This document shows, in pieces, positions 1-64,000 of a stretch of 64,000 nucleotides of DNA (position 1 is its first letter; every line of letters begins with the position of its first letter). The position numbers and the translations under genes are program-made. Under the pieces are notes generated by a model, which worked only from the letters and a program-made list of their open reading frames with translations, ran no database searches and had not been told where the DNA came from. The DNA is from an uncultured Spirochaetaceae bacterium. Its GTDB lineage: Bacteria; Spirochaetota; Spirochaetia; Sphaerochaetales; Sphaerochaetaceae. Location: contig CALXLB010000053.1 of assembly GCA_944389085.1 (NCBI GenBank), positions 1 through 64,000 of the forward strand, given 5' to 3'.

Positions 1-190
1 TGAGGTAATTGCAGAGCCACCTGCATTCAGCGAAATACAGGAAGAGCTTATCACGCTCTGCATTGTTCAGGCATTTCAGGTCGAGCTTCAGCTCTATGAC
101 GACAGGACGCATTGATGCATGGCGGAGGCGCGTCTCCCTGCCTTTTTCCCTGATTGTCCTGTTCTTTGCTTTTCTAGCCTCATCGTCCAT
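1..190 (-). CDS. tnpB: TnpB-family RNA-guided endonuclease, 5' part
   Basis: Reading leftwards from ATG at 190, 63 codons run open to the window edge, and an in-frame stop lies two codons upstream of that ATG. The start is rich in Lys, Arg and Glu (KAKNRTIREKGRETRLRH), then VIELKLDLKCLN, then FAECRWLCNYL. This order, basic leader, ELKL strand and a helix ending in (E)C/A-K/R-W-L-Y/C-N-Y, is how many IS200/IS605-family TnpB proteins begin. TnpB is the transposon-encoded nuclease guided by an RNA from the element's right end. The RuvC and zinc-finger parts would lie outside the window, so whether the gene is intact cannot be told. No TnpA gene is visible upstream. The family call is from N-terminal similarity only. 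Confidence 0.72.
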   Translation of the reverse strand, partial: MDDEARKAKNRTIREKGRETRLRHASMRPVVIELKLDLKCLNNAERDKLFLYFAECRWLCNYL

Positions 191-195
191 GTATT

Positions 196-224
196 ATTAT
201 ACCATGTATATGCTTACAAACCAA
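196..224 (-). promoter_or_regulatory. Promoter of tnpB, apparently leaderless
   Basis: On the minus strand TTGGTT (219-224) and a perfect TATAAT (196-201) are 17 bases apart, and only five bases separate the -10 box from the ATG at 190. A transcript starting at the usual distance would begin at or next to the start codon. Confidence 0.5.
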
Positions 225-461
225 GCAGATGCGGCAATTCATCACCTTCTTTCGCTGCGCTTGGAAGATGGTGTCTTCTTGCTGTTGTTTCGATAAAATT
301 GGCTTTTCACGTTTTCTTGCGGTATTCAGATCTAAGAGAAGGGAAGGAGATGAACTGAATCAATGAGACGGCTCCTCCGGGGGAAAGATTCGGGCAATTA
401 ATCCATCACATTATTGTCTGGCATTTTGTAAACAAACTTCAGAACTCACATGTTCTTCTTT
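225..461. other. Intergenic stretch without recognised gene
   Basis: About 240 bases between the tnpB promoter and the end of the kinase gene. I see no convincing reading frame, tRNA or TnpA. A weak GC-rich stem (CTCC/GGGG around 373-382) may help end the kinase transcript, but it is not followed by a good T run on the minus strand. Confidence 0.4.
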
Positions 462-2258
462 TCAATCTCTCTCTTCATCAAACTTTCCGTGAAGAACCGT
501 TTTTTTCACAACTGGCTGAATAGGTTCAAGGTGAGGGATTGTTATTATGACTGTTGTCCCTTCATCAAGCTCAGATTTGATGACGAGTCCATATGATTCG
601 CCGTATGAAAGCTTCAATCGTTCATCTATGTTTGCAAGTCCTATGCCATTGCTGTCGCTGGATACGGTTTTTTTCCTGCTGTCTTTGCTGAGAAGGGATG
701 CCCTTGTCTCTTCATCCATGCCGATACCATTGTCACGGACGATTATTTCGATATCATCATCTTTCTCTCTCACTCTGATTTCAATCAGACCCTCTTCCTG
801 CAGATATTTGATGCCATGGTAAATTGAATTCTCAACGATAGGCTGGATAATCAGTTTAATAGTAGGTGCATTCTCCAGATTCTCAGGCAGATCAATTGTG
901 AAGCGGAATTTATCTTTGTATCGCATTGACTGGATATCAAGATAGCTTTCAACATGGGACAATTCTTCCTTGAGAGTGATTGTATCGTGTCCTTTTGCTA
1001 TTGATATCCTGAATAAACTGGCCAATGCAGTGATCATCTTCACTACACCCTGATTATCACCAGCTTCCGCCATCCAGACAACACTGTCGAGTGTGTTGTA
1101 CAGGAAGTGAGGATTGATCTTGGCCTGCAATGCATCCAGCTCTCTCTGGCGCTTCAGGGCTTCAGTTGTTCTGACCTTGTCCATGAGCTCTTCAATTTTC
1201 ACAATCATCAGGCTGAATGACCGCGAGAGGGATTCGACTTCCTTCGATCCTTCTGATGTTGCTGTGTATGAGAAATCACCTGTCTGTATTCTTCTCATAT
1301 TCATTTCAAGTTCTCTCAGAGGCTTTGTGATGTACCTGGAAATACTTGATGAGAGAGCTATAAGCGCAATGATTGAAAGCAGCATGATGATCACAAGCGT
1401 GATTCTGAAAGGCTTCAATGGTTCTAGAAGCTCATCCATGAAGGCGATGCCTACAAGTCTCCATCTTGTCTGTCCAACAGTCTGGATGATAGTCAGACGA
1501 TCCCGTCCTTCGAAAGATGAGATATATGATCCGAAGACATGTTCATTCACTCCTGCGATGTCTTCGTGTATGAGCACATCATCCATTATCCGCTGTTTAG
1601 GATGGTAGACCAATCCACCATCATTAGAAATGATGTAGATATATCCTGTGTCCGATAGATGTGCACTGTCGAGAAGTTCTGCTACAGCATTGAAGTTGAG
1701 CTCTATAAGAAGCACAGCCTGCATTGCATGATCTGCATTCCTGTAACTGATGACGGTTGAGTAGGAGATGACATATCCGTTGCCGTCCATGCTGCTCCTG
1801 TGAGGGCCTGTGAAGAAAAAATCACCTTCGCCAGCTATGGCTCGTCTGAACCAGAGTTCCGATGATATCCCTCCTTCTGTATCCTCCGCATGTGGCTCTG
1901 TTGAAATTATGACGTTTCCTCTCATGTTGAAGACCGTTATACCGACAAGGTCATCACGTGAATTGACAATGGATTCAAGCCTGGTTCTTGCTTCTCCCGT
2001 TTCGAATGAAGAGGTTGTACGGGCAAGGTCTCTGACATAGTCTGAAACATCGATGATGTCATTAATATAAGTACTTAGATTGTTGTTGACCTGAGTCACT
2101 ATCTCAGAGGTTGATTGCATAGCATTGTCTTCAATTGCGCCTGAGACAAAGACTGTGATGATCATGATGACTATCAGAACGAAAAAGGAGATGATCACTG
2201 CCATCGAGATTGCTATCATTGTACGTATCGATAGTGGTCTTCTCTCTTTTTTCTTCAT
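462..2258 (-). CDS. YesM-type sensor histidine kinase
   Basis: 598 residues. Membrane-spanning segments lie at about 15-40 and 284-304, with an extracytoplasmic dCache-like sensor between them. A HAMP linker follows (about 305-357), then the His_kinase domain with INPHFLYNTL (phospho-acceptor His384) and a HATPase_c domain with N box VENSIYHG (Asn477), DNGIGMD (509-515) and GIGLANI (538-544). This is the LytS/YesM architecture that partners AraC-type response regulators and usually senses sugars or binding proteins. The start overlaps the end of the response-regulator gene by four bases, so the two are translationally coupled. No transporter lies beside it, so its ligand is unknown. Confidence 0.93.
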   Translation of the reverse strand: MKKKERRPLSIRTMIAISMAVIISFFVLIVIMIITVFVSGAIEDNAMQSTSEIVTQVNNNLSTYINDIIDVSDYVRDLARTTSSFETGEARTRLESIVNSRDDLVGITVFNMRGNVIISTEPHAEDTEGGISSELWFRRAIAGEGDFFFTGPHRSSMDGNGYVISYSTVISYRNADHAMQAVLLIELNFNAVAELLDSAHLSDTGYIYIISNDGGLVYHPKQRIMDDVLIHEDIAGVNEHVFGSYISSFEGRDRLTIIQTVGQTRWRLVGIAFMDELLEPLKPFRITLVIIMLLSIIALIALSSSISRYITKPLRELEMNMRRIQTGDFSYTATSEGSKEVESLSRSFSLMIVKIEELMDKVRTTEALKRQRELDALQAKINPHFLYNTLDSVVWMAEAGDNQGVVKMITALASLFRISIAKGHDTITLKEELSHVESYLDIQSMRYKDKFRFTIDLPENLENAPTIKLIIQPIVENSIYHGIKYLQEEGLIEIRVREKDDDIEIIVRDNGIGMDEETRASLLSKDSRKKTVSSDSNGIGLANIDERLKLSYGESYGLVIKSELDEGTTVIITIPHLEPIQPVVKKTVLHGKFDEERD

Positions 2259-3832
2259 CTGTAATTTGCCCTGTATTGCGATGGTGACATTCCTATATTC
2301 TTGCGGAATATGAATGAGAAATAATTCGGTTCTGAAAATCCTGATTTCTCAGCTATTTCATAGGTCTTTGCATCGGAATTCTTGAGCATTTCCTTTGCTT
2401 TTTCCAGCCTCACTGAAGTGAGATACTGAACAAAGGATATTCCTGTCTCTTTTTTGAAAGTCGTAGAGAAGTAGGCTGGGGAGACTGAGATTTCATCTGT
2501 AAGCTGGTCAAGTCCGAAGACTGGATCATTGTATCGTTCCTTTATGATCATCTTCGCTTTCTCTACAAACTGGATATGGGAGTTCTCTCTTGCCCCGTTT
2601 GCTTCTTCATTTGCTCTGATGGCAAGCTTTGTCATCAGGGATTCTGAACGAGAGAGACTGTTCGCGTGTGAGAGTTCAAGAAACAAATCCTCTCCCTCCA
2701 GCAGTGTTGCTACGTTTCTTCCATATGATGTGCAGATCTCTGAGATTATCGATAGTACGCTTATGACGGTATTCTGGACCGAAGCTGTCTCAGTGATTCC
2801 TCTGAAGAAGGCTTGGACAGCTTTTTCCGTGTCTTCCTGCCCCCCGAATTTGACAGCCAGCACCAGTTCCGTCCGGAGGTCTCCTGGATCACTGGGTCTG
2901 TCGCTTTCCAGTGTTTCCACATCGCTTATGCTTATAATATGCTGCTCTGGATAGAGCTGGGTGTAATTGAGAGCTTCCAGGGCGCTTCTGTATGAACCGG
3001 GCAATGCTTTCACGTCTGTTACTATTTCGCCGATTCCCATATTGAATGGTTTTGAGAAGTAGTGAATTACCCTTGACTGAAGAAGTGAAAGGGAACGGTA
3101 AATCTGCTTTGAGAATAATGGAGAGAAGCTTTTCTGCATCCCGGATGTGAAGATGATGACGACCTGATTCTCATATTGGAATGGAATGATTCCATCTTCT
3201 CCCTCAAATCCTTCATCAATGACTTCTTCAACAGCGACGGAGGAGAGCTTCTCCGAAGGCAGGTCTATTATCGCGACAGAGAAAAGAGAGCTGCTGAGAG
3301 GAACTCCGTATGTTTTTGCTTTTTCTTCTATGACAGCACTGTCAAGACGGCGTGTCGGTGTGATGAGGGAGACAAGGAACTTTTCTTTATAGACTTCGAT
3401 GGCATCTTTGTAGAAAGCTTCAAGCTGAACACTGTCCATCACTTTGGCTCTGTCACTGTCCAGACGCTCTTTTGCTCTTTTCAGTACATCTCTCATTGAG
3501 GAGACATTGACGGGCTTAAGTACATATTCTGCAACGTTGAGTCTCATCGCAGTCTGTGCAAATGTGAATTCATCATAGCCGGAGAGGATTATCACATCGA
3601 CAGAAGGCGAGATGCTTTTTCTGACTTCTTCGATGAACTGTATGCCATCAAGGTATGGCATTCGTATATCAGTGATGATTACATCTGGAACAGTTTCTGA
3701 GACAAAATCAAGAGCTTCCCGTCCATTGGAAGCTTCTCCGATGACGTAGAAATCGTACTCAGCCCATGGTGTGAGTTCCTTTATTGATTTTCTGACTTCA
3801 TCTTCATCATCAACAAGCAGAATCGTATACAT
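2255..3832 (-). CDS. YesN-type response regulator, AraC output
   Basis: 525 residues. The N-terminal receiver domain has the acidic pair Asp8/Asp9, phospho-acceptor Asp55 in VIITDIRMP, and Lys106 in VLKPV. A long middle region of the YesN type follows. The C-terminal roughly 100 residues are an AraC double helix-turn-helix (VSPAYFSTTFKKETG, then IAEKSGFSEPNYFSFIFRK). It should be phosphorylated by the kinase that follows it and bind direct repeats at target promoters. Its start overlaps the stop of the upstream WYL gene by one base, which implies one operon of three regulators. The regulon is not evident here. Confidence 0.93.
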   Translation of the reverse strand: MYTILLVDDEDEVRKSIKELTPWAEYDFYVIGEASNGREALDFVSETVPDVIITDIRMPYLDGIQFIEEVRKSISPSVDVIILSGYDEFTFAQTAMRLNVAEYVLKPVNVSSMRDVLKRAKERLDSDRAKVMDSVQLEAFYKDAIEVYKEKFLVSLITPTRRLDSAVIEEKAKTYGVPLSSSLFSVAIIDLPSEKLSSVAVEEVIDEGFEGEDGIIPFQYENQVVIIFTSGMQKSFSPLFSKQIYRSLSLLQSRVIHYFSKPFNMGIGEIVTDVKALPGSYRSALEALNYTQLYPEQHIISISDVETLESDRPSDPGDLRTELVLAVKFGGQEDTEKAVQAFFRGITETASVQNTVISVLSIISEICTSYGRNVATLLEGEDLFLELSHANSLSRSESLMTKLAIRANEEANGARENSHIQFVEKAKMIIKERYNDPVFGLDQLTDEISVSPAYFSTTFKKETGISFVQYLTSVRLEKAKEMLKNSDAKTYEIAEKSGFSEPNYFSFIFRKNIGMSPSQYRANYR

Positions 3833-4794
3833 CAGCGATACATCCTCAATATGTTTTCAAGCAATGATACGAGTTTCTTCTTAAAGTTCTCCGGCTCAAT
3901 GACTCTGACAGCTGTTCCGCTCTGGATTATACGGAGCATGAGTTCTATTGAATTCTCAGCTTTCATTGAACAGAGCCATTCACCATTCTCCGTTTTCTCC
4001 AGAGTCGGTCTGTCATGTACGATTGTGGAAAAAGAATTGAGTGCGCTTTTCTCTTTCAGCACAAGACGGAGCGGAATCATATCGATAGCATCATATTTCT
4101 CATGCTCTGTATGGGAGAACGGCCGGAGATTGTCGGGAATAGTGTACGTCTCATCAAGCATCCTTGCCTCCGTGATAGAGGCGATGTCAAGAGTGATGAT
4201 ATCCTTCGTGTGCCTCAGCCGTCCTGTTACAGTTATAGGCTTTCTCCCTTCGCCTTCATCCTTGTAGCCGATGAAATAGGGGGCAATCTCAATTTCTTCC
4301 TTGTCTGGTATCGATGTCGCGATTCTGGCGAGGCGGCCGGAAACCCAGCAGTCTATCAGGACTTCAAGTATTGCATTGTAATGACCTGTGACATTTCTGT
4401 TATTCTGTATTGTCTTATCGATGCGTTCTGCCAGCTGCAGAGCGTTATCGCTGATCTTGGGAGCATAGGAACGCATGTTCATTGCGAGCTTTCTTAACCC
4501 TGAAGCAAGATGGGGATTGGCAAATTGTGCACTGGAGGCTAGAACTTCAGCTCCCATATTGAAGGCGAGGCTTTCATAAACAGATAACTCCATCGGCGAT
4601 GAATCATCATCGCTTTCCCTGAGTTTAATCAGATTGTTATCTTCATAGATTCCTATGTGCTGGGACAGATCATCGACATATCGTGAAATAGTTGACCTGT
4701 GTACACCCAGACGTCTGGCTATCTCAGCTCTTCTCAGTCCTTCTGGATGGGAACGCAGCAATAGCTCCAGCTGGGCGATTCTCTCTCCTTTCAT
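3832..4794 (-). CDS. HTH/WYL-domain transcriptional regulator
   Basis: 320 residues. Residues 1-60 form a winged helix of the HTH_11/DeoR type (GLRRAEIARRLGVHRSTISRYV). The middle and end match the WYL plus WCX arrangement, with a beta-rich stretch around 170-230 (APYFIGYK) and a C-terminal domain binding small ligands or nucleic acid in relatives. Start chosen at the ATG preceded by GGAGG. It is the first gene of the WYL-YesN-YesM operon and is divergent from slyX across 64 bases. A WYL regulator fused by operon to a sugar-type two-component pair is unusual; its effector is unknown. Confidence 0.85.
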   Translation of the reverse strand: MKGERIAQLELLLRSHPEGLRRAEIARRLGVHRSTISRYVDDLSQHIGIYEDNNLIKLRESDDDSSPMELSVYESLAFNMGAEVLASSAQFANPHLASGLRKLAMNMRSYAPKISDNALQLAERIDKTIQNNRNVTGHYNAILEVLIDCWVSGRLARIATSIPDKEEIEIAPYFIGYKDEGEGRKPITVTGRLRHTKDIITLDIASITEARMLDETYTIPDNLRPFSHTEHEKYDAIDMIPLRLVLKEKSALNSFSTIVHDRPTLEKTENGEWLCSMKAENSIELMLRIIQSGTAVRVIEPENFKKKLVSLLENILRMYR

Positions 4795-4846
4795 TTTGTG
4801 CCTCCAGAAGAAATATTAGCATATTCTTTCATGGTGTTGCGTATGA

Positions 4847-4852
4847 TATTAT
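4847..4852 (+). promoter_or_regulatory. -10 box of slyX, leaderless arrangement
   Basis: TATTAT followed by exactly six bases and then the ATG at 4859; there is no Shine-Dalgarno sequence. No good -35 box is seen. Confidence 0.45.
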
Positions 4853-4858
4853 TGCTAT

Positions 4859-5059
4859 ATGAGTGAAGAAACGGAGAAATTAGAGATAAAAATCAGTTAT
4901 CTGGAAAGCCAGTGCGATGAATTGAACAGTGCTCTTATTGAGGCTGCGAAGACAATTTCTGTCTTTGAGAAAAGGATAGAGGCCCTCGAAAGAAAAGTCG
5001 AGGACCTCATTGAAGTTTCAGGCGAGGCCAGGCCTAACCGCAAACCGCCACATTATTGA
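4859..5059 (+). CDS. slyX: SlyX family small coiled-coil protein
   Basis: 66 residues. Residues 3-50 are a heptad-rich coiled coil (LEIKISYLESQCDELNSALI and onwards) and the protein ends in RKPPHY. The Pro-Pro-His-Tyr terminus and the length are the signature of SlyX, a conserved cytoplasmic protein of unknown biochemical role, often next to the SlyD isomerase in proteobacteria but not here. The gene stands alone, convergent with the thioesterase gene three bases downstream, and appears to be translated from a leaderless message. Within the gene (4979-5008) an 11-base inverted repeat with one mismatch could fold in the mRNA. Confidence 0.82.
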   Translation: MSEETEKLEIKISYLESQCDELNSALIEAAKTISVFEKRIEALERKVEDLIEVSGEARPNRKPPHY

Positions 5060-5062
5060 TGA

Positions 5063-5866
5063 TTATCTGCGAATCCATTCTGTCTCTGCTTCGAATACGG
5101 ATACTGCAGTACCATCTTCATTTCTTTTCACTATTCTGGTGAAGAAAACAGGTGCATCCGCATTCAATGGGTCTACGTCAGTGGAATAGGTCTCTACCGC
5201 AAGGTCATCACCATCGAATGTCTGCTTTACCCAATGGCAGTCAATTGAAGAGAGCCGATGGGAATCCTGGAATGTGAAGGGGAATGCATCGCAGAGCCAG
5301 TTGACGTAGCTGATATTATTGATATGGCCGTTTGTGTCGGTGTCGTAGTAATTCGTCCTTGGTATGAAGTCCGGAAGTCTTGTTCCCTGGAAATCATCAG
5401 CAATCCTGAGCTTCCCGATATCAGGATCGATATATCTCAGTTCCTTGTCTGGGAGTGTGAAATACTTGAGGGCTTCATCAGGACGGATAGGGCGTCTCCT
5501 TCCAAGATCAATCACTACCCAATGGCTTATGGTGGTGAAGATAGTCTCACCATCGTCTGTCTTTCCTTGTACAAGACGCGGTGCGAAGAGTTTGAATGGC
5601 TGTTCTGCCCAGGTTTCTATATTCACGTTATCGCCCCAGTCAGGCAGTTTATCAATCATCATTTTCGCTCTGACTATGACCCATGTCTTGTTCTCTCTTG
5701 CAACGAGCTCCGGGATTCCGCAATGAAGCTGTGTCGAATGATTTGCAGCAGCTTCCTGAAGCATTGTGAAGAAGAATGGTATTTTTGCTTTGAAGAATCT
5801 GTCTGTATCAGTACTTCTTACTGTCATCATATCGTGACCGATTCCGTTCTCATCTATCGTGAACAT
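5063..5866 (-). CDS. Acyl-ACP thioesterase
   Basis: 267 residues from the ATG at 5866, which has AGGAAGG six bases upstream; a longer frame to 5917 lacks this. The protein has the double hot-dog layout of the FatA/FatB-like acyl-ACP thioesterases (PF01643): first hot-dog around 10-140 with TMLQEAAANHSTQ and NVNIETWAEQ, second with DTNGHINNISYVNWL, where Asn and His match the catalytic residues of the plant enzymes. It would release fatty acids from acyl carrier protein in the cytosol. It is the last gene of the dnaE operon and its start lies inside the end of rsmD (17-base overlap). Confidence 0.85.
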   Translation of the reverse strand: MFTIDENGIGHDMMTVRSTDTDRFFKAKIPFFFTMLQEAAANHSTQLHCGIPELVARENKTWVIVRAKMMIDKLPDWGDNVNIETWAEQPFKLFAPRLVQGKTDDGETIFTTISHWVVIDLGRRRPIRPDEALKYFTLPDKELRYIDPDIGKLRIADDFQGTRLPDFIPRTNYYDTDTNGHINNISYVNWLCDAFPFTFQDSHRLSSIDCHWVKQTFDGDDLAVETYSTDVDPLNADAPVFFTRIVKRNEDGTAVSVFEAETEWIRR

Positions 5867-6404
5867 TATTGACCTTCCTATAAAACAGCAGGATAGACCT
5901 GCCATATTTCCGTTCATCTTTCAAAGTGAAGTTCTCATATGAATCCTTCCAGAGTTTTCTTTCCTCTGTCGGTATGTGGATGATGAAAAGTCCATCATCT
6001 CTGACAGCATTTCCTCTCTCTGCCGCTTGCAGTATGCTTACTTTGTCCTCCATCGGAAATGGAGGATCTGCATAGACAATGGAGTAGCTATACATACCAG
6101 ATGATAGGAAACGGAGAGCATCCATCATGAAAAGTCTGTGCTTTTCTTCGACAAAAGAGAGATTCTGCTCGATTGTAGCTTTCTTGCCCCGATCCATCTC
6201 TACAAGGTGTATGGGCTCCGCTCCTCTGGAAGCCGCTTCGATAGCCACACATCCTGAGCCAGAGAACAGGTCGAGGAAAGAAAGTCCGGAGAGATCTCCA
6301 AGAATGGAGAACATGGATTCTCTCATTCTGTCCATTGCTGGTCTTATGATACCTGGCGGACATTTAATCTGCCTTCTTACATATCTTCCACCGGTTATTC
6401 TCAT
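5850..6404 (-). CDS. rsmD: 16S rRNA m2G966 methyltransferase RsmD
   Basis: About 184 residues from the ATG at 6404 (MRITGGRYVRRQI), which matches where RsmD proteins usually begin; a TTG at 6440 would add 12 residues and is less likely. Features are RPAMDRMRESMFSIL, the SAM-binding FLDLFSGSGCVAIEAASRGA, the acidic LVEMD and the catalytic motif YADPPF (D/N-P-P-F/Y of N2-guanine methylases). It methylates G966 of 16S rRNA in the assembled small subunit. It sits between the HD-domain gene and the thioesterase gene in the same direction. Confidence 0.9.
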   Translation of the reverse strand: MRITGGRYVRRQIKCPPGIIRPAMDRMRESMFSILGDLSGLSFLDLFSGSGCVAIEAASRGAEPIHLVEMDRGKKATIEQNLSFVEEKHRLFMMDALRFLSSGMYSYSIVYADPPFPMEDKVSILQAAERGNAVRDDGLFIIHIPTEERKLWKDSYENFTLKDERKYGRSILLFYRKVNNVHDR

Positions 6405-6455
6405 AACCTTGAGCTTAGCCAACAGATGAAAGTTATTCAATCACCTGGAAATGTG

Positions 6456-7025
6456 TCAGACTTCTTCCGGCCAGAGTCCCAGTTCAGGAGCAACTTCAGT
6501 CATGCCGTCGATAGCAAGCTGAATGATTTCAGCAGTATCCATTCCCAGCATTTCACAGCCTGAAGTTATGACGTCTCTGTTTACACCTGCTGCAAATGAT
6601 TTGTCCTTCCATTTCTTCTTGATTGATTTGACAGAGATTCCTTTCATCTTCTCCGGTCTCATCAGAGCAGTTGCTGTGATAAGTCCTGTCAGTTCATCGA
6701 CTGTATAGAGCATTTTCTCCATGAATTTTTCCGGCTTGATATCTGTTACAAGGCCGTATCCGTGGCAGCAGATTGCTCTGATCATATCATCTGGAGCATC
6801 GATTTCCTTCAAGAGTTCCGGAGCTTTCCTGCAATGCTCTTCTGGAAACATCTCCCAGTCTATATCGTGCAGGAAGCCGACGATGGCCCAGTATTCTGAA
6901 TCTTCGCCATAACGTTCTGCAGCCTTCCTCATTACAGCTTCTACTGAAAGCGCATGATGATAAAGGCTTTCTGATTTATTGTATTTTCTGAAAAGTTCTT
7001 CAGCCTGTTCTCTTGTTACAGCCAT
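6456..7025 (-). CDS. HD-domain hydrolase-like protein
   Basis: 189 residues. The HD fold is shown by YHHALSVEAVMRKAA, the paired FLHDIDWEMFPEEHCRKAPELL and ICCHGYG; these supply the metal-binding His and His-Asp ligands. Relatives (HDIG-type hydrolases, often annotated as hydrolases near tRNA or nucleotide genes) are mostly uncharacterised phosphohydrolases. The substrate cannot be told from sequence. It follows recG by 42 bases and precedes rsmD by 51. A TATACT hexamer in the recG-HD gap may give it an extra promoter. Confidence 0.8.
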   Translation of the reverse strand: MAVTREQAEELFRKYNKSESLYHHALSVEAVMRKAAERYGEDSEYWAIVGFLHDIDWEMFPEEHCRKAPELLKEIDAPDDMIRAICCHGYGLVTDIKPEKFMEKMLYTVDELTGLITATALMRPEKMKGISVKSIKKKWKDKSFAAGVNRDVITSGCEMLGMDTAEIIQLAIDGMTEVAPELGLWPEEV

Positions 7026-7067
7026 AAATGCCCCCGATGAGAGTATAGCTCTGAAAAGCCTTTGCTG

Positions 7068-9101
7068 TCATTGCACTGAAGTGTATGAATTGTTTTTCAT
7101 TAAAGCTTCTCTCAACACTGCATTCTCAGCTTTAAGTAGCCCCCTGTCTTCTTTTACTATCCGGTCAGCTTCTGTTCTTGCTTTCTCTACAAGATCAAGG
7201 TCGCTGGTGAGAGAGGCGAAATGCAGGTGAAGGAACCCGGCTTGCTTTTCGCCTGTAATCTCTCCAGGGCCTCTTATCTCGAGATCTTTTTCAGCGATTC
7301 TGAAACCATCATTGGTTTCCTTCATTACTCTCAGCCTGGCTTTTGCCTCATCTGTCAGGTTCTTCGAATATACAAGAAAACAATAGGAGGGCAATGTGCT
7401 TCTGCCGACTCTGCCACGGAGCTGATGCAGAGCAGCAAGTCCAAAACGTTCTGCATGTTCTATTATCATGCAAGTAGCCGCTGGTATGTCTATTCCGACT
7501 TCTACGACAGAGGTTGCAACAAGATACATCAGCTTCTTTTCCTTGAATGATCTGAGAATCGACATTTTCTCATCATCCGGAAGCTTGGAGTGTATCAAGG
7601 CAGATGGTACTCCGGGATACTTTTCTCTGAGAAACTCAAACATCGATGTGACGTCTCTTAAATCGCTTTCGCCTTCATCGTCGATTCTTGGATAGACAAA
7701 GTACGCCTGGTGTGAACGCTTGAATTCTACACCGACAGATTCGTACATGTTCTCTCTTTTCTCTTCGCTTACGAGATATGTCCTGATGGGAATTCTTCCT
7801 TTCGGCATTGAGCGGAGTACCGATACGCTGTAGTCTGCGAAAAGAGTGAGTGCAAGAGAACGGGGAATCGGGGTGGCTGTCATGGAAAGAATGTCAGCTC
7901 TCTCTCCCTTCTGCCTGAGTGCTTCTCTCTGCTGTACTCCGAATCTGTGCTGCTCATCGATAATGACATATCCAAGTTTTCTGAAGACAACGTCTTCTGA
8001 GAAAAGCGCATGCGTTCCGATGACCAGATCTGTTGTTCCTTCTTTCAGAGAACGTAAAAGCAGCTTTCTGCTCTCTCCTCTGACACTGCCTGTGATGAAA
8101 GCAATCCTGATACCAAGCGGGGAGAGAAGATCTGCAGCTCCATCTGCATGCTGCCGGGCAAGAAGTTCGGTGGGGGCCATGAATGCGACTTGTCTTCCCT
8201 GTGCTATGGCATGAAGGGCTGTAAGCCACGCCACAAGCGTCTTGCCGGAACCTACATCTCCTTGCAGGAGCCTGTTCATGGGAGTAGGGCTGTCGAGGTC
8301 CTTGCGTATTTCATCACTGGCTGCAACCTGGTCTTCTGTAAGCTGGAAGGGAAGGCTTGCGAGGAGTTTTCTTTCCAATCCTGTCAGCTCGCTTTTTCTG
8401 GTAATTTCTCTCTGTGGCTTCTTTCTCAATACTTCCAGTTCCAGCAGTAGAAGTTCTGTAAATGCCAGTGTGGAGAGTGCATTCCTTGCCTCTTCCATTG
8501 TCGATGGAAAATGTATGCAGGAGTAAGCCTGGCTGTGATGCATGAGGCGGAGTCTTTCATACATCTCCGAAGGAAGCTCATCTGGAATCGGAGAGAGTGC
8601 GGAGATGGCATAATCTGCTGCATTCCGCATCATCTTCTCACTAAGGCAGCCTGTAAGAGGATAGATGGGCAGGATACGGCCGATTCCGGCTTCTTCCTTT
8701 GTGCGTTTGATTTCAAATGATGAAATCTGATAGACGCCTCTGTTCCGCATGGCTTTGCCGTAGATATACCAGACAGACCCTGTACGTAGCTGCTGCTTCA
8801 GGAAATATCTGTTGAAACAGAGTATTTCAACTCTTGTCCCATCATCATCCATAGCAGTTACTTTGAGTGTTCTTCCGGCTTTTGAGCTGAACTCAGAGTG
8901 CCCCATGACTGTGATTCTGCATGAAACCGATGGGTCATCGATCGAAGCATCGCGGAAGCGCCTTTCAGTCCGCCTGTCATCATATGCCCTAGGGCGGAAG
9001 CGGAGCATGTCAGAGAGAGAGCTCACGCCCAATGAAAGCAGGTCTTCCGCAGCTTTGCGGCCAATGCCTGGAGCTTCTGTGATTCTTCTCTCCTTTTTCA
9101 T
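7068..9101 (-). CDS. recG: ATP-dependent DNA helicase RecG
   Basis: 677 residues, the usual length. The N-terminal wedge/OB domain (about 1-150) binds branched DNA. The helicase core follows with Walker A GDVGSGKT (281-288), the DEQH box in YVIIDEQHRFGVQQ, SMTATPIPRSLALT and the C-terminal motif VVEVGIDIP and QLRGRVGRS. RecG reverses stalled forks and processes recombination intermediates. Start at the ATG with GAGGCGG just upstream, seven bases after yggT; same operon as dnaE. Confidence 0.97.
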   Translation of the reverse strand: MKKERRITEAPGIGRKAAEDLLSLGVSSLSDMLRFRPRAYDDRRTERRFRDASIDDPSVSCRITVMGHSEFSSKAGRTLKVTAMDDDGTRVEILCFNRYFLKQQLRTGSVWYIYGKAMRNRGVYQISSFEIKRTKEEAGIGRILPIYPLTGCLSEKMMRNAADYAISALSPIPDELPSEMYERLRLMHHSQAYSCIHFPSTMEEARNALSTLAFTELLLLELEVLRKKPQREITRKSELTGLERKLLASLPFQLTEDQVAASDEIRKDLDSPTPMNRLLQGDVGSGKTLVAWLTALHAIAQGRQVAFMAPTELLARQHADGAADLLSPLGIRIAFITGSVRGESRKLLLRSLKEGTTDLVIGTHALFSEDVVFRKLGYVIIDEQHRFGVQQREALRQKGERADILSMTATPIPRSLALTLFADYSVSVLRSMPKGRIPIRTYLVSEEKRENMYESVGVEFKRSHQAYFVYPRIDDEGESDLRDVTSMFEFLREKYPGVPSALIHSKLPDDEKMSILRSFKEKKLMYLVATSVVEVGIDIPAATCMIIEHAERFGLAALHQLRGRVGRSTLPSYCFLVYSKNLTDEAKARLRVMKETNDGFRIAEKDLEIRGPGEITGEKQAGFLHLHFASLTSDLDLVEKARTEADRIVKEDRGLLKAENAVLREALMKNNSYTSVQ

Positions 9102-9108
9102 TGCCGCC

Positions 9109-9696
9109 TCAGAATGGGATGTTCATTGCGAGTGTGGCAAGAATTATGAAAAGACGCTTCAGGACGAAGTACAGGGCAATATTGATTGCCAGGGATATCA
9201 GGACAACTGTACTCTCCTTTGGTATTGATTTCGTGAAGCTTTTCCTTACCATTTCTGTAATCGGATCGGAAAACTGTCCAGAGGCAGCATACATTCCCGG
9301 ATTGCGTGAAAGGGAGGCAATGAGCCGCATGATCAGCATGATGATTGTGAAAAAGAGAAAGATGGAGATGCCATAGCTCCAGAAGGCTATGACTATCTGA
9401 GAAAGTATGATACCGAGCGTCAGGTATCCATATACTCCGAAAACAGCCAGCAATGTCTGTACCACAGCGAGTACGCCGATGGCTATTATGGGAGAGAAAT
9501 CGAGCATGCCGATTCTCGCTCTTGATGAGCGGAAAAGCCCTAGGTATGGATCAACAATGCGGGCAATGTAGTAACTGAATGAGCCTGTACGCGGATAACG
9601 GTTCACCCACGATAAGATTATCCTGATCCAGATGAGGAACGAATATATTTCCAGCAGCCTTGATAGAAAAAGCGCAATGGACATTAGAATCTGCAT
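9109..9696 (-). CDS. yggT: YggT-family integral membrane protein
   Basis: 195 residues with two repeats of the YGGT unit. The first has YSFLIWIRIILSWVNRYP and IVDPYLGLFR, the second MLIMRLIASLSRNPG and ITEMVRKSF; each is a pair of membrane helices around a conserved Arg/Pro segment. The family is linked to osmotic stress tolerance and cell-envelope organisation in other bacteria, without a known reaction. It lies 24 bases after dnaE and seven before recG and starts after GGAGG-like GGAGGCACC. Confidence 0.85.
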   Translation of the reverse strand: MQILMSIALFLSRLLEIYSFLIWIRIILSWVNRYPRTGSFSYYIARIVDPYLGLFRSSRARIGMLDFSPIIAIGVLAVVQTLLAVFGVYGYLTLGIILSQIVIAFWSYGISIFLFFTIIMLIMRLIASLSRNPGMYAASGQFSDPITEMVRKSFTKSIPKESTVVLISLAINIALYFVLKRLFIILATLAMNIPF

Positions 9697-9720
9697 TGAG
9701 AGGTGCCTCCTATAAGAAAG

Positions 9721-12700
9721 TTAAGAAATCCAGACCTTTCTGACCAGAGGCAACTCTTCAAGTTCTCCCATCAGTGTTCTGGAGTAGTCGACATGAAACA
9801 GTCCTCCTGCACGCAGCTCCTCTGCAGAATTACCATCTATAGTGAAGGCGACGGGAGTGTATCCGCTGTGATCCTGCAGTGTTTTGCTGATGATCCTGAG
9901 GTCTTCCTGATAATACTTCTCACTCTTACGCAGCTGAATATGAACCATGCTTATAGCTTCTGGTTTGAGATCGTATGGAGAGAGCACTTCAGAGAGATTG
10001 AAAGAGAATCTTGCATCTCCCTCTTTCTTCCTGAAAGTACCTCTGAATCCATAGATATGGTCTTCTTCGATCTTGTCCCTGATTTCCTCATAGGTTCTGG
10101 GAAAGGCGACGGCATCCACATCTCCTTCTTTTGTCTGGAGAGTGAATATGCCCATCTTCTCCTTCTTTGCTTTTGTTATAACCTGCCTGATTCCTGTGAC
10201 GAGAGCGATGATAGACGTTTCCTGATCAAACGGAATCGTATCAGGATCTGCGAGATTGACGCGTACAGAAGCTGCTATCTGATCAGAATAAGCATCCAGC
10301 GGGTGGCCAGAGATATAAAAGCCCAGATACTCTTTTTCCATCTGCAGTTTCTCGGAAACAGGTATCGGTTCTGCGCTTCTCATCTTGAAATCTCCGACAA
10401 CCGGATCATCTGACCCGAAGAGTGATAACTGGCCATATGCGGTGGCTTCCTTTGACTCTCTGTCGAATCTGAGAGCATCTTCAAGATTCTCCAGAAGTGT
10501 GGCTGTGTCTGTTCCCAGTTCATCGAATGCACCGGCTTTTATCAGAGATTCGATAGTCTTTGAATTCACTGATTCACCCTGGCGTGAAAGGAAGTCCATG
10601 AAATCCTTGTATGGACCGTGTTCATCACGTTCTTTTATGATTTCACCGACGATGTTCTCTCCAACGTTCTTTATGCCCGCAAGACCATAGATGATATCAC
10701 CATCGACAACATTGAAATGCTTCTCTGATTTATTGATTGATGGCGGAAGTATTTTCAGGCCGTATTTTGGAGCAAGATTGAGATACTCTGTGAATTTAGC
10801 GGGATTCCCCATTTCATTTGTCAGGTTGGCGGCAAGGAATTCGGCGGGGTAATTCGCTTTCAGGAATGCCGTCTGATAAGCGACAACAGAATAAGCGACT
10901 GCATGTGATTTATTGAAACCATAACCTGCAAATGGCTCGAGGATATGGAAAATCTCCTCGGCGTGTTCTTCTGTGAAACCGTTTTTGACAGCCCCTGCTT
11001 TGAATTTTATGATCTCTTCAGCCAGCTTCTCCTTCTTTTTCTTGCCCATGATACGGCGAAGGTTATCAGCTTGTCCCAGCGTGTAGCCTGCAATAATCTG
11101 GGCGACCTGCATTACCTGTTCCTGATATACGATGACGCCATATGTCTCTTTTAGAACATTTTCAAGACATGGGTCAGGGTACTTGATCGGCATCCTGCCG
11201 AACTTTGAGTCGATGAACTGGTCGATGAACTGCATCGGACCTGGACGATAGAGTGCATTCAAAGCGACAAGCTCCTCAATTGTCTGCGGATGTTCTCGTC
11301 GGAGGATGTCTGCCATACCATCGGATTCGAACTGGAAGACGCATTTTGAGTCTCCTCGGCAGAGCATATCGAATGTCTTCTGGTCGTGTTCATCGATTCT
11401 GTTGATATCGAAATCAGGGACGGTCTTTCTGATAAGCTCGACGGTGTGCTTGATGAGCGTGAGGGTCTTGAGACCGAGGAAGTCCATCTTTACAAGACCG
11501 CAGTTCTCTATTTGCGTCATCGGATACTGGGTGGAAATTGCCCCTGTCTTCGGATCTGCATAGAGTGGAACATACTGGTCGAGATTCTCTCTTCCGATAA
11601 CGACGCCGGCAGCGTGCAGCGATGAATGCCTGTTAAGCCCTTCCAGTCGTCTGGCTGTATCGAAAAGCTCCTGATAAAGCGGTCCTTTGTTCTCTATTTC
11701 CTTCAGTCTTGGTTCGAGGTCAAAGGCTTTATCGAGTGTCATTTTCAGCTCATCGGAGATCAGAGAACAGATTTTGTTTGATTCTTCATAGGGGATGTCG
11801 AGAACACGGCATACATCCTTCACGACAGCTTTCGGCTTCAGTGTTCCGAATGTGATGATCTGCCCGACTTTATCTTTGCCGTAGTGTTCTGTGACATACT
11901 CGATGACCTGGCTGCGTCCTTCGAAGCAGAAGTCCACATCGAAATCCGGGAGTGAGACACGCTCAGGATTCAGGAATCGTTCGAAGATGAGGTTGTACTT
12001 CATCGGATCGACATCTGTGATTGTCGTTGCATATGCAACAAGGGAACCTGCACCGCTTCCGCGCCCTGGGCCGACAGGAATATTGTGTGTCTTAGCCCAG
12101 TGTATGTAGTCGCGGACGATGAGGAAGTAGGCGGGAAAATCCATCTGTATGATGATACCAAGCTCGTAATCCAGACGTTTCTGCAGCTCTGGTGTCACAA
12201 CCGGGTAACGTTTCTTCAATCCATCATTTGCCAGATATGTCAGATACTCTGCATCATCTTTGAACTCTGGCGGAATAGTGCATTTAGGAAGGATAGGACC
12301 GGGGAAGTTAATCTCCAGATGACAGCGTTCTGCGATCTTCCCTGTATTCTCAACAGCCTCAGGACACCAGGAGAAAAGTTCTGCCATCTCTTCAGGAGTA
12401 CGGAAATAGAATTCTCCTTCCTTATAGCGCAGCCTGTTTTTATCAGCTTTCTTTGTACCTGTGCCAATGCAGAGCAGTGTGTCATGTGCATTCCAGTCAT
12501 CTTTCTCGATATAGTGGATGTCATTGGTGCAGACAGGGGGGATATCGAGTTCCCTTGCAAGACGCAGGATAAGCGGGAGTATTTTCTTGTCTTCCGGCAG
12601 TCCATGGTCCTGCAGCTCAAGATAGTATCTGTCTCCGAAGACATTCTTATACCAGAGAGCTTTCTCCTTTGCTTTCTCATAATTGTCATGGAGCAGATTC

Positions 12701-13131
12701 TGTGCAATCTCTCCTGCAAGGCATGCTGAGAGACAGATCAGATCCTCACTGTGGGCTTCAAGTACTTCATGGTCGATTCTGGGTTTGTAATAGAATCCTT
12801 CTTTGTATGAGATGGAATTGAGTTCCATCAGGTTATGGTAGCCTTTGTCGCTCATGGCAAGGCAGATGAGATGGTAATATCTGTTGCCATCAGAGGCAGG
12901 TGAGCGGTCTTTTCTGTTTTCTGCAATATAGAATTCACAGCCGACTATCGGATTGATGCCTTCTTTTCGGCAGGCTTCATAGAACGTGACTGCACCGAAC
13001 ATGTTTCCATGATCGGTAAGGGCCAGACTGGTCATGCCAGTGGCTTTTGCCTTTGCGACATATTTGGGTATGGAAGCAGCTCCATCCAGAAGTGAATAGT
13101 CAGAATGATTATGCAGGTGTACGAAACTCAT
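9721..13131 (-). CDS. dnaE: DNA polymerase III alpha subunit DnaE
   Basis: 1136 residues. It opens with the PHP domain (FVHLHNHSDYSLLDGAASI, TDHGNMFG), then the C-family polymerase core with the active-site PDFDVDF around residue 395 and GRGSGAGSLVAYA just before it, tandem helix-hairpin-helix in the GAFDELG region and a C-terminal OB-fold (IIALVTGIRQVITKAKKEKM) that contacts single-stranded DNA. It is the replicative polymerase of the DnaE1 type. The gene heads the operon dnaE-yggT-recG-HD-rsmD-thioesterase and has a perfect -10 box eight bases before its ATG, with no Shine-Dalgarno sequence. Confidence 0.97.
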   Translation of the reverse strand: MSFVHLHNHSDYSLLDGAASIPKYVAKAKATGMTSLALTDHGNMFGAVTFYEACRKEGINPIVGCEFYIAENRKDRSPASDGNRYYHLICLAMSDKGYHNLMELNSISYKEGFYYKPRIDHEVLEAHSEDLICLSACLAGEIAQNLLHDNYEKAKEKALWYKNVFGDRYYLELQDHGLPEDKKILPLILRLARELDIPPVCTNDIHYIEKDDWNAHDTLLCIGTGTKKADKNRLRYKEGEFYFRTPEEMAELFSWCPEAVENTGKIAERCHLEINFPGPILPKCTIPPEFKDDAEYLTYLANDGLKKRYPVVTPELQKRLDYELGIIIQMDFPAYFLIVRDYIHWAKTHNIPVGPGRGSGAGSLVAYATTITDVDPMKYNLIFERFLNPERVSLPDFDVDFCFEGRSQVIEYVTEHYGKDKVGQIITFGTLKPKAVVKDVCRVLDIPYEESNKICSLISDELKMTLDKAFDLEPRLKEIENKGPLYQELFDTARRLEGLNRHSSLHAAGVVIGRENLDQYVPLYADPKTGAISTQYPMTQIENCGLVKMDFLGLKTLTLIKHTVELIRKTVPDFDINRIDEHDQKTFDMLCRGDSKCVFQFESDGMADILRREHPQTIEELVALNALYRPGPMQFIDQFIDSKFGRMPIKYPDPCLENVLKETYGVIVYQEQVMQVAQIIAGYTLGQADNLRRIMGKKKKEKLAEEIIKFKAGAVKNGFTEEHAEEIFHILEPFAGYGFNKSHAVAYSVVAYQTAFLKANYPAEFLAANLTNEMGNPAKFTEYLNLAPKYGLKILPPSINKSEKHFNVVDGDIIYGLAGIKNVGENIVGEIIKERDEHGPYKDFMDFLSRQGESVNSKTIESLIKAGAFDELGTDTATLLENLEDALRFDRESKEATAYGQLSLFGSDDPVVGDFKMRSAEPIPVSEKLQMEKEYLGFYISGHPLDAYSDQIAASVRVNLADPDTIPFDQETSIIALVTGIRQVITKAKKEKMGIFTLQTKEGDVDAVAFPRTYEEIRDKIEEDHIYGFRGTFRKKEGDARFSFNLSEVLSPYDLKPEAISMVHIQLRKSEKYYQEDLRIISKTLQDHSGYTPVAFTIDGNSAEELRAGGLFHVDYSRTLMGELEELPLVRKVWIS

Positions 13132-13139
13132 TGCATCAG

Positions 13140-13145
13140 ATTATA
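13140..13145 (-). promoter_or_regulatory. -10 box of dnaE, leaderless arrangement
   Basis: TATAAT on the minus strand, eight bases before the dnaE ATG at 13131. Transcription starting at the usual distance would leave at most one or two bases of leader. Confidence 0.5.
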
Positions 13146-13191
13146 CCTGCCGCTCGGCTTTTTGTCCTGAGTGTCTGTGTATTTTCTCTGA

Positions 13192-14109
13192 TTATCTTGA
13201 GTATCCGGCAGGGACATCGGGAGAAGCTGTCAGCGTCATCTCATTCAGGCTATCGATGATCTGATGGACGATTCCGCTTGTACGTGTCCTCTGCAGAGGT
13301 GAGATATTTGGGAATGATGACTCAATGAATGTGAAGATCATGGATTCCAGTGTATGTATCTCGCTATCATCGAGAGGAAAGCGCAGAGAAGAGAAGATAC
13401 TATCTATATCGCGGGAGTAGCATACACCGTGCGATGGGTATGTAAAGGCAATTTTCGGGTTGATGAGGATATCCTGATCGAGTGTAGCCGCGAACGCAAC
13501 AGCGACAGAGTTCTCCGGATCCAGCATGAATGAGCCTATTTCTCTGAAATACTGGCAGTTTTTCTCACTGAAAGCGATTCTTACTCTTGAGATGATGCCC
13601 TGAGGAGGAAGCTGTATTCTTCCATTCCTGTCAAGCAGCCTTGTTATCTGCATCCAGCGTGAATGCAGTCTTTTCTTCTTTATGAATTTGACTTCTGCTG
13701 TTGCATCCAGCACAAGCAGTGTGCCGGGAAATGATGTGGTGAAGTTCTTTGTGCAGATAGTTCCACCGATGGTTGCTCTTCTGGTGATGAGGCGGCTCCC
13801 GATAGTCAGGATATTGTCTATCAGTACACGAGGCAGTACCGCTTTACCTGTATTGAGAATGCCATCGAGAGTGACCATTGCACCGAATTCAGCGAATCTG
13901 TCATTGCGCTGGAAGCGGTGAAGCTCTTCGACATCCCCAAGATAGACAATCTCAGCATTCATCATCCTTGAAGGATATGAATCAGGACGGGTCATTATGA
14001 ATGTGCCACCTGCCCAAAGTGAGGATGTAGGGTAGTGGAGAATTATTGAAGCATACTCGCCAAGGCTTTTTGGTGTATGTATATTAGGCGAGCTAAGACC
14101 TTCGTACAT
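13192..14109 (-). CDS. FAD-binding subunit of molybdo-hydroxylase-like complex
   Basis: 305 residues, matching the medium subunit (CoxM/XdhB) of xanthine dehydrogenase-type enzymes. SSLWAGGTFIM corresponds to the first FAD pyrophosphate loop (AGGTD/E in relatives) and RRATIGGTICTKN to the second (ATIGGN). FGAMVTLDGIL fits the conserved strand between them, and a CO_deh_flav_C-like domain follows. The subunit would pass electrons from the iron-sulfur subunit to an acceptor. It is the third gene of the operon; its start lies 17 bases inside the iron-sulfur gene. Here the FAD motifs look sound although the catalytic subunit does not. Confidence 0.82.
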   Translation of the reverse strand: MYEGLSSPNIHTPKSLGEYASIILHYPTSSLWAGGTFIMTRPDSYPSRMMNAEIVYLGDVEELHRFQRNDRFAEFGAMVTLDGILNTGKAVLPRVLIDNILTIGSRLITRRATIGGTICTKNFTTSFPGTLLVLDATAEVKFIKKKRLHSRWMQITRLLDRNGRIQLPPQGIISRVRIAFSEKNCQYFREIGSFMLDPENSVAVAFAATLDQDILINPKIAFTYPSHGVCYSRDIDSIFSSLRFPLDDSEIHTLESMIFTFIESSFPNISPLQRTRTSGIVHQIIDSLNEMTLTASPDVPAGYSR

Positions 14110-14572
14110 TCCTCTTCCTCCTTATTTCAATGCCTCGATGGACTATCATGATCTCATCTTCCGGATCCATGCAGGGACAGCGTACTATTGATAGTTCTTT
14201 CAGTATCGTCTCCGGATCTGTCACTCCTTCATCTATCAGTGATTCGAATATGAGGGAACGGGAAGCATAGCACTCCGTGCATGGAAAGCGGCCAACGCTT
14301 TCGTATGCTTTTTCTATATCTTTCATATTCCTTGTCTTTCTGAAGCTGTCGAAGGTTGTTACAGTCCTGCCCCTGATTTCAAAAGCTGGAACCATGCAGG
14401 CAAGCATGGCTTTGCCATCAACGAGTACTGTACAGAGACCGCACATACTGCCATTGCAATGGTTGACCTGGCTGTCATCCCCCATGTTCTCTCTCAGTAT
14501 AAGGGAAAGAGGCTTGTCAGAATTAAGAGAGAGGGTAAGTGTTTTGCCATCAATCGTGCAATCTATCTTCAT
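14093..14572 (-). CDS. [2Fe-2S] subunit of molybdo-hydroxylase-like complex
   Basis: 159 residues, the small-subunit size. A plant-type ferredoxin cluster is ligated by Cys39, Cys44, Cys47 and Cys59 (HCNGSMCGLCTV and LAC). The second cluster domain has Cys98-x2-Cys101 and Cys132-x-Cys134 (FPCTEC, RCPC), the spacing found in CoxS/XdhC-like proteins, although the usual Gly-x-Cys-x-Pro-Gly and Arg-Cys-Thr-Gly-Tyr contexts are altered. It would carry electrons between molybdenum and FAD. Strong GGGGAGGAGAA ribosome-binding sequence; overlaps the large-subunit gene by four bases. Confidence 0.85.
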   Translation of the reverse strand: MKIDCTIDGKTLTLSLNSDKPLSLILRENMGDDSQVNHCNGSMCGLCTVLVDGKAMLACMVPAFEIRGRTVTTFDSFRKTRNMKDIEKAYESVGRFPCTECYASRSLIFESLIDEGVTDPETILKELSIVRCPCMDPEDEIMIVHRGIEIRRKRNVRRS

Positions 14573-16503
14573 TTCTCCTCCCCTGTGAAAGCTTCATTGA
14601 TCTCAGCGTCGCTTATCGGAAGCTTGTCGGCTTTCCCTCCGGCAGCCTGATGAAGGGCATTGTAAAGGGCTCCCAGTGTCAAGCCTCTTGCCAGCTGCTG
14701 TACAGAAGATATCGTGTCATCTGTACCTTCTTCTGTTATATCCACATGGATGCGGAAGGAAAGCGGTATGCTCATGCCATTTTCCTGCAGTGTCATCATG
14801 ATTGTCCGCCTGATGGAATTTTCCAGCGAAATTCTGTCCATCACTGTCGGAAATGCAAAAGAGGCCCAGATGCCTTTTACCCGTGGAACCATTGTCGTCT
14901 TATCTATCATCACTTCACAGACAACAGCTCCGGAACCGGAGTTCTCGAATTCGCAAGGATAATATGTGTTTTCCGCATCGAACTGAAGGTATACAGGAGG
15001 TTTTTCAGTATCTTTCAGCACACTCAGTCTCTTTGCCGCGCTTTCCAGCTGCAGTGTGAAGGATGCGACAATGCGAGAGAGTACATCAGGTCCTGTATCG
15101 ATTGTATCAGGACTTGGATCAAGGAACATGACACCTTCAGACCGGTCTGGAATGATTCTTTCGGAAATACGCTTCTTCCAGATCTTCATCGTGCTGCGAT
15201 GTGTCAGAGCAGATGTATTGATTGTCACATTATGCTTCTGCGTGAAGGTCATCATCGCAGAAAAGCCTGTTTCCTTTGAGAGCGTTGTTGAGAATCCTGC
15301 GATACCGGCACCGCTTGCAATTCCGATGCCTTTCAGATATCCCAGAAGCCCGAAATCTTCTTTCTGGAAGGTATTTGCAGACCATTTTCTATCGAAAGAT
15401 GAGGAGAGCGCGACTTTATCCATGCATTTTTTCTGGGATGTCAGATCAAATCCAGGGATGTAATCTGTGAATTTTCTTTTCTCTTTTTCTATCATCTGCC
15501 GGTAGAGGCTGGGCGTCATCCCTGCATTCTCAGCAAGTCTGGAAATATGATACTCGGTTGAGGCTAGTGCTTCGGAGTATCCTAAGGAACCGCAGAAAGC
15601 GGCTGGCTGAGACGGGGATGAGATGATTTTAACGCTTCCTCTGAAACCTTTCAGAGGATAAGGTGGAATCAGGCCGGTCATAGCTTGTCTCTGATACTCT
15701 TCCGGCAAAAAGGCGAAAGCTCCTTGGTCAACTGACATCTCCGCGCTTTCAAACTGTGGCTTCATATCCTCATCCAGCAATACTCTTCTTTTCACAGAGA
15801 CTGTAGGACGGGAGAAAAAGCACTCTTCCCGTATCTCAGAAGGAAGACCTGTGCGTATTGTCGCTGTTGCCGCGATAGCAGCCAGTATTGCTGGCTCAAT
15901 CAGGAATTCATCGTGCTTGGCAGTATAAGAGAGAAGATGGACTATTATATTTCTTTTCGGGTAGCCTGTTGCTCTCTCTACGGTATCTCTTATCAGCTCA
16001 ACCCACTGTGAAGGTGCCTCGATGTGCATGTTTGAGCCTTCCAGCCATGCTGTGACAGTGTAGAGCTTCCTGTTTGGTCTGGCTATTCTCGTGAGATTGA
16101 ATTCGGTTGTGACTTCCTTGAATCTGCCTTCTGCGTTATCGTCCATCTCTCCCCAGCTGTATTCAAGACTGTCCGGTAGAGTTGCAGGTTCCGGGGTTTC
16201 TTTCAGCGGTTCGGTTGTCAGGCTTATCTCTCTCATGGTCAGAGCGGCGGATTCATAGTCGGGTGCAAAAAGAGCAAGGACTATCTGGTCCGGATAGGAG
16301 ATTGTCTCTTTTGCTATCAGAGGCATGGATCGTCCGAAGAAATTTATGCTGTTGTTGCCTGGAAGATCACTTCCAGTCAGCACTAGGTATCGCGAATCCA
16401 GTTCCGGCAGCTTCAGGTCGGAAATGCGTACACTTCCTTCCTTTGCATGAAGAAGGATGCCGCATTTCATATTGTAACGCGAAAAATTCTTACGATCTGC
16501 CAT
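14569..16503 (-). CDS. Divergent molybdopterin-binding large subunit (XdhA/CoxL-like)
   Basis: 644 residues, shorter than the usual 700-800. The alpha/beta hammerhead domain is recognisable at 10-95 (LVLTGSDLPG), as is FRGS at 287-290 in place of the family's F/Y-R-G-F/Y-G, followed by ALASTEYHISRLAENAGMTPSLYRQ. Two hallmark sites are altered: where GGGFGGK contacts the cofactor this protein has SYTAKHDEF (193-200), and where GVGE supplies the catalytic Glu near the C-terminus it has SVQQ (about 600). The gene could encode an enzyme with different chemistry or one without hydroxylase activity. First gene of a three-gene operon, with a leaderless-type promoter. Confidence 0.75.
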   Translation of the reverse strand: MADRKNFSRYNMKCGILLHAKEGSVRISDLKLPELDSRYLVLTGSDLPGNNSINFFGRSMPLIAKETISYPDQIVLALFAPDYESAALTMREISLTTEPLKETPEPATLPDSLEYSWGEMDDNAEGRFKEVTTEFNLTRIARPNRKLYTVTAWLEGSNMHIEAPSQWVELIRDTVERATGYPKRNIIVHLLSYTAKHDEFLIEPAILAAIAATATIRTGLPSEIREECFFSRPTVSVKRRVLLDEDMKPQFESAEMSVDQGAFAFLPEEYQRQAMTGLIPPYPLKGFRGSVKIISSPSQPAAFCGSLGYSEALASTEYHISRLAENAGMTPSLYRQMIEKEKRKFTDYIPGFDLTSQKKCMDKVALSSSFDRKWSANTFQKEDFGLLGYLKGIGIASGAGIAGFSTTLSKETGFSAMMTFTQKHNVTINTSALTHRSTMKIWKKRISERIIPDRSEGVMFLDPSPDTIDTGPDVLSRIVASFTLQLESAAKRLSVLKDTEKPPVYLQFDAENTYYPCEFENSGSGAVVCEVMIDKTTMVPRVKGIWASFAFPTVMDRISLENSIRRTIMMTLQENGMSIPLSFRIHVDITEEGTDDTISSVQQLARGLTLGALYNALHQAAGGKADKLPISDAEINEAFTGEEK

Positions 16504-16509
16504 GGCAAA

Positions 16510-16518
16510 AGAATATCA
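16510..16518 (-). promoter_or_regulatory. Extended -10 box of the molybdo-hydroxylase operon
   Basis: TGATATTCT (TGn plus -10) on the minus strand ends six bases before the ATG at 16503; no Shine-Dalgarno sequence is present. Confidence 0.4.
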
Positions 16519-16527
16519 TCTTGGTGA

Positions 16528-16557
16528 AATAAAAGCCACCCGATTTAACGGGTGGCT
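16528..16557 (-). terminator. Terminator of the GH28 gene
   Basis: Nine-base-pair stem AGCCACCCG/CGGGTGGCT around a six-base loop (16534-16557), followed on the minus strand by TTTTATTT. It ends the GH28 transcript just before the next minus-strand operon begins. Confidence 0.85.
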
Positions 16558-16575
16558 ATGGAGAGTTTCTTACAC

Positions 16576-19340
16576 TTACTCTATTGAGATGACGACAGTC
16601 TTATCGGCTGTATTCATGCCATCGGAGAGTGTGAAGACGATAGGATAGGAGCCGGCAGCGTCAGAAGGGACAGTCCAGGTGAATGTGTTTTTTTCAAAGA
16701 TTGCACCTTCTGGAAGTCCTGATGCTGTGATTGTCACAGGATATGTCTTTCCTTCTTCATACTGGTCAGCAGGATTGATAGTCTCCATTGTGAAGCGAAC
16801 TGTATCTCCTGCTGATGCTGTCTTATTTGTCATAGGACAGAAGAAAGGTCTCCAGACAGTCCTCGGAAGTTCTCTGGTCCTTGCCATGTATTCAGCTTTA
16901 TAGCTTTCATCGGCAATGGCATTTGTAGGATAGCTGTAGAGATCATCCTGTGGTGTTCCCGGTTCTGGGGCATCTACAACAGCTTCTTCTATCTCGAGGT
17001 TGTCAGAGATATCAGCATTTGTGACAGATGTACTGAAATATGGTTCGTTCGGAACGAACTCAAATCCGGCTCTTCTCTTCCAGTTGTGCTGAACGAGGAC
17101 GACATCTACGCTTCCCTCTGCATTCATGAAATCTGAGCTGTCATCGATGGTGACGTTTGCTACATCATCGAGTACGACAGCAGGACGTGTATCCTCATAA
17201 GCATAGCTGAGCTTGATGTTGTTCATCTCAAGACCATCGACGTGACGTGCATAGAGTCCATAGGCTGGAAGGATTGAATAATGAGATGATTCCGGATAAT
17301 CGCGGATATTTTCCGGTACATTGTATGGGCTATCAATCCAGCTTCCTGTTTCCGGATCCCACTCAACCCTTGGAAGATTTCCTGAAGAGTTGGCAAGCCA
17401 TGCGACAGTTCTTGTGTATTCAGGGATATGACCTTCGCTTAGTCTATATGTCATCTGGATCTGTCTCTGGTCAACAGCATCTTCTACAGTAAGGCCTCCA
17501 CGATATGTTATATCGAAATTCTCAAGGGTGACATTCTTTACCTTACTGGAAGGATGTCCTGCGATGAGAATAGGGAAACGTGGGTTTACATCTACAGCTT
17601 TGACATTCGCAATGTAGATATCTGCAGCAGTAGCATAGCCTCCGCCGATTGCATTGCCATATGCATAGAGATCCTGATCGGAGAGCTCATGGCCTCTGTC
17701 GACGACATAAGTTTCCCTTGTCGCCTCCCAGCGATAAGCATAGTTCTTTCCTGTATCCGGGTCTGTATAGAAGTTCTGTGTGTTGATGTAGATCGGATCT
17801 TCCGGATTCGGGAAATGGAAATATGAACCATCATCAAGTGTTATGTCCTGATAATTCGTGGCAGGGGCATAACGGTAAACAGGGAAGGAATGATACTTGC
17901 CTGGAATATTCGGGAGAACATATTCAGGGTTGTTCTTTCTCACGCTTACAGCTGGCTTTACAGTTTCATCTGTGGAATTTCCTATAACCGGGTATCTGCT
18001 TCTGTCGCCGATCTGGATGTAAACAGGAGCATCCGTGATGTTGTACATTGTCAGATCTGTTGCAATGATGTTCGTCATATTGGAACAATCAACTGATTCG
18101 AGGCTCAAGCCTTCGCTGCGTGCAAAGAGGATGTTTGCAATCGTTATTCTGTCGAATCCGCATGTTCCTTCTGTTCCCAGCTTGATTCTTCCATTTACGT
18201 TCCAGTCAGCTTCAAGCCTGTTCTCAAGGAATGTACCTTCCAGAACAGAACCTGCATCATAGCCGCTGACAACACAGTTGTAGATGAGGACGTTCTCGGT
18301 CGGATCGAGCATGCCCGTACCGAAAGAAGCTTTAAGACAGATAGCATCGTCTGTTGGAGCGTTGACCCAGCAGTCACGGATTGTCACATCACGTGTTCCA
18401 TCGATATCGATACCATCGCGGTTCGTATCAATTACCATATTTTCAATGAGGATATTGTCACATCCTTCTGTGATTATGGCAAAGTGTCCTGCTTCTCTCA
18501 TGTCGAAACCACTGAGAACGATATTGCTGGAGTTGATGATTGCGATGGATTTTGTCGCATTGTTCCATTTTATTTCTTCTGAACGATATCCCTGGTCTGC
18601 TAATGTATCAATGTCATCAGGAGGATTCCACTCTCCCTGATAACCAGGCTGAGTACGCATGACAGGATCTTCTGCATCGTTTTTGGAGACTGTGAAGTAT
18701 GTGTAGTCTCTTTTGTCGATGTAACTGCCTGTGATGAGCCCTTCGCCGTAAATCATGACATTCTCGACATCATTGCCGTAAATCATGCTGTTGCGGAGGA
18801 AGGAGTGTCCGTGATCCTGAAGTCCGAAGTAGATATTCACTTCCGGTTCGAGATAGTTGCCTCCATCAACGCCCGGGCGTGCTCCGAGGATTATGGCATT
18901 GTCGCTGAGAAGAATGTTTACATTGCTCTGCAGGACAATCGTATACATCTTGAAAAGACCATCTGGAACTATGACTGTTCCGCCTCCCTGTGCGGAAAGA
19001 TCCTCCATGGCTTTGTTGATGGCATCTGTATTCTTTACAGCATCTGCCTCAAAGCCAGCTTCAGCGCCATAGCTTGTAATATCGATGACGTTGTTTTCCT
19101 TCAGAAGTATTTCCTTTGTGACAGTTGCGCCGGATGCGACGTTGATGCCGTGGAAGACTTTCTCGCCAAGGATAGCAGGCTCTGTCGTATAGACTGGCAG
19201 ATTATTGAAAGTTTCTGCATTTTCCGGATGCTGCACGGATTGTGGAATATACCAGAACTCTCCGCGCCTTCCTGATTCTCTTCTCCGAATATGGGGATAA
19301 GAGAAAGCACTATCAGGAAAAGAACAAGTACCTTTTTCAT
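16576..19340 (-). pseudogene. GH28-family pectinase, frameshifted after the signal peptide
   Basis: The strongest start is the ATG at 19340, preceded by AGGAGG, giving the signal peptide MKKVLVLFLIVLSLIPIFG. That frame runs into unrelated sequence after about 27 codons; the enzyme continues in another frame from FWYIPQSVQHPENAETF to 16576. Removing two bases from GAGAG (19258-19262), or adding one, joins the two frames exactly. The rest, about 890 residues, is a right-handed beta helix of the polygalacturonase type: NTDAINKAMEDLSAQGGGT, NRDGIDIDGTRDVTI, PTDDAICLK (catalytic Asp pair) and a C-terminal Ig/PIG-like domain (NKTASAGDTVRFTM onward). It would act outside the cytoplasm on pectin. It may be a recent pseudogene, a slippage-switched gene or a sequencing error. 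Confidence 0.8.
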
Positions 19341-19372
19341 AAAACCTCCTGAGAGAGATACTCTCATCTGGA

Positions 19373-19401
19373 AGTATTTGACAGAGGTGATTTGCTGACA
19401 A
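19373..19401 (-). promoter_or_regulatory. Promoter of the GH28 gene
   Basis: Minus-strand TTGTCA (19396-19401) and AATACT (19373-19378) are separated by 17 bases, about 30 bases upstream of the AGGAGG and ATG at 19340. Confidence 0.55.
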
Positions 19402-19460
19402 TCGGCATTTTTTTGAGAAAGCCAAGTTATGCATAGTCAGGGCAGAAATGTCCCGATTTA

Positions 19461-19469
19461 TGCTATTAT
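19461..19469 (+). promoter_or_regulatory. Extended -10 box of ligA, leaderless arrangement
   Basis: TGCTATTAT ends exactly six bases before the ligA ATG at 19476. No Shine-Dalgarno sequence lies between. Confidence 0.5.
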
Positions 19470-19475
19470 CATGGC

Positions 19476-21587
19476 ATGAGCATTAAGGAAGAGATAGATA
19501 AGCTCACCCAAGAGCTGAAAGTGTATCAGGATAAATACTATAAAGAAGGTATTTCACTCGTTTCAGATAATGAATATGACAGACTCACTGATAGGCTTAT
19601 AGCTCTGGAGAAAGAGCATCCGGAACTGCAGCATCCTGATTCCCCGACAAAGCGTGTTGGTTCGGACCTCACAAATGACTTTCCTGAAGTAAAGCATACC
19701 ATTCCAGTCCTTTCGCTTGATAAAGCCTATTCAGATGCGGCTGTACTGGAATTCTTCTCACGCTCAATACAGAAAGAAGGCGGTGCACTATCTTTTGCCG
19801 CGGAAGAGAAGATAGATGGTATCTCCATGGTACTGTATTATGAGAAAGGCATACTTGTACGTGCTGTCACAAGAGGAAACGGGGAGGTCGGCAATGATGT
19901 CACTCCCAATATCATGACGATGCATTCTGTTCCTCTTTCTCTTCCCGAGCCTGTTGATATCGCAGTACGTGGAGAGGTCTATCTCGAGAAGGCTGATTTT
20001 GAGCGTCTGAATGCTGCTGAGGCTGATGAAGCAAAGAAAGCTGCCAATCCACGCAACCTGGCAGCTGGTACAGTACGGCGGCAGAAGAGCAGTGAAGCCT
20101 GCCGGGTTCCTTTGACAATTTTCTGTTATGAGGGATTCTGGAGCAATAAGGCAGAGACGCCTTCGGACCATCTTCACATTCTTTCATATCTCCGTTCTTT
20201 GGGTTTCCGTATCAATCCCCATCTGGCTTTCTTTGATTCAGATAAGGAGAAAGCCAGAAAGAAGCTTGATGATGCAGGCCTTGAGGGAGAGGCTTACAGC
20301 TTTGAGGAAATTGATGAATTCATAAAAAAGAAGACTGCAGAAAGAAAGAATCTGCCTTATGAGATAGATGGTCTTGTCTTCAAAATCAATGAACTCGGTG
20401 TAAGAGAGAAGTTCGGTTATACAGAGCACCATCCGCGCTGGGCAATTGCTTACAAATTCGAAGCACCGCAGGCGGAGGCGAAGCTTCTGGATATCACGGT
20501 GCAGGTCGGACGTACGGGACGTATAACTCCTGTTGCTGAGATAACTCCTACAAAACTCGGTGGTTCGACCATCAGAAGGGCAACACTGCATAACCAGGAA
20601 TATATCGATGAACTTGAGCTCGCTATCGGGGATACTGTCTCAGTCTCAAAACGTGGGGATGTCATTCCTGCAGTCGAGAGCGTGACAGAGAAAAACAATG
20701 AAGGGAATACTACTTATAAAATGCCTCTGGACTGTCCCTGCTGTCATTCTCCAGTCGTGCAGGTCGGTGGTTTGCAGTATTGTCAGAACTATGATTGCCC
20801 CGATCAGGTAAAAGGGCGTATCGCTTATTTCGCCTCTGTCGATGAGATGGATATCGTAACGCTGGGGCCGAAGACTGTTGAGCTTCTGTACAATGCCGGA
20901 CTGCTTAGGAATATAGAGGATATATATACTGCTGATTTTCAGAAAGCAGCAGGCCTTCCCGGTTTTGGAGATAAGAGCATAGAACTGCTGCAGAAAGGTG
21001 TTAAGGAAAGTCTTTCCAGACCTTTTGCTACTGTTCTCTCTGCTCTTGGTGTTGCTGATATAGGCAAGAAAAGCGCTGAAATCCTCGTAAAGAATGGCTT
21101 TGATTCGATTGATAAGATTCTGAATGCAGTAGACCGTAATGATACAGAAGCTTTTTCCTCCATTGCTGGATTTGGCACGGTTACGGGAGAGCGTATCATC
21201 AGGGCTTTTTCTTCAGAAAGGCTCAGGGAGACTATCGAAGCGCTGCGGAAAGCAGGTGTTCATATGTCTGCTGAAGAAGATGAAAAGGATGAAGAGGAGA
21301 ATGAACAGGTCTTTGCAGGACAGGTCTGGTGCATTACAGGTTCTTTCCAGCATTTCAATCCACGTACAAAAGCACTTAAGGAAATCGAGAAGCGGGGTGG
21401 GCGTACAGTCAGTTCCGTAACAGGTAAGACGACACATCTTCTTTCAGGTGAAGGCGGAGGATCTAAGCGCGCTGAGGCTGAGAGGCTTGGTGTGAAAATC
21501 GTAAGCGAGGATGAGTTCTTGGAGATGCTAGGGCAGGAAAAGGCGGAGACGGAGTCCGATGAGAATGGACAGATGTTTCTCCTCTAG
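19476..21587 (+). CDS. ligA: NAD-dependent DNA ligase LigA
   Basis: 703 residues. The adenylation domain has the nucleotidyl acceptor Lys112 in EEKIDGISM and YEIDGLVFKI; the OB fold follows (VGRTGRITPVAEITP), then a four-Cys zinc finger (CPCCHSPVV with YCQNYDCPDQ), helix-hairpin-helix repeats (LPGFGDKSIELL, IAGFGTVTGERII) and a C-terminal BRCT domain (about 612-690, WCITGSFQHFNPRTKALKEI). It seals nicks during replication and repair. It is divergent from the GH28 gene and 47 bases before the aminotransferase gene. Confidence 0.97.
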   Translation: MSIKEEIDKLTQELKVYQDKYYKEGISLVSDNEYDRLTDRLIALEKEHPELQHPDSPTKRVGSDLTNDFPEVKHTIPVLSLDKAYSDAAVLEFFSRSIQKEGGALSFAAEEKIDGISMVLYYEKGILVRAVTRGNGEVGNDVTPNIMTMHSVPLSLPEPVDIAVRGEVYLEKADFERLNAAEADEAKKAANPRNLAAGTVRRQKSSEACRVPLTIFCYEGFWSNKAETPSDHLHILSYLRSLGFRINPHLAFFDSDKEKARKKLDDAGLEGEAYSFEEIDEFIKKKTAERKNLPYEIDGLVFKINELGVREKFGYTEHHPRWAIAYKFEAPQAEAKLLDITVQVGRTGRITPVAEITPTKLGGSTIRRATLHNQEYIDELELAIGDTVSVSKRGDVIPAVESVTEKNNEGNTTYKMPLDCPCCHSPVVQVGGLQYCQNYDCPDQVKGRIAYFASVDEMDIVTLGPKTVELLYNAGLLRNIEDIYTADFQKAAGLPGFGDKSIELLQKGVKESLSRPFATVLSALGVADIGKKSAEILVKNGFDSIDKILNAVDRNDTEAFSSIAGFGTVTGERIIRAFSSERLRETIEALRKAGVHMSAEEDEKDEEENEQVFAGQVWCITGSFQHFNPRTKALKEIEKRGGRTVSSVTGKTTHLLSGEGGGSKRAEAERLGVKIVSEDEFLEMLGQEKAETESDENGQMFLL

Positions 21588-21634
21588 TGTCCAGAAGATG
21601 AAAAATAATGTATAAGTAAAGATGGAGGCTGCTT

Positions 21635-22936
21635 ATGAATATCCTTGCTGAAGAGCTGAACAGAACACTTTCTGACAGCATTGCGTATGGCTTTCTCTCT
21701 CCGACAGGCAGAAGAATGTACTTTCCCAAAGGAATCGTCGCCCAAAGTGATGAGGCCAAGGAGAAAGCAAAGAAATTCAACGCTACAGTCGGACTGGCTA
21801 CTAAAAACGGTGAACCTTTCTTTCTGAGAGATATCTGGTCATCATTCAAGGATGGGGTATTCAAACCATCACAGATTTTCTCCTATGCTCCTGGCGGTGG
21901 CGATAAGAAGCTCCGTGCTCTCTGGCGTGATAGCATGATTGAGAAGAATCCTGCTTTGAAAGGTAAGAAGTTCTCCCTTCCTATCGTTACCGGTGGTTTG
22001 ACACATGCTATCAGTATGACGGCAAGGCTCTTTGTCGCAGAAGGCGATGAGATTGTCTGCCCTGACCTTTTCTGGGATAACTATGATCTGATCTTCCGTG
22101 ATCTTATCGGTGCAGAGCCTGTACTCTTCCCATTCTATGGCTCAGATGGCGGGTTCAATATTGAAGGCATGAAAAAAGCTCTGCTTTCAGTGAAGGGCGA
22201 GAGGGCAAGAATCATACTTAATTTCCCCAATAATCCTACAGGTTATACCCCTTCAAAAGAGGAAGCTGAAAAGATTGTTGAAGCTGTAGTGGAAGTTGCT
22301 GATACAGGAAAGAAAGTCCTTGTACTCTCCGATGATGCCTATTTCGGGCTCTTCTTTGAGGAAGAGACGGAGAAAGAATCTCCCTTCTCATACTTTGCTG
22401 ATGCCCATGAGAATATCTTCGCTGTAAAGGGGGATGCTGCTACAAAAGAGGAGATGGTCTGGGGATTCAGAGTAGGATTCATCACATATGCATCCAAGGG
22501 CTTTACCGATGCTCATCTCGATGCGCTTACAAAGAAGACGCTCGGCCTTATCAGATGTACAGTATCTAACTGTGACAGACCTGGCCAGTCTCTGATTGTT
22601 GAGGCAATGGAGCACGGAATACATTATAATGAGGATAAAGCTGCAGTTTATAGCGAGATGAAGAAACGCTATGAAATAGTCCGCAATGCTGTGAAGAAGC
22701 ATGAGAATGAGACCCTTCTCACTCCTTATGCTTTCAATTCCGGTTATTTCATGGCTTTCGATACCCATGGCAGAAGTGCTGAGGAGCTGAGGACCTATCT
22801 CTTGGATAAGTATCAGATCGGTGTTATCAACATCATGGGTGGAACATTGCGTCTGGCATACTGTTCTGTAGAACCTGAAGGTCTTGAGGAACTTGTTGAT
22901 ACTGTCTATAAAGCAGCAGGAGAGATATGGAACTGA
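21635..22936 (+). CDS. PLP-dependent aminotransferase, class I/II
   Basis: 433 residues with the fold-type I aminotransferase pattern: YAPGGGDKKLRALW, TGGLTHAISM, LNFPNNPTGYTPSKEEAEKIV, VLSDDAYFGLF and the PLP-binding Lys region VKGDAATKEEMVWGFRVGFI. The N-terminal segment, LSDSIAYGFLSPTGRRMYFPKG, is longer than in aspartate aminotransferase and resembles a little-studied spirochaete/clostridial group. The amino-acid substrate cannot be assigned. It has a GGAGG ribosome-binding site and its stop overlaps the next gene's start by ten bases, so it is coupled to the ModE-like regulator. Confidence 0.85.
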   Translation: MNILAEELNRTLSDSIAYGFLSPTGRRMYFPKGIVAQSDEAKEKAKKFNATVGLATKNGEPFFLRDIWSSFKDGVFKPSQIFSYAPGGGDKKLRALWRDSMIEKNPALKGKKFSLPIVTGGLTHAISMTARLFVAEGDEIVCPDLFWDNYDLIFRDLIGAEPVLFPFYGSDGGFNIEGMKKALLSVKGERARIILNFPNNPTGYTPSKEEAEKIVEAVVEVADTGKKVLVLSDDAYFGLFFEEETEKESPFSYFADAHENIFAVKGDAATKEEMVWGFRVGFITYASKGFTDAHLDALTKKTLGLIRCTVSNCDRPGQSLIVEAMEHGIHYNEDKAAVYSEMKKRYEIVRNAVKKHENETLLTPYAFNSGYFMAFDTHGRSAEELRTYLLDKYQIGVINIMGGTLRLAYCSVEPEGLEELVDTVYKAAGEIWN

Positions 22937-23289
22937 GCACGAAACTCTACATTCTCGATGAAGAAGGAAAGAAGTTCATGGGAGCGGGAGTTCTCTGGCT
23001 TCTTGAAGGTGTCGAGAAGACGGGTTCGCTGCTTTCAGCTGCAAGGAGCATGGGCTTGTCTTATACAAAGGCACGTGGAATGCTCGATTCTCTTGAAGAA
23101 AGTCTGGGGCGTCCGGTCCTGGACAGAAAAAAAGGCGGAGCGGAGCGTACAGGTGCATCGCTTACACCTTTTGCGAAGAAATTTATTTCCCTATATAGGG
23201 AATTCCAGTCTGAGGTGAAGATGGAGGCAGAGAGAAAATTCGAGGACTTCACTGCTTCTGTCAGGCTCCTCATGGAGGATGAAAAATGA
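22927..23289 (+). CDS. ModE N-terminal-like winged-helix protein
   Basis: 120 residues, almost all a LysR-like winged helix of the ModE N-terminal type: ALWLLEGVEKTGSLLSAARS-like segment (27-44), SYTKARGMLDSLEESLGRPVL and the wing with GGAERTGASLTPFAKKFI. The molybdate-binding domains of full ModE are absent, so it is either a short DNA-binding regulator or one that responds to something else. It overlaps both neighbours, the aminotransferase and the phosphofructokinase, by a few bases. A molybdo-hydroxylase-like operon lies 7 kb away, but no molybdate transporter is in the window. Confidence 0.78.
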   Translation: MELSTKLYILDEEGKKFMGAGVLWLLEGVEKTGSLLSAARSMGLSYTKARGMLDSLEESLGRPVLDRKKGGAERTGASLTPFAKKFISLYREFQSEVKMEAERKFEDFTASVRLLMEDEK

Positions 23290-24629
23290 GTACTATAGCA
23301 GATAAGTCACAGTACGATTTCACCATCGAGACGCTAGGGCCAGCCAAGCTCAGCTCTCCGATCAGAATGTCCAAGAGAGGAGGCGATGGACTTGCGGATT
23401 ATGTTCGCGATAGTGACCGCATTCTCTTCTCAATTGAAGCGGAGGAAATCGGAGGCAAGTCCGAGTTGCTTCATTCCGATACTCTTGAGATAGCAGGACC
23501 GAGGGAGAAGATTTATTTCAACCCAGCCCATGTTCATGCGGCAATCTGTACCTGTGGTGGTCTTTGCCCCGGACTGAATAACGTTATCAGGTCTGTCGTC
23601 CGCTGTTTCTGGTACCGCTATGGTGTAAGAAGAATCTCTGGCATCCAGTATGGTTATCTGGGACTTCTGGAAAACTCTCCATGGCCTGTGATTCCTCTCG
23701 ATCCGGATGTCGTCGATGATATCCTGGAAAAAGGCGGTACTATCCTTGGTTCTGCCCGTGGTGGTGGAAAGCAGGTGGAGGAGATTGTTGATTCTCTCGA
23801 GAGAATGAACATTAACATTCTTATCGCTATCGGTGGTGATGGTACTCTCCGTGGTGCTCAGGATATTGGCGAGGAAATCAAGAGAAGAGGCTTGAAGATT
23901 GCTGTTGTAGGTGTTCCTAAGACTATCGACAACGATCTCTCCTTCATCGATGCTTCCTTCGGTTTCGATACAGCTGTCGCCCAGGTTGTTCCTGTTATCA
24001 GAGGAGCACATGCTGAAGCAACAGGTGCAATCAATGGAATCGGCCTTGTGAAGGTCATGGGCAGGGAGTCTGGCTTTATTGCTGCAAACGCATCTCTTGC
24101 ACAGTCAGATGTCAACTTCTGTCTGATTCCTGAGTCTCCATTTGATCTTGAAGGACCTAACGGACTTCTTGAGAACGTCAAGAGACGTCTTCTGGAGAGA
24201 GGGCATGCTGTTATTCTCATTGCAGAGGGTGCTGGTCAGGAATTCCTTCCGAAGACAAATGAGACGGATGCTTCTGGCAATCTCAAGTTCCATGATATTG
24301 GAATATTCCTGAAGAATGCTATGAAAGAGTATTTCTCTGAACAGGGCATTTCAACAACAATCAAGTACATAGATCCGTCATACATCATCCGTTCAGCCCC
24401 TGCAGATAGCTATGATTCTATCTACTGTGCAAGAATCGGAGCCCATGCTGTCCATGCGGCAATGGCTGGAAAGACACAGTGCATCGCTTCAAGGGTGAAC
24501 AATCAGTTCGTATATGTACCTATCAAGGTCGCTGTATCCAAACGCAGCCATGTCGATATCGAAGGTTCGCTCTGGAGAGATGTTCTTGAGAATACAAGAC
24601 AGCCGTTCTCAATGAAGAACGAAGGCTGA
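23286..24629 (+). CDS. pfk: 6-phosphofructokinase, long PPi-type-like, ATP-type residue
   Basis: 447 residues. TCGGLCPGLNN, GGDGT (183-187), the catalytic PKTIDND (211-217) and KVMGRESGFIAA identify a group II/III phosphofructokinase. Enzymes using pyrophosphate have GGDD at the first site, while GGDG with PKTIDND is found in ATP-dependent members such as the trypanosome enzyme, so ATP use is the better guess. It phosphorylates fructose 6-phosphate in glycolysis. The start overlaps the regulator gene by four bases, so this is an operon from the aminotransferase onward. Confidence 0.93.
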   Translation: MSTIADKSQYDFTIETLGPAKLSSPIRMSKRGGDGLADYVRDSDRILFSIEAEEIGGKSELLHSDTLEIAGPREKIYFNPAHVHAAICTCGGLCPGLNNVIRSVVRCFWYRYGVRRISGIQYGYLGLLENSPWPVIPLDPDVVDDILEKGGTILGSARGGGKQVEEIVDSLERMNINILIAIGGDGTLRGAQDIGEEIKRRGLKIAVVGVPKTIDNDLSFIDASFGFDTAVAQVVPVIRGAHAEATGAINGIGLVKVMGRESGFIAANASLAQSDVNFCLIPESPFDLEGPNGLLENVKRRLLERGHAVILIAEGAGQEFLPKTNETDASGNLKFHDIGIFLKNAMKEYFSEQGISTTIKYIDPSYIIRSAPADSYDSIYCARIGAHAVHAAMAGKTQCIASRVNNQFVYVPIKVAVSKRSHVDIEGSLWRDVLENTRQPFSMKNEG

Positions 24630-24637
24630 AACCAATG

Positions 24638-24659
24638 CTCCCATGCTCCGGCATGGGAG
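24638..24659 (+). promoter_or_regulatory. Stable hairpin covering the ribosome-binding site of the MBL gene
   Basis: CTCCCATGC (24638-24646) pairs perfectly with GCATGGGAG (24651-24659) around a TCCG loop. The 3' arm carries the GGGAG that is the only Shine-Dalgarno sequence for the ATG at 24667. It may end or slow the pfk transcript or limit translation of the next gene; there is no T run, so a simple terminator is less likely. Confidence 0.55.
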
Positions 24660-24666
24660 AACTTCT

Positions 24667-25491
24667 ATGTTAAGACAGACTATTACTGAGATTGCAGGCG
24701 GCACGTGGTGTATCAACGAGTTCAATCTTGTTAATGCTTTTGTCGTGGAAGGCGATAAACGTGCCGCTATCATTGATACAGGCTGCGGGTTAGGGGATAT
24801 CAGAAAAGTAGCAGAGAGTGTTACTGAAAAGCCCCTTTCCGTTTTCCTTACGCATTCCCATCCCGATCACACAGGTGGTATCTATCATTTCAAGGATTGC
24901 AGTATCTATATGAATGATGAAGACGCCTCCGCTGAGATTTTCGGATTTAAAAGAGATAATGAATTCCGGAAAAACTATGTTAAGAGCAGAGGTCCTGTGA
25001 GAAATCCTGGACATGTAGAGGAGATGCTTTCTCTTATTCCTTCTCCTGAACCGGATTGTGAATTTTCATTCCTCAGTATAGATGATGGCTCTGTTCTTGA
25101 TTTGGGAAACAGGACCTTTGAATGTATTCATACTCCAGGGCATACAGAAGGCAGCATCTGCTTTCTGGATACCTCAAGAAGAATCCTTTTCAGCGGAGAC
25201 ACTGTCAATAATTCCATCATCCTTTCCCGTCAGAAAGATAACAACACCTCGCTTATAGAAAAATACCATAAGACACTTGCCAAGCTTTGGGAAAGACAAA
25301 CGGACTTCGACGTACTTGCCATCGGTCATGAAACAGCTGTTATCGACAAAGCTCTGATTCATGACTACCTGAGGCTGACAGAGGGTCTTCTGGACGGAAC
25401 AATCAAAGGTGGATACGAAGAAAAGGGCTTCAGGAAGGGCGATGTCGCAAGATTTGGAAAAGCCGAACTGTGGTATCAGTGCGATCAGTGA
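24667..25491 (+). CDS. Metallo-beta-lactamase-fold hydrolase
   Basis: 274 residues from the ATG at 24667; an ATG at 24643 would lie inside the hairpin stem. The metal-binding motifs are all present: THSHPDHTGG (HxHxDH), HTPGHTEGSICF, FSGDTV and AIGHE. This is the glyoxalase II/flavoprotein-like branch of the superfamily, which hydrolyses thioesters or phosphoesters; the substrate is not apparent. It lies 37 bases after phosphofructokinase in the same direction with its ribosome-binding site locked in a hairpin. Confidence 0.85.
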   Translation: MLRQTITEIAGGTWCINEFNLVNAFVVEGDKRAAIIDTGCGLGDIRKVAESVTEKPLSVFLTHSHPDHTGGIYHFKDCSIYMNDEDASAEIFGFKRDNEFRKNYVKSRGPVRNPGHVEEMLSLIPSPEPDCEFSFLSIDDGSVLDLGNRTFECIHTPGHTEGSICFLDTSRRILFSGDTVNNSIILSRQKDNNTSLIEKYHKTLAKLWERQTDFDVLAIGHETAVIDKALIHDYLRLTEGLLDGTIKGGYEEKGFRKGDVARFGKAELWYQCDQ

Positions 25492-25588
25492 AGTTGTTTA
25501 GAATCTCGTTTTCCTTCTGCCCCGAAATGGTAATGGAGGTATGAATACAATATCTCCATAATAGTTAAAGTGGCATCTACGGTGATTT

Positions 25589-25954
25589 TTATTTCTTGTT
25601 GTTCTTTTTCCTGTTCATAAGTTTTTTGTCAAATGACAGAAAATCTTCTCCACATTTGCTAAAGCCGGCAAGAAGAATGCAATCCACATAATCAAATTTC
25701 GTATCAGCATATATGGAGAGAGCTTCTTTGATCTGCTCTTTCCTTTCTATTGAGATGTCATCCAGCAGATTTAGCAATACTGCTGAAACTTGCTTTCTGC
25801 CTATTCCATATATTTTGTTCAGTACATATATGACTTCCGGAATTACTTCCGGATAGGTATTACAACCTTCTGAAATGACATCGGAGGCTTTCTGTGCCTG
25901 TTCGGGGATATCATTAAGCAGATATCTCAGAATATAATTTGTATCAATGTACAT
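25589..25954 (-). CDS. PIN-domain toxin (VapC-like)
   Basis: About 121 residues from the ATG at 25954 (MYIDTNYILRYLLNDIPEQ), the normal PIN start; a longer frame exists but overlaps the antitoxin gene. Acidic residues of the PIN active site are visible in MYIDTN, the EVIPEVIYVL segment and FDYVDCILLA, with FLSFDKKL near the end. PIN toxins are Mg-dependent RNases cutting tRNA or rRNA. It overlaps the antitoxin gene by 11 bases, the usual order of antitoxin first. It is the second gene of a likely type II toxin-antitoxin pair. Confidence 0.85.
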   Translation of the reverse strand: MYIDTNYILRYLLNDIPEQAQKASDVISEGCNTYPEVIPEVIYVLNKIYGIGRKQVSAVLLNLLDDISIERKEQIKEALSIYADTKFDYVDCILLAGFSKCGEDFLSFDKKLMNRKKNNKK

Positions 25955-26222
25955 TCTGCTTATCCTTGCCGTATTTTTCTTCCATAGCTCTGCCGAATGC
26001 ATTTTTCTCAAGTGGAATCAGTTCTGGATTCGCATAATCATGGAGCAACCCAAAGGCTTTCAGGTCCGTTTTTTTCTTTTTTTGTCTCTGCATGATTATA
26101 CTTCCATCGGAAGCCTTCGTTATTTCTATTTTATCCCCCTCTGCAATCCCTGATGACTCCGCTATCTCTTTGGGAATTCTCACGCCAAGAGAATTGCCCC
26201 ATCTTGATACTGTAGAAATCAT
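25944..26222 (-). CDS. AbrB/MazE-type antitoxin
   Basis: 92 residues. The N-terminal 45 residues form a SpoVT/AbrB swapped-hairpin DNA-binding domain (VSRWGNSLGVRIPKEIAESSGIAEGDKIEI), typical of MazE and of VapB antitoxins paired with PIN toxins. The tail (LKAFGLLHDYANPELIPLEKNAFGRAM) probably wraps the toxin. AGGAAGG lies upstream of the start. It would neutralise the PIN toxin and repress the operon. Confidence 0.85.
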   Translation of the reverse strand: MISTVSRWGNSLGVRIPKEIAESSGIAEGDKIEITKASDGSIIMQRQKKKKTDLKAFGLLHDYANPELIPLEKNAFGRAMEEKYGKDKQNVH

Positions 26223-26380
26223 TCTTGTTCCTTCCTGATTTATAGCGTATATCTACATTGTATATCCGTCAAGGATTCATGATATTCGGAGTCCTTATAG
26301 TTCTTATGAGGAGAAGGCTGATCTGTAGTATCAATACAATCGATAGATAATAATTGCGTATTGTGACCGCTCAAATACTA

Positions 26381-26407
26381 TTGTAAGATTCTAAATTAGA
26401 ATATATT
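26381..26407 (+). promoter_or_regulatory. Promoter with inverted repeat before the BspA-like gene
   Basis: ATTCTAA-A-TTAGAAT (26388-26402) is a perfect 15-base inverted repeat lying between TTGTAA (26381-26386) and TATATT (26402-26407). Its position in the spacer suggests an operator for a repressor. The spacer is short (15 bases), so the exact boxes are uncertain. Confidence 0.4.
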
Positions 26408-26422
26408 GCAGAGGGGGATTAC

Positions 26423-27331
26423 ATGAAAGTATTCCGTATTGTTTGCCTTTTGCTTGCTTCGCTTATATTCTCATCTTGTGATTTCTTCACAACGCTGATT
26501 GATAACACTCTAATGTGCAGGCATTCAGACATCACAGTGAATGTAAAGGGTGAAAGATTGTTGTGCAACAAGTGTTTTCTGGATTTCACTGACAAAGACA
26601 ATGCTGATACAGAGGTTGAAGCGAATGTGTTACGGATAAGCCCTGATGATGGCCTGATAATAGGAAATGAGTGGAATTCTAGGAAAAACCTGTTCACGGC
26701 ATATCCGGAGGCAGAGACGATAATCGTGGAGGATGGAGTTACGACAATCCGTAATGAAGCTTTCAGAGGACAAGCTCTGGAACGTCTTGTCCTTCCATCT
26801 TCTCTTGATACTATCGATATATTCTCATTCCGGGAATGCACGAATCTCATGTCAATTGAGTTCGTAGAAGGGCTTGAAGCTATCGGTGGTGGCGCATTCT
26901 ACAAGTGCACAGCGCTTCAGAATATCAAGCTGCCAGCTTCGCTTACAACACTTAATGGGGTAGTGATCAGCAGTTACAACCCATTCATGCCGAATGAGTA
27001 CTATGGTGCTTTTGATGGCTCTGCTAATCTGAGAAACATTGAATTTGAAGAAAATAGCAGACTTTCTTATATCGGTTCATGGGCTTTCAGAGATTGCTCA
27101 AGGCTTGAGGAAATTACTATTCCAATCTCTGTCACAGCAATTGGAGATGAAGCGTTCCTCAGATGCGGAGATCTGAAATCTTTCAACTTTGAGGGAAATG
27201 CTGAGGAGTGGGCACTCGTAAACAAAGGAAGCAACTGGAACAAAGATGCTGGATTTACATCCGTCAGATGCCTGAATGGTACACCTGATGATACATCTGA
27301 TGATGTAATCGTTTCTGTGGAGGATGTATGA
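26423..27331 (+). CDS. BspA-like leucine-rich-repeat lipoprotein
   Basis: 302 residues. A lipoprotein signal ends at LIFSSC (Cys20). A Cys-rich segment (MCRHSD and LLCNKCFLDF) follows, then LRR_5/BspA-type repeats from about residue 100: VEDGVTTIRNEAFRGQALER, LPSSLDTIDIFSFRECTNL, GGGAFYKCTALQNIKLPASL and IGSWAFRDCSRLEEITIP. Such Treponema-pallidum-type repeats are found on surface proteins of host-associated bacteria and bind host or bacterial ligands. It would sit on the outer membrane. It ends by overlapping the next gene start by four bases. Confidence 0.85.
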   Translation: MKVFRIVCLLLASLIFSSCDFFTTLIDNTLMCRHSDITVNVKGERLLCNKCFLDFTDKDNADTEVEANVLRISPDDGLIIGNEWNSRKNLFTAYPEAETIIVEDGVTTIRNEAFRGQALERLVLPSSLDTIDIFSFRECTNLMSIEFVEGLEAIGGGAFYKCTALQNIKLPASLTTLNGVVISSYNPFMPNEYYGAFDGSANLRNIEFEENSRLSYIGSWAFRDCSRLEEITIPISVTAIGDEAFLRCGDLKSFNFEGNAEEWALVNKGSNWNKDAGFTSVRCLNGTPDDTSDDVIVSVEDV

Positions 27332-27936
27332 AAAAGATTATGATTGCTACCGTTCTCATTCTGATGGTTCTTCCTCTCAGCGCTACAGATTTCCGAATAG
27401 GTCCATGTCTCGGATATGTGTTCACTCCTCAAGCCATGCCTACTAGCGAGACAGATAGCGGAGTCTATACAAAGCCAGCAGGGGGCTTTAATCTCTCGCT
27501 GCATGGCCTTTTCGTCTTTGAATTCACCGATTCTACATTCAAGGGAGGTGTTGATTTTGCAGCTAGCTTCATATCGTTCCCTGTTGGAGGTGATGGCGAT
27601 TTCTTCCATAGACCTTTAGAGCAAGGTGGAGGCAGAATAGGTATCGCTATTGTTTATCCTGTAATCGAGGAAGATCTGGAATTGGCATTGGCTGTTGGTT
27701 CTGTTCTAATCGTACAGGAACATAAAGCTCAGGATGGCAGCTTCAATTCAGTTATTTCCACGGGGCCCTATTTCGATGCAATGGCCCATATCATCTTCGA
27801 TAACTTTGGCCTTGGTGTAGGTTTTGGTGGAGAAATGCTCTATCCGATTGCTTATCATATTGATGACATTAATAGTCCGATGAAATTCGGAGAATATGCG
27901 CTATATGCACATGTGGGCGTATTCTATAGATTCTAG
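27328..27936 (+). CDS. Exported small outer-membrane-barrel-like protein
   Basis: 202 residues. A signal peptide (MKKIMIATVLILMVLPLSA) is followed by alternating hydrophobic strands with many Gly and aromatic residues, and the chain ends in Phe (ALYAHVGVFYRF), as many outer-membrane barrels do. No family was recognised with certainty. It is coupled to the BspA-like lipoprotein by a four-base overlap, so the two may form a surface pair, for example an anchor or secretion partner. This last point is inference. Confidence 0.6.
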   Translation: MKKIMIATVLILMVLPLSATDFRIGPCLGYVFTPQAMPTSETDSGVYTKPAGGFNLSLHGLFVFEFTDSTFKGGVDFAASFISFPVGGDGDFFHRPLEQGGGRIGIAIVYPVIEEDLELALAVGSVLIVQEHKAQDGSFNSVISTGPYFDAMAHIIFDNFGLGVGFGGEMLYPIAYHIDDINSPMKFGEYALYAHVGVFYRF

Positions 27937-28029
27937 GCCGCTGATATGCCCTATGAAGCTGGATGATGTGGACTTATTCATTTCTACTGATTCTTTTGTT
28001 GATGAGTAATATGATTATTTATTTCCTGC

Positions 28030-28995
28030 CTATTTCATCGGAGGAATTCTTTCGATATCTTCTCCTTTATCCGGATCGATGTGTTCAGTTATCCGTAGCT
28101 GTTCATCACGGGAAAGTCTTTTGAAATCAGTAGGGCATAGGCCCGTTATGTTCTTAAAGACTCTGTTGAATTGCGCAACACTGGTAAAACCGGAATCTAT
28201 GAGAATGTTCTTCATCTTCTCTTTCGGCTGGAATGTGATTTGAAGCATGGCATTTCTTGTACGTATTATCTGAAGATATTCCAGGAATGTCATTCCAGCC
28301 ACATTCTTCATCGCTCTTGAAAGGTATGATTCGCTCATTGCGAATTCTTCTGCGACTTCTGGAAGGCTTATTTCCTCGTTTGAATATCTTTGTATGTATC
28401 TGCATATTGTATATATTTTCTGTTCAATTGAGGCATCTGTCTTTTTTCCCGAATACTTACTCAAATGAGTAGATGTGGATATTATTCTGAGAAAATCCAG
28501 AAATAAAGTGTAATACTCTATTTCCCACCCATTTCTTTTTGTTTTTCCACAGATGAATATATCATTGAGATTTCTGATTATCAGGGCAAGAACCTCACTG
28601 GGAAAACGGAAAACAGGGATATCTGATTGAAAAGGCTTAAGCATTCTCTCCAACTGCAGCTGTAATCCCGGTACTTCAGTAAAGAGATTGAAATCTATGA
28701 GGATTCTGCTTGAGATCTTGGTTTTTGTCTTTTCATATATACTCATATGATTGAGCCCAGGACGTAGCAGAAGAATATCATTTGCACAGAGCTTGTAATA
28801 TGTTCCTTCTACAAGATGAGCATTCCCTTCATCCAGTGGTATCAGAATCTCATAGAAATCATGCTTATGTGGTTCTTTCATGCTTACGCTATGTGAACGA
28901 AGAGAATAATCAAACATTATGAATAGGGGATCTGTTTCTCTATTCAGATTTATCCTGAATTTCTCTGAAAAATAGAAGATGGGGTATTTAAGCAT
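28030..28995 (-). CDS. AraC-family regulator with cupin-like sensor
   Basis: 321 residues. The N-terminal half is an AraC-type cupin (KEPHKHDFYEILIPLDEGNAHL and NDILLLRPGLNHMSIY) that should bind a sugar; the C-terminal part has the two helix-turn-helices ISLPEVAEEFAMSESYLSRAM and ILIDSGFTSVAQFNRVFKNITG. It is divergent from the 828-residue gene, 92 bases apart, and two direct repeats in that gap are likely its binding sites. It should switch on the pectin-use operon and probably control itself. Its own -10 box lies next to the start codon. Confidence 0.9.
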   Translation of the reverse strand: MLKYPIFYFSEKFRINLNRETDPLFIMFDYSLRSHSVSMKEPHKHDFYEILIPLDEGNAHLVEGTYYKLCANDILLLRPGLNHMSIYEKTKTKISSRILIDFNLFTEVPGLQLQLERMLKPFQSDIPVFRFPSEVLALIIRNLNDIFICGKTKRNGWEIEYYTLFLDFLRIISTSTHLSKYSGKKTDASIEQKIYTICRYIQRYSNEEISLPEVAEEFAMSESYLSRAMKNVAGMTFLEYLQIIRTRNAMLQITFQPKEKMKNILIDSGFTSVAQFNRVFKNITGLCPTDFKRLSRDEQLRITEHIDPDKGEDIERIPPMK

Positions 28996-29002
28996 ATTTT
29001 GA

Positions 29003-29031
29003 TATATAGGTCAGAATATGATTATATTCAA
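29003..29031 (-). promoter_or_regulatory. Promoter of the AraC-family gene
   Basis: Minus-strand TTGAAT (29026-29031), 17 bases, TATATA (29003-29008), then seven bases to the ATG. One of the GGTCAG direct repeats lies inside the spacer, so bound regulator could block its own promoter. Confidence 0.45.
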
Positions 29032-29052
29032 TAGAATCTGGTCAGATTATGA
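29009..29052 (+). promoter_or_regulatory. Two direct repeats, probable AraC-regulator sites
   Basis: GGTCAGAATATGA (29009-29021) and GGTCAGATTATGA (29040-29052) differ at one position and are 31 bases apart, close to three helical turns, so they face the same side of the DNA. They lie between the AraC-family gene and the operon starting at 29088. AraC-family proteins bind this way. Confidence 0.6.
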
Positions 29053-29087
29053 GTAGAAAATCATTCCTTTTGAGATAGGATAACAAC

Positions 29088-31574
29088 ATGAATTTTCTGA
29101 GAAGCACATTGGATAATGGGTATCTGACAAGATGGCTGCAGAGCGAAGTACGGGCAGAAGCTGTTTCTGTTCCTGCGCATGTCCGTCTTGTGGATGCTGG
29201 TGATAAAGCCATAAATCCAATGCGGGAAATTTATGCTGAAGAAATAAGAAAATCCGGTATTCCTTGCCCAGCGTTTATTGATCTGCAGCCAGGAGGATGC
29301 CTCTCTCTGCTTGGATCTGAACACAGATTATATTACAGAGCACCTTTCGGAGATCCTGTAATTGGAGAGATTGCAGATTATCCGACACCTTCCCGGGTTA
29401 CAGTGGCGGCCGTTACGATTGTAGAAGCTGATGAGGATATATCAGCAAGAGCAGAATGGAATGTCTCAGGTGGGGCATTTCTTTATATCGATGGCAATGT
29501 TGTCCGTTCATTCCTTCCTTATATCAGAAACAAATTTGAAAAAGAAACCTTTGATATAAAGCTGGAGAAGGGGCGTCATGTATTCATTATCATTGCAGAT
29601 GATTATGCAGAACGGGACACAGAATGCCGCGTTTCACTTAGATTCCTGACTTGTACTTCATCGATTTATCAGATCATTCCTCTGGGTGACAGATCGCCTG
29701 AGATACTGGAAAAGCATGAGAAAGCACTGGAAAGTCTGGCTTTTACACGGACATGCTATAAATCCGGCAATGTGTATCTTTATATGGATAATGATTTTGC
29801 TGATTCCATTGATATAGAACTGGAAGGTGCAACAGAAGAAAATGAAGAAGCGGGTGTACTGTGTCGGAGAACTGCTCATTTCAGCCCGTATTCAGATATC
29901 TCAGATTTGGGTCCTTGTGAAAGCTTCCCTTTGGGATTCCTGAGATTCGGGGTAACGGCTTATGCTCAGGATATAAGAATAGAGACAACGAGATGCTTTG
30001 AGAACTTTCCGGTTTCATTTATCACCAGAGCACTTTCGGACGTAAAAGGCAGGAAAAGGCAATGTTTCCAGTTTCTGGCAGAACATGGTGAAATGAATGC
30101 AAACAGAGCAGTTGCCATACTTATGAGTGATGGAGATATACAGGAGGCTGAAGAACTTCTCTGGTATCAGGTGGATTTCATAAACAGACGCTGTGATTGT
30201 TCTGATTTCTATCTTCCATATTTTCCTTATATCATCCGCCACTTTTCAGGAGAACTTTCAGAAGAGCTGCTTTCTGCCATCAAGAAATGCCTTCTTTCGT
30301 TCAGATACTGGATGGATGAGGCTGGTAGTGATGCTATGTGCTTCTGGTCGGAGAACCATAAGCTTATGTTCCATACGTCGCAGCTTCTGGCGGGAGAACT
30401 CTATCCTGATGAGATTTTCACGAACAGCGGCATGACAGGTAAGGAAATGGTAGGTAAGGCAAAAAATCTCCTTGCAGTGTGGTTCGATTGTTTCTTTAAA
30501 ACTGGATTCTCAGAGTGGAACAGCCCTCCATACCTTCCGATTGATTCATTAGGTTTCGCTTCTCTCTATGCTATGGCTGAGGATTCTGAAGTCAGGACAT
30601 GGGCAAGAAGAGGCCTTGATTATATTTTCAGGCTTCTTGCACTGACATCTGTGAATGGTGTTTTCAGTACAACAAGCGGAAGGACATATCTTAAAGAACT
30701 CATGGGAAATCATTCGAACTGCACATCTTTCATGAATTGGATTGCATATGGGCTCGGAAATGAATCGCATGCAGGTAAAGGAGTGGTTTCTCTTGCTCTC
30801 AGTGATTATGAATGCAGTGGGGATAATCTTGAATTTGCAAGACTGGGAAAAGGCAGAGCTGTCTATCTTAAGATGACAAATGGTTCTGTAAATCCTGCGA
30901 ATGTCACTGTATATAAGACATCGGAATATCTGCTGTCTGCTGTTAATGGTTATAAAATATATAAACCTGGAAAACAGGAAGATGTTGTACATGCTGTTGT
31001 CAGTGCCGATGAGCATATATGGATAAACCATCCAGGTGAATTTGCTATTTTTGGCAAAGCCAGACCGTCTTATTGGGCTGGATCCTCTATTCTGCCTCGC
31101 GTTTATCAGTACCGAGGTCTGGTGTCAGTCTGTTTCCAGATACCAGCGGATTGTCCTGTTGATTTCACACATTGCTACTGGCCGTCATTTGAGTTTAAAA
31201 GGACCGATTATCAGGGGAATTGGGCGTTTGCTGAATGCCAGAACGGGGTAAAGATAGGGATATTTGCTTCAAATGGGCTGAGTATAACAACCAAAGGTGG
31301 AAACATGGGAAGAGAACTCATCAGCAGGGGTAATAATACCCATTGGCTTATCAGGATGGCAGGCAGCAGCATTCCTTTTGAGCTTTTCACATCATCTCTT
31401 CTTTCTTCCGACGCAAGAATCTGCTCTTCTGAAATCATATTCAGCGATCCCGGCTACGGGGAAATCAGAATCACAGATTATGGTCTTTCTGTCTGTGGCA
31501 GAAAAGAAACATATGAAGGTTTTTCAGCAGAGGGCTTTACTGAGTTTCTCTCTGATAAAGGAGGTTTTTCATGA
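29088..31574 (+). CDS. Unknown 828-residue cytoplasmic protein, toroid plus beta domains
   Basis: 828 residues, no signal peptide. Residues about 100-190 look like a beta sandwich (GGAFLYIDGN and KGRHVFIIIADDYAERDT). About 310-600 is helical and resembles an (alpha/alpha) toroid, holding FRYWMDEAGSDAMCFWSENHKLMFH. A C-terminal beta-rich part has WINHPGEFAIFG and RPSYWAGSSILPRVYQY. A 798-residue paralogue sits at the end of the second ABC sugar operon and shares FRYWM..G.D.MCFWSENH.L.F, NHPG and RP.YW. The layout recalls polysaccharide lyases and hydrolases of the toroid class, but I know no family with this motif. First gene of the pectin-type operon, so it probably acts on an imported oligosaccharide. 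Confidence 0.7.
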   Translation: MNFLRSTLDNGYLTRWLQSEVRAEAVSVPAHVRLVDAGDKAINPMREIYAEEIRKSGIPCPAFIDLQPGGCLSLLGSEHRLYYRAPFGDPVIGEIADYPTPSRVTVAAVTIVEADEDISARAEWNVSGGAFLYIDGNVVRSFLPYIRNKFEKETFDIKLEKGRHVFIIIADDYAERDTECRVSLRFLTCTSSIYQIIPLGDRSPEILEKHEKALESLAFTRTCYKSGNVYLYMDNDFADSIDIELEGATEENEEAGVLCRRTAHFSPYSDISDLGPCESFPLGFLRFGVTAYAQDIRIETTRCFENFPVSFITRALSDVKGRKRQCFQFLAEHGEMNANRAVAILMSDGDIQEAEELLWYQVDFINRRCDCSDFYLPYFPYIIRHFSGELSEELLSAIKKCLLSFRYWMDEAGSDAMCFWSENHKLMFHTSQLLAGELYPDEIFTNSGMTGKEMVGKAKNLLAVWFDCFFKTGFSEWNSPPYLPIDSLGFASLYAMAEDSEVRTWARRGLDYIFRLLALTSVNGVFSTTSGRTYLKELMGNHSNCTSFMNWIAYGLGNESHAGKGVVSLALSDYECSGDNLEFARLGKGRAVYLKMTNGSVNPANVTVYKTSEYLLSAVNGYKIYKPGKQEDVVHAVVSADEHIWINHPGEFAIFGKARPSYWAGSSILPRVYQYRGLVSVCFQIPADCPVDFTHCYWPSFEFKRTDYQGNWAFAECQNGVKIGIFASNGLSITTKGGNMGRELISRGNNTHWLIRMAGSSIPFELFTSSLLSSDARICSSEIIFSDPGYGEIRITDYGLSVCGRKETYEGFSAEGFTEFLSDKGGFS

Positions 31575-32842
31575 GAAAAGCATTTTCGGTTATTGCAGTA
31601 CTTCTTGTTTCTGTAATGCTCTTCGCATCCGGTGCTGGTGAAGCAGAATCTTCTGATACGTTGCAGGTTATGCTTACCAGCGAACCAGGCGAAGGTGATT
31701 CCTTGTTCACTATGCTGCAGAAATGGGCAGATGAGTCAGGAGTTCAGCTTGATACTCTCATCATCCCCGACGATGATCAGCTGCAGCGCTTCCCTTTGAT
31801 GGCAAAGAACGGGGATCTGCCTGATCTTATTGTCACTACAAGGCTTACCAGATTGTATCCTGATGAATTCGAGGATCTTGGAGATGTTATTGATATCAGC
31901 ATATTTGAACCTCAGGCTCTGACTATCATCAGCGAGGATTACAATACAACTGCAAATTACTGTCTGCCATATGAATTCACTATAACCAATGTTTTCTACA
32001 ACAAGACAGCATTTGAGAAAGCTGGTATCGAACCACCGACAGTGGAGGATCCTTGGACATTGGAAGAGTTCAGGGAGAATGCCCAGATTCTTCAGGAGAA
32101 AGGTGGAGTCAGGTATGGAATTGCTATGGATGGTTCCAGAGCAAGATATGATAATCTTATGTATCTTTATGGTGGTTCCATGGTCGAGAAGGAAGGGGAC
32201 TCCTTTGCTGTTACAGTCAATGGACCTGGTTCTGTCGCAGCGCTCGAGATGTTTGTCGAGTGGAACAACAGCGTAATGCCAAAGGCTGTCTGGGCTGGTG
32301 GCACATCGGATAATCCATCAGATTATTTTACAAATGGTCTTGTGGGAATCTTCTTCTCCGGTTCCTGGAATTACAATCCGTATACGCAGAATATCAAGGA
32401 TTTCGAATGGGGTGTCATCCCATCTCCTGTCGGACCGGATGGAAGCAGATCGGCAATTCTCGGCGGTACTGGATTCGCAGTTCCAAAAGAAGCAGAGAAC
32501 AAGGAGCTCGCATATGATTTCCTGACATGGTTCTATGAAGAAGAGCATTTCCAGGAATTCCTCAATCTCGATAAAGGTCTTTCTTCTCTCAAAGACATAA
32601 TCTATGAGCCTTCTGATGAGAAGATAGCCAGTGATTATGCTGTCATGCAGGCTGAAGCCGCAAACGTACAGGATGCCTTCAATATTGATGAGAGCTCCAT
32701 GTGGAGAAATTACTACGACAATGAGTACAGAGATGCACTCAGGCAGGCGGTATATGGTGATCTGACACCTCAGGAAGCGCTTGATGGATTTGCCAAGAGG
32801 CTGGCAGATAAATCAGGGTGGTCGCTTAAGTATACCGTGTGA
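31571..32842 (+). CDS. ABC sugar-binding protein
   Basis: 423 residues. It is an extracellular solute-binding protein of family 1: an N-terminal signal (MRKAFSVIAVLLVSVMLFASGAGEAES) with no lipobox Cys, then LQVMLTSEPGEGDSLF, IVTTRLTRLYPDEFEDLGDVIDISIF, LPYEFTITNVFYNKTAFEKAGI and AFAVPKEAENKELAYDFLTWF-like closing segment. It would trap oligosaccharides, probably unsaturated galacturonides given the GH105 neighbour, for the permeases that follow. It overlaps the 828-residue gene by four bases and is followed by a hairpin that probably protects or terminates part of the transcript. Confidence 0.92.
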   Translation: MRKAFSVIAVLLVSVMLFASGAGEAESSDTLQVMLTSEPGEGDSLFTMLQKWADESGVQLDTLIIPDDDQLQRFPLMAKNGDLPDLIVTTRLTRLYPDEFEDLGDVIDISIFEPQALTIISEDYNTTANYCLPYEFTITNVFYNKTAFEKAGIEPPTVEDPWTLEEFRENAQILQEKGGVRYGIAMDGSRARYDNLMYLYGGSMVEKEGDSFAVTVNGPGSVAALEMFVEWNNSVMPKAVWAGGTSDNPSDYFTNGLVGIFFSGSWNYNPYTQNIKDFEWGVIPSPVGPDGSRSAILGGTGFAVPKEAENKELAYDFLTWFYEEEHFQEFLNLDKGLSSLKDIIYEPSDEKIASDYAVMQAEAANVQDAFNIDESSMWRNYYDNEYRDALRQAVYGDLTPQEALDGFAKRLADKSGWSLKYTV

Positions 32843-32847
32843 TTAAT

Positions 32848-32872
32848 CGGGGAGGTCACTCCCCGTTCCTTT
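32848..32872 (+). terminator. Hairpin between binding-protein and permease genes
   Basis: CGGGGAG (32848-32854) pairs with CTCCCCG (32859-32865) around GTCA, then TTCCTTTG. The T run is broken, so read-through into the permeases is likely; such hairpins keep binding-protein mRNA in excess. Confidence 0.6.
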
Positions 32873-32889
32873 GTTAAGGAGATATTCTG

Positions 32890-33777
32890 ATGAGAATCAA
32901 ACATTCAAGCTTGAAGCATACGAAAGCTTTTTGGCTATTTGTCACACCAAGTCTTGCATTATTCACTATATTTTTCCTTGTTCCTTTTGTCCTGAGCATT
33001 TTCTTTTCCTTTACGGATTATGATGGATGGAAGACGATGAATTTTGTCGGACTGAATAATTATAAGGCAGTCCTGAAGGATTCCTATTTCTGGGATGCTA
33101 TCGGACGGACACTCGTATATACAGTATTCAGCCTTCCTTTCCGTGTATTTCTGCCTCTTATAATTGCTGTTTTCGCATGCAGCAGAAAAGTGGCAATGAA
33201 AGGATTTATAAGGACATTGATATACATTCCTGTCCTGCTTTCATCTCTCGTTGTCGGTGTAACAATAAACTGGATGTTCTCAACAGAATATGGACTTGTA
33301 AATTACATTATCCAGAGTCTTGGATTCCAGCCTCTTGACTGGGCACTGAATTCAAAGCTGGCGACATTTGTTATAAGTTTTGCTTCCAACTGGTCATCTC
33401 TCGGATTCAATATGATTCTCTATATCGGTGGAATCAAAAGCATATCTGGTGAGATGTATGAAGCTGCGGAGATTGATGGAAGCAGTCCGCTACAGACATT
33501 TTTGCGTATTACATTGCCACTTCTTGCTCCGACTACATTCCTTGTCTTCTTCCTTTCATCAATCAATCTTCTTAAGGAATATGCGGTTGTACAGGGAATC
33601 ACACAGGGTGGGCCTGGAGTAAGAACAGTTTTTATAATCCAGTATATTATCACAAGCGGCTTTTCGCAGATGCAGTACGGATATGGTTCCGCTATATCTT
33701 TTATAATTGCGATTTTCTTCGCGATTATCGCTTTTCTCCAGTTCAAATTGAGCAACAAGGGAGGGGAAAACGTATGA
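32890..33777 (+). CDS. ABC sugar permease, UgpA/LacF type
   Basis: 295 residues with six predicted membrane helices, the first at FWLFVTPSLALFTIFFLVPFV. The EAA loop that docks the ATPase is EAAEIDGSSPLQTFLRITLP. It is the first of two permease subunits of a carbohydrate-uptake-1 importer. An AAGGAG-containing site lies upstream. No ATPase gene follows, so the complex must share an MsmK/MalK-like ATPase encoded elsewhere. Its end overlaps the next permease by four bases. Confidence 0.93.
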   Translation: MRIKHSSLKHTKAFWLFVTPSLALFTIFFLVPFVLSIFFSFTDYDGWKTMNFVGLNNYKAVLKDSYFWDAIGRTLVYTVFSLPFRVFLPLIIAVFACSRKVAMKGFIRTLIYIPVLLSSLVVGVTINWMFSTEYGLVNYIIQSLGFQPLDWALNSKLATFVISFASNWSSLGFNMILYIGGIKSISGEMYEAAEIDGSSPLQTFLRITLPLLAPTTFLVFFLSSINLLKEYAVVQGITQGGPGVRTVFIIQYIITSGFSQMQYGYGSAISFIIAIFFAIIAFLQFKLSNKGGENV

Positions 33778-34604
33778 AAACTCTTAGACAGCGTTACTCT
33801 GTTCCACTTACAATCATGATGCTTGTTGTTGCATTTCTCTGTGTATTCCCGATTATCTGGCTGATACTTTCATCTTTCAAACAGCCGAATGAACTTTTTA
33901 GCTATCCGCTGCATTTATTTTCAGCAGATCCTACGTTGGTTCATTATCAGAATATTCTTGATGATGGTTTTATGAGATATGTCTATAACAGTTTCTTCTT
34001 AGCTATTGTCGGTACACTGATAACTCTTGCAATCAGCAGTCTGTGCGGGTATGCGCTTGCAATATACAGGAATGAGCTGAAATATGTGAACTTCGTATTT
34101 GGTATTTTCCTTCTTGGCACGCTAATCCCTGGTGAGACACTTACTATTCCTCAGGTTTCTGTGATAAGCGCATTGGGACTGTACAATAACATTTTCGGAG
34201 TCATACTCCCTGTAGTAACAAGTACGACAGGAATATTTCTCTTCAGGCAGAGCTATATGAGTCTTCCATCTTCTTTTGTAGAAGCTGCAAGAATCGATGG
34301 GGCAAATGAGGCGAAGATATTCACCCGTGTCATGATGCCGCTTCAGACATCATCCTTTGTTACTCTCACAATCTTCTCATTTATGTGGCGATGGAATGAT
34401 TATCTGCTGCCTATGCTTGTTCTGTCTGATCAGGATAATTTTACAATTCAGGTTGCAATAAGGAATTACATCGGAACGACAAGAATAGATTGGTCCAGTG
34501 TCATTTCGTCGTCAGTTGTTTCGATGATTCCGGTGATAATAATCTTTGTCATTCTGCAGAAATATATTATCGGAGGAATATCTGCAGGAGGGGTGAAAGC
34601 ATGA
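33774..34604 (+). CDS. ABC sugar permease, UgpE/MalG type
   Basis: 276 residues, six membrane helices, with the second-subunit opening VPLTIMMLVVAFLCVFPIIWLILSS-like segment and the EAA loop EAARIDGANEAKIFTRVMMP. It pairs with the preceding permease. Four-base overlaps on both sides (ATGA at 33774 and 34601) couple it to the first permease and to the GH105 gene. Confidence 0.93.
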   Translation: MKTLRQRYSVPLTIMMLVVAFLCVFPIIWLILSSFKQPNELFSYPLHLFSADPTLVHYQNILDDGFMRYVYNSFFLAIVGTLITLAISSLCGYALAIYRNELKYVNFVFGIFLLGTLIPGETLTIPQVSVISALGLYNNIFGVILPVVTSTTGIFLFRQSYMSLPSSFVEAARIDGANEAKIFTRVMMPLQTSSFVTLTIFSFMWRWNDYLLPMLVLSDQDNFTIQVAIRNYIGTTRIDWSSVISSSVVSMIPVIIIFVILQKYIIGGISAGGVKA

Positions 34605-35665
34605 TTGTTAGTGATGAAATACATATCAAGCTGGATGCTCTGATAAGGGCTTTTATGCCAGTGCTGGAGGATGAAGGCTCTGCTGCATGTCCCGGAAAGG
34701 CTCCTGGAGATCTGTATAGGTATTGGGAATGGCCCCAGGGTATCGGATTATTCGGATTATGGAAGCTGTACGAAAAAACTCATGATGACAATATTCTGGA
34801 TACACTCGTAAAGTATTATGATGCCAGGCTGGCAGAGGGACTCCCTGATAAGGATGTTAATACAATGGCTCCTATACTGGCATTATCTTTGCTTGCAGAG
34901 AATACCGGCCGTGATGATTACATGAATGTTTGCAAGGAGTGGGCAGAATGGCTTATGAACGGGGGCCTTCCTCGGACTCCTGAGAGAGGTTTTCAGCACA
35001 AAACACGGAATGATCTGAATGATGGAGAGCTTTGGGATGATACGCTGATGATGGCTGTCATGCCCCTTGCTGTGATGGGCAGGATACTTGGCAGGCGTGA
35101 TTATCAGGAGGAAGCTCTTTATCAGATACTGCTTCACATTGAATATCTTGCAGACCCGGTGAATGGATTGTGGTATCACGGTTATTCATTTAATGAACGT
35201 AATCATTTCTCCGGAGCTTTCTGGGGCAGGGGCAACAGCTGGATTACGATGGCGATTCCTTTATTTCTTGAAATCATTCCTATGTCCAATGCCAATAAAG
35301 AATATCTCAATACTGTTCTTGAAAGACAGGTGAAGGCGCTTGTTCCGCTTCAGGATGAAAATGGCCTTTGGCATACAATTCTTGATGATGTTTCCTCATA
35401 TACAGAATCGAGCTGTACGGCAGGGTTCGGATACGGAATAGTGAAAGCCATAAAATCCGGGATTCTCTCTTCAAAGTATTCTGAATGTGCAGATAAGGCT
35501 CTTTCTGCTATTCTTGAATGCATTGATGAGAATGGTATCCTTACAAAATGTTCCGGAGGAACTCCGATGGGTAGGAAAAGCAAGAGTTTTTATAATGAAA
35601 TTCCAATCAGACCAATGCCATATGGACAGGCAATGGCTATGTTGTTTCTATCAGAATATATCTAA
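34601..35665 (+). CDS. GH105 unsaturated rhamnogalacturonyl/glucuronyl hydrolase
   Basis: 354 residues from the ATG in ATGA at 34601; an open frame further upstream lies inside the permease and is not real. No signal peptide, so cytoplasmic. Family GH105 marks: WEWPQGIGLFGLWKLYE, NDGELWDDTLMMAVMPLAVM (catalytic Asp region), WYHGYSF and GAFWGRGNSWITMAI. YteR/YesR-type enzymes hydrate the double bond of unsaturated uronic sugars left by pectin and rhamnogalacturonan lyases. This is the best evidence that the operon handles pectin fragments. Confidence 0.93.
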   Translation: MIVSDEIHIKLDALIRAFMPVLEDEGSAACPGKAPGDLYRYWEWPQGIGLFGLWKLYEKTHDDNILDTLVKYYDARLAEGLPDKDVNTMAPILALSLLAENTGRDDYMNVCKEWAEWLMNGGLPRTPERGFQHKTRNDLNDGELWDDTLMMAVMPLAVMGRILGRRDYQEEALYQILLHIEYLADPVNGLWYHGYSFNERNHFSGAFWGRGNSWITMAIPLFLEIIPMSNANKEYLNTVLERQVKALVPLQDENGLWHTILDDVSSYTESSCTAGFGYGIVKAIKSGILSSKYSECADKALSAILECIDENGILTKCSGGTPMGRKSKSFYNEIPIRPMPYGQAMAMLFLSEYI

Positions 35666-35676
35666 ATAATATTATC

Positions 35677-35715
35677 GGCTCTTTCAAGTTGGACTAAGCC
35701 TGATTTGAAAGAGTC
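35677..35715 (+). terminator. Stem-loop after the GH105 gene
   Basis: GGCTCTTTCAA (35677-35687) pairs with TTTGAAAGAGTC (35704-35715) with small mismatches. It lies between the end of the operon and the convergent TPR gene and could stop transcription from either side, though no long T run follows. Confidence 0.5.
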
Positions 35716-35745
35716 TGCATGAGCGAAAATACCTAGTAAATATTG

Positions 35746-36948
35746 TTAAGGGAAATCAGCAGAATTTTCAGATAGTTTGTTTCTTATCATCAGCTTTGCA
35801 GCTTCTGCCATGCGTGCATATTCGCTGGGCATTGCGCCATTGCCTGGAGCCAGATAATTATCTGCCAGGAGTGAGAAGGCTTTCAATGCAGCATCATAAT
35901 CTCCTTCTATGTAATGGATGACTCCGCTGTTGAAAAGCGCTTTCGGAGCATAAATCTGGTTGATACCATCTGCAAGAAGAAGGTTGTATAAAGCAAGTGC
36001 AGTATCCAGATTTCCTATGTTCTCATAGCAGGCTGCAGCATTCATAATAGCAAGCTGCCTCAGATAGCAATCACTATCTGTCAACTTCAGATAGATTTCA
36101 GCGGCTTTTTCATATTGTCCTAGCGCGAAATACACATCTGCAGATTGCAGAAGAGCCTTCATCTGCTGATACGATCCTGGAGTGAACCTTTCGGATGCCG
36201 CAAGCAGTTCATCAGCTGATTCCGCATTCATTTCCGTTGTTTCTTTTATTCTATTCTCAATTTCCAGCAGCTCATTCATTTCTGCTTCTGTTCGGATTCT
36301 TATATGTTCAATGGCATCTTTTGCTATTTCTTCAGCATCTATCGAATCCAGCAGAGTGCATATTTCTTCATGTGTCAGTTCTCTTCCATCAGAAATACCC
36401 CAAGTGCGGGAGTAAGAGTTTTCATCTTTCTTTTTACTGGCAAATCCACTGATTTCAAGAGTTTCTGAATTTAAATCGGCAAAAGAAGCTTTGATGTAAA
36501 ATTCAGATGACACTGTTGATATCTTTTCAACATCTATCGAAATTGTTCCTGAACCAGATATTGGAACCGGCATGATTCCTACATCTGATTTGATTAGAAA
36601 GAACGCTTCTTCGATTGAATAATCAAGAATTGCCTGATTCCCGATATTCATCCGGGTAAGGCGGAGAGTACCATCTGCAGATACGACTTTGGCTTCTCTT
36701 ACTGCTTTGTAAGCTTCTTCTGGAGAGAAATCATTTATGATTGCCAGGAAGAAATCATCATCAAATACATTCCTGATAACATATTTCCTGAAAGCATCAT
36801 CACTTGCGGCTAAATTATATGTTCCGCTTTCTGAGAAATAAGAGATGATTTCGAGACTGTTTTCTATAGTCCAGGCATCTGAGGCAAAAAGACTGTTGGA
36901 TGCTGAAATTGAAATGATTGCTCCAATCAGGAAATGCTTGATACTCAT
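35746..36948 (-). CDS. Exported TPR-repeat protein of unknown role
   Basis: 400 residues. A signal peptide (MSIKHFLIGAIISISASNSLFA) leads to a domain of about 190 residues without recognised family, then a charged helical linker and three or so TPR units from about 265 (YQQMKALLQSADVYFALGQYEKAAEIYLKL, ACYENIGNLDTALALYNLLL, FNSGVIHYIEGDYDAALKAFSLLA). TPRs make protein contacts, so it is probably a periplasmic scaffold. It is a single gene facing the GH105 operon, with a leaderless-type promoter. Confidence 0.75.
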   Translation of the reverse strand: MSIKHFLIGAIISISASNSLFASDAWTIENSLEIISYFSESGTYNLAASDDAFRKYVIRNVFDDDFFLAIINDFSPEEAYKAVREAKVVSADGTLRLTRMNIGNQAILDYSIEEAFFLIKSDVGIMPVPISGSGTISIDVEKISTVSSEFYIKASFADLNSETLEISGFASKKKDENSYSRTWGISDGRELTHEEICTLLDSIDAEEIAKDAIEHIRIRTEAEMNELLEIENRIKETTEMNAESADELLAASERFTPGSYQQMKALLQSADVYFALGQYEKAAEIYLKLTDSDCYLRQLAIMNAAACYENIGNLDTALALYNLLLADGINQIYAPKALFNSGVIHYIEGDYDAALKAFSLLADNYLAPGNGAMPSEYARMAEAAKLMIRNKLSENSADFP

Positions 36949-36954
36949 GCTGTA

Positions 36955-36960
36955 ATTATA
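36955..36960 (-). promoter_or_regulatory. -10 box of the TPR gene, leaderless arrangement
   Basis: Minus-strand TATAAT exactly six bases before the ATG at 36948, with no Shine-Dalgarno sequence. Confidence 0.5.
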
Positions 36961-37220
36961 ATCAGAGAACGAGATGTATCATAAGATTCTTTTTGCAGGC
37001 ATCTATGCATAATAGAAGAGAAAAATCTATCAGCTCGAATTTAAAAATCATGCTAATTTTTCTATGTGATAAAAATAGGAGAGAGGAATTTAAAAATAAT
37101 TTCCATGTTTTATTCCTGTAAATACATAGAATTGAATTAGACAAATTTACAAAATGTCTAAAAAATGAAACATTGTTCCGAAAAAAATAAAAAAGTCTGA
37201 AAATTTTTCTGAAACCTCTT
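36961..37220. other. AT-rich intergenic region
   Basis: About 260 AT-rich bases between the TPR gene and the small RNA promoter. An 87-codon open frame on the minus strand has neither a ribosome-binding site nor protein-like composition. GAATTTAAAAAT occurs twice (about 37038 and 37088). No gene seen. Confidence 0.5.
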
Positions 37221-37249
37221 TTCACTTTTGTGAGAACTCGTTATATTAT
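37221..37249 (+). promoter_or_regulatory. Promoter of the candidate small RNA
   Basis: TTCACT (37221-37226) and TATTAT (37244-37249) are 17 bases apart and would start transcription near 37255, just before the first hairpin of the RNA. Confidence 0.4.
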
Positions 37250-37254
37250 GGCCA

Positions 37255-37338
37255 GAAAGTGGAAGCAGAACTTCCATTCTAACCTCCTTTTGTTCCCCAT
37301 AACTGGTTTACCTCCTTTTGTCCAGTATGGGGTTTTTT
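37255..37338 (+). ncRNA. Candidate small RNA with two anti-Shine-Dalgarno segments
   Basis: About 84 bases. Hairpin 1 is TGGAAG-CAGAA-CTTCCA. A single-stranded piece follows with ACCTCCTTTTGT (37282-37293). Hairpin 2 pairs CCCCATA-A-CTGG with CCAG-TATGGGG, and its loop again shows ACCTCCTTTTGT (37310-37321); six T follow, making it a good terminator. The repeated 12-mer is the complement of a Shine-Dalgarno sequence and resembles the 3' end of 16S rRNA. Exposed CCUCC or UCCC segments are how several regulatory RNAs (streptococcal csRNAs, listerial LhrC, staphylococcal RNAIII) block ribosome binding. The function here is inference from structure; no family was recognised. Confidence 0.55.
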
Positions 37339-37368
37339 ATTTTATTGAACTGAGAAGAGGCAAACCCC

Positions 37369-37395
37369 TTGACAAGCTACTGGGGGGGGTAGACT
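37369..37395 (+). promoter_or_regulatory. Promoter with G8 tract in the spacer, possible phase switch
   Basis: A perfect TTGACA (37369-37374) is followed by 15 bases and TAGACT (37390-37395). Eight consecutive G (37382-37389) lie in the spacer. With two more G the spacer would be 17. Slippage in such tracts changes promoter strength in other bacteria, including the tpr genes of Treponema pallidum. The gene downstream is a surface lipoprotein. Confidence 0.5.
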
Positions 37396-37430
37396 TAGGT
37401 TGAGTTTCTTGTTGTAAAGGAGGTTTTACA

Positions 37431-38801
37431 ATGAAGAAGATAAGTTTTTTGGTTATCTCAATCTTTCTCGCTATTACTCTTATTTCTTGTTATCCAAGAT
37501 ATACCATAATTCCTCTTCCAGATGTCGATAATCCGATAGATACTGATGAGCCAACGCCGGAACCGGAAGGGCCAACTACATTCAGTCCCAAAACGGTTCA
37601 AGAGCTTAAAAAAGCTATCAGTGATTCAAAAGATGGGGATACCATCGAGGCGGATGTTGTTATTTCCCAAGAAGAATTCGCTGAATTTCCAATAATTCTG
37701 GATAAGAAACTCACTATGAAAGGCGAATATCTGATTGCAGATGATATTAATTCTGAACTCATGCTGATGAATACAGTTTCGAGAAATGGGGCAGGAGCTG
37801 TCGGATTATCATTGTTTGATATTCAAGATGAGGTTTCTCTTGTTGATCTGACTGTCAAAGTAGCTGAATCAACTGTCACAATGGTTGACCAGATTGTCTC
37901 TCTTATTTCATCAGATTCGATCCTCAAAACAGACAATTTCAAAGTTCAGATAATAGCTGATGAAACATCCTCTCCTATAGATAATCCACAGAATACTGTT
38001 ATTGCTATCTCAGTAGGCGAATCTGTTCCGGCAGAGAATATCAATCTTGACGCTGAATCCGATGCCATGATTTACGTAGATGAGAATAATGCAGCAATCG
38101 AGACCATCTTCGAAAATATTGCTGAGATAAATCCAGATACTGAAATAGTAGTTTCAAAACTTCCTGAAACAGAAATCAAACTCGGAACAGAGCTTTCTGA
38201 TGGAATCATCTATTACGACAGAGGCGCAGAATACGGTAGGTATAATTACAATGGGGAAACAAAGACCCTTACTCGTATTGATTATGCCGTTGATGATGGT
38301 TCTGAAGGCTCAACTGCTTGGAGATTCCTTATTGTTGCAAATGAGAATTTAATTGCTCAGTCTGACGAAATTTCATGGGGAGATTTTAATGATTCAGATG
38401 TACCAGGTTGGGATGAGACTTCCTATGAAATAGGCTCTGGATTAAAGAATACTTCCACAATGCTGAACTATTATGGGACAGAAGCAGCATACATCTGGCC
38501 GAAGGTGAAAGAAGTGCAGAATACAACAGGAGAGCAGTGGTTCGTACCATCAGCACTAGAGCTATATGAGCTATACAAGGTTAAGGATGAACTTACGAAT
38601 ATTACCTTCCCGAGTTTTTCTTCCAATAATAGATATTGGACATCTACCAGATGCATGGAACCACTATCTTCTACAGTACTAAACGAGGTTTATGTTTGCG
38701 TGGTTGACTTCCATGACAAAGATTTAACGGAAGAAAATGTCCAGCAGGATGGCATGTCGGCAAATTCGAACTATTTTGTGAGACTAATAAAACGATATTG
38801 A
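37431..38801 (+). CDS. Lipoprotein with DUF1566-like C-terminal domain
   Basis: 456 residues. A lipoprotein signal ends at LISC (Cys20), followed by a Pro/Asp/Glu-rich spacer (VDNPIDTDEPTPEPEGP). A central acidic domain (about 55-260) begins VQELKKAISDSKDGDTIE, like the start of beta-helix surface proteins. The C-terminal part from about 265 has GEQWFVPSALELYEL, NNRYWTSTRC and ends NYFVRLIKRY, the DUF1566/Lcl C-terminal type related to the C-type lectin/formylglycine fold used for ligand binding. It would be displayed on the outer membrane. AAAGGAGG precedes the start. Its promoter carries the G8 tract and its ribosome-binding site can pair with the small RNA just upstream. Confidence 0.75.
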   Translation: MKKISFLVISIFLAITLISCYPRYTIIPLPDVDNPIDTDEPTPEPEGPTTFSPKTVQELKKAISDSKDGDTIEADVVISQEEFAEFPIILDKKLTMKGEYLIADDINSELMLMNTVSRNGAGAVGLSLFDIQDEVSLVDLTVKVAESTVTMVDQIVSLISSDSILKTDNFKVQIIADETSSPIDNPQNTVIAISVGESVPAENINLDAESDAMIYVDENNAAIETIFENIAEINPDTEIVVSKLPETEIKLGTELSDGIIYYDRGAEYGRYNYNGETKTLTRIDYAVDDGSEGSTAWRFLIVANENLIAQSDEISWGDFNDSDVPGWDETSYEIGSGLKNTSTMLNYYGTEAAYIWPKVKEVQNTTGEQWFVPSALELYELYKVKDELTNITFPSFSSNNRYWTSTRCMEPLSSTVLNEVYVCVVDFHDKDLTEENVQQDGMSANSNYFVRLIKRY

Positions 38802-38819
38802 GATTTATATGTTGTTTGG

Positions 38820-38846
38820 ATGGGAACTGCGGTTCCCATTTCTTTT
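38820..38846 (+). terminator. Terminator of the lipoprotein gene
   Basis: Perfect eight-base-pair stem ATGGGAAC/GTTCCCAT (38820-38827 and 38832-38839) with a TGCG loop and then TTCTTTT. Confidence 0.85.
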
Positions 38847-38915
38847 GCAGAGATGTCAGTTACAAAATTACAGATCCGTTTCTTATTCAATGGATACCTT
38901 GTATCACATGGGTAC

Positions 38916-38962
38916 ACTCTATTGATACACTCGGATGGCAGACATTCATGCATCAATAGAGT
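38916..38962. repeat. Perfect 11-base inverted repeat
   Basis: ACTCTATTGAT (38916-38926) and ATCAATAGAGT (38952-38962) are separated by 25 bases in a region without a recognised gene. It is not followed by a T run. It could be a protein-binding site, a remnant of a mobile element end, or part of an RNA. Confidence 0.5.
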
Positions 38963-39118
38963 TGTTTCCTGATTCAAATTACTATCAAAATGAAAATCAA
39001 CCTTATTGATATATTCCTCTTCGAGTTCTAAGGATTTAGACTTATATTAAACCTTTCTTGTTTCTCCTGAGATTAGCTTGGCCGAAAAACAAAACATATT
39101 TCCCTGTGTCTCTTTTCA

Positions 39119-39205
39119 TGCTATATTATAAACAGGTCGGACACCAAGCCGAACAGGGGCGAGTCCCCGCCGAAGAGCCGGAGGCTGCCTCCGGCAATTT
39201 TCTTT
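39119..39205 (+). ncRNA. Candidate structured RNA upstream of the DUF3800 gene
   Basis: An extended -10 box TGCTATATT (39119-39127) precedes three consecutive hairpins: TCGG/CCGA (39137-39152), GGGG/CCCC with loop CGAGT (39156-39168) and the strong GCCGGAGG-CTG-CCTCCGGC (39177-39195), followed by AATTTTCTTT. The GC content is far above the surroundings. It reads either as an independent RNA of about 70 bases with its own terminator or as a leader that controls the DUF3800 gene, whose ribosome-binding site begins 12 bases later. No known riboswitch or RNA family was recognised. Confidence 0.5.
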
Positions 39206-39219
39206 GCAAGGGGCTTGTC

Positions 39220-39897
39220 TTGTCTGTACTGTCAATCCATATCGATGAAAGCGGTAATCTGAATCTTTCTAACAGACAGAATCCCACATATTGCCTCTCC
39301 ATGGTTTTCCATAATCAGAGTGATGATATCTCAGCGGAACTCCAATTTTTGAATAAGAGACTTTCAGAGATAAACTGTGATGTTCCTTTTATTCATACAT
39401 CACCTCTTATAAGACAAGATAAACCATTTGAAGATCTTCTTATGACAGACAGGTTGCACATCTTCAGGATATTTTCCAGATTTGTGGAACAGCTTCCAAT
39501 TACTTATACATCCTTTTCTGTTATGAAGACTTTCTATCAGGAAGATAAGCAAATAGAGGAAGCTTTCAGACATCAGATAAGGAATTTTATCGAAAATAAT
39601 CTCGAATACTTTCAAAGCTTCGAAAAAATCACAGTGTATTATGACTGTGGACAGTCCATCATAAGTAAGATTCTCAGAGATACGTTTGGAAAGATATTTG
39701 GAAGCAGGATGGATTTCCGTACAGCGTATCAGAAAGATTTCAGGCTTCTGCAGGTTGCTGATTTTATATGTACTCTTGAACAATCAAAGATCAGATGGGA
39801 TGAACATAGACCAACAAAATCTGAAAAGGATTTCTTCCTTACTCGTCAGATGTTCATGAAGAACTTCTATAAGAAAATAAGCAGGAAACATATCTGA
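39220..39897 (+). CDS. DUF3800-domain protein
   Basis: About 225 residues from a TTG at 39220, which has AAGGGG six bases upstream; the frame is open further left but that part covers the structured RNA and is not protein-like. The hallmark IHIDESGNLNL lies at the start, YYDCGQSIISKIL in the middle and LLQVADFICTLEQSK near the end. DUF3800 proteins have an RNase-H-like fold with acidic residues at these three places and are common in accessory and defence-rich regions, but the reaction is unknown. It is a single gene following a candidate structured RNA. Confidence 0.72.
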   Translation: MSVLSIHIDESGNLNLSNRQNPTYCLSMVFHNQSDDISAELQFLNKRLSEINCDVPFIHTSPLIRQDKPFEDLLMTDRLHIFRIFSRFVEQLPITYTSFSVMKTFYQEDKQIEEAFRHQIRNFIENNLEYFQSFEKITVYYDCGQSIISKILRDTFGKIFGSRMDFRTAYQKDFRLLQVADFICTLEQSKIRWDEHRPTKSEKDFFLTRQMFMKNFYKKISRKHI

Positions 39898-39961
39898 TTC
39901 AACATGCCATAGATATATACGCGTTAAGACTTAGATTTTGTCAGATTGTCCTTGTAAAGAA

Positions 39962-39990
39962 CAACAAGCGGACGGATCCGCTTGTTTGCT
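39962..39990 (-). terminator. Terminator of the DUF4177-like gene
   Basis: ACAAGCGGA/TCCGCTTGT stem around CGGA (about 39965-39986), with T-rich sequence after it on the minus strand. Confidence 0.65.
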
Positions 39991-39995
39991 AAAGC

Positions 39996-40181
39996 TTATT
40001 TTGAGAAGACAACAATCATCTTGTATCTGGAGAAGCACAGACAGCATCTTCCGACAACCGGTTCCATGGATTCGAATTTGTATCCATCGGATTCCATTCT
40101 GTTGATTACTTTCTCGACTTCGCTTGCACGGAGTGTACAAGTGAAAATACCGGAGTTCACTTCTTCAACTTTGTAATCCAT
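39996..40181 (-). CDS. DUF4177-like small protein
   Basis: 61 residues. MDYKVEEVNSGIFTCTL, then a helix EVEKVINRMESDGYKFESMEP and a final strand YKMIVVFSK match the beta-alpha-beta outline of DUF4177 proteins, which have no known function. AAGGAGGTAAAAT lies before the ATG; this ribosome-binding site matches the complement of the small RNA repeat over 11 bases. It overlaps the end of the membrane-protein gene by 17 bases, so both belong to one operon. Confidence 0.6.
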   Translation of the reverse strand: MDYKVEEVNSGIFTCTLRASEVEKVINRMESDGYKFESMEPVVGRCCLCFSRYKMIVVFSK

Positions 40182-40677
40182 ATTTTACCTCCTTCGCTTG
40201 ATTTTCTTTCGCCTTATTTGCAAGAACACGTGCCACAAGGCGCTGTTTCTGCATTTCCAGGACAACAGAGCGGGAAGAGTAGAGTTTTCTCATCCTTTCA
40301 TATTCATCATCAAAGCTGAATTCATGGCAGAGATCATGGATAATCAGGCGAAAGCAAGGCTCGCACATTTCATATTTGAAATACTCTTCATTGAAGCCTC
40401 TGGTTTTCAGGCGATAGTAACCGATTCTGTAGTATCTCCACTTTTCTCTTGCTGTGAGTGTGTATTTCACAAAGAAGAAAAGCGAGATGATGAGTGAGAC
40501 TACGAAAACAAGCGATAAAAGCCCGTACCCCATAATGCAAAGGCTTGCTATCATGGCAATTGATACCAATACTGGTAAAAACAATAGATACCCATACAGG
40601 AAGAACTTCGAGAAGAACTTTACAATGAATCTGCGGAACAGACAAACAGAGCCTTTGCCGCTGAAAACCTCACCCAT
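40165..40677 (-). CDS. Membrane protein of unknown function
   Basis: About 170 residues from the ATG at 40677; a GTG at 40698 is possible, and neither start has a clear ribosome-binding site. Two hydrophobic helices lie near residues 20-70 (LYGYLLFLPVLVSIAMIASLC and LVFVVSLIISLFFFVKY), followed by a cytoplasmic domain with YYRIGYYRLKTRGFNEEYF and MCEPCFRLIIHDLC, then a charged helical tail. I do not recognise the family. It is coupled to the DUF4177-like gene. Confidence 0.6.
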   Translation of the reverse strand: MGEVFSGKGSVCLFRRFIVKFFSKFFLYGYLLFLPVLVSIAMIASLCIMGYGLLSLVFVVSLIISLFFFVKYTLTAREKWRYYRIGYYRLKTRGFNEEYFKYEMCEPCFRLIIHDLCHEFSFDDEYERMRKLYSSRSVVLEMQKQRLVARVLANKAKENQAKEVKYGLQS

Positions 40678-40885
40678 GACGTAAATGGAAAATATCACTT
40701 ATGATTTTCTAATGCAACTGTTTTAGACATTAATTCTCTATTTATTCTTAAAACTGCGTGCCAATTCTTGATTTTAATGATATTTACATTTTCCACTGCA
40801 AATTCAGCTGGCTTTGTAATGGTTTGTTAAAAGTAATCGTAAAAATGTAAGGGATTGTGGTTGATATATCAGGCAAATCAGACTG

Positions 40886-40914
40886 TTGTTGCCTTCCTTT
40901 CATAAGCGTATAAT
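40886..40914 (+). promoter_or_regulatory. Promoter of the MATE gene
   Basis: TTGTTG (40886-40891), 17 bases, TATAAT (40909-40914), then nine bases to the ATG at 40924. The leader would be at most a few bases and holds no Shine-Dalgarno sequence. Confidence 0.6.
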
Positions 40915-40923
40915 CCAGAAAAG

Positions 40924-42303
40924 ATGAAGATACATCAGGCAGATTTCTCTAAGGGGAAGGTCTCCACTCTGATTCTGAGGGTATCGTTTCCTCTGATTAT
41001 CGCAGAGCTGGTAAATCTTCTTTATAACATGGTCGACAGGATATATATCGGGCATCTGGCAGAAAATGGTTCAGTTGCTCTGACTGGACTTGGACTGTGT
41101 TTCCCTGTGATTTCGCTTATCAGCGCTTTTGCCAAGCTTTTCGGCCCGAATGGAGGTGCACCTTTGTGTGCAATGGCAAGGGGGAAGGGTGATTATAAAG
41201 AGGCCTCGCTTGTAATGGGGAATTCTTTTGCATTATCTGTTCTCACCGGGCTTGTGCTGATGGCAATTGTTCTTATCTTCAATCGTCCGATTCTCTATGC
41301 ATTCGGTGCAAGCGACATAACATATCCATATGCCAGGGATTATCTGATGATATATTCTCTGGGAACGGTGCCAGTGCTTGTGACGCTGAGCATGAATGCA
41401 TTCATCAACAGCCAGGGCTTTGCAATGATCGGGATGATTACAGTTCTCATTGGAGCTGTGATAAATATAATCCTGGATCCTATCCTGATTTTCGTTTTTT
41501 CTCTGGGAGTTAAAGGTGCGGCTATCGCAACTATATGCAGTCAGACTATTTCCTGTATCTTTGCTGTCAGCTTCCTCTGTGGCAGGACTGTCCAGCTGAG
41601 GCTTAATTTCCGTGATATGAAGCTTGGAGCTAAACGCTGTGGACAGATCATCGCACTAGGTACCAGTGGATTCACGATGGGGGCTACTAATTCAGTTGTG
41701 CAGCTGGTCTGCAATAAATGTGCGTTCATCTGGGGTGGAGATTTGTATGTAGGAGTAATGACCATACTCAATTCAGTCAGAGAAGTCTACAATACTGTCA
41801 TGAATGGGATTGGCAGTGGTGCAAGTCCCGTCATGAGCTTCAACTACGGAGCAAAGAATGGAGAACGTACAATCAAAGCCAGTAATTTCACGCTTGTCTG
41901 TACATTCACTTATTCCATTATTGTATGGCTTATCATAATCATATTCCCACATGCTATGGCAATGCTATTCACACAGGATGAGGCCATGATAGGAGCTTCT
42001 GTCTCTGCACTGCGGATTTACTTCTTCGGTTTCTTCTTCATGGCTTTCCAGACAGCGGGACAACAGACGTTCGTTGCTTTAGGAAAGGCGAAGCAGGCTA
42101 TCTTCTTCTCCCTTTTCAGAAAGGTCATCATTGTTGTTCCTCTGACGATTGCTCTTCCATACTTATTCGGAATAAATGGAGTTGTTATGGCTGAGCCAAT
42201 CAGCAATGTAATCGGTGGACTTGCTGCTTATCTCTCGATGAGGCATATGGTGATGCCGGAACTCAGGGCAATGGAAAAAGAAAAGAATCTCCGGACAGTA
42301 TGA
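40924..42303 (+). CDS. MATE-family multidrug/cation efflux protein
   Basis: 459 residues and twelve predicted membrane helices in two similar halves. PLIIAELVNLLYNMVDRIYIGHLAENGSVALTGL is the typical MATE opening and GAGASPVMSFNYGA-like segment (IGSGASPVMSFNYGAKNGERT) opens the conserved part of the second half. MATE pumps use Na+ or H+ to export drugs or metabolites. The downstream DUF4867 gene is in the same direction 31 bases later. Confidence 0.92.
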   Translation: MKIHQADFSKGKVSTLILRVSFPLIIAELVNLLYNMVDRIYIGHLAENGSVALTGLGLCFPVISLISAFAKLFGPNGGAPLCAMARGKGDYKEASLVMGNSFALSVLTGLVLMAIVLIFNRPILYAFGASDITYPYARDYLMIYSLGTVPVLVTLSMNAFINSQGFAMIGMITVLIGAVINIILDPILIFVFSLGVKGAAIATICSQTISCIFAVSFLCGRTVQLRLNFRDMKLGAKRCGQIIALGTSGFTMGATNSVVQLVCNKCAFIWGGDLYVGVMTILNSVREVYNTVMNGIGSGASPVMSFNYGAKNGERTIKASNFTLVCTFTYSIIVWLIIIIFPHAMAMLFTQDEAMIGASVSALRIYFFGFFFMAFQTAGQQTFVALGKAKQAIFFSLFRKVIIVVPLTIALPYLFGINGVVMAEPISNVIGGLAAYLSMRHMVMPELRAMEKEKNLRTV

Positions 42304-42334
42304 TGTGATATCATTACTGGGAAGGAGATTTTCT

Positions 42335-42958
42335 ATGGTTATCTATAGTGTTGATAGTGAAGAATTCAGACGTTTCGGGAGTGTGATTGAAGGTGTTGAG
42401 ACAGATGCTTTGCTTGAAGCTCTTGAAAGGATTTCACCTTGCCCGGAAGAAGGGACTGTGTATGTTCCGGATGTCCCTGAGTTTGACGAGCTTCCTGTCT
42501 ATGATTTTCTCTCAAAGCATGTATATGGCGGTATGCCAGTGCAGATAGGGTATTGCTCAGGTACGAACTATAAGCTCAATTGCCTGGAGTATCACAAGGG
42601 GTGGGAGGTCAATGTATCCACAGATGAATTGATTATCCTTCTCTCTGATCTCCGTGATATAAGAGGTGGCAAGCTGAAAACATCGTCAGTGATGGCATTC
42701 AGAGTACCGGCAAGGACAGTATTTGTCATGTATGGAACAACTCTGCATTATGCTCCATGCGGTAGGTTCAAGAACATAGTCGTTCTCCCCAAAGGTACTA
42801 ATTATGATAAACCAGTGATTGAGGAGAAGACATTTGAAGACAGGCTTCTATGGGGTTCGAACAAGTGGCTTATCGCTCATCCTGATACAGATGAAGCGAG
42901 GGCAGGGGCTTACATTGGACTTGATGGGGAAAACATCGATATCTCCGAATACTTCTGA
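42335..42958 (+). CDS. DUF4867-family protein
   Basis: 207 residues from the ATG at 42335 with GGGAAGGAG upstream. It has a cupin-like beta-rich build: IGYCSGTNYKLNCLEYHKGWEVNV, VMAFRVPARTVFVMYGTTLHYAPC and SNKWLIAHPDTDEARAGAYIGLDGENI. DUF4867 proteins recur in carbohydrate-using Firmicutes and spirochaetes and look like sugar-binding or sugar-isomerising cupins, but no reaction is proven. It follows the MATE gene, so both may serve export and handling of one metabolite (inference). Confidence 0.75.
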   Translation: MVIYSVDSEEFRRFGSVIEGVETDALLEALERISPCPEEGTVYVPDVPEFDELPVYDFLSKHVYGGMPVQIGYCSGTNYKLNCLEYHKGWEVNVSTDELIILLSDLRDIRGGKLKTSSVMAFRVPARTVFVMYGTTLHYAPCGRFKNIVVLPKGTNYDKPVIEEKTFEDRLLWGSNKWLIAHPDTDEARAGAYIGLDGENIDISEYF

Positions 42959-42974
42959 TTTATTGCACGCAGAG

Positions 42975-43086
42975 ACGCACTGCGTGCGTTGGTATTTACA
43001 TATACTATAATAAAATAATAATTTTTATGCTTGATTTAACGCACGCATGCATTGAATTTATTGTTTCTAACGCACGCGTGCGTTAG
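42975..43086 (+). promoter_or_regulatory. Operator/promoter region of the AlbA_2 gene, three AACGCACGC sites
   Basis: AACGCACGC occurs on the minus strand at 42982-42990, on the plus strand at 43038-43046, and twice as the perfect palindrome TAACGCACGCGTGCGTTA (43068-43085). The AT-rich stretch with TATACT and TATAAT (43001-43011) lies between the first and second sites. The arrangement is that of an autoregulated promoter; the AlbA_2 protein made 24 bases downstream is the obvious candidate to bind. Confidence 0.65.
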
Positions 43087-43109
43087 AATGTGTTAAGGAG
43101 CATGAAAGA

Positions 43110-44774
43110 ATGATACCAACGCATGAAGATTTGACAACTGAATTTAAGAGTGATGCAGATGGATTAAGGGATAGCACTTTGATAGAGACTGTTGTCGGTT
43201 TAGCTAATACCAAAGGTGGTACGCTGTTTGTTGGTGTTGAAGATGACGGCAGGATTACAGGGATTAATGAAAGACATCGTGATTCAATAGGTGTTGTCGC
43301 TTTAATCGCGAATCGAACTGTTCCTCCTGTTTCTGTTAGAGCTGAGATAATCAGTGCCGAAAATAAAGATGTTCTCCGCATAGATGTTCCGATGAGTAGA
43401 ACTGTTGTAGCTTCTTCTGATGGGAAAATGCTTCGGCGACGATTAAAGCAGGATGGTTCTCCGGAGAATATCCCTATGTTTCCTTTTGAGATTAATGAGA
43501 GATTATCAGAACTTGGGGCTTATGATTTATCCTCACAGGTTATTCCAGATGCCTCGGTTTCTGATTTTGATGATGAAGAAAGGAATAGAGTTAGAAACAT
43601 AATCAGAATCCGTAAAGGCGATGCTAGCCTTATTGATCTTGATGATGAAGAGCTAGATAAGGCACTAGGTTTTTCCCGCGAATCCAATGGTCATGTACTT
43701 CCCACGATAACAGGTATGCTTCTTATAGGAAAAGCTGAGAGTATACGGAAATTCATCCCAACTGCCAAAGCTGTTTTTCAGGTTATCGAAGGCACCGAAA
43801 TCCGCGTTAATGAGGAGTATTGTTTACCGTTGATTGCGCTTTTCTCCATTTTAGAGATGCATATGAAAGCATGGAACCCTCAGAGGGAAATGGAATATGG
43901 CCTTTTGAGAATGCCAATTCCAGAATTCTCAGAAATGGCATTTAGGGAAGGTCTTGTAAATGCATTTGCACACCGCGATTATACCATTTTGCAAAGTGTC
44001 AGAGTTGTAGTGGAGGATGATGGTCTGACGATAAGCAGTCCTGGAGGCTTTATCGAAGGAGTTAATCTTGAGAATCTTCTTACTGTTGAACCTCATGGGA
44101 GAAATCCTATGTTGGCAGATGCCTTTAAGCGTATAGGTCTGGCAGAACGTACAGGTCGTGGAATTGATAGGATTTATGAAGGATCTATAGTTTTTGGTCG
44201 TCCTTTGCCTGATTACTCAGAATCCACAACCAGGAATGTTAAACTTTTCATACAGAGGGCAAAGCCTGACTTGCAATTTGTTAAGATGATAGCAGATGAA
44301 GAGAATAGAATCGGCCGATCTCTTTCTATAAATTCTTTAATGATACTTTCCGCTCTTCGTACAAATCGAAGGCTCAGTCTGGAAGAACTCTGCTCTATAA
44401 TCCATATAAATATTAATCGAGTAAGGCCGAATGTAGAGAATCTCGTAGAGTGTGGACTTATTGAGGCTGTTGGAAGTGGTAAATCACGAAGTTACATGTT
44501 GAGTGCAAAGGTATATAGACAGAGCGGGAACATAGTTGGATATGTTCTTCAATCCGATATAGATACAATTAGAGCGGAGGAGTTGATTATCAAGCTGGCA
44601 AAAGAACAGGGTGGGTGTGTGAGACGCGATGATGTTATCAATCTTCTTCATGTAAATCCTGGACAGGCTTACAGGCTTCTTAAAAAGCTAGCCGAAAAAG
44701 GTCTCCTTGAATTAAATGGAAAAGGAAGATTCTCGAGATACTGCCTTTGTGAGGATGGCCATAATACAAAATAA
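43110..44774 (+). CDS. AlbA_2 (Schlafen-type) putative DNA-binding regulator
   Basis: 554 residues. The AlbA_2/Schlafen domain opens the protein (EDLTTEFKSDADGL, VVGLANTKGGTLFVGVEDDGRITGI). A HATPase_c_4 region follows at about 270-370 (FREGLVNAFAHRDYTI, ISSPGGFIEGVN, LAERTGRGIDRIYEGS), as in the RecG-like regulators of this group, and two winged helices end it (LSLEELCSIIHININRVRPNVENL and VRRDDVINLLHVNPGQAYRLLKKL). These proteins are thought to regulate transcription. AAGGAG precedes the start. Three operator-like repeats upstream suggest self-control. Confidence 0.85.
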   Translation: MIPTHEDLTTEFKSDADGLRDSTLIETVVGLANTKGGTLFVGVEDDGRITGINERHRDSIGVVALIANRTVPPVSVRAEIISAENKDVLRIDVPMSRTVVASSDGKMLRRRLKQDGSPENIPMFPFEINERLSELGAYDLSSQVIPDASVSDFDDEERNRVRNIIRIRKGDASLIDLDDEELDKALGFSRESNGHVLPTITGMLLIGKAESIRKFIPTAKAVFQVIEGTEIRVNEEYCLPLIALFSILEMHMKAWNPQREMEYGLLRMPIPEFSEMAFREGLVNAFAHRDYTILQSVRVVVEDDGLTISSPGGFIEGVNLENLLTVEPHGRNPMLADAFKRIGLAERTGRGIDRIYEGSIVFGRPLPDYSESTTRNVKLFIQRAKPDLQFVKMIADEENRIGRSLSINSLMILSALRTNRRLSLEELCSIIHININRVRPNVENLVECGLIEAVGSGKSRSYMLSAKVYRQSGNIVGYVLQSDIDTIRAEELIIKLAKEQGGCVRRDDVINLLHVNPGQAYRLLKKLAEKGLLELNGKGRFSRYCLCEDGHNTK

Positions 44775-44804
44775 AAATGTATTCATTGGATAGGATAACG
44801 AATT

Positions 44805-44846
44805 GGAACCAGCGAGGGTAACCCCAAGCTGGTTCCACATTTTTTA
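44805..44846 (+). terminator. Terminator between the AlbA_2 and phosphoglucomutase genes
   Basis: Nine-base-pair stem GGAACCAGC (44805-44813) with GCTGGTTCC (44828-44836), then ACATTTTTT. It ends the plus-strand gene and probably also the convergent minus-strand gene. Confidence 0.85.
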
Positions 44847-46565
44847 CATGCCGAGGAATGTCTCGATTTCCTTCCTCAGTTCTTTTTCTGTCTCTGCAGC
44901 TTTTGCCTTATCGTCCGATCTTATAGAGAAATATATTTTGAGCTTAGGCTCAGTACCCGATGGGCGGACAACTACGGAGATTCCGCTCTCTGTGATGAAC
45001 TTCATGACGTCCGATACAGGAAGATCAATCTTCGTTTCTTTTCCATCCTTGTCGGTGGACACAGAGTTAAGGTAGTCATTTCTTGTTACAACTGGGCTGC
45101 CTGCAAATGATGCAGGTGGTTCGTTTCTCAGCTTCTTTGTCATGGCTTTCATCTTCTCGAATCCAGCTTCTCCATCGAATTCATAGCTGTGAAGAGTGTT
45201 GTAGAAATAACCATACTCAGCATAGAGCTCTGCAAGCACATCGAGGAGGCTCTTGCCTCTTTTCCTGTAGTATGCAGTCATATCTGCAATCATCATGGCA
45301 CCATCTACTGCATCTTTGTCACGGACATAGCTGCCTGTGAGATAGCCATAGCTTTCCTCGAAGCCAAGGATGTATCTGTCTTCTTCGCCATCTTTTTCCA
45401 GCAGTCCGATCTGCTCGCCGATGTATTTGAAGCCAGTAAGGACCTCTCTCATCTCAATGCCGTAGTGCTCTGCGATTCTTGTTGCCATATCTGTCGTGAC
45501 AATTGTTTTCACTACGACAGGCTTCTTCGGCATTTTGCCGAGTTCATTTCTTCTTGTTGCAATCCAGTTGAGGAGAAGCACACCAGTTTCGTTGCCTGTG
45601 AGAAGAGTGTAATCACCATCTTTGTTCGGTACAGCGATACCGACTCTGTCGGAGTCCGGATCTGTTGCGATGAGGATATCACTGCCTGTGGCTTTGACAT
45701 CTCTCAAGCCAAGTTCCAGCGCTTCCCTGATTTCCGGATTCGGATATGGGCATGTCGGGAAGTTGCCATCCGGATGTTCCTGTTCTTTCACAACATGGAT
45801 GTTGGTATAGCCATTCTTCTTGAGGCATGTCGTGACACATCTGAGGCCAGCTCCATTGAGCGGTGTGTAGACAATGGAAAGATTCTTGTCTCCATCATTG
45901 TCTTTCAGAAGGGACTGGTCTGAGACTGCATCGATAAAGGCATTGACTGTCTCTTCTCCAATCCATTCGATAGTACCAGCCTTGATTCCTTCTTCGAATG
46001 GGATTCTCTTTATAGAAGTGAAGATGTCGATATCATTGATTGCCTTCTGTATGGCTTCTGCCGCTTTTGTTGTGATCTGGCACCCGTCCGGACCATAGAC
46101 TTTATAGCCGTTGTATTTTGCTGGGTTATGGCTTGCTGTTACGACAATACCGCCTGAACACTTGAGATGACGTACAGCAAATGAGAGGGATGGGGTTGGC
46201 ATCAGCTCTGTGTACATATGCACCTTGATTCCATTGGCTGCGAAGACCGAGGCTGCTGTCTGAGCAAAGAGATCTGATTTGATTCTGCTGTCATGTGCCA
46301 CCGCAACCGATGGATTGGGGAATGTTGCGTTGAGATAATCTGAATATCCCTGGCTGGCTTTGGCAACTGTCATTACATTCATTCTGTTGGTTCCAGCTCC
46401 GATAACGCCTCTCAGTCCTCCTGTTCCGAATTCAAGGTCACGATAGAAGGCATCATTTATTTTTTCTTCATTGCCTTTGATAGACTCGAGTTCAGCCTTG
46501 AGGTCCTTGTCATAAAGTTCGTTCGAAAGCCACTGGAGGTATTTTGCCTCCGTTTCCTTTTCCAT
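44844..46565 (-). CDS. pgm: Phosphoglucomutase/phosphomannomutase (PGM2 type)
   Basis: 573 residues, the length of the long bacterial/PGM2 type. The phospho-serine is Ser145 in TASHNPAKYNGYK, the metal loop is DPDSDRVG (302-309), the sugar loop GFEESYGYL and the phosphate-binding RPSGTEPKLKIY lies near the end. It interconverts hexose 1- and 6-phosphates, linking the glucose and mannose released by the neighbouring glycosidases with glycolysis. GGAGG precedes the start; it probably follows the mannosidase gene in one operon after a hairpin. Confidence 0.95.
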   Translation of the reverse strand: MEKETEAKYLQWLSNELYDKDLKAELESIKGNEEKINDAFYRDLEFGTGGLRGVIGAGTNRMNVMTVAKASQGYSDYLNATFPNPSVAVAHDSRIKSDLFAQTAASVFAANGIKVHMYTELMPTPSLSFAVRHLKCSGGIVVTASHNPAKYNGYKVYGPDGCQITTKAAEAIQKAINDIDIFTSIKRIPFEEGIKAGTIEWIGEETVNAFIDAVSDQSLLKDNDGDKNLSIVYTPLNGAGLRCVTTCLKKNGYTNIHVVKEQEHPDGNFPTCPYPNPEIREALELGLRDVKATGSDILIATDPDSDRVGIAVPNKDGDYTLLTGNETGVLLLNWIATRRNELGKMPKKPVVVKTIVTTDMATRIAEHYGIEMREVLTGFKYIGEQIGLLEKDGEEDRYILGFEESYGYLTGSYVRDKDAVDGAMMIADMTAYYRKRGKSLLDVLAELYAEYGYFYNTLHSYEFDGEAGFEKMKAMTKKLRNEPPASFAGSPVVTRNDYLNSVSTDKDGKETKIDLPVSDVMKFITESGISVVVRPSGTEPKLKIYFSIRSDDKAKAAETEKELRKEIETFLGM

Positions 46566-46579
46566 ATTTTCCTCCTTCT

Positions 46580-46603
46580 TAAAGAGCCGGTTGCCCGGCT
46601 CTG
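46580..46603 (-). terminator. Hairpin between mannosidase and phosphoglucomutase genes
   Basis: AGAGCCGG and CCGGCTCT pair across about four bases, followed on the minus strand by TTTAAG. It may partly terminate the mannosidase transcript. Confidence 0.6.
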
Positions 46604-46615
46604 ATCCCGTGTGAT

Positions 46616-49567
46616 TCAGATATTCTCTGCGATAGTGATAATCTCAAACGGAGCATATTCGATTTTCTCCGTCCAGCCTTCATGATCCTCGAGCATGTTG
46701 AGTGTCTCAACCTTCCTGCCCAGATCCAGAGAACCTCTCTTTCCATCCTGTTCGGAGAGGCGGTAAATGATCTTCTTGCCATCCTCTGAGAGCTTAGCAG
46801 CTTCAAGATAGAGTGGTCCGAAATCCCATGAGGCCTTGAGATTGTCGCTGTTCTTCACAAGCGGAGTATTGTACTCGATAGCTCTTCTGTTGATTCCAGC
46901 CTCGACTGCACTTCCGCTGTGCGGGAGGATTGTAAGACAGAAATCATGGTGACCGATATCGGACATGATATCCGGCCTGATATTAGATCTGAGAAGGCTG
47001 ACAGAGAAACCATCTGTCTGTACGCCGAGCCCATACTTTCCTTCATTGATTACAGCAATGCCGCCATCCGCTTCGGAGAAGTCCGTCCAGAGATGTGTTG
47101 AGACTTCGAATCTTGCCTGCTGCCAGGTTGTGTTCCTGTGGTTCTCGCGTACTGCGTAACCAGCGCTTGTGTCCGTTACGAGAGCTCTTGAGAGTACATT
47201 GCATGCATACTCAGCTTTCATGAGCTTGTGTTTCTCGTCCCAGTCGACGATATGCTCAGTCTCAATCTCAGGAGAGGAGGCGAAGAGCCTTATCACCATC
47301 TTCCATGTGCTCTTGTCTCCAGGAGTTCTGAGAACTGTTGAGAACTCTGCCATCTGGCTGTCTGCTGCATCCAGAGAAAGTGGTTTCTCGACTTTGAGGC
47401 CGTACTCAACCTCATCGTAATTAGGAAGGATGTCCCATGCATCGTACATACCTGGTGTATCCTGATAAAGATGAAGCTTGTTGAAGTTTCCTTTGACCCA
47501 TTCTCTTCCGGTTTTTATGTCTTTCAGGCTCTTGATAGCTCCATCTGCTGCAAACTCGATTGTATAGAACGGAGTTCCCGCTTTCAGGCCATCAACCTTG
47601 AGCCATGCTGTATCGCTGGAAGTTTTGTCTTCTATGGTTCCAGAGGAGAGTGAAGCAATGGCGGGGTAGGCGAAGAAGCCTTTCTTGCCATGTCTTACGC
47701 TCTTTCCTTTCTCCGATTCGATGAAATGCACTCCCGTTCTCTGCCAGTTGAGGGAGTTGAAATAATATTCACCGGACTGGGCAAGAATCTTGTCCAGAGC
47801 TTCGTCTATGCTGCGGTAATCGGCTATGGCATCCTCATATACAGGATTGATGTGGCTGCCAGGAAGAATGTCGTGGAACTGGTTCAGGAGGAATCTCTTG
47901 TATTCTGTCCTGATTTCCTCTGCAGGATATTCTTTTCCGCTTGCTTTCCTGATGAGGGAGACAATCTCGGTATTCCTGAACTTGGATTCAAGCATTCTGT
48001 TGTAGGCTTTGAGGTTTGACTTTGTCGTGAAAGTACCACGGTGCATTTCAAGATAAAGCTCACCATCCCAGACAGAGAGTTCTGTATTTCCATCAAAATT
48101 GCTGTGGAGATATTCATCAGCTCTCATGTGCTTTGTCTTAGGCATCACAGAAAGCTTGTCGAAGCGATGCATCATCTCAATCATCTCTTCGGTAGGACCG
48201 CTTCCGCCATCTCCATAGCCGAACATCGAGAGTGTTGCTCCACCTTTTTCCTTGTCCTGATATGCATCCCAGTTCTCCATGATCTGGCTTGGCATATTCC
48301 ATGTGATGAAATGCGTAGGAGGTACACATGCATAGATCATCGTACCGTCCAGACCCTTCCAGAGGAAGTTGTTATGCGGGAAGCGGTTTGTATCGTTCCA
48401 TGTGGACATCTTGTTGGAGATGAAGTAATTCACTCCTGATTTCTTGAGTATCTGCGGCAGAATCCAGCTGTTGCCGAAGACATCCGGAAGCCATGCTGTG
48501 TCAACTGTCAGGCCAAAAGCCTTTCTGTAGTAATGCTGTCCGTAGAGGCACTGCCTGATGAGGCTCTCTGCAGATGGGATATTGCAATCGGGTTCGACAT
48601 ACATAGCTCCCACTGGCTCGAACTGTCCGCTCTTGATCTTCTCTTTCAGTTCAGCAAAGAGATCAGGATGATACTTCTCCAGTGTCTCATATACATAAGG
48701 CTGTGTATGTGTGTAATGGAAATCAGGGTACTGATCCATCAGCCTCATCTGGATGAGTATTGTTCTGGCATTCTTCTCGACGACATGGATCCTTCTCCAG
48801 TAATAGGCGATGTCGAGATGGGAGTGTCCTACAAGAGCCACATTGCCAGATGATCTGAAATCTGTATTCTGGAAAATTCTCCTGTCAATGTATTCGCGGG
48901 CTTTATCTGCACCTTCGAATGTCTCAAAATTGACGAAATTCAATGCAGCGTTGAGTTCTTTTGCGATATATGCTCTAGCATCTTCATCGAAATGCTTTGA
49001 CTTTGTGACATCGATAAGCAGCGTCATATCGTAATAAAGGCCCAGGACATCCTTGTTAAGCGTTACGATATACATGCCTGTAAAAATCTGGCGGCAGCCT
49101 CTTGATGCCATTGATTCAGGATTTCTCTCATCATCTGGCTTGGATCTGTTATAGCCTTCGATGTCGATTTCGACTTTTCCATCCTTGCCGATGAAAGGGG
49201 AGAGCAGCATTCTGTCCCTGTTGGGGTCAATGCCACCGGCATAGCGGCCATTGACTTTGATCAGCATTTCAGCAGCTGTATGATGATAGAGCCACAGCTC
49301 TTTGTCCCTCATCTCTTCAGGAATAGTGATACTGCCCTTGATGAACGCCGTTCCATCTGGTGTGAAGTACATATCGCCGTTTATAAGTGGGCGCCATCCT
49401 TCCGGGTAGTACTCAAACTGGTCTTCGCTGATCTGCCTGGCATCGCGTATCTGGAGATCGGTAATCTCCACCTTTTCTTTTATGATTCCTCTTCTCAGCC
49501 ATGAGTATCTGAGATCTGTCCATTCCTCAGGTCTCATGCTTCTTCTGATGACTTCTACAAATGCCAT
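46616..49567 (-). CDS. GH38 alpha-mannosidase
   Basis: 983 residues, no signal peptide, so cytoplasmic. The zinc site is His248 and Asp252 in VGHSHLDIAYYW with the second His at 250; the nucleophile is Asp362 in TAWLPDVFGNSWILPQIL. FISNKMSTWNDTNRFPHNNFLWKG and the C-terminal beta domains follow the GH38 order. Bacterial members of this length release mannose from alpha-mannosides, including N-glycan-derived oligosaccharides. TAAGGAGG precedes the start. Confidence 0.95.
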   Translation of the reverse strand: MAFVEVIRRSMRPEEWTDLRYSWLRRGIIKEKVEITDLQIRDARQISEDQFEYYPEGWRPLINGDMYFTPDGTAFIKGSITIPEEMRDKELWLYHHTAAEMLIKVNGRYAGGIDPNRDRMLLSPFIGKDGKVEIDIEGYNRSKPDDERNPESMASRGCRQIFTGMYIVTLNKDVLGLYYDMTLLIDVTKSKHFDEDARAYIAKELNAALNFVNFETFEGADKAREYIDRRIFQNTDFRSSGNVALVGHSHLDIAYYWRRIHVVEKNARTILIQMRLMDQYPDFHYTHTQPYVYETLEKYHPDLFAELKEKIKSGQFEPVGAMYVEPDCNIPSAESLIRQCLYGQHYYRKAFGLTVDTAWLPDVFGNSWILPQILKKSGVNYFISNKMSTWNDTNRFPHNNFLWKGLDGTMIYACVPPTHFITWNMPSQIMENWDAYQDKEKGGATLSMFGYGDGGSGPTEEMIEMMHRFDKLSVMPKTKHMRADEYLHSNFDGNTELSVWDGELYLEMHRGTFTTKSNLKAYNRMLESKFRNTEIVSLIRKASGKEYPAEEIRTEYKRFLLNQFHDILPGSHINPVYEDAIADYRSIDEALDKILAQSGEYYFNSLNWQRTGVHFIESEKGKSVRHGKKGFFAYPAIASLSSGTIEDKTSSDTAWLKVDGLKAGTPFYTIEFAADGAIKSLKDIKTGREWVKGNFNKLHLYQDTPGMYDAWDILPNYDEVEYGLKVEKPLSLDAADSQMAEFSTVLRTPGDKSTWKMVIRLFASSPEIETEHIVDWDEKHKLMKAEYACNVLSRALVTDTSAGYAVRENHRNTTWQQARFEVSTHLWTDFSEADGGIAVINEGKYGLGVQTDGFSVSLLRSNIRPDIMSDIGHHDFCLTILPHSGSAVEAGINRRAIEYNTPLVKNSDNLKASWDFGPLYLEAAKLSEDGKKIIYRLSEQDGKRGSLDLGRKVETLNMLEDHEGWTEKIEYAPFEIITIAENI

Positions 49568-49577
49568 ATCCCCCTCC

Positions 49578-49814
49578 TTATGCCATATCCCAGAAATATG
49601 GTTTCTTGCGGATTGCCTCGATATGGACAGTCTCCCCCAGATCGCGGAGGATTTCCTTTTCCATCCAATCTGTGCATCTGTTGAGAATCAGGCACTTCGA
49701 GCATTCGCCTCTAAAGACAAGCCTGAGCGTTCCGTTTTCGTATGATACGAATTCTACCCAACCTCCATCGCCTCTCAGCTTTGGAGCAAGCGTTTTGACG
49801 ATATATTCTTCCAT
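49578..49814 (-). CDS. Stand-alone NifU C-terminal-like protein
   Basis: 78 residues. LRGDGGWVEFVSYENGTLRLVFRGECSKCLILNRCTDWMEKEI matches the NifU C-terminal (Nfu) domain, with the Cys-x2-Cys in GECSKC that binds a bridging iron-sulfur cluster, plus a third Cys seven residues later that is unusual. It would carry Fe-S clusters in the cytosol. It lies 10 bases before the mannosidase gene and may be co-transcribed. The promoter is of the leaderless type. Confidence 0.78.
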   Translation of the reverse strand: MEEYIVKTLAPKLRGDGGWVEFVSYENGTLRLVFRGECSKCLILNRCTDWMEKEILRDLGETVHIEAIRKKPYFWDMA

Positions 49815-49820
49815 AATGCT

Positions 49821-49826
49821 ATTTTA
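49821..49826 (-). promoter_or_regulatory. -10 box of the NifU-like gene, leaderless arrangement
   Basis: Minus-strand TAAAAT exactly six bases before the ATG at 49814; no Shine-Dalgarno sequence. Confidence 0.45.
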
Positions 49827-49924
49827 AACTAAGGTTTTCACAGCTGTAGGTCAGATTCTGCTACTGAAGTGACATTTTCTTGCTAATCTTTGCTGTGAAG
49901 GATGGAAAAAGCTCTCTGTAATTA

Positions 49925-49933
49925 TGATACTAT
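49925..49933 (+). promoter_or_regulatory. Extended -10 box of the beta-galactosidase gene
   Basis: TGATACTAT ends six bases before the ATG at 49940; the six bases are CGGGGT. TATGAT at 49923-49928 is an alternative. Confidence 0.4.
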
Positions 49934-49939
49934 CGGGGT

Positions 49940-52891
49940 ATGAAGCTTGAAAAATATTACGAGGATCTTTCTGTCCACCATGTAGGAACGGAAAGAAGCA
50001 GAGCATATTACATGCCACAGAATGAGAAAGGAGAAGATACTTCTCTTCTTTTATCAGGAAATGACTGGCGCGTTCATGTCTATCCGTCTCCTGAGGATGT
50101 GGATGGATCATTCATCAATGCTGATTTCGATCCATCCGGATTTGATACGATTCCTGTCCCGTCAACGCTGGAGATGCTTGGCTATGTGAGAAAGCAGTAC
50201 ACGAATGTGAACTATCCGATTCCATATGACCCTCCATATGTTCCTGTTGATAATCCAACTGCAGCATATATTCTCGATTTCAGGAAAGAGAAGAAGGCTG
50301 GAAGAAGCTATTATCTTTATTTTGAAGGAGTTGATTCAGCTTATTTTGTCTACCTCAATGGTATAGAGATCGGATATAGCGAAGTGCCGCACAGTCCTTC
50401 TGAGTTTGATGTCACATCAGCCCTCCGCGATGGTGATAACAGGCTCTCTGTCGTGGTTCTCAAATATTCTGATGGCACTTATCTGGAAGATCAGGATAAG
50501 TTCCGCTGGTCCGGAATCTTCCGTGATGTCTATCTTCTCGACAGACCAGAAGAGCATATCAAAGATTATAGCGTCACTGCGGATATGACGGGACTTGTTA
50601 CAGTCTCTTTCACATCTCTTATCGGTAAGCCGGATATTGCTGTAACGCTCTGTGACAGAGAAGGTAATGAGATCGGAAGGGGAATGTCTGATGGTTCTCC
50701 TCTTTCATTCCGTATTGATAATCCTCATCTCTGGAGTGCTGAGGATCCTTATCTTTATACCATTACACTCGATGTGCCAGGCGAGAGAATTGTGCAGAAA
50801 ACAGGCTGCAGAAGTGTCTGGATCGAGAATTCTGTTGTTCTTTTCAATGGTAGGGCTGTGAAATTCCTGGGGGCTAACAGGCATGAGAGCAATCCAAAAA
50901 CCGGAGCGACCGTTACCCGCGAGGATACTCTGCAGGATCTGAGGATGATGAAGGCTTATAACTTCAATACCATCAGGACAAGCCATTATCCGGATGCTCC
51001 ATGGTTTTATCAGATGTGTGATGAATATGGCTTCTATGTAGTCTCTGAAGCCGACGTGGAGTGTCATGGTGTCTCCCATCTTCAGGGTGGTTCCCATCAG
51101 TGGAATTTTGATACCATCGCCAGGGACAGAAGATTCCTGCCAGCAATTCTTGACCGTAATGAGAGAAATGTCGAAGTGAATAAGAATTCTCCATCTGTAT
51201 TCATGTGGTCATTGGGCAATGAATCAGGATGGGGTGAGTGCTTTGTGGAGACTGCCTATCGGGTAAGAGAACTGGATCCTACACGTCTGATTCATTATGA
51301 AGGAGCTATGCACTCCGTTCTTCATGGTGTGGAAGTCAATGATGATATGCTGGACGTTGACAGCTTCATGTACAATGAAGTCTCATTCATGGACAGCTAC
51401 TTCCCCGATCCGAAACATACAAAGCCTGCATTCCTCTGCGAATATATCCATTCAATGGGCAACGGCCCTGGAGATATCGAGGAGTATGTAGAGGTTATCA
51501 GGAAACATGATGAAATCATGGGAGGCTGTGCCTGGGAGTGGTGCGATCACGCAACTTATGAAGGCGAGGATCCTGCCCATGGGCCAATGTATCATTATGG
51601 CGGCGATGCAGGGGAGTTCCCCCAGGATGGCAATTTCTGCCTGGACGGGCTTGTTTATCCTGACAGAAGACCTCATACGGGACTTCTTGAATATGGCAAT
51701 GTGCTTCGTCCTGTGCGTGCTTTTCTTACAGGCAGGTCTGATGATGAGCTCTTTGTGACTTTCCGCAACTGGTACTCATTCCGCTCGCTTGATGACATTG
51801 AAGCAGTTTATGAGATAAAGGAACATGGTGCGGTCATTGCATCTGGCTGCCTTGCACTTTCTGCCTTGGCCGGGGAGGAGGAGACAGCTTCCATCCCGCT
51901 TCCTGAAATGGGAGACAAGGATGTCTATCTGAATGTCTTCTATCGTCTTGCAGGAGAGCGGGAGCTGATGGATAAGGGGCTTGTTCTCGGTTTTGATCAG
52001 ATACTTCTCTCTTCAGGTAAGGAAAATGAGACGGCAATAGAAGCCAATGGCAAGGTTTCTGTATCATCCGATGATAAGCATTTCAGAGTCTCAGGAAAGA
52101 ATTTCGAATATCTTTTTGACAGAAGAAGGGCTGTGCTTGTCTCTGCGAAGATTGATGGAAAGGAACGTCTTGCCTCTCCGATGGAATGGACGCTCTGGAG
52201 AGCTCCTACAGATAATGACAGGAAAATCAAGATACAGTGGAAGGAAGCTAATTTCGACAGAGCCCAGCCGAGAGCTGTTTCATCTGAAATATCTACTGAG
52301 GGCAGCATCGCTTTGCTTTCCTTTGATTTCCATCTTGCAGCGGTTTCCCTTCAGCCTTTCATGAGAGGCAGTGTGCAGATGAGCGTCAATGGAGAAGGGG
52401 AGATCCTGCTTTCAGTCAGAACTGTCAGAGATCCTGTATTCCCGTTCTTCCCGCGCTTTGGAGCATTCTTCCGCCTTGTATCAGATGGCAGCGATAACTG
52501 TTCTTATTATGGATATGGTCCGCATGAAAGCTATATTGATAAGCATCGTGCATCGCGAGTTGATTATTTCTCGCTTCCTGTCTCCCAGATGCATGAGGAT
52601 TATATTGTCCCGCAGGAAAATGGCAGTCACTGGCATGTCACAGAGCTCTCTGTCGGGTCTCTGAAAGCTCATTCCGCTCAGCCTTTCTCATTCAATGCCT
52701 CTTACTATACTGCAGAAGAGCTGGAGAGGGCCAAGCATAATTACGAGCTGAAAGAAGATGGTTCTCTCTGCGTTCATCTTGATTACCGTCAGAGCGGTAT
52801 CGGCTCAGGATCCTGCGGCCCGCAGCTTGTGAATAAGTATCAGCTTTCTGAACGCCATATAGACTGGGATATTGTCATTTCATTTATCTGA
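49940..52891 (+). CDS. lacZ: GH2 beta-galactosidase (LacZ type)
   Basis: 983 residues with the five-domain LacZ plan and no signal peptide. The jellyroll has DRFRWSG-like DKFRWSGIFRDVYLL; the TIM barrel has NRHESNPKTGATVTREDTLQDL, TSHYPDAPWFYQMCDEYG, the acid/base Glu428 in WSLGNESGWG and the nucleophile Glu501 in LCEYIHSMGNGPG. The C-terminal Bgal_small_N domain (YYGYGPHESYIDKHRAS, SQMHEDYIVPQENGSH) is present. It hydrolyses beta-galactosides, for example lactose or pectin side-chain galactans. Its stop overlaps the end of the convergent kinase gene by 12 bases. Confidence 0.95.
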   Translation: MKLEKYYEDLSVHHVGTERSRAYYMPQNEKGEDTSLLLSGNDWRVHVYPSPEDVDGSFINADFDPSGFDTIPVPSTLEMLGYVRKQYTNVNYPIPYDPPYVPVDNPTAAYILDFRKEKKAGRSYYLYFEGVDSAYFVYLNGIEIGYSEVPHSPSEFDVTSALRDGDNRLSVVVLKYSDGTYLEDQDKFRWSGIFRDVYLLDRPEEHIKDYSVTADMTGLVTVSFTSLIGKPDIAVTLCDREGNEIGRGMSDGSPLSFRIDNPHLWSAEDPYLYTITLDVPGERIVQKTGCRSVWIENSVVLFNGRAVKFLGANRHESNPKTGATVTREDTLQDLRMMKAYNFNTIRTSHYPDAPWFYQMCDEYGFYVVSEADVECHGVSHLQGGSHQWNFDTIARDRRFLPAILDRNERNVEVNKNSPSVFMWSLGNESGWGECFVETAYRVRELDPTRLIHYEGAMHSVLHGVEVNDDMLDVDSFMYNEVSFMDSYFPDPKHTKPAFLCEYIHSMGNGPGDIEEYVEVIRKHDEIMGGCAWEWCDHATYEGEDPAHGPMYHYGGDAGEFPQDGNFCLDGLVYPDRRPHTGLLEYGNVLRPVRAFLTGRSDDELFVTFRNWYSFRSLDDIEAVYEIKEHGAVIASGCLALSALAGEEETASIPLPEMGDKDVYLNVFYRLAGERELMDKGLVLGFDQILLSSGKENETAIEANGKVSVSSDDKHFRVSGKNFEYLFDRRRAVLVSAKIDGKERLASPMEWTLWRAPTDNDRKIKIQWKEANFDRAQPRAVSSEISTEGSIALLSFDFHLAAVSLQPFMRGSVQMSVNGEGEILLSVRTVRDPVFPFFPRFGAFFRLVSDGSDNCSYYGYGPHESYIDKHRASRVDYFSLPVSQMHEDYIVPQENGSHWHVTELSVGSLKAHSAQPFSFNASYYTAEELERAKHNYELKEDGSLCVHLDYRQSGIGSGSCGPQLVNKYQLSERHIDWDIVISFI

Positions 52892-54619
52892 TCTGAGTGC
52901 CGGAGGATTCTCTCCGGCATTCCTTATTGCAGGGATTGTGATGATGATTTCTGATTTATAGTAGGGGATGGAAGAGACAGAGATTGAGACATTCTCTTCT
53001 CCATAGAAGCGTATGAGCCGCTGATATGTGTTCCTTACTCCGATGTGACCTTCATTTCCCGTTCTTTTCATGATTGAGAGGAACTTTTCTTCATCAAATC
53101 CCTCCCCATTGTCTGATATGCTGATTCTCAGCCAGTCTCCATCTTTTATGAATGATGTGACTATTTCAGGCTGCTGTACCCATGTACTTCCATCAGTGAT
53201 GCCGAAACCATGCTTTATGGAGTTTTCTATGAAAGGCTGCAGAAGCATTTTGAGAATCCGTTCATCCATTGCTCCTGGACTTTCTTCATGCCTGTAGCTG
53301 ATTTCTTTTCTGAAGCGGCCGTTCATTATCCTTATATAAGCCATGTCATGCTGGATTTCATCCCTGATTGTGATTGTCTCACTCCCATATGAGAGAACGG
53401 TCCGGAGGTATAGCGACAAGGCCCTTGTCATCTCTGCCGAACTTGCACCATTGCCTGTCTGTATCTCCTGCTGTATGCACTCAAGCGTGTTATAGAGAAA
53501 ATGAGGTGTCAGCTGTTCCGAAAGGAGCTGCATCTCCGTCCTTGTTTGTTTTTCCTGTTCTTCCCTGATTTCCTCAATCTGGGTCTCGATGGTATGTCCC
53601 ATTCTGGAAATGGCATCTCTAAGGTCTCCCAGTTCATCGTTGCCGGAGAAATCAGCTTTTGCGTCGTAGTTGCCTCTCTCTATCTGACTAACAGTTGCTT
53701 TGAGCTTTCCGACAGGAGAGGTCACATAGCGTTTGAGCATGGTGGAAAGGCCGAAGAAGAGTGCGATTAGGATTACTGCAGCAGCAAGAAGTGAGGAAAT
53801 GCCGGTACTTATCAGAGAGAGAAAGCTTTCTCTGAGATCTGTCCTGCTGACTATGACAGAACCTGAAAATGGCAGCGTTGTCCGGTAGAGATAGTTTCCA
53901 TTTTCTTCGGAACCTCCATCTTTTTCCGGGATTTTCGTTCCTTGCATACCGGATACGATCGTACCTTGGTTATTCACCAATATGCTGTCTTCTGGCAGAA
54001 GTGAATGGATCCACTCAGCAGATATGAGAACAACTACAATGAAGTTTCCGGGACCTGAGGAGATCTTTGCCATTGTATACCAGTATTCTATTGGGAATAC
54101 ATATGGCAGTATATTGCCTTGTCCTCTTATGGGGCTTTGTCTTTCACGCAGAAGTGCTACTCCCTGGCAGCTATTGCTTTCTGCTTTTGTGATTACCGGT
54201 GAAGGGGATGGGATAAGTGAATCGCGGAAGAGCGAATATGTCTCTCCTGTCGCTGTGTTGATCATCAGCGTAGAAAGGACTGCAGGGTCGGAGGAGGAGA
54301 GAGCCATGAGTTCATTCTGTACTCTGATTCTGTTGTGTATCGAATCGGAACCCGGAACCTGCATCTCAAAGAGCTCTGCACTGAAATTCTCTGTTCCGAA
54401 GGCAGAAACAAAGCTTTCCGTAATGGTCCTGAGTGTCCTGTCCAGAGTTGTGGCTGCATTTCTTGCATTTTCCACAGCAGCTGCTTCTACTGTTCTTCTT
54501 GCTCCAAGAAGCCAGTAAGTGCCAAACGTCAGGACGAGGGCCAGCGCGAATATGATGATTACAGCAACTGTAAGTATTCTTGTTTTACGGATGATTGGCT
54601 GGTCGCGGAATGTTTTCAA
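52880..54619 (-). CDS. YesM-type sensor histidine kinase
   Basis: 579 residues. Membrane segments lie at about 14-38 and 270-293 around an extracytoplasmic sensor; a HAMP linker (294-346) and a helical stalk follow, then TPHFLYNTLE with His373, FIENSIKHG (Asn466), DNGEGFD (503-509) and GHIGVRN. It is coupled by a four-base overlap to the response regulator and faces the second ABC sugar operon, whose binding protein or substrate it probably senses. It reads into the lacZ stop codon from the other side. Confidence 0.93.
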   Translation of the reverse strand: MKTFRDQPIIRKTRILTVAVIIIFALALVLTFGTYWLLGARRTVEAAAVENARNAATTLDRTLRTITESFVSAFGTENFSAELFEMQVPGSDSIHNRIRVQNELMALSSSDPAVLSTLMINTATGETYSLFRDSLIPSPSPVITKAESNSCQGVALLRERQSPIRGQGNILPYVFPIEYWYTMAKISSGPGNFIVVVLISAEWIHSLLPEDSILVNNQGTIVSGMQGTKIPEKDGGSEENGNYLYRTTLPFSGSVIVSRTDLRESFLSLISTGISSLLAAAVILIALFFGLSTMLKRYVTSPVGKLKATVSQIERGNYDAKADFSGNDELGDLRDAISRMGHTIETQIEEIREEQEKQTRTEMQLLSEQLTPHFLYNTLECIQQEIQTGNGASSAEMTRALSLYLRTVLSYGSETITIRDEIQHDMAYIRIMNGRFRKEISYRHEESPGAMDERILKMLLQPFIENSIKHGFGITDGSTWVQQPEIVTSFIKDGDWLRISISDNGEGFDEEKFLSIMKRTGNEGHIGVRNTYQRLIRFYGEENVSISVSSIPYYKSEIIITIPAIRNAGENPPALRSDK

Positions 54620-56154
54620 AGCCGTTCTCCATCCTGGAATTCAGAAGGTGTCTTGCCTGTTATGTTCTTGAATGCCCGTGAAAATGATCTGTAGTCATGA
54701 TAACCCAGACGGTACGCGATATCAGTCACGGAGGCATCCTTTTCCAGCAGTAGTTTTCTAGCTTCTTCCATCTTCTTCGAGAGTATGTACTCTCTGATGG
54801 TTGTTCCGGTCTTCTTCCTGAAATAAATTGCAGCGTAGGAAGGACTGAGGTTGACTGTATCTGCGATATCTTCCAGCCTGATCTGTTCCTCTGCATGCTG
54901 CTGTATGTAATCAATCATCCCTTTTATGACAGGATCATCTTCTTCTTTCTCTTCCAGCTTTCTTATGGCTTCCGCTTTGCCATAGACAGCTTCGATATAG
55001 GCAGCAATACGTGAGAAGAGCGCTGTCAGAGCCTCTTCCAGACGCGGTATTGTCTTGTATTTTGTTATATCAGGAGCCTCTGGAAGCAGTCCCGCTCCTT
55101 CAATCAGCATTGCAAAACGCTTGCCTGTCTCTCTTATGAGAAAATTGGTGACTGAGTAGACATAATTGGGAGGAGGAAGCGTTGTTCCTATGATTTTCTT
55201 TATGAATGTACTGCAGAAATTTGCAATGCCTTCTTTATCGTTCTCTATTATATATTCTTCCAGCGGATCTATATCGCTGTCGGAGATTTTATACTCTGGA
55301 GGAGTTGAAGCTATTACGGTAGAGCTGAAAATCCTTCCCTGCGGGTCATAAAGCTGGTAGCTCATTGCAAGGGATGCTCTGCTGAATGAGGAGGATATTG
55401 ATTGCAGGCTCTGCACTTCATCTCCGATTCCGATGATGGGAATGGACAGATTATGTTCCTCCAGAGACCGGAGTATTTTCTCTGCGATTTCGAAAGCCGG
55501 ACGGCTGGATGAGGAGAATATGGCTCTGATAGTCTTCTGGTCTTCGGGCCAGATGATTCTTCTTTCTCCCTCTGCGGCTTTTTCCAGTATCTGGACTGTG
55601 CCTTCCTTGAAAATGGATGGGAAGGCAAGGATTATCGCAAAGCAAGGGCCATCAGAAAGCCCATCGGGACCTGAAGTGAGCATCGAGACAGCTGAAGATG
55701 TATCCAGAAGCCGTCCAAGCGACAGATCGTTGAGCATCTGGCGGCTGATTCTGATGTTCTCATTGCCAGAGATCCTCTTCTTTCTCAGCTCAAGGAGTAT
55801 TTCTCTCAGCTCCTCGGAATCTACAGGCTTCAGCAGATATGCTTTTGCCTGAAAGCGCAGGGCGGTACGGGCGAAATCGAAATTGCCATAACCGCTTAAG
55901 ATGATGATATCTGTATCTGCAGCGAGAGCTTCGAGCTTCTCCAGTACAGCAAGCCCCGTCAAGCCTGGCATCATGATGTCCATGATGGCAAAGTCCGGTT
56001 TCAATGAAAGTATTTTCTCCAATGCTTCCGGACCGGTTGAAGCTGTTGCAACTACTGTGATGCCCAGTTCTTGCCAGATGTTCATGGCAGAAAGCCCCTC
56101 TGTGATAGCAGGTTCGTCATCGGCAAGAATTGCTGTCAGATAAGGCTTGTCCAT
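54616..56154 (-). CDS. YesN-type response regulator, AraC output
   Basis: 512 residues. Receiver domain with Asp12/Asp13, phospho-acceptor Asp59 in FAIMDIMMPG and LLKPV; long middle region; C-terminal AraC helix-turn-helices IRLEDIADTVNLSPSYAAIYFRKKTG and VTDIAYRLGYHDYRSFSRAFKNITG. It should activate the divergent operon of binding protein and permeases from the CTGTCCTG repeats that lie between the genes. Its own promoter is of the leaderless type with good -35 and -10 boxes. Confidence 0.93.
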   Translation of the reverse strand: MDKPYLTAILADDEPAITEGLSAMNIWQELGITVVATASTGPEALEKILSLKPDFAIMDIMMPGLTGLAVLEKLEALAADTDIIILSGYGNFDFARTALRFQAKAYLLKPVDSEELREILLELRKKRISGNENIRISRQMLNDLSLGRLLDTSSAVSMLTSGPDGLSDGPCFAIILAFPSIFKEGTVQILEKAAEGERRIIWPEDQKTIRAIFSSSSRPAFEIAEKILRSLEEHNLSIPIIGIGDEVQSLQSISSSFSRASLAMSYQLYDPQGRIFSSTVIASTPPEYKISDSDIDPLEEYIIENDKEGIANFCSTFIKKIIGTTLPPPNYVYSVTNFLIRETGKRFAMLIEGAGLLPEAPDITKYKTIPRLEEALTALFSRIAAYIEAVYGKAEAIRKLEEKEEDDPVIKGMIDYIQQHAEEQIRLEDIADTVNLSPSYAAIYFRKKTGTTIREYILSKKMEEARKLLLEKDASVTDIAYRLGYHDYRSFSRAFKNITGKTPSEFQDGERL

Positions 56155-56160
56155 ACCGCT

Positions 56161-56189
56161 ATTATAATCTGTTGCTGCGTTTTTCTCAA
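56161..56189 (-). promoter_or_regulatory. Promoter of the second two-component operon
   Basis: Minus-strand TTGAGA (56184-56189), 17 bases, TATAAT (56161-56166), then six bases to the ATG at 56154. It is the clearest case of the leaderless arrangement in the window. Confidence 0.65.
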
Positions 56190-56201
56190 ACTTGCTGAAA
56201 A

Positions 56202-56230
56202 CTGTCCTGAAAAGAAAAGAATCTGTCCTG
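56202..56230 (+). promoter_or_regulatory. Two CTGTCCTG direct repeats, probable response-regulator sites
   Basis: CTGTCCTG at 56202-56209 and 56223-56230, 21 bases apart (two helical turns), between the divergent response-regulator and binding-protein genes. The spacing suits an AraC-type dimer. Confidence 0.55.
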
Positions 56231-56265
56231 TCGGTATCTGCATGCAGTCTTTAGCATTATTGTAC

Positions 56266-56292
56266 AACCCGGTATTCTGCCGGTTTTGTTCA
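56266..56292 (+). promoter_or_regulatory. Leader hairpin before the binding-protein gene
   Basis: CCGG-TATTCTG-CCGG with flanking ACAA and TTGT forms an imperfect stem followed by TTTTGTT, just before the GGAGGAGG of the gene. It could be a weak attenuator or protect the 5' end. Confidence 0.35.
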
Positions 56293-56312
56293 CGAAGAAA
56301 GGAGGAGGAAAA

Positions 56313-57683
56313 ATGAGAAATACAGTCAAGACAATACTCATTGCAGGACTCATTCTGGTTCTTTCCCTTGGTACGGTTTTTGCTGGTGGTTCCGGCGAAA
56401 AGGAAAGCACTGATGGGAAAATTGTCATAGAGGCATGGACTGAAGACAGACATGATATGGAATACGTTGAGCAGAAGGTTGCTGAGTATAATGCAACAAA
56501 TACTGACAACATCCAGATCAATCTGTCCATCATCTCTGATAACTATCGCAATATGCTTCAGATGGCATACAGCGGTGGAACAGCTCCAGACGTTGCAGGT
56601 ATCAACTCGATTCCTATCAACATGATCGCTGATACAGGAATTGCTATGCCGCTCAATGATTTCATCGCAGCTTCTGAAGAGTATCAGAAAGTAAATGATC
56701 CTTATAACCAGATTTATGAAGGAACAAACTCAAAGAACGGAAATATCTACTGGATTCCTACAGGCATGAGATCCGGTGTCCGTGTAATTTACAACAAGGA
56801 CCTTCTCGCACAGTGCGGATATACAGAGATTCCTTCAAAGCTTGAAGATTATATCGACATGGCTAAGGATATCACAGCACAGGGACAGAGCAGATTCTAC
56901 GGAATCGGATTCACAAACGCTTCCCCATTCGAAAGACTTCTCGAGATGTCTGCTGAGATGAGCGGTATCTATTACTATGATTATGTGAATGGTCGCTTCG
57001 ATTTCTCAGGCTACAAGCCAATTCTTGAGCAGGGAAGAAGATTCTTCACAGAGAATATCGCATATCCAGATCAGCAGGGTGTTGATAACATGCGTGCTCT
57101 CTTCTCTGTCGGCATGTTCGCTCTCTGGTCAAATGCTTCTCAGGAAGCTGCAGTATTCACAGAGCAGATTCCTGTACAGGGCTTTGAGTGGGGCGTCGCA
57201 GAAGTTCCTACACTCACAGGTGAGGTTGTAGGTGCTCTCGAGACAACACCTTCAAAGGGATGGGGAATCATCTCTTCCACAAAGCATCCTGAGGAAGCTT
57301 GGAAGGTAATCGAGTTCTTCCAGTCAGAAGATTTCCTTAAGGGATATCTTGAAGCTGGCTACTGCCTGCCTTCAACAGATTACATGGCTTCTGTAATCGA
57401 TTCTTCCAAGACAGGCCGTCTTGCAGACTTCGCTCTCAAGCCATATGAAACAGTCTATCCGAAACCGCCAGCAGTCAACCTTTCTGGCGATGACTACCGC
57501 ACAGTCTTCTGGAATGCTGTAATGGGTTATGTCGATATCGATACAGCTATCGAGGATCTCAATACACGTTATAACGAAGCACTTGATGCAGACGTTGCTG
57601 CAGGAAGCGCAACACGTCTTGTAATCAAAGATTACGACCCGCTGCATCCGGATCAGGGAACCCCTGAGTATCTGACAGAGTAG
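56313..57683 (+). CDS. ABC sugar-binding protein
   Basis: 456 residues from the ATG after GGAGGAGG. Signal peptide MRNTVKTILIAGLILVLSLGTVFA followed by GGSGEKES without a lipobox Cys, then the family-1 solute-binding pattern: VIEAWTEDRHDMEYVEQKVAEYNATNTDNI, YSGGTAPDVAGINSI, MRSGVRVIYNKDLLAQCGY and SKGWGIISSTKHPEEAWKVIEFFQS. It feeds the two permeases. The ligand is unknown; the neighbouring lacZ and the 798-residue protein suggest a plant or host oligosaccharide. Confidence 0.93.
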   Translation: MRNTVKTILIAGLILVLSLGTVFAGGSGEKESTDGKIVIEAWTEDRHDMEYVEQKVAEYNATNTDNIQINLSIISDNYRNMLQMAYSGGTAPDVAGINSIPINMIADTGIAMPLNDFIAASEEYQKVNDPYNQIYEGTNSKNGNIYWIPTGMRSGVRVIYNKDLLAQCGYTEIPSKLEDYIDMAKDITAQGQSRFYGIGFTNASPFERLLEMSAEMSGIYYYDYVNGRFDFSGYKPILEQGRRFFTENIAYPDQQGVDNMRALFSVGMFALWSNASQEAAVFTEQIPVQGFEWGVAEVPTLTGEVVGALETTPSKGWGIISSTKHPEEAWKVIEFFQSEDFLKGYLEAGYCLPSTDYMASVIDSSKTGRLADFALKPYETVYPKPPAVNLSGDDYRTVFWNAVMGYVDIDTAIEDLNTRYNEALDADVAAGSATRLVIKDYDPLHPDQGTPEYLTE

Positions 57684-57702
57684 TCCTTTCGGATTGCTTC
57701 TA

Positions 57703-57730
57703 GGGGAGCCGCTTTGGCTCCCCATCTTTC
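57703..57730 (+). terminator. Hairpin between binding-protein and permease genes
   Basis: Perfect eight-base-pair stem GGGGAGCC/GGCTCCCC (57703-57723) with loop GCTTT, then ATCTTTCCC. The T run is short, so it probably lets some transcription through and stabilises binding-protein mRNA. Confidence 0.65.
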
Positions 57731-57749
57731 CCTGTAAGAAGGAGGATAG

Positions 57750-58679
57750 ATGAAAAATAAAGGTCTTGCGAGACAGATAAAGAAGGAAGACAAGAGAGAT
57801 AGGAGAGCCGCCATCATCATGCTCTCTCCTGTTGTTATCCTTCTTTTGATCTGCTCCATTTATCCATTCTTGTGGATGTTCCGCTATGTCTGCTATGACT
57901 ATAACGGATTCAATGCTACATTCACCGGTACGAGAAATTTCACCAGAATGCTCTCTGATACGACGTTCTGGACCAGTGTAGGACATACATTTGAGTATGC
58001 TCTCTACAAGCTTGTATTTATCATTCCGCTTGCACTTGTATGTGCGGTTCTTCTCAATCAGAAGATCCGTGGAACTTCTGTTTTCCGTGCAGTGTACTTC
58101 ATGCCAACTGTCATAAGCTCTTCTATCTCGGGTATGATCTTCACATTCATCTTCGCAACTCAGAATGGTATTCTCAACGGTATGCTGATGGGTATGGGTT
58201 TCATAGATGCTCCTATCCAATGGCTTACGAGTACAGAGCACGTAATGAGCGCTGTCACCATTCTTGCTGTATGGGGTGGTTTCGGAAACTACATGCTTTA
58301 CTTCATTACAGGTATGAATGTCATCTCCGAAGATGTCTATGAAGCGGCAAAGATCGATGGTGCGAATGGTATACAGACATTCTTCAAGATAACACTGCCA
58401 ATGCTCAGCCCGATTCTCAAGGTTGTCCTGATGCTTGCTATCACAGGTGCATTCAAGGATTATGAGGCAATCATGGTTCTCACACAGGGTGGTCCTGGAA
58501 ACAGATCGATGGTTATGTTCCTCTATATCTACAACCTCATTTTCGGTTCCGGACTGACGAACATGACACAGCCTCAGATCGGTTACGGTGCTCTGCTGTC
58601 TGTTGTCGCAGCTATCATTGTCGGTGCTGTTACGATTGCTTACCAGCGTATTGCCCGTAAGCTTGACGAAGTGATGTGA
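57750..58679 (+). CDS. ABC sugar permease, UgpA/LacF type
   Basis: 309 residues, six membrane helices after a basic N-terminus (KNKGLARQIKKEDKRDRR). The EAA loop is EAAKIDGANGIQTFFKITLP and TQGGPGNRSMVMFLYIYN is typical of the family. AGAAGGAGG precedes the start. It forms the import channel with the next gene. Confidence 0.93.
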   Translation: MKNKGLARQIKKEDKRDRRAAIIMLSPVVILLLICSIYPFLWMFRYVCYDYNGFNATFTGTRNFTRMLSDTTFWTSVGHTFEYALYKLVFIIPLALVCAVLLNQKIRGTSVFRAVYFMPTVISSSISGMIFTFIFATQNGILNGMLMGMGFIDAPIQWLTSTEHVMSAVTILAVWGGFGNYMLYFITGMNVISEDVYEAAKIDGANGIQTFFKITLPMLSPILKVVLMLAITGAFKDYEAIMVLTQGGPGNRSMVMFLYIYNLIFGSGLTNMTQPQIGYGALLSVVAAIIVGAVTIAYQRIARKLDEVM

Positions 58680-58689
58680 GGAGGGCTGT

Positions 58690-59556
58690 ATGGAAAAATC
58701 TAGAGCAGTAATGTCCGGAAAGCAGAAAGTCGTGATGACTATCATCTGGATTCTGATGGCTTTCCTGGCAATAGTGACAGTCTTCCCTGTTGTCTACATT
58801 GTCCTCGGTTCTTTCAAGAGCAATGTTGAACTTCTGGTCGGTGGATCTAATATCTTCCCTTCGGAGTGGCATTTTGAGAACTATGTCCAGGCATGGACCG
58901 GTGCAAAGTTCGCAAATTATACGATGAACAGCGTCCTCATCTCTGTAGGCGTTATGCTCATTTCGCTCTTTATTTCGACAATGGCTGGATATGTCTTCTC
59001 AAGAAGCCATTTCCCTGGAAAGAATCTGATTTACGGTATCTTCATTGCATTCATGTTCATCAATGTCGGTTCTGTTTCCATCAGACCTCTTTTCGAGCTG
59101 GCAACAGCTGTGCATCTGACGAACAATCTTCTGCCTATCATCCTCATCTCAGTAGGAACCGGACAGGCTACATACATCTTCCTCTCCAGAGGATTTGTAG
59201 ACTCTGTTCCGAGAGAGCTCGATGAAGCTGCAAAGATCGATGGATGCACATTCTTCCAGACATTCATAAAGATCATTCTCCCGGTTCTCAAGCCTGTTAT
59301 GGGTACGATTGCACTTCTTTCCTTCCGTCAGGGATGGAACGAATACATCATGCCTCTTGTCTTCACGATGTCTAGAGATAACCTCAGACCTCTTACAGTA
59401 GGTGTTAACATGCTCAAGGCCACAGGTGGCGGAGCCGCTGCCTGGAACGTCATGTTCGCAGGTGCATCTATTGCAGTTGTCCCGATGCTTATCATCTACA
59501 TCATCTTCAACAAGAACTTCATGAGCGGTTCTACAGCAGGTGCTGTAAAGGGCTGA
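58690..59556 (+). CDS. ABC sugar permease, UgpE/MalG type
   Basis: 288 residues, six membrane helices, first at VVMTIIWILMAFLAIVTVFP. The EAA loop is EAAKIDGCTFFQTFIKIILP. It lies ten bases after the first permease. As in the other locus no ATPase gene is present. Confidence 0.93.
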   Translation: MEKSRAVMSGKQKVVMTIIWILMAFLAIVTVFPVVYIVLGSFKSNVELLVGGSNIFPSEWHFENYVQAWTGAKFANYTMNSVLISVGVMLISLFISTMAGYVFSRSHFPGKNLIYGIFIAFMFINVGSVSIRPLFELATAVHLTNNLLPIILISVGTGQATYIFLSRGFVDSVPRELDEAAKIDGCTFFQTFIKIILPVLKPVMGTIALLSFRQGWNEYIMPLVFTMSRDNLRPLTVGVNMLKATGGGAAAWNVMFAGASIAVVPMLIIYIIFNKNFMSGSTAGAVKG

Positions 59557-59573
59557 TCGGAAGAGAAAGCCAT

Positions 59574-59600
59574 GGGGGCTCCGGCCCCCTTATTCTTTTT
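59574..59600 (+). terminator. Terminator-like hairpin after the permeases
   Basis: GGGGGC/GCCCCC (59574-59579 and 59584-59589) around TCCG, then TTATTCTTTTT. It lies only about 25 bases before the 798-residue gene, so transcription of that gene may depend on read-through. Confidence 0.75.
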
Positions 59601-59615
59601 AATTAGCGAGGTATT

Positions 59616-62012
59616 ATGCGCTCTCTCGATCGTGACGGGTTTGTCACAAGCTATCTCTCATCAATCGTCACTGAAGATTTCAGTTCCTCGACGTCTGACA
59701 GAAATCAGCTCAGACTTGAAGCAAAACTGAGAAAGGAAGTCTCGGAAAAGAAAAAGGAGACTATAGAAAAGCCTCTCTTTGATTCATTCTGGAACCCATG
59801 GTATCAGCATGGATCGATATTCCTTGATCGTTCCGATTTCTATCATACGCTCAAGCGTATAACAATGCTTACAGCGACTAAGCTTGTTGCAGATGAGGAT
59901 ATCGATGTAACCGCGGTCCTATGGACTTATATGTCTACGGGAGTTTATCTGGATGGAAAACTGGTTGCTGAGATTCCAGTTCCTGTCTACAAGCCGATTG
60001 AGAGCGTGAGATTTACTCTTTCGCTCAGAAAAGGTGAGAATGACGTTCTCTTTCTCTCAGACAATCTCGGGGTAAGGGATACGAAGAATATGATTGCTTT
60101 CCAGATACTCGATGGAAGGGAACATATCAGAACAGCATTTCCCGTAAACGATAGCGAGTACACGGCAGCCTCTCTCTTTCTGGATGGGATTGCGATAGGT
60201 GAAGGTTCTCTCAGCTTTCCTTCTCCTGCGCCAGAAGGTGCACGCTGTGTCTCCCATATTGAAACTCCAGATTACATAAAGAAACTCAATGCTGATAAAA
60301 AAGGCGTGGATATAACAGGGAAGAACGGGGCTGTCATTCCTGAAGCAGAAGGATGTTCTGTCGTTCTTCCATGTGGTATGTCGAGAAGATTTGAATTCCC
60401 GGAGAGAATCAAGCCGGAATTCCTGCTGCCGAGAAGGACGTCATGGGATGAACATCTTCGCGATATACTTGTACGCATTGCCGATGTTTCCCTTCTGGAC
60501 AGAGGCTCACGTGGCTATGCCATCTTCTCGCTTCTGGCAAGAAAGAAGCTTGGTATTGAGAGAGAGGATGATACAGAGCTCCTGAGAAATGATATCAATC
60601 TGATAAAAGAACGTGGAGACTGTTCGGATTTCCTGATCTGCGGTCTTTCCCGTTATATCCATGAGTATGGGATTCCTGATGAATTGAGAGAAGAAACCAA
60701 GGATGCTCTTCTCGATTTCAGATACTGGATGACAATGAAAGGCACAGACGGTATGTGCTTCTGGTCGGAAAACCATTCTCTCATCTTCTGGTACAGCGCT
60801 GCTGATATCGGAGCAATGTATCCGGATGAGTATTTCCCAAGGGCGGAGATGACAGGAAGAGAGCTGCATGCCTATGGAGAGAGGAGAGTTTCCGAGTGGC
60901 TTGATGACGTTCTTGAGCATGGATTTGAGGAGTTTCTCAGTTCCACATATATGACTGTTACTTTTGCTGTCCTTCTCAATTGTGTCGACTATCTTTCATC
61001 TGAAATCTCACGCAAAGCCTGGAAAGCCCTGGATACGATCATGCATATGCTTTCAGACAGCACATTCTGCGGTTCACTGATTGCTCCTATGGGAAGAGTC
61101 TACCGCGGTGTGATATATCCGTTCAGGGAGGCTATTGCATCTGTTCTGAATGCTGCCTCTCAGGATGCATATTACTCCTATGGGGAGAGCTGGATCAGCT
61201 ATCTTGCAACCAGCCGCTATCATTTCCCTGAGGATCTGGAGAGGCGTATGACCGATGATATTCTCACCGATTATCCTTCGGGAAATGCTATGGTGCATGT
61301 GGAGAAGAATGACAGTTATCTTCTGACATCGGTCCATTCTCCAAGAACAGATAATGGTTTCATAAGATGGCCGAACACATTCTTTGACGATACAAAGGAT
61401 GCAGAGGATAATCACTTTGTGAAATCACTCAATGAGTGTTTCCATGGTACATCATGCTTCCAGCCTGGAGTGTTTGGCTATCAGCAGCATATGTGGGAAG
61501 CGGCACTCTCCGGAGAAGCTGTTGTCTTTGCAAATCATCCAGGTACCACCTCCGAAGATGCAGAACTCAGACCTGGCTACTGGAATGGCAATGGCATTAT
61601 GCCAGCCATCAGGGCGGAGAAGGGAATGCTTGCCGCAGTCTATTCAATACCGGAAAGCCATCCTGTAGGATTCATTCATCTCTATGTTCCGTTCTTCCGG
61701 TTCGAGAAGTCGAGGGAGGAGGAGAACTGGATTTTCCTTTCGGAACGGAATGGCTATCTTGCAATCTGGACAAGCGGAAAGAAAGTCAGATACGACGATG
61801 TGATACGTAATTCCGAGCTGAGGATTTACAATCGTGATTCTGCAGTTGCTGTGTTTGCTGGAAAGAAGAGCGAAGAAAGCTTTGAAGATTTCATCAAACG
61901 GGTAAAAGCAATGCGAATCTGCTTCGACAGCAATGACAGGACACTTTTCATAAGCGGTAAGGAATTCATTCACTATACAGCTGTGATTGATAGAACGCAG
62001 TATCTTGATTGA
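59616..62012 (+). CDS. Unknown 798-residue protein, paralogue of the 29088 gene product
   Basis: 798 residues, no signal peptide. A beta-sandwich-like part (about 95-190, STGVYLDGKLVAEIPVP and KGENDVLFLSDNLGVRDT) is followed by a helical part with FRYWMTMKGTDGMCFWSENHSLIFW at about 368-392, and a beta-rich end with FANHPGTTSEDAELRPGYWNGNGIMPAI and HLYVPFFRFEKS. The same order and motifs occur in the 828-residue protein of the pectin locus. Both genes belong to ABC sugar operons. A cytoplasmic glycan lyase or hydrolase of an undescribed family is a reasonable inference; conserved Trp, Glu, Asn and His in the WSENH motif are candidate active-site residues. Confidence 0.7.
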   Translation: MRSLDRDGFVTSYLSSIVTEDFSSSTSDRNQLRLEAKLRKEVSEKKKETIEKPLFDSFWNPWYQHGSIFLDRSDFYHTLKRITMLTATKLVADEDIDVTAVLWTYMSTGVYLDGKLVAEIPVPVYKPIESVRFTLSLRKGENDVLFLSDNLGVRDTKNMIAFQILDGREHIRTAFPVNDSEYTAASLFLDGIAIGEGSLSFPSPAPEGARCVSHIETPDYIKKLNADKKGVDITGKNGAVIPEAEGCSVVLPCGMSRRFEFPERIKPEFLLPRRTSWDEHLRDILVRIADVSLLDRGSRGYAIFSLLARKKLGIEREDDTELLRNDINLIKERGDCSDFLICGLSRYIHEYGIPDELREETKDALLDFRYWMTMKGTDGMCFWSENHSLIFWYSAADIGAMYPDEYFPRAEMTGRELHAYGERRVSEWLDDVLEHGFEEFLSSTYMTVTFAVLLNCVDYLSSEISRKAWKALDTIMHMLSDSTFCGSLIAPMGRVYRGVIYPFREAIASVLNAASQDAYYSYGESWISYLATSRYHFPEDLERRMTDDILTDYPSGNAMVHVEKNDSYLLTSVHSPRTDNGFIRWPNTFFDDTKDAEDNHFVKSLNECFHGTSCFQPGVFGYQQHMWEAALSGEAVVFANHPGTTSEDAELRPGYWNGNGIMPAIRAEKGMLAAVYSIPESHPVGFIHLYVPFFRFEKSREEENWIFLSERNGYLAIWTSGKKVRYDDVIRNSELRIYNRDSAVAVFAGKKSEESFEDFIKRVKAMRICFDSNDRTLFISGKEFIHYTAVIDRTQYLD

Positions 62013-62015
62013 GAA

Positions 62016-62058
62016 AATACCTGCAAGGAAGTAAAACCCCTGCAGGTATTCTTTTTAT
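62016..62058 (+). terminator. Terminator of the second sugar operon
   Basis: Perfect ten-base-pair stem AATACCTGCA (62016-62025) with TGCAGGTATT (62041-62050), then CTTTTTATT. It also faces the end of the minus-strand gene at 62077. Confidence 0.88.
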
Positions 62059-62076
62059 TGCCGGATCGATTCCCGC

Positions 62077-62763
62077 TTATCTGAGCAATGAATCTCCAGC
62101 CATTACGATAGGAGTGAATGCTGAAAGGTCATCCCCTGAGAGCTTCTTGCCATTGTATGTAAGCTGGAATTCGGCAGTCTCAAGATTTGTTTTGACAATC
62201 AGTTCTGTATCATCGAAATCCTCTCCGTTTATTGTCAGGTCGTTGCTTCTGATTTCAATGACCGAATATTCATCTCCGAGAAGATAGAAGAAGAAATAGA
62301 GTTCGCCATCAAGAGAATAATCGAAGAGCTCTCCTTTCTCCTTGTATGTGATACTGTAATTCTCTGCTCTGCAGTTGAACCACATGATTGTATCGCGGTC
62401 AAGCTGTGCGAACTCAAAATCTCCGCCTGAAGAGACTCTTGATGGTGATGATTCCCTTTTCAGAACAGCTGTATCGATGCCATTTTTCTCCAATGTCTCG
62501 AAATAGCTCTCATAGAGCGGTACTTCCCACTCTGGCTTGAGATAGCCGATATACTCCAGAAGCTCATCAGTGCCACCGATTTCTGTGTTCTCGACATTCC
62601 CATAGAATGTTCTGTTGTAGGTTGTGTGTTCATCATTGTAAGCCATCATCAGAATGGCAGCTCTTCCGAACTCATAGGCATTTTTGCCTGACCCTGTCAC
62701 AGCTGCGTAAAGGCCAGATGCGACAGCAAGAAGAAGTACTAAAACAGTTAATATTTTCCTCAC
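62077..62763 (-). CDS. Exported protein of unknown function
   Basis: 228 residues from a GTG at 62763, which has AGGAGG seven bases upstream. An N-terminal hydrophobic segment (KILTVLVLLLAVASGLYAAV) is a signal peptide or anchor. The rest is beta-rich, with DRDTIMWFNCRAENYSITYKE and GELYFFFYLLGDEYSVIEIRS. No family recognised. It is divergent from the DUF4190-like gene. Confidence 0.65.
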   Translation of the reverse strand: MRKILTVLVLLLAVASGLYAAVTGSGKNAYEFGRAAILMMAYNDEHTTYNRTFYGNVENTEIGGTDELLEYIGYLKPEWEVPLYESYFETLEKNGIDTAVLKRESSPSRVSSGGDFEFAQLDRDTIMWFNCRAENYSITYKEKGELFDYSLDGELYFFFYLLGDEYSVIEIRSNDLTINGEDFDDTELIVKTNLETAEFQLTYNGKKLSGDDLSAFTPIVMAGDSLLR

Positions 62764-62808
62764 GGATATACCTCCTGCTTCAGCATAGCACAATCGTAGG
62801 TGAATGTG

Positions 62809-62817
62809 TGCTATGAT
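62809..62817 (+). promoter_or_regulatory. Extended -10 box of the DUF4190-like gene
   Basis: TGCTATGAT ends exactly six bases before the ATG at 62824; no Shine-Dalgarno sequence. Confidence 0.45.
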
Positions 62818-62823
62818 ACAGGT

Positions 62824-63123
62824 ATGGATGCTGATTTCATTCCTCAGGATAGAAGAAAAAGCGATGCGGCTTTAGTACTTGGAATCCTTTCTGTTGTTTT
62901 CATTTTTATCTGTCAGATTGCCGGCTTGATCCTGGGAATCATAGGACTGAGAAAAGCCGGAAGAAAATCTGCTGAAGGAAGTGATGCTGCGTGGGTTCTG
63001 AATGTCGTTGGCATAGTCATCAATTCAGTGATTCTTTTTCTTGTATTTCTTGCAATCATCTTCGGAACATTTATTTTCTTTGGGCTTTTCCAAGAGTTGC
63101 ATTTCTATCATCTGTTCTGCTGA
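62824..63123 (+). CDS. DUF4190-like small membrane protein
   Basis: 99 residues from the ATG at 62824. Two or three hydrophobic helices: AALVLGILSVVFIFICQIAGLILGIIGLRKA with the Gly-rich pattern of DUF4190, then AAWVLNVVGIVINSVILFLVFLAIIFG. These proteins have no known activity. Single gene with a leaderless-type promoter. Confidence 0.7.
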   Translation: MDADFIPQDRRKSDAALVLGILSVVFIFICQIAGLILGIIGLRKAGRKSAEGSDAAWVLNVVGIVINSVILFLVFLAIIFGTFIFFGLFQELHFYHLFC

Positions 63124-63125
63124 AA

Positions 63126-63164
63126 AGATAAACCTCCACCCGGATGATGTCCTTCAGTGGAGGT
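63126..63164 (-). terminator. Terminator of the GH28 gene at the window end
   Basis: ACCTCCAC and GTGGAGGT (63132-63139 and 63157-63164) pair around 17 bases and are followed on the minus strand by TTATCTTTT. It also lies just after the DUF4190-like gene on the plus strand. Confidence 0.75.
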
Positions 63165-63189
63165 CTGCAGGATGGACTATCGTGAAATA

Positions 63190-64000
63190 CTACTTGATTA
63201 CATCCTCTGTGATTATCTCAGGGCGTGTATTGGAAGAGCGGGGTGTGATTCTCACGTTCTCCAGCTTTACATTCTCCGCGTGCCTGATATAGAAGCCATA
63301 TGAAGGCATATCACCAAGAGCATTGCTCTCAGGGTAGTCTTTGACGTTCTCCCTGATTTCCGGAAGAATTTCAAGTCTCTCTTCGTTGTCGAGATATTCT
63401 GCTTCCATATTTCTGATGGTGATGTTCCTCACACGTCCTATGTAGCCTTCATCATCCTTGAATCCTGTGATGATGCATGTGGATTCCATTCCTTCTGCTT
63501 TGACATTCTCAATTGTGATGCTGTCAACTGATCCGCCTTTCTCTTTTGCCTTTCTGTCCTCTTCTGAGAGATAACCGAATTTATTGCGGCGGCAGAGAGA
63601 GATAAAGACAGGAACCGCGATGTTCTTCATTGTAATATTCTTCAGTTCAATGTTTTCAATATCTGAACCATCTGCTGATTCAATGGAGATGCCGGATACA
63701 CCGCCAGGGAAGATATCAGGAAGCATGAAAACGCAGTCTGAGCATTTTACATTCCTGATAGGGAAATAAGTCTCTGTACCGATCTTGAAAGCATTCATGA
63801 CAGAGATGACAGTGGCATCCTCGATTGTGATATCATGGCATGGTCCCATCTTCATCTCGCTGTCAGCGACATTGATGCTGTCATGGCCCTGAAGCATTGG
63901 GGCTTTGACGCAAAGGCCATCATCTGCAGTGCTTACAAAGACGTGACGCACATTGACGTAACTTGACGACATGATATCGATACCGTCTGTGTTTGCCACA
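63190..64000 (-). CDS. GH28-family pectinase, C-terminal part
   Basis: 270 codons; the 5' end is outside the window. ANTDGIDIMSSSYVNVRHV and TADDGLCVKA carry the catalytic Asp residues of GH28 (NTDGID and ADDG), followed by VISVMNAFKIGTETYFPIRNV and regular beta-helix turns such as IENIELKNITMKNIAVPVFI. It lacks the Ig-like domain seen in the enzyme at 16576 and ends in a beta strand. It would cut polygalacturonan or rhamnogalacturonan; the place in the cell depends on the missing start. Confidence 0.87.
   Translation of the reverse strand, partial: VANTDGIDIMSSSYVNVRHVFVSTADDGLCVKAPMLQGHDSINVADSEMKMGPCHDITIEDATVISVMNAFKIGTETYFPIRNVKCSDCVFMLPDIFPGGVSGISIESADGSDIENIELKNITMKNIAVPVFISLCRRNKFGYLSEEDRKAKEKGGSVDSITIENVKAEGMESTCIITGFKDDEGYIGRVRNITIRNMEAEYLDNEERLEILPEIRENVKDYPESNALGDMPSYGFYIRHAENVKLENVRITPRSSNTRPEIITEDVIK

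Follow-up and report, generated by a model that had tools for sequence, protein, structure and literature searches.

What is encoded by the short segment of the window (the whole stretch of 64,000 nucleotides that was analysed) that carries a promoter-like pair, two potential hairpins and a run of T residues, and that displays the same pyrimidine-rich 12-mer, ACCTCCTTTTGT, twice? The segment opens with a sigma70-type promoter (37219–37247 (+); -35 box TTTTCA at 37219–37224 and -10 box TATATT at 37242–37247, 17 nt apart), which can be aligned in relatives of the same genus and is conserved there as TTTACA/TTTTCA-N17-TATATT. It is followed by a predicted small RNA gene of ~85 nt (37254–37338 (+)), delineated by covariance-model and BLAST homologues, the 5' end of which is estimated from the -10 box and the 3' end from the T run. 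Folding and the genus alignment place in it a 5' hairpin (37258–37278 (+), the AGTGGAAG/CTTCCATT region; arms 37258–37265 and 37271–37278) and a single-stranded linker with the first anti-Shine-Dalgarno (anti-SD) copy of ACCTCCTTTTGT (37282–37293 (+)); then comes an intrinsic terminator hairpin with a covarying stem (37295–37332 (+), arms 37295–37306 and 37322–37332), the loop of which presents the second copy (37310–37321 (+)), and finally the T run TTTTTT (37333–37338 (+)). A first-pass annotation of this DNA had described the same succession, i.e. a promoter-like pair, a hairpin, an unpaired 12-mer, a second hairpin with the repeat in its loop and six T, and the coordinates bear it out. The window RNA is predicted to fold with -24.1 kcal/mol, compared with a mean of -15.9 for shuffled sequences (z = -2.85; 1 of 200 shuffles was equally good). 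In predicted folds, the loop copy of ACCTCCTTTTGT is ~97% unpaired, and the linker copy is unpaired with a fraction of 0.6–0.98 that varies with the 5' end assumed.

Is this arrangement kept by natural selection or is it a product of chance? Of 48 genomes from the genus to which the window belongs, 45 gave a BLAST match to the element, and the three without it are 75–89% complete. Across 41 aligned genus sequences, the linker AACCTCCTTTTGTT (37281–37294), which contains the first ACCTCCTTTTGT, is invariant in every one, and the terminator loop GTTT(A)CCTCCTTTT is near-invariant, while the stems around them differ. The 5' hairpin is kept across subgroups although its stem sequence changes: it forms in nearly every genus sequence folded singly, from stems as unlike as GTGGAAG/CTTCCAT, GGAATTAAGGAA/TTCCTGATTCC and GAAATCGAGAGAA/TTCTTCGGTTTC. 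The terminator stem of the genus shows changes on both sides in 5 of its 10 pairs, with 97.5% of the alignment cells paired.

A covariance model (R1) built from the genus sequences was then used on the genomes of the family, which we take to be the Sphaerochaetaceae of GTDB, and of the class. It matched in 122 of 139 family genomes, representing 18 of 22 genera (~121 genomes once G013 is dropped, the match of which, L256, looked spurious by eye and was left out of the count), and the RNA is nearly always present as a single copy per genome. Beyond the family, 42 of 303 sampled genomes of the class matched, across 18 families. A second, broader model added further matches, including more genera of family f24, one 1.1 Mb genome of which gave no match with that model. 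Two matches outside the class (L371 and L379), found to be devoid of the linker motif and of a promoter, were not counted. Most of the distant sequences share one plan, namely a variable 5' hairpin, a ACCTCCTTTT linker and a terminator hairpin with GGTTTT(n)ACCTCCTTTTCC, and even the remotest members retain ACCTCC(T)TTT both in the linker and in the loop. Class-wide, changes on both sides affect 9 of the 10 terminator pairs with 97% of cells paired, a covariation reached by none of 500 shuffles and far above that of slid controls; as this alignment had been fitted to the model, independent folds of single sequences are needed alongside it. A search of related genomes with a covariance model had been put forward by the first-pass annotation as a check, and its outcome is that both CCTCC segments and both stems are kept, the latter by compensatory change. 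That promoter-like, hairpin-forming and SD-complementary sequences should merely have met here without any function is, because of this conservation throughout genus, family and class, an explanation already refuted; after the comparative searches no point speaks for it and its probability is next to nil. From the comparative evidence, the locus is almost certainly the gene for a small RNA.

Does this RNA belong to one of the genes beside it? The segment does end in an intrinsic terminator, 93 nt beyond which a same-strand gene begins, and it could on that account be a terminator of the upstream gene or a leader or attenuator of the adjacent lipoprotein gene. The neighbours of the RNA in the window, on both sides, are however common to no relative, on which ground a leader, attenuator or riboswitch of the lipoprotein gene was rejected. 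The variable downstream context, the conserved promoter of its own and, across the class, a downstream gene that is often convergent likewise leave such a cis-acting role with only the slightest probability. Because the gene beside it in the window is not conserved with it, the RNA is better taken for an independent trans-acting one than for the leader of a neighbour. In most relatives with enough flanking sequence, the RNA lies downstream of a phosphofructokinase (pfk) gene on the same strand (71 loci hold the gene, in 70 of them upstream). A small LysR-type helix-turn-helix gene occurs on the upstream side in 41 loci, and on the downstream side a phosphoglucose isomerase (pgi) gene, usually convergent, is found in 27 loci, followed in 13 by an ArgR gene. 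To judge from these loci, the RNA gene usually has a glycolytic gene on either side; the window copy would have moved or had its surroundings rearranged.

Some features of the flanks deserve mention in their own right. The lipoprotein gene of the window has a promoter-like pair, TTGACA/TAGACT (37369–37395), the 15-nt spacing of which holds a run of eight G residues (37382–37389), possibly a phase-variable spacer of that promoter, and the ORF downstream of the lipoprotein gene (39058–39897) has a Pfam match to DUF3800 (PF12686). In several other genomes of the genus, an element with a tyrosine integrase sits directly downstream of the RNA (L408:201–7171, L409:192–6660 and L410:196–10525). Repeats of 20–25 bp (e.g. 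CGCAGTGGGGTTTTTTATTTT), corresponding to the 3' half of the terminator or to the sequence just after it, recur 6.5–10 kb further on in the three genomes examined, and because of these direct repeats the 3' end of the RNA, with its terminator half, probably serves as an integrase attachment site. At the window copy, no such 20–25 bp direct repeat was found. Within the integrated element of L408 (3434–4886), a radical-SAM-type gene stands beside a Cys-rich peptide (CAGCSGTCKTGCSQSCKAGCKAGCKSSC), a pair that looks like one for a ribosomally made, modified peptide.

What drives transcription of the RNA in the other lineages? At the loci outside the family (L219–L255), the motif TGTAAC-N15..18-GTT occurs shortly before the RNA in 28 of 31 cases, against a background of one window in 5,741; among another 21 distant matches, 11 have it too. 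It occurs in none of 85 family loci, where a sigma70-like pair is usual instead. This box was absent from the models, and it therefore constitutes independent evidence for the RNA gene. A -35 element containing AAC and a GTT -10 element resemble the promoters of extracytoplasmic function (ECF) sigma factors. When a regulon was sought with the motif in four genomes, the RNA itself was recovered in three, the other sites falling mostly inside ORFs, and no sigma-factor gene was found beside the motif sites in these four genomes. As the motif leads to no sigma-factor gene, it is by resemblance that the promoter outside the family may be assigned to the ECF type, an assignment to be treated as a lead. 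As read from these upstream sequences, the predicted promoter type of the RNA has changed between lineages, being sigma70-type in some and TGTAAC-N-GTT in others.

How would such an RNA act? The element kept across the class, ACCUCCUUUU, corresponds to what we take, from bacterial 16S tails generally, to be the anti-SD of 16S rRNA with its U-rich extension; no 16S rRNA was found in the assembly of this genome. Two exposed copies, supported by stems that vary, are in keeping with an antisense RNA masking SD sequences. We therefore consider an independent, intrinsically terminated, trans-acting antisense RNA of ~85 nt, in which two hairpins would keep open two copies of this mimic of the 16S 3' tail, one in the linker and one in the terminator loop. 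The mimic would pair with the SD of mRNAs having long, A-rich, GGAGG-type sites, and pairing would block binding of the 30S subunit with no need for Hfq, mRNAs of transport, substrate-binding and exported proteins being the likely main targets. The Pfam model of Hfq had no match in 118 genomes of the class, although the same model matches in Escherichia coli and Bacillus subtilis, so that the RNA would have to act without classical Hfq. Transcription, SD pairing in vivo, repression and the target class are all inferred here. Conservation makes it probable that the RNA acts by SD pairing, and the scheme as a whole, an Hfq-free antisense RNA mimicking the 16S tail to cover strong SDs in trans, is the best explanation, in which we place nearly the same, reasonably good confidence.

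Which mRNAs would be covered? The first-pass annotation had pointed to complementarity with the SDs of two genes in the window, and both matches are there: AAAGGAGGTT (10 nt) before 37431 and AAGGAGGTAAA (11 nt) before the ORF starting at 40181 (-), for which the name 'DUF4177-like' is not confirmed, as Pfam assigns it none. Yet of the 38 gene starts in the window, five equal or surpass that at 37431 in their pairing with the RNA, and the two targets are thus ordinary strong SDs. The SD AAAGGAGGTT (37417–37426 (+)) makes the lipoprotein-like gene at 37431–38801, which is not conserved beside the RNA, a weak candidate target by complementarity; the same AAAGGAGGTT, complementary over 10 nt and located within the region 31550–31570 (+), makes a candidate, by complementarity and pairing, of the gene for an extracellular solute-binding protein at 31571–32842. 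Genome-wide, AAAAGGAGGT has 11 sites besides the RNA, and 8 of them form the SD of an ORF of 100 codons or more. Complementarity is longest ahead of three genes, those for a solute-binding protein (GGACAAAAGGAGGTA, 15 nt with the loop), for a secreted nucleoside hydrolase (14 nt, to the linker) and for a secreted esterase (13 nt). The better candidates, with 12–16 nt of perfect pairing, are mostly genes for transport and exported proteins, an enrichment that is weak.

Across the 48 genomes of the genus, the 12-mer complement ACAAAAGGAGGT has 20 sites outside the RNA, 12 of which lie 2–13 nt before an ORF start. For a control, an SD was extended towards 16S rRNA (AGAAAGGAGGT): of its 30 sites, 7 precede an ORF, and 3 of those 7 ORFs are transport genes. 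The genes behind the 12 ACAAAAGGAGGT sites encode transport, substrate-binding or exported proteins in 11 cases (10 of 11 with an orthologue pair counted once), among them four solute-binding proteins, an amino-acid permease, a TRAP permease, a proton pyrophosphatase, an ABC ATPase and two secreted enzymes; several of these names were read from sequence, Pfam having been applied to part of the genes. The difference in position between the two sets is suggestive as far as sequence goes, and the difference in gene class, set against a control of only seven, is not decisive. At sampled 12-mer sites, the calculated pairing energy is -22 to -26 kcal/mol, the assumed 16S tail reaching about -13 to -16. 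Over the 48 genus genomes there is no enrichment of the 12-mer complement, a reversed-pattern control giving more sites, and one extended site is not kept between orthologues of the ABC ATPase, being ACAAAAGGAGGT in L316 and AGAAAGGAGGT in L342. It is therefore conceivable that pairing with the core SD is all there is. The suggestion of the first-pass annotation that the RNA regulates surface proteins accordingly finds weak support: transport and exported proteins account for most of the best-matched genes, but a strong SD may be a general trait of genes of this type. That the RNA acts mainly on this class is a tentative idea that we hold slightly short of even.

Perhaps, then, the RNA does not choose among targets at all, but covers any strong SD or titrates initiation, thereby lowering overall translation under some condition. 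Several ordinary genes of the window do pair as well as the proposed targets, long complements are unenriched genome-wide, and what the class as a whole conserves, ACCUCCUUUU, amounts to no more than the anti-SD core, with an extension that varies between families. The weakly similar 'toxic small RNAs' of Betaproteobacteria (RF02278) are moreover toxic when cloned in E. coli (PMC4603805). By contrast, the rare 12-mer complements concentrate at gene starts when compared with the 16S-extended control, and the TTTTGTT that follows the core is invariant in the genus linker, a conservation that a pure binder of the core SD would not need, so that we judge such a general brake unlikely. The two identical pyrimidine segments could instead bind an RNA-binding protein or another RNA, since a duplicated, unpaired and invariant motif amid variable stems is equally what protein-titrating RNAs display. 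The motif matches the anti-SD in the very register of the 16S tail, however, no partner is known and the conserved neighbours include no gene for an RNA-binding protein, all of which renders this explanation decidedly improbable beside pairing with chosen SDs.

Has an RNA of this kind been seen before? Rfam returned no match at gathering or curated cut-offs, and no such spirochaete RNA was found in the open-access literature, in keeping with the earlier remark that none had been described in this lineage. At relaxed thresholds, the LhrC model (RF00616) scored 22.1 bits against a cut-off of 110 and the Betaproteobacteria toxic small RNA model (RF02278) 13.1 bits against a cut-off of 50. The latter RNA is likewise short, its weak match covering the linker and the terminator, and its native function is unknown (PMC4603805). 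By anatomy and probable target class, the nearest are the alpha-r14/NfeR1 ('cuckoo') sRNAs of Rhizobiales, which share hypervariable stems with identical unpaired anti-SD motifs and, as in the genus of the window, stand alone behind a sigma70 promoter; their repeated motifs act redundantly and their targets are mostly transport mRNAs (PMC7143759). They differ in having three hairpins, each with the motif in its loop, in place of two hairpins and one motif in the linker, and in being alphaproteobacterial with several copies per genome, whereas the present RNA is nearly always single-copy and occurs in spirochaetes with no Pfam Hfq. Next come LhrC of Listeria and the streptococcal csRNAs. LhrC likewise has CU-rich motifs that are redundant, placed both in a single-stranded stretch and in the loop of the terminator, but they read CUCCC and loop A adds a third, and loop 1 has none here; LhrC blocks an SD, acts on lapB without Hfq, and is multicopy and controlled by LisRK (PMC4132741). 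The csRNAs share an unpaired anti-SD stretch between two stem-loops and an intrinsic terminator; they are controlled by CiaR, exist in several copies and bear an anti-start-codon CAU beside the anti-SD in 53 of 61 cases (PMC3091779). In the RNA described here, CAU stands just before CCUCC in 23 of 45 genus loci, 10 of 42 other family loci and 22 of 31 loci outside the family. AbcR1/AbcR2 of Sinorhizobium also have two unpaired anti-SD motifs, with ABC-transporter mRNAs enriched among their predicted targets (PMC7143759), but bind Hfq, have three stem-loops and tandem genes, and belong to another lineage and sequence. With its independent promoter and intrinsic terminator, tied to no one neighbour, the RNA has what characterizes trans-acting, SD-blocking sRNAs. 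Because it lacks a defining feature of LhrC, of alpha-r14 and of RF02278 alike, we class it as a new family within a known kind, one that would work like NfeR1/AbcR, LhrC and csRNA and belong to none of them. The repeated anti-SD design is familiar in alphaproteobacteria and Firmicutes and seems to have arisen here independently.

What is the significance of such an RNA in this group? In the open-access papers searched, no regulatory small RNA was found that is widely conserved in the spirochaete class. An RNA common to many families, in which the 16S-tail mimic is fixed and the promoter depends on the lineage, offers a testable entry to post-transcriptional control in spirochaetes with no Pfam Hfq, among them cultured Sphaerochaeta and probably Treponema. 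A bolder and rather doubtful extension is that it is a class-wide spirochaetal stress RNA, governed by a dedicated ECF-type sigma factor and encoded between the phosphofructokinase and phosphoglucose isomerase genes, which would, independently of Hfq, stop the translation of envelope proteins, those that bind substrates included. It would then be the spirochaetal counterpart of the sigmaE/SgrS-type RNAs, and the gut genus of the window would have rewired it to the housekeeping sigma factor.

Departures from the usual copy number or plan were also observed. Two genomes of genus g12, G077 (L182/L183) and G080 (L185/L186), also have a diverged second copy of the RNA, in which the terminator stem is different (GGACGCCGA). 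In family f26 (L372, L373, L374 and L383), each genome has several related genes for the RNA, L383 showing two in tandem; these genes retain the CCTCC motif in the terminator loop and have lost it from the linker. In family f8 (L378 and L381), there are seemingly two hairpins, each with (C/T)ACCTCCTTT in its loop, a motif still nearer to the 16S tail.
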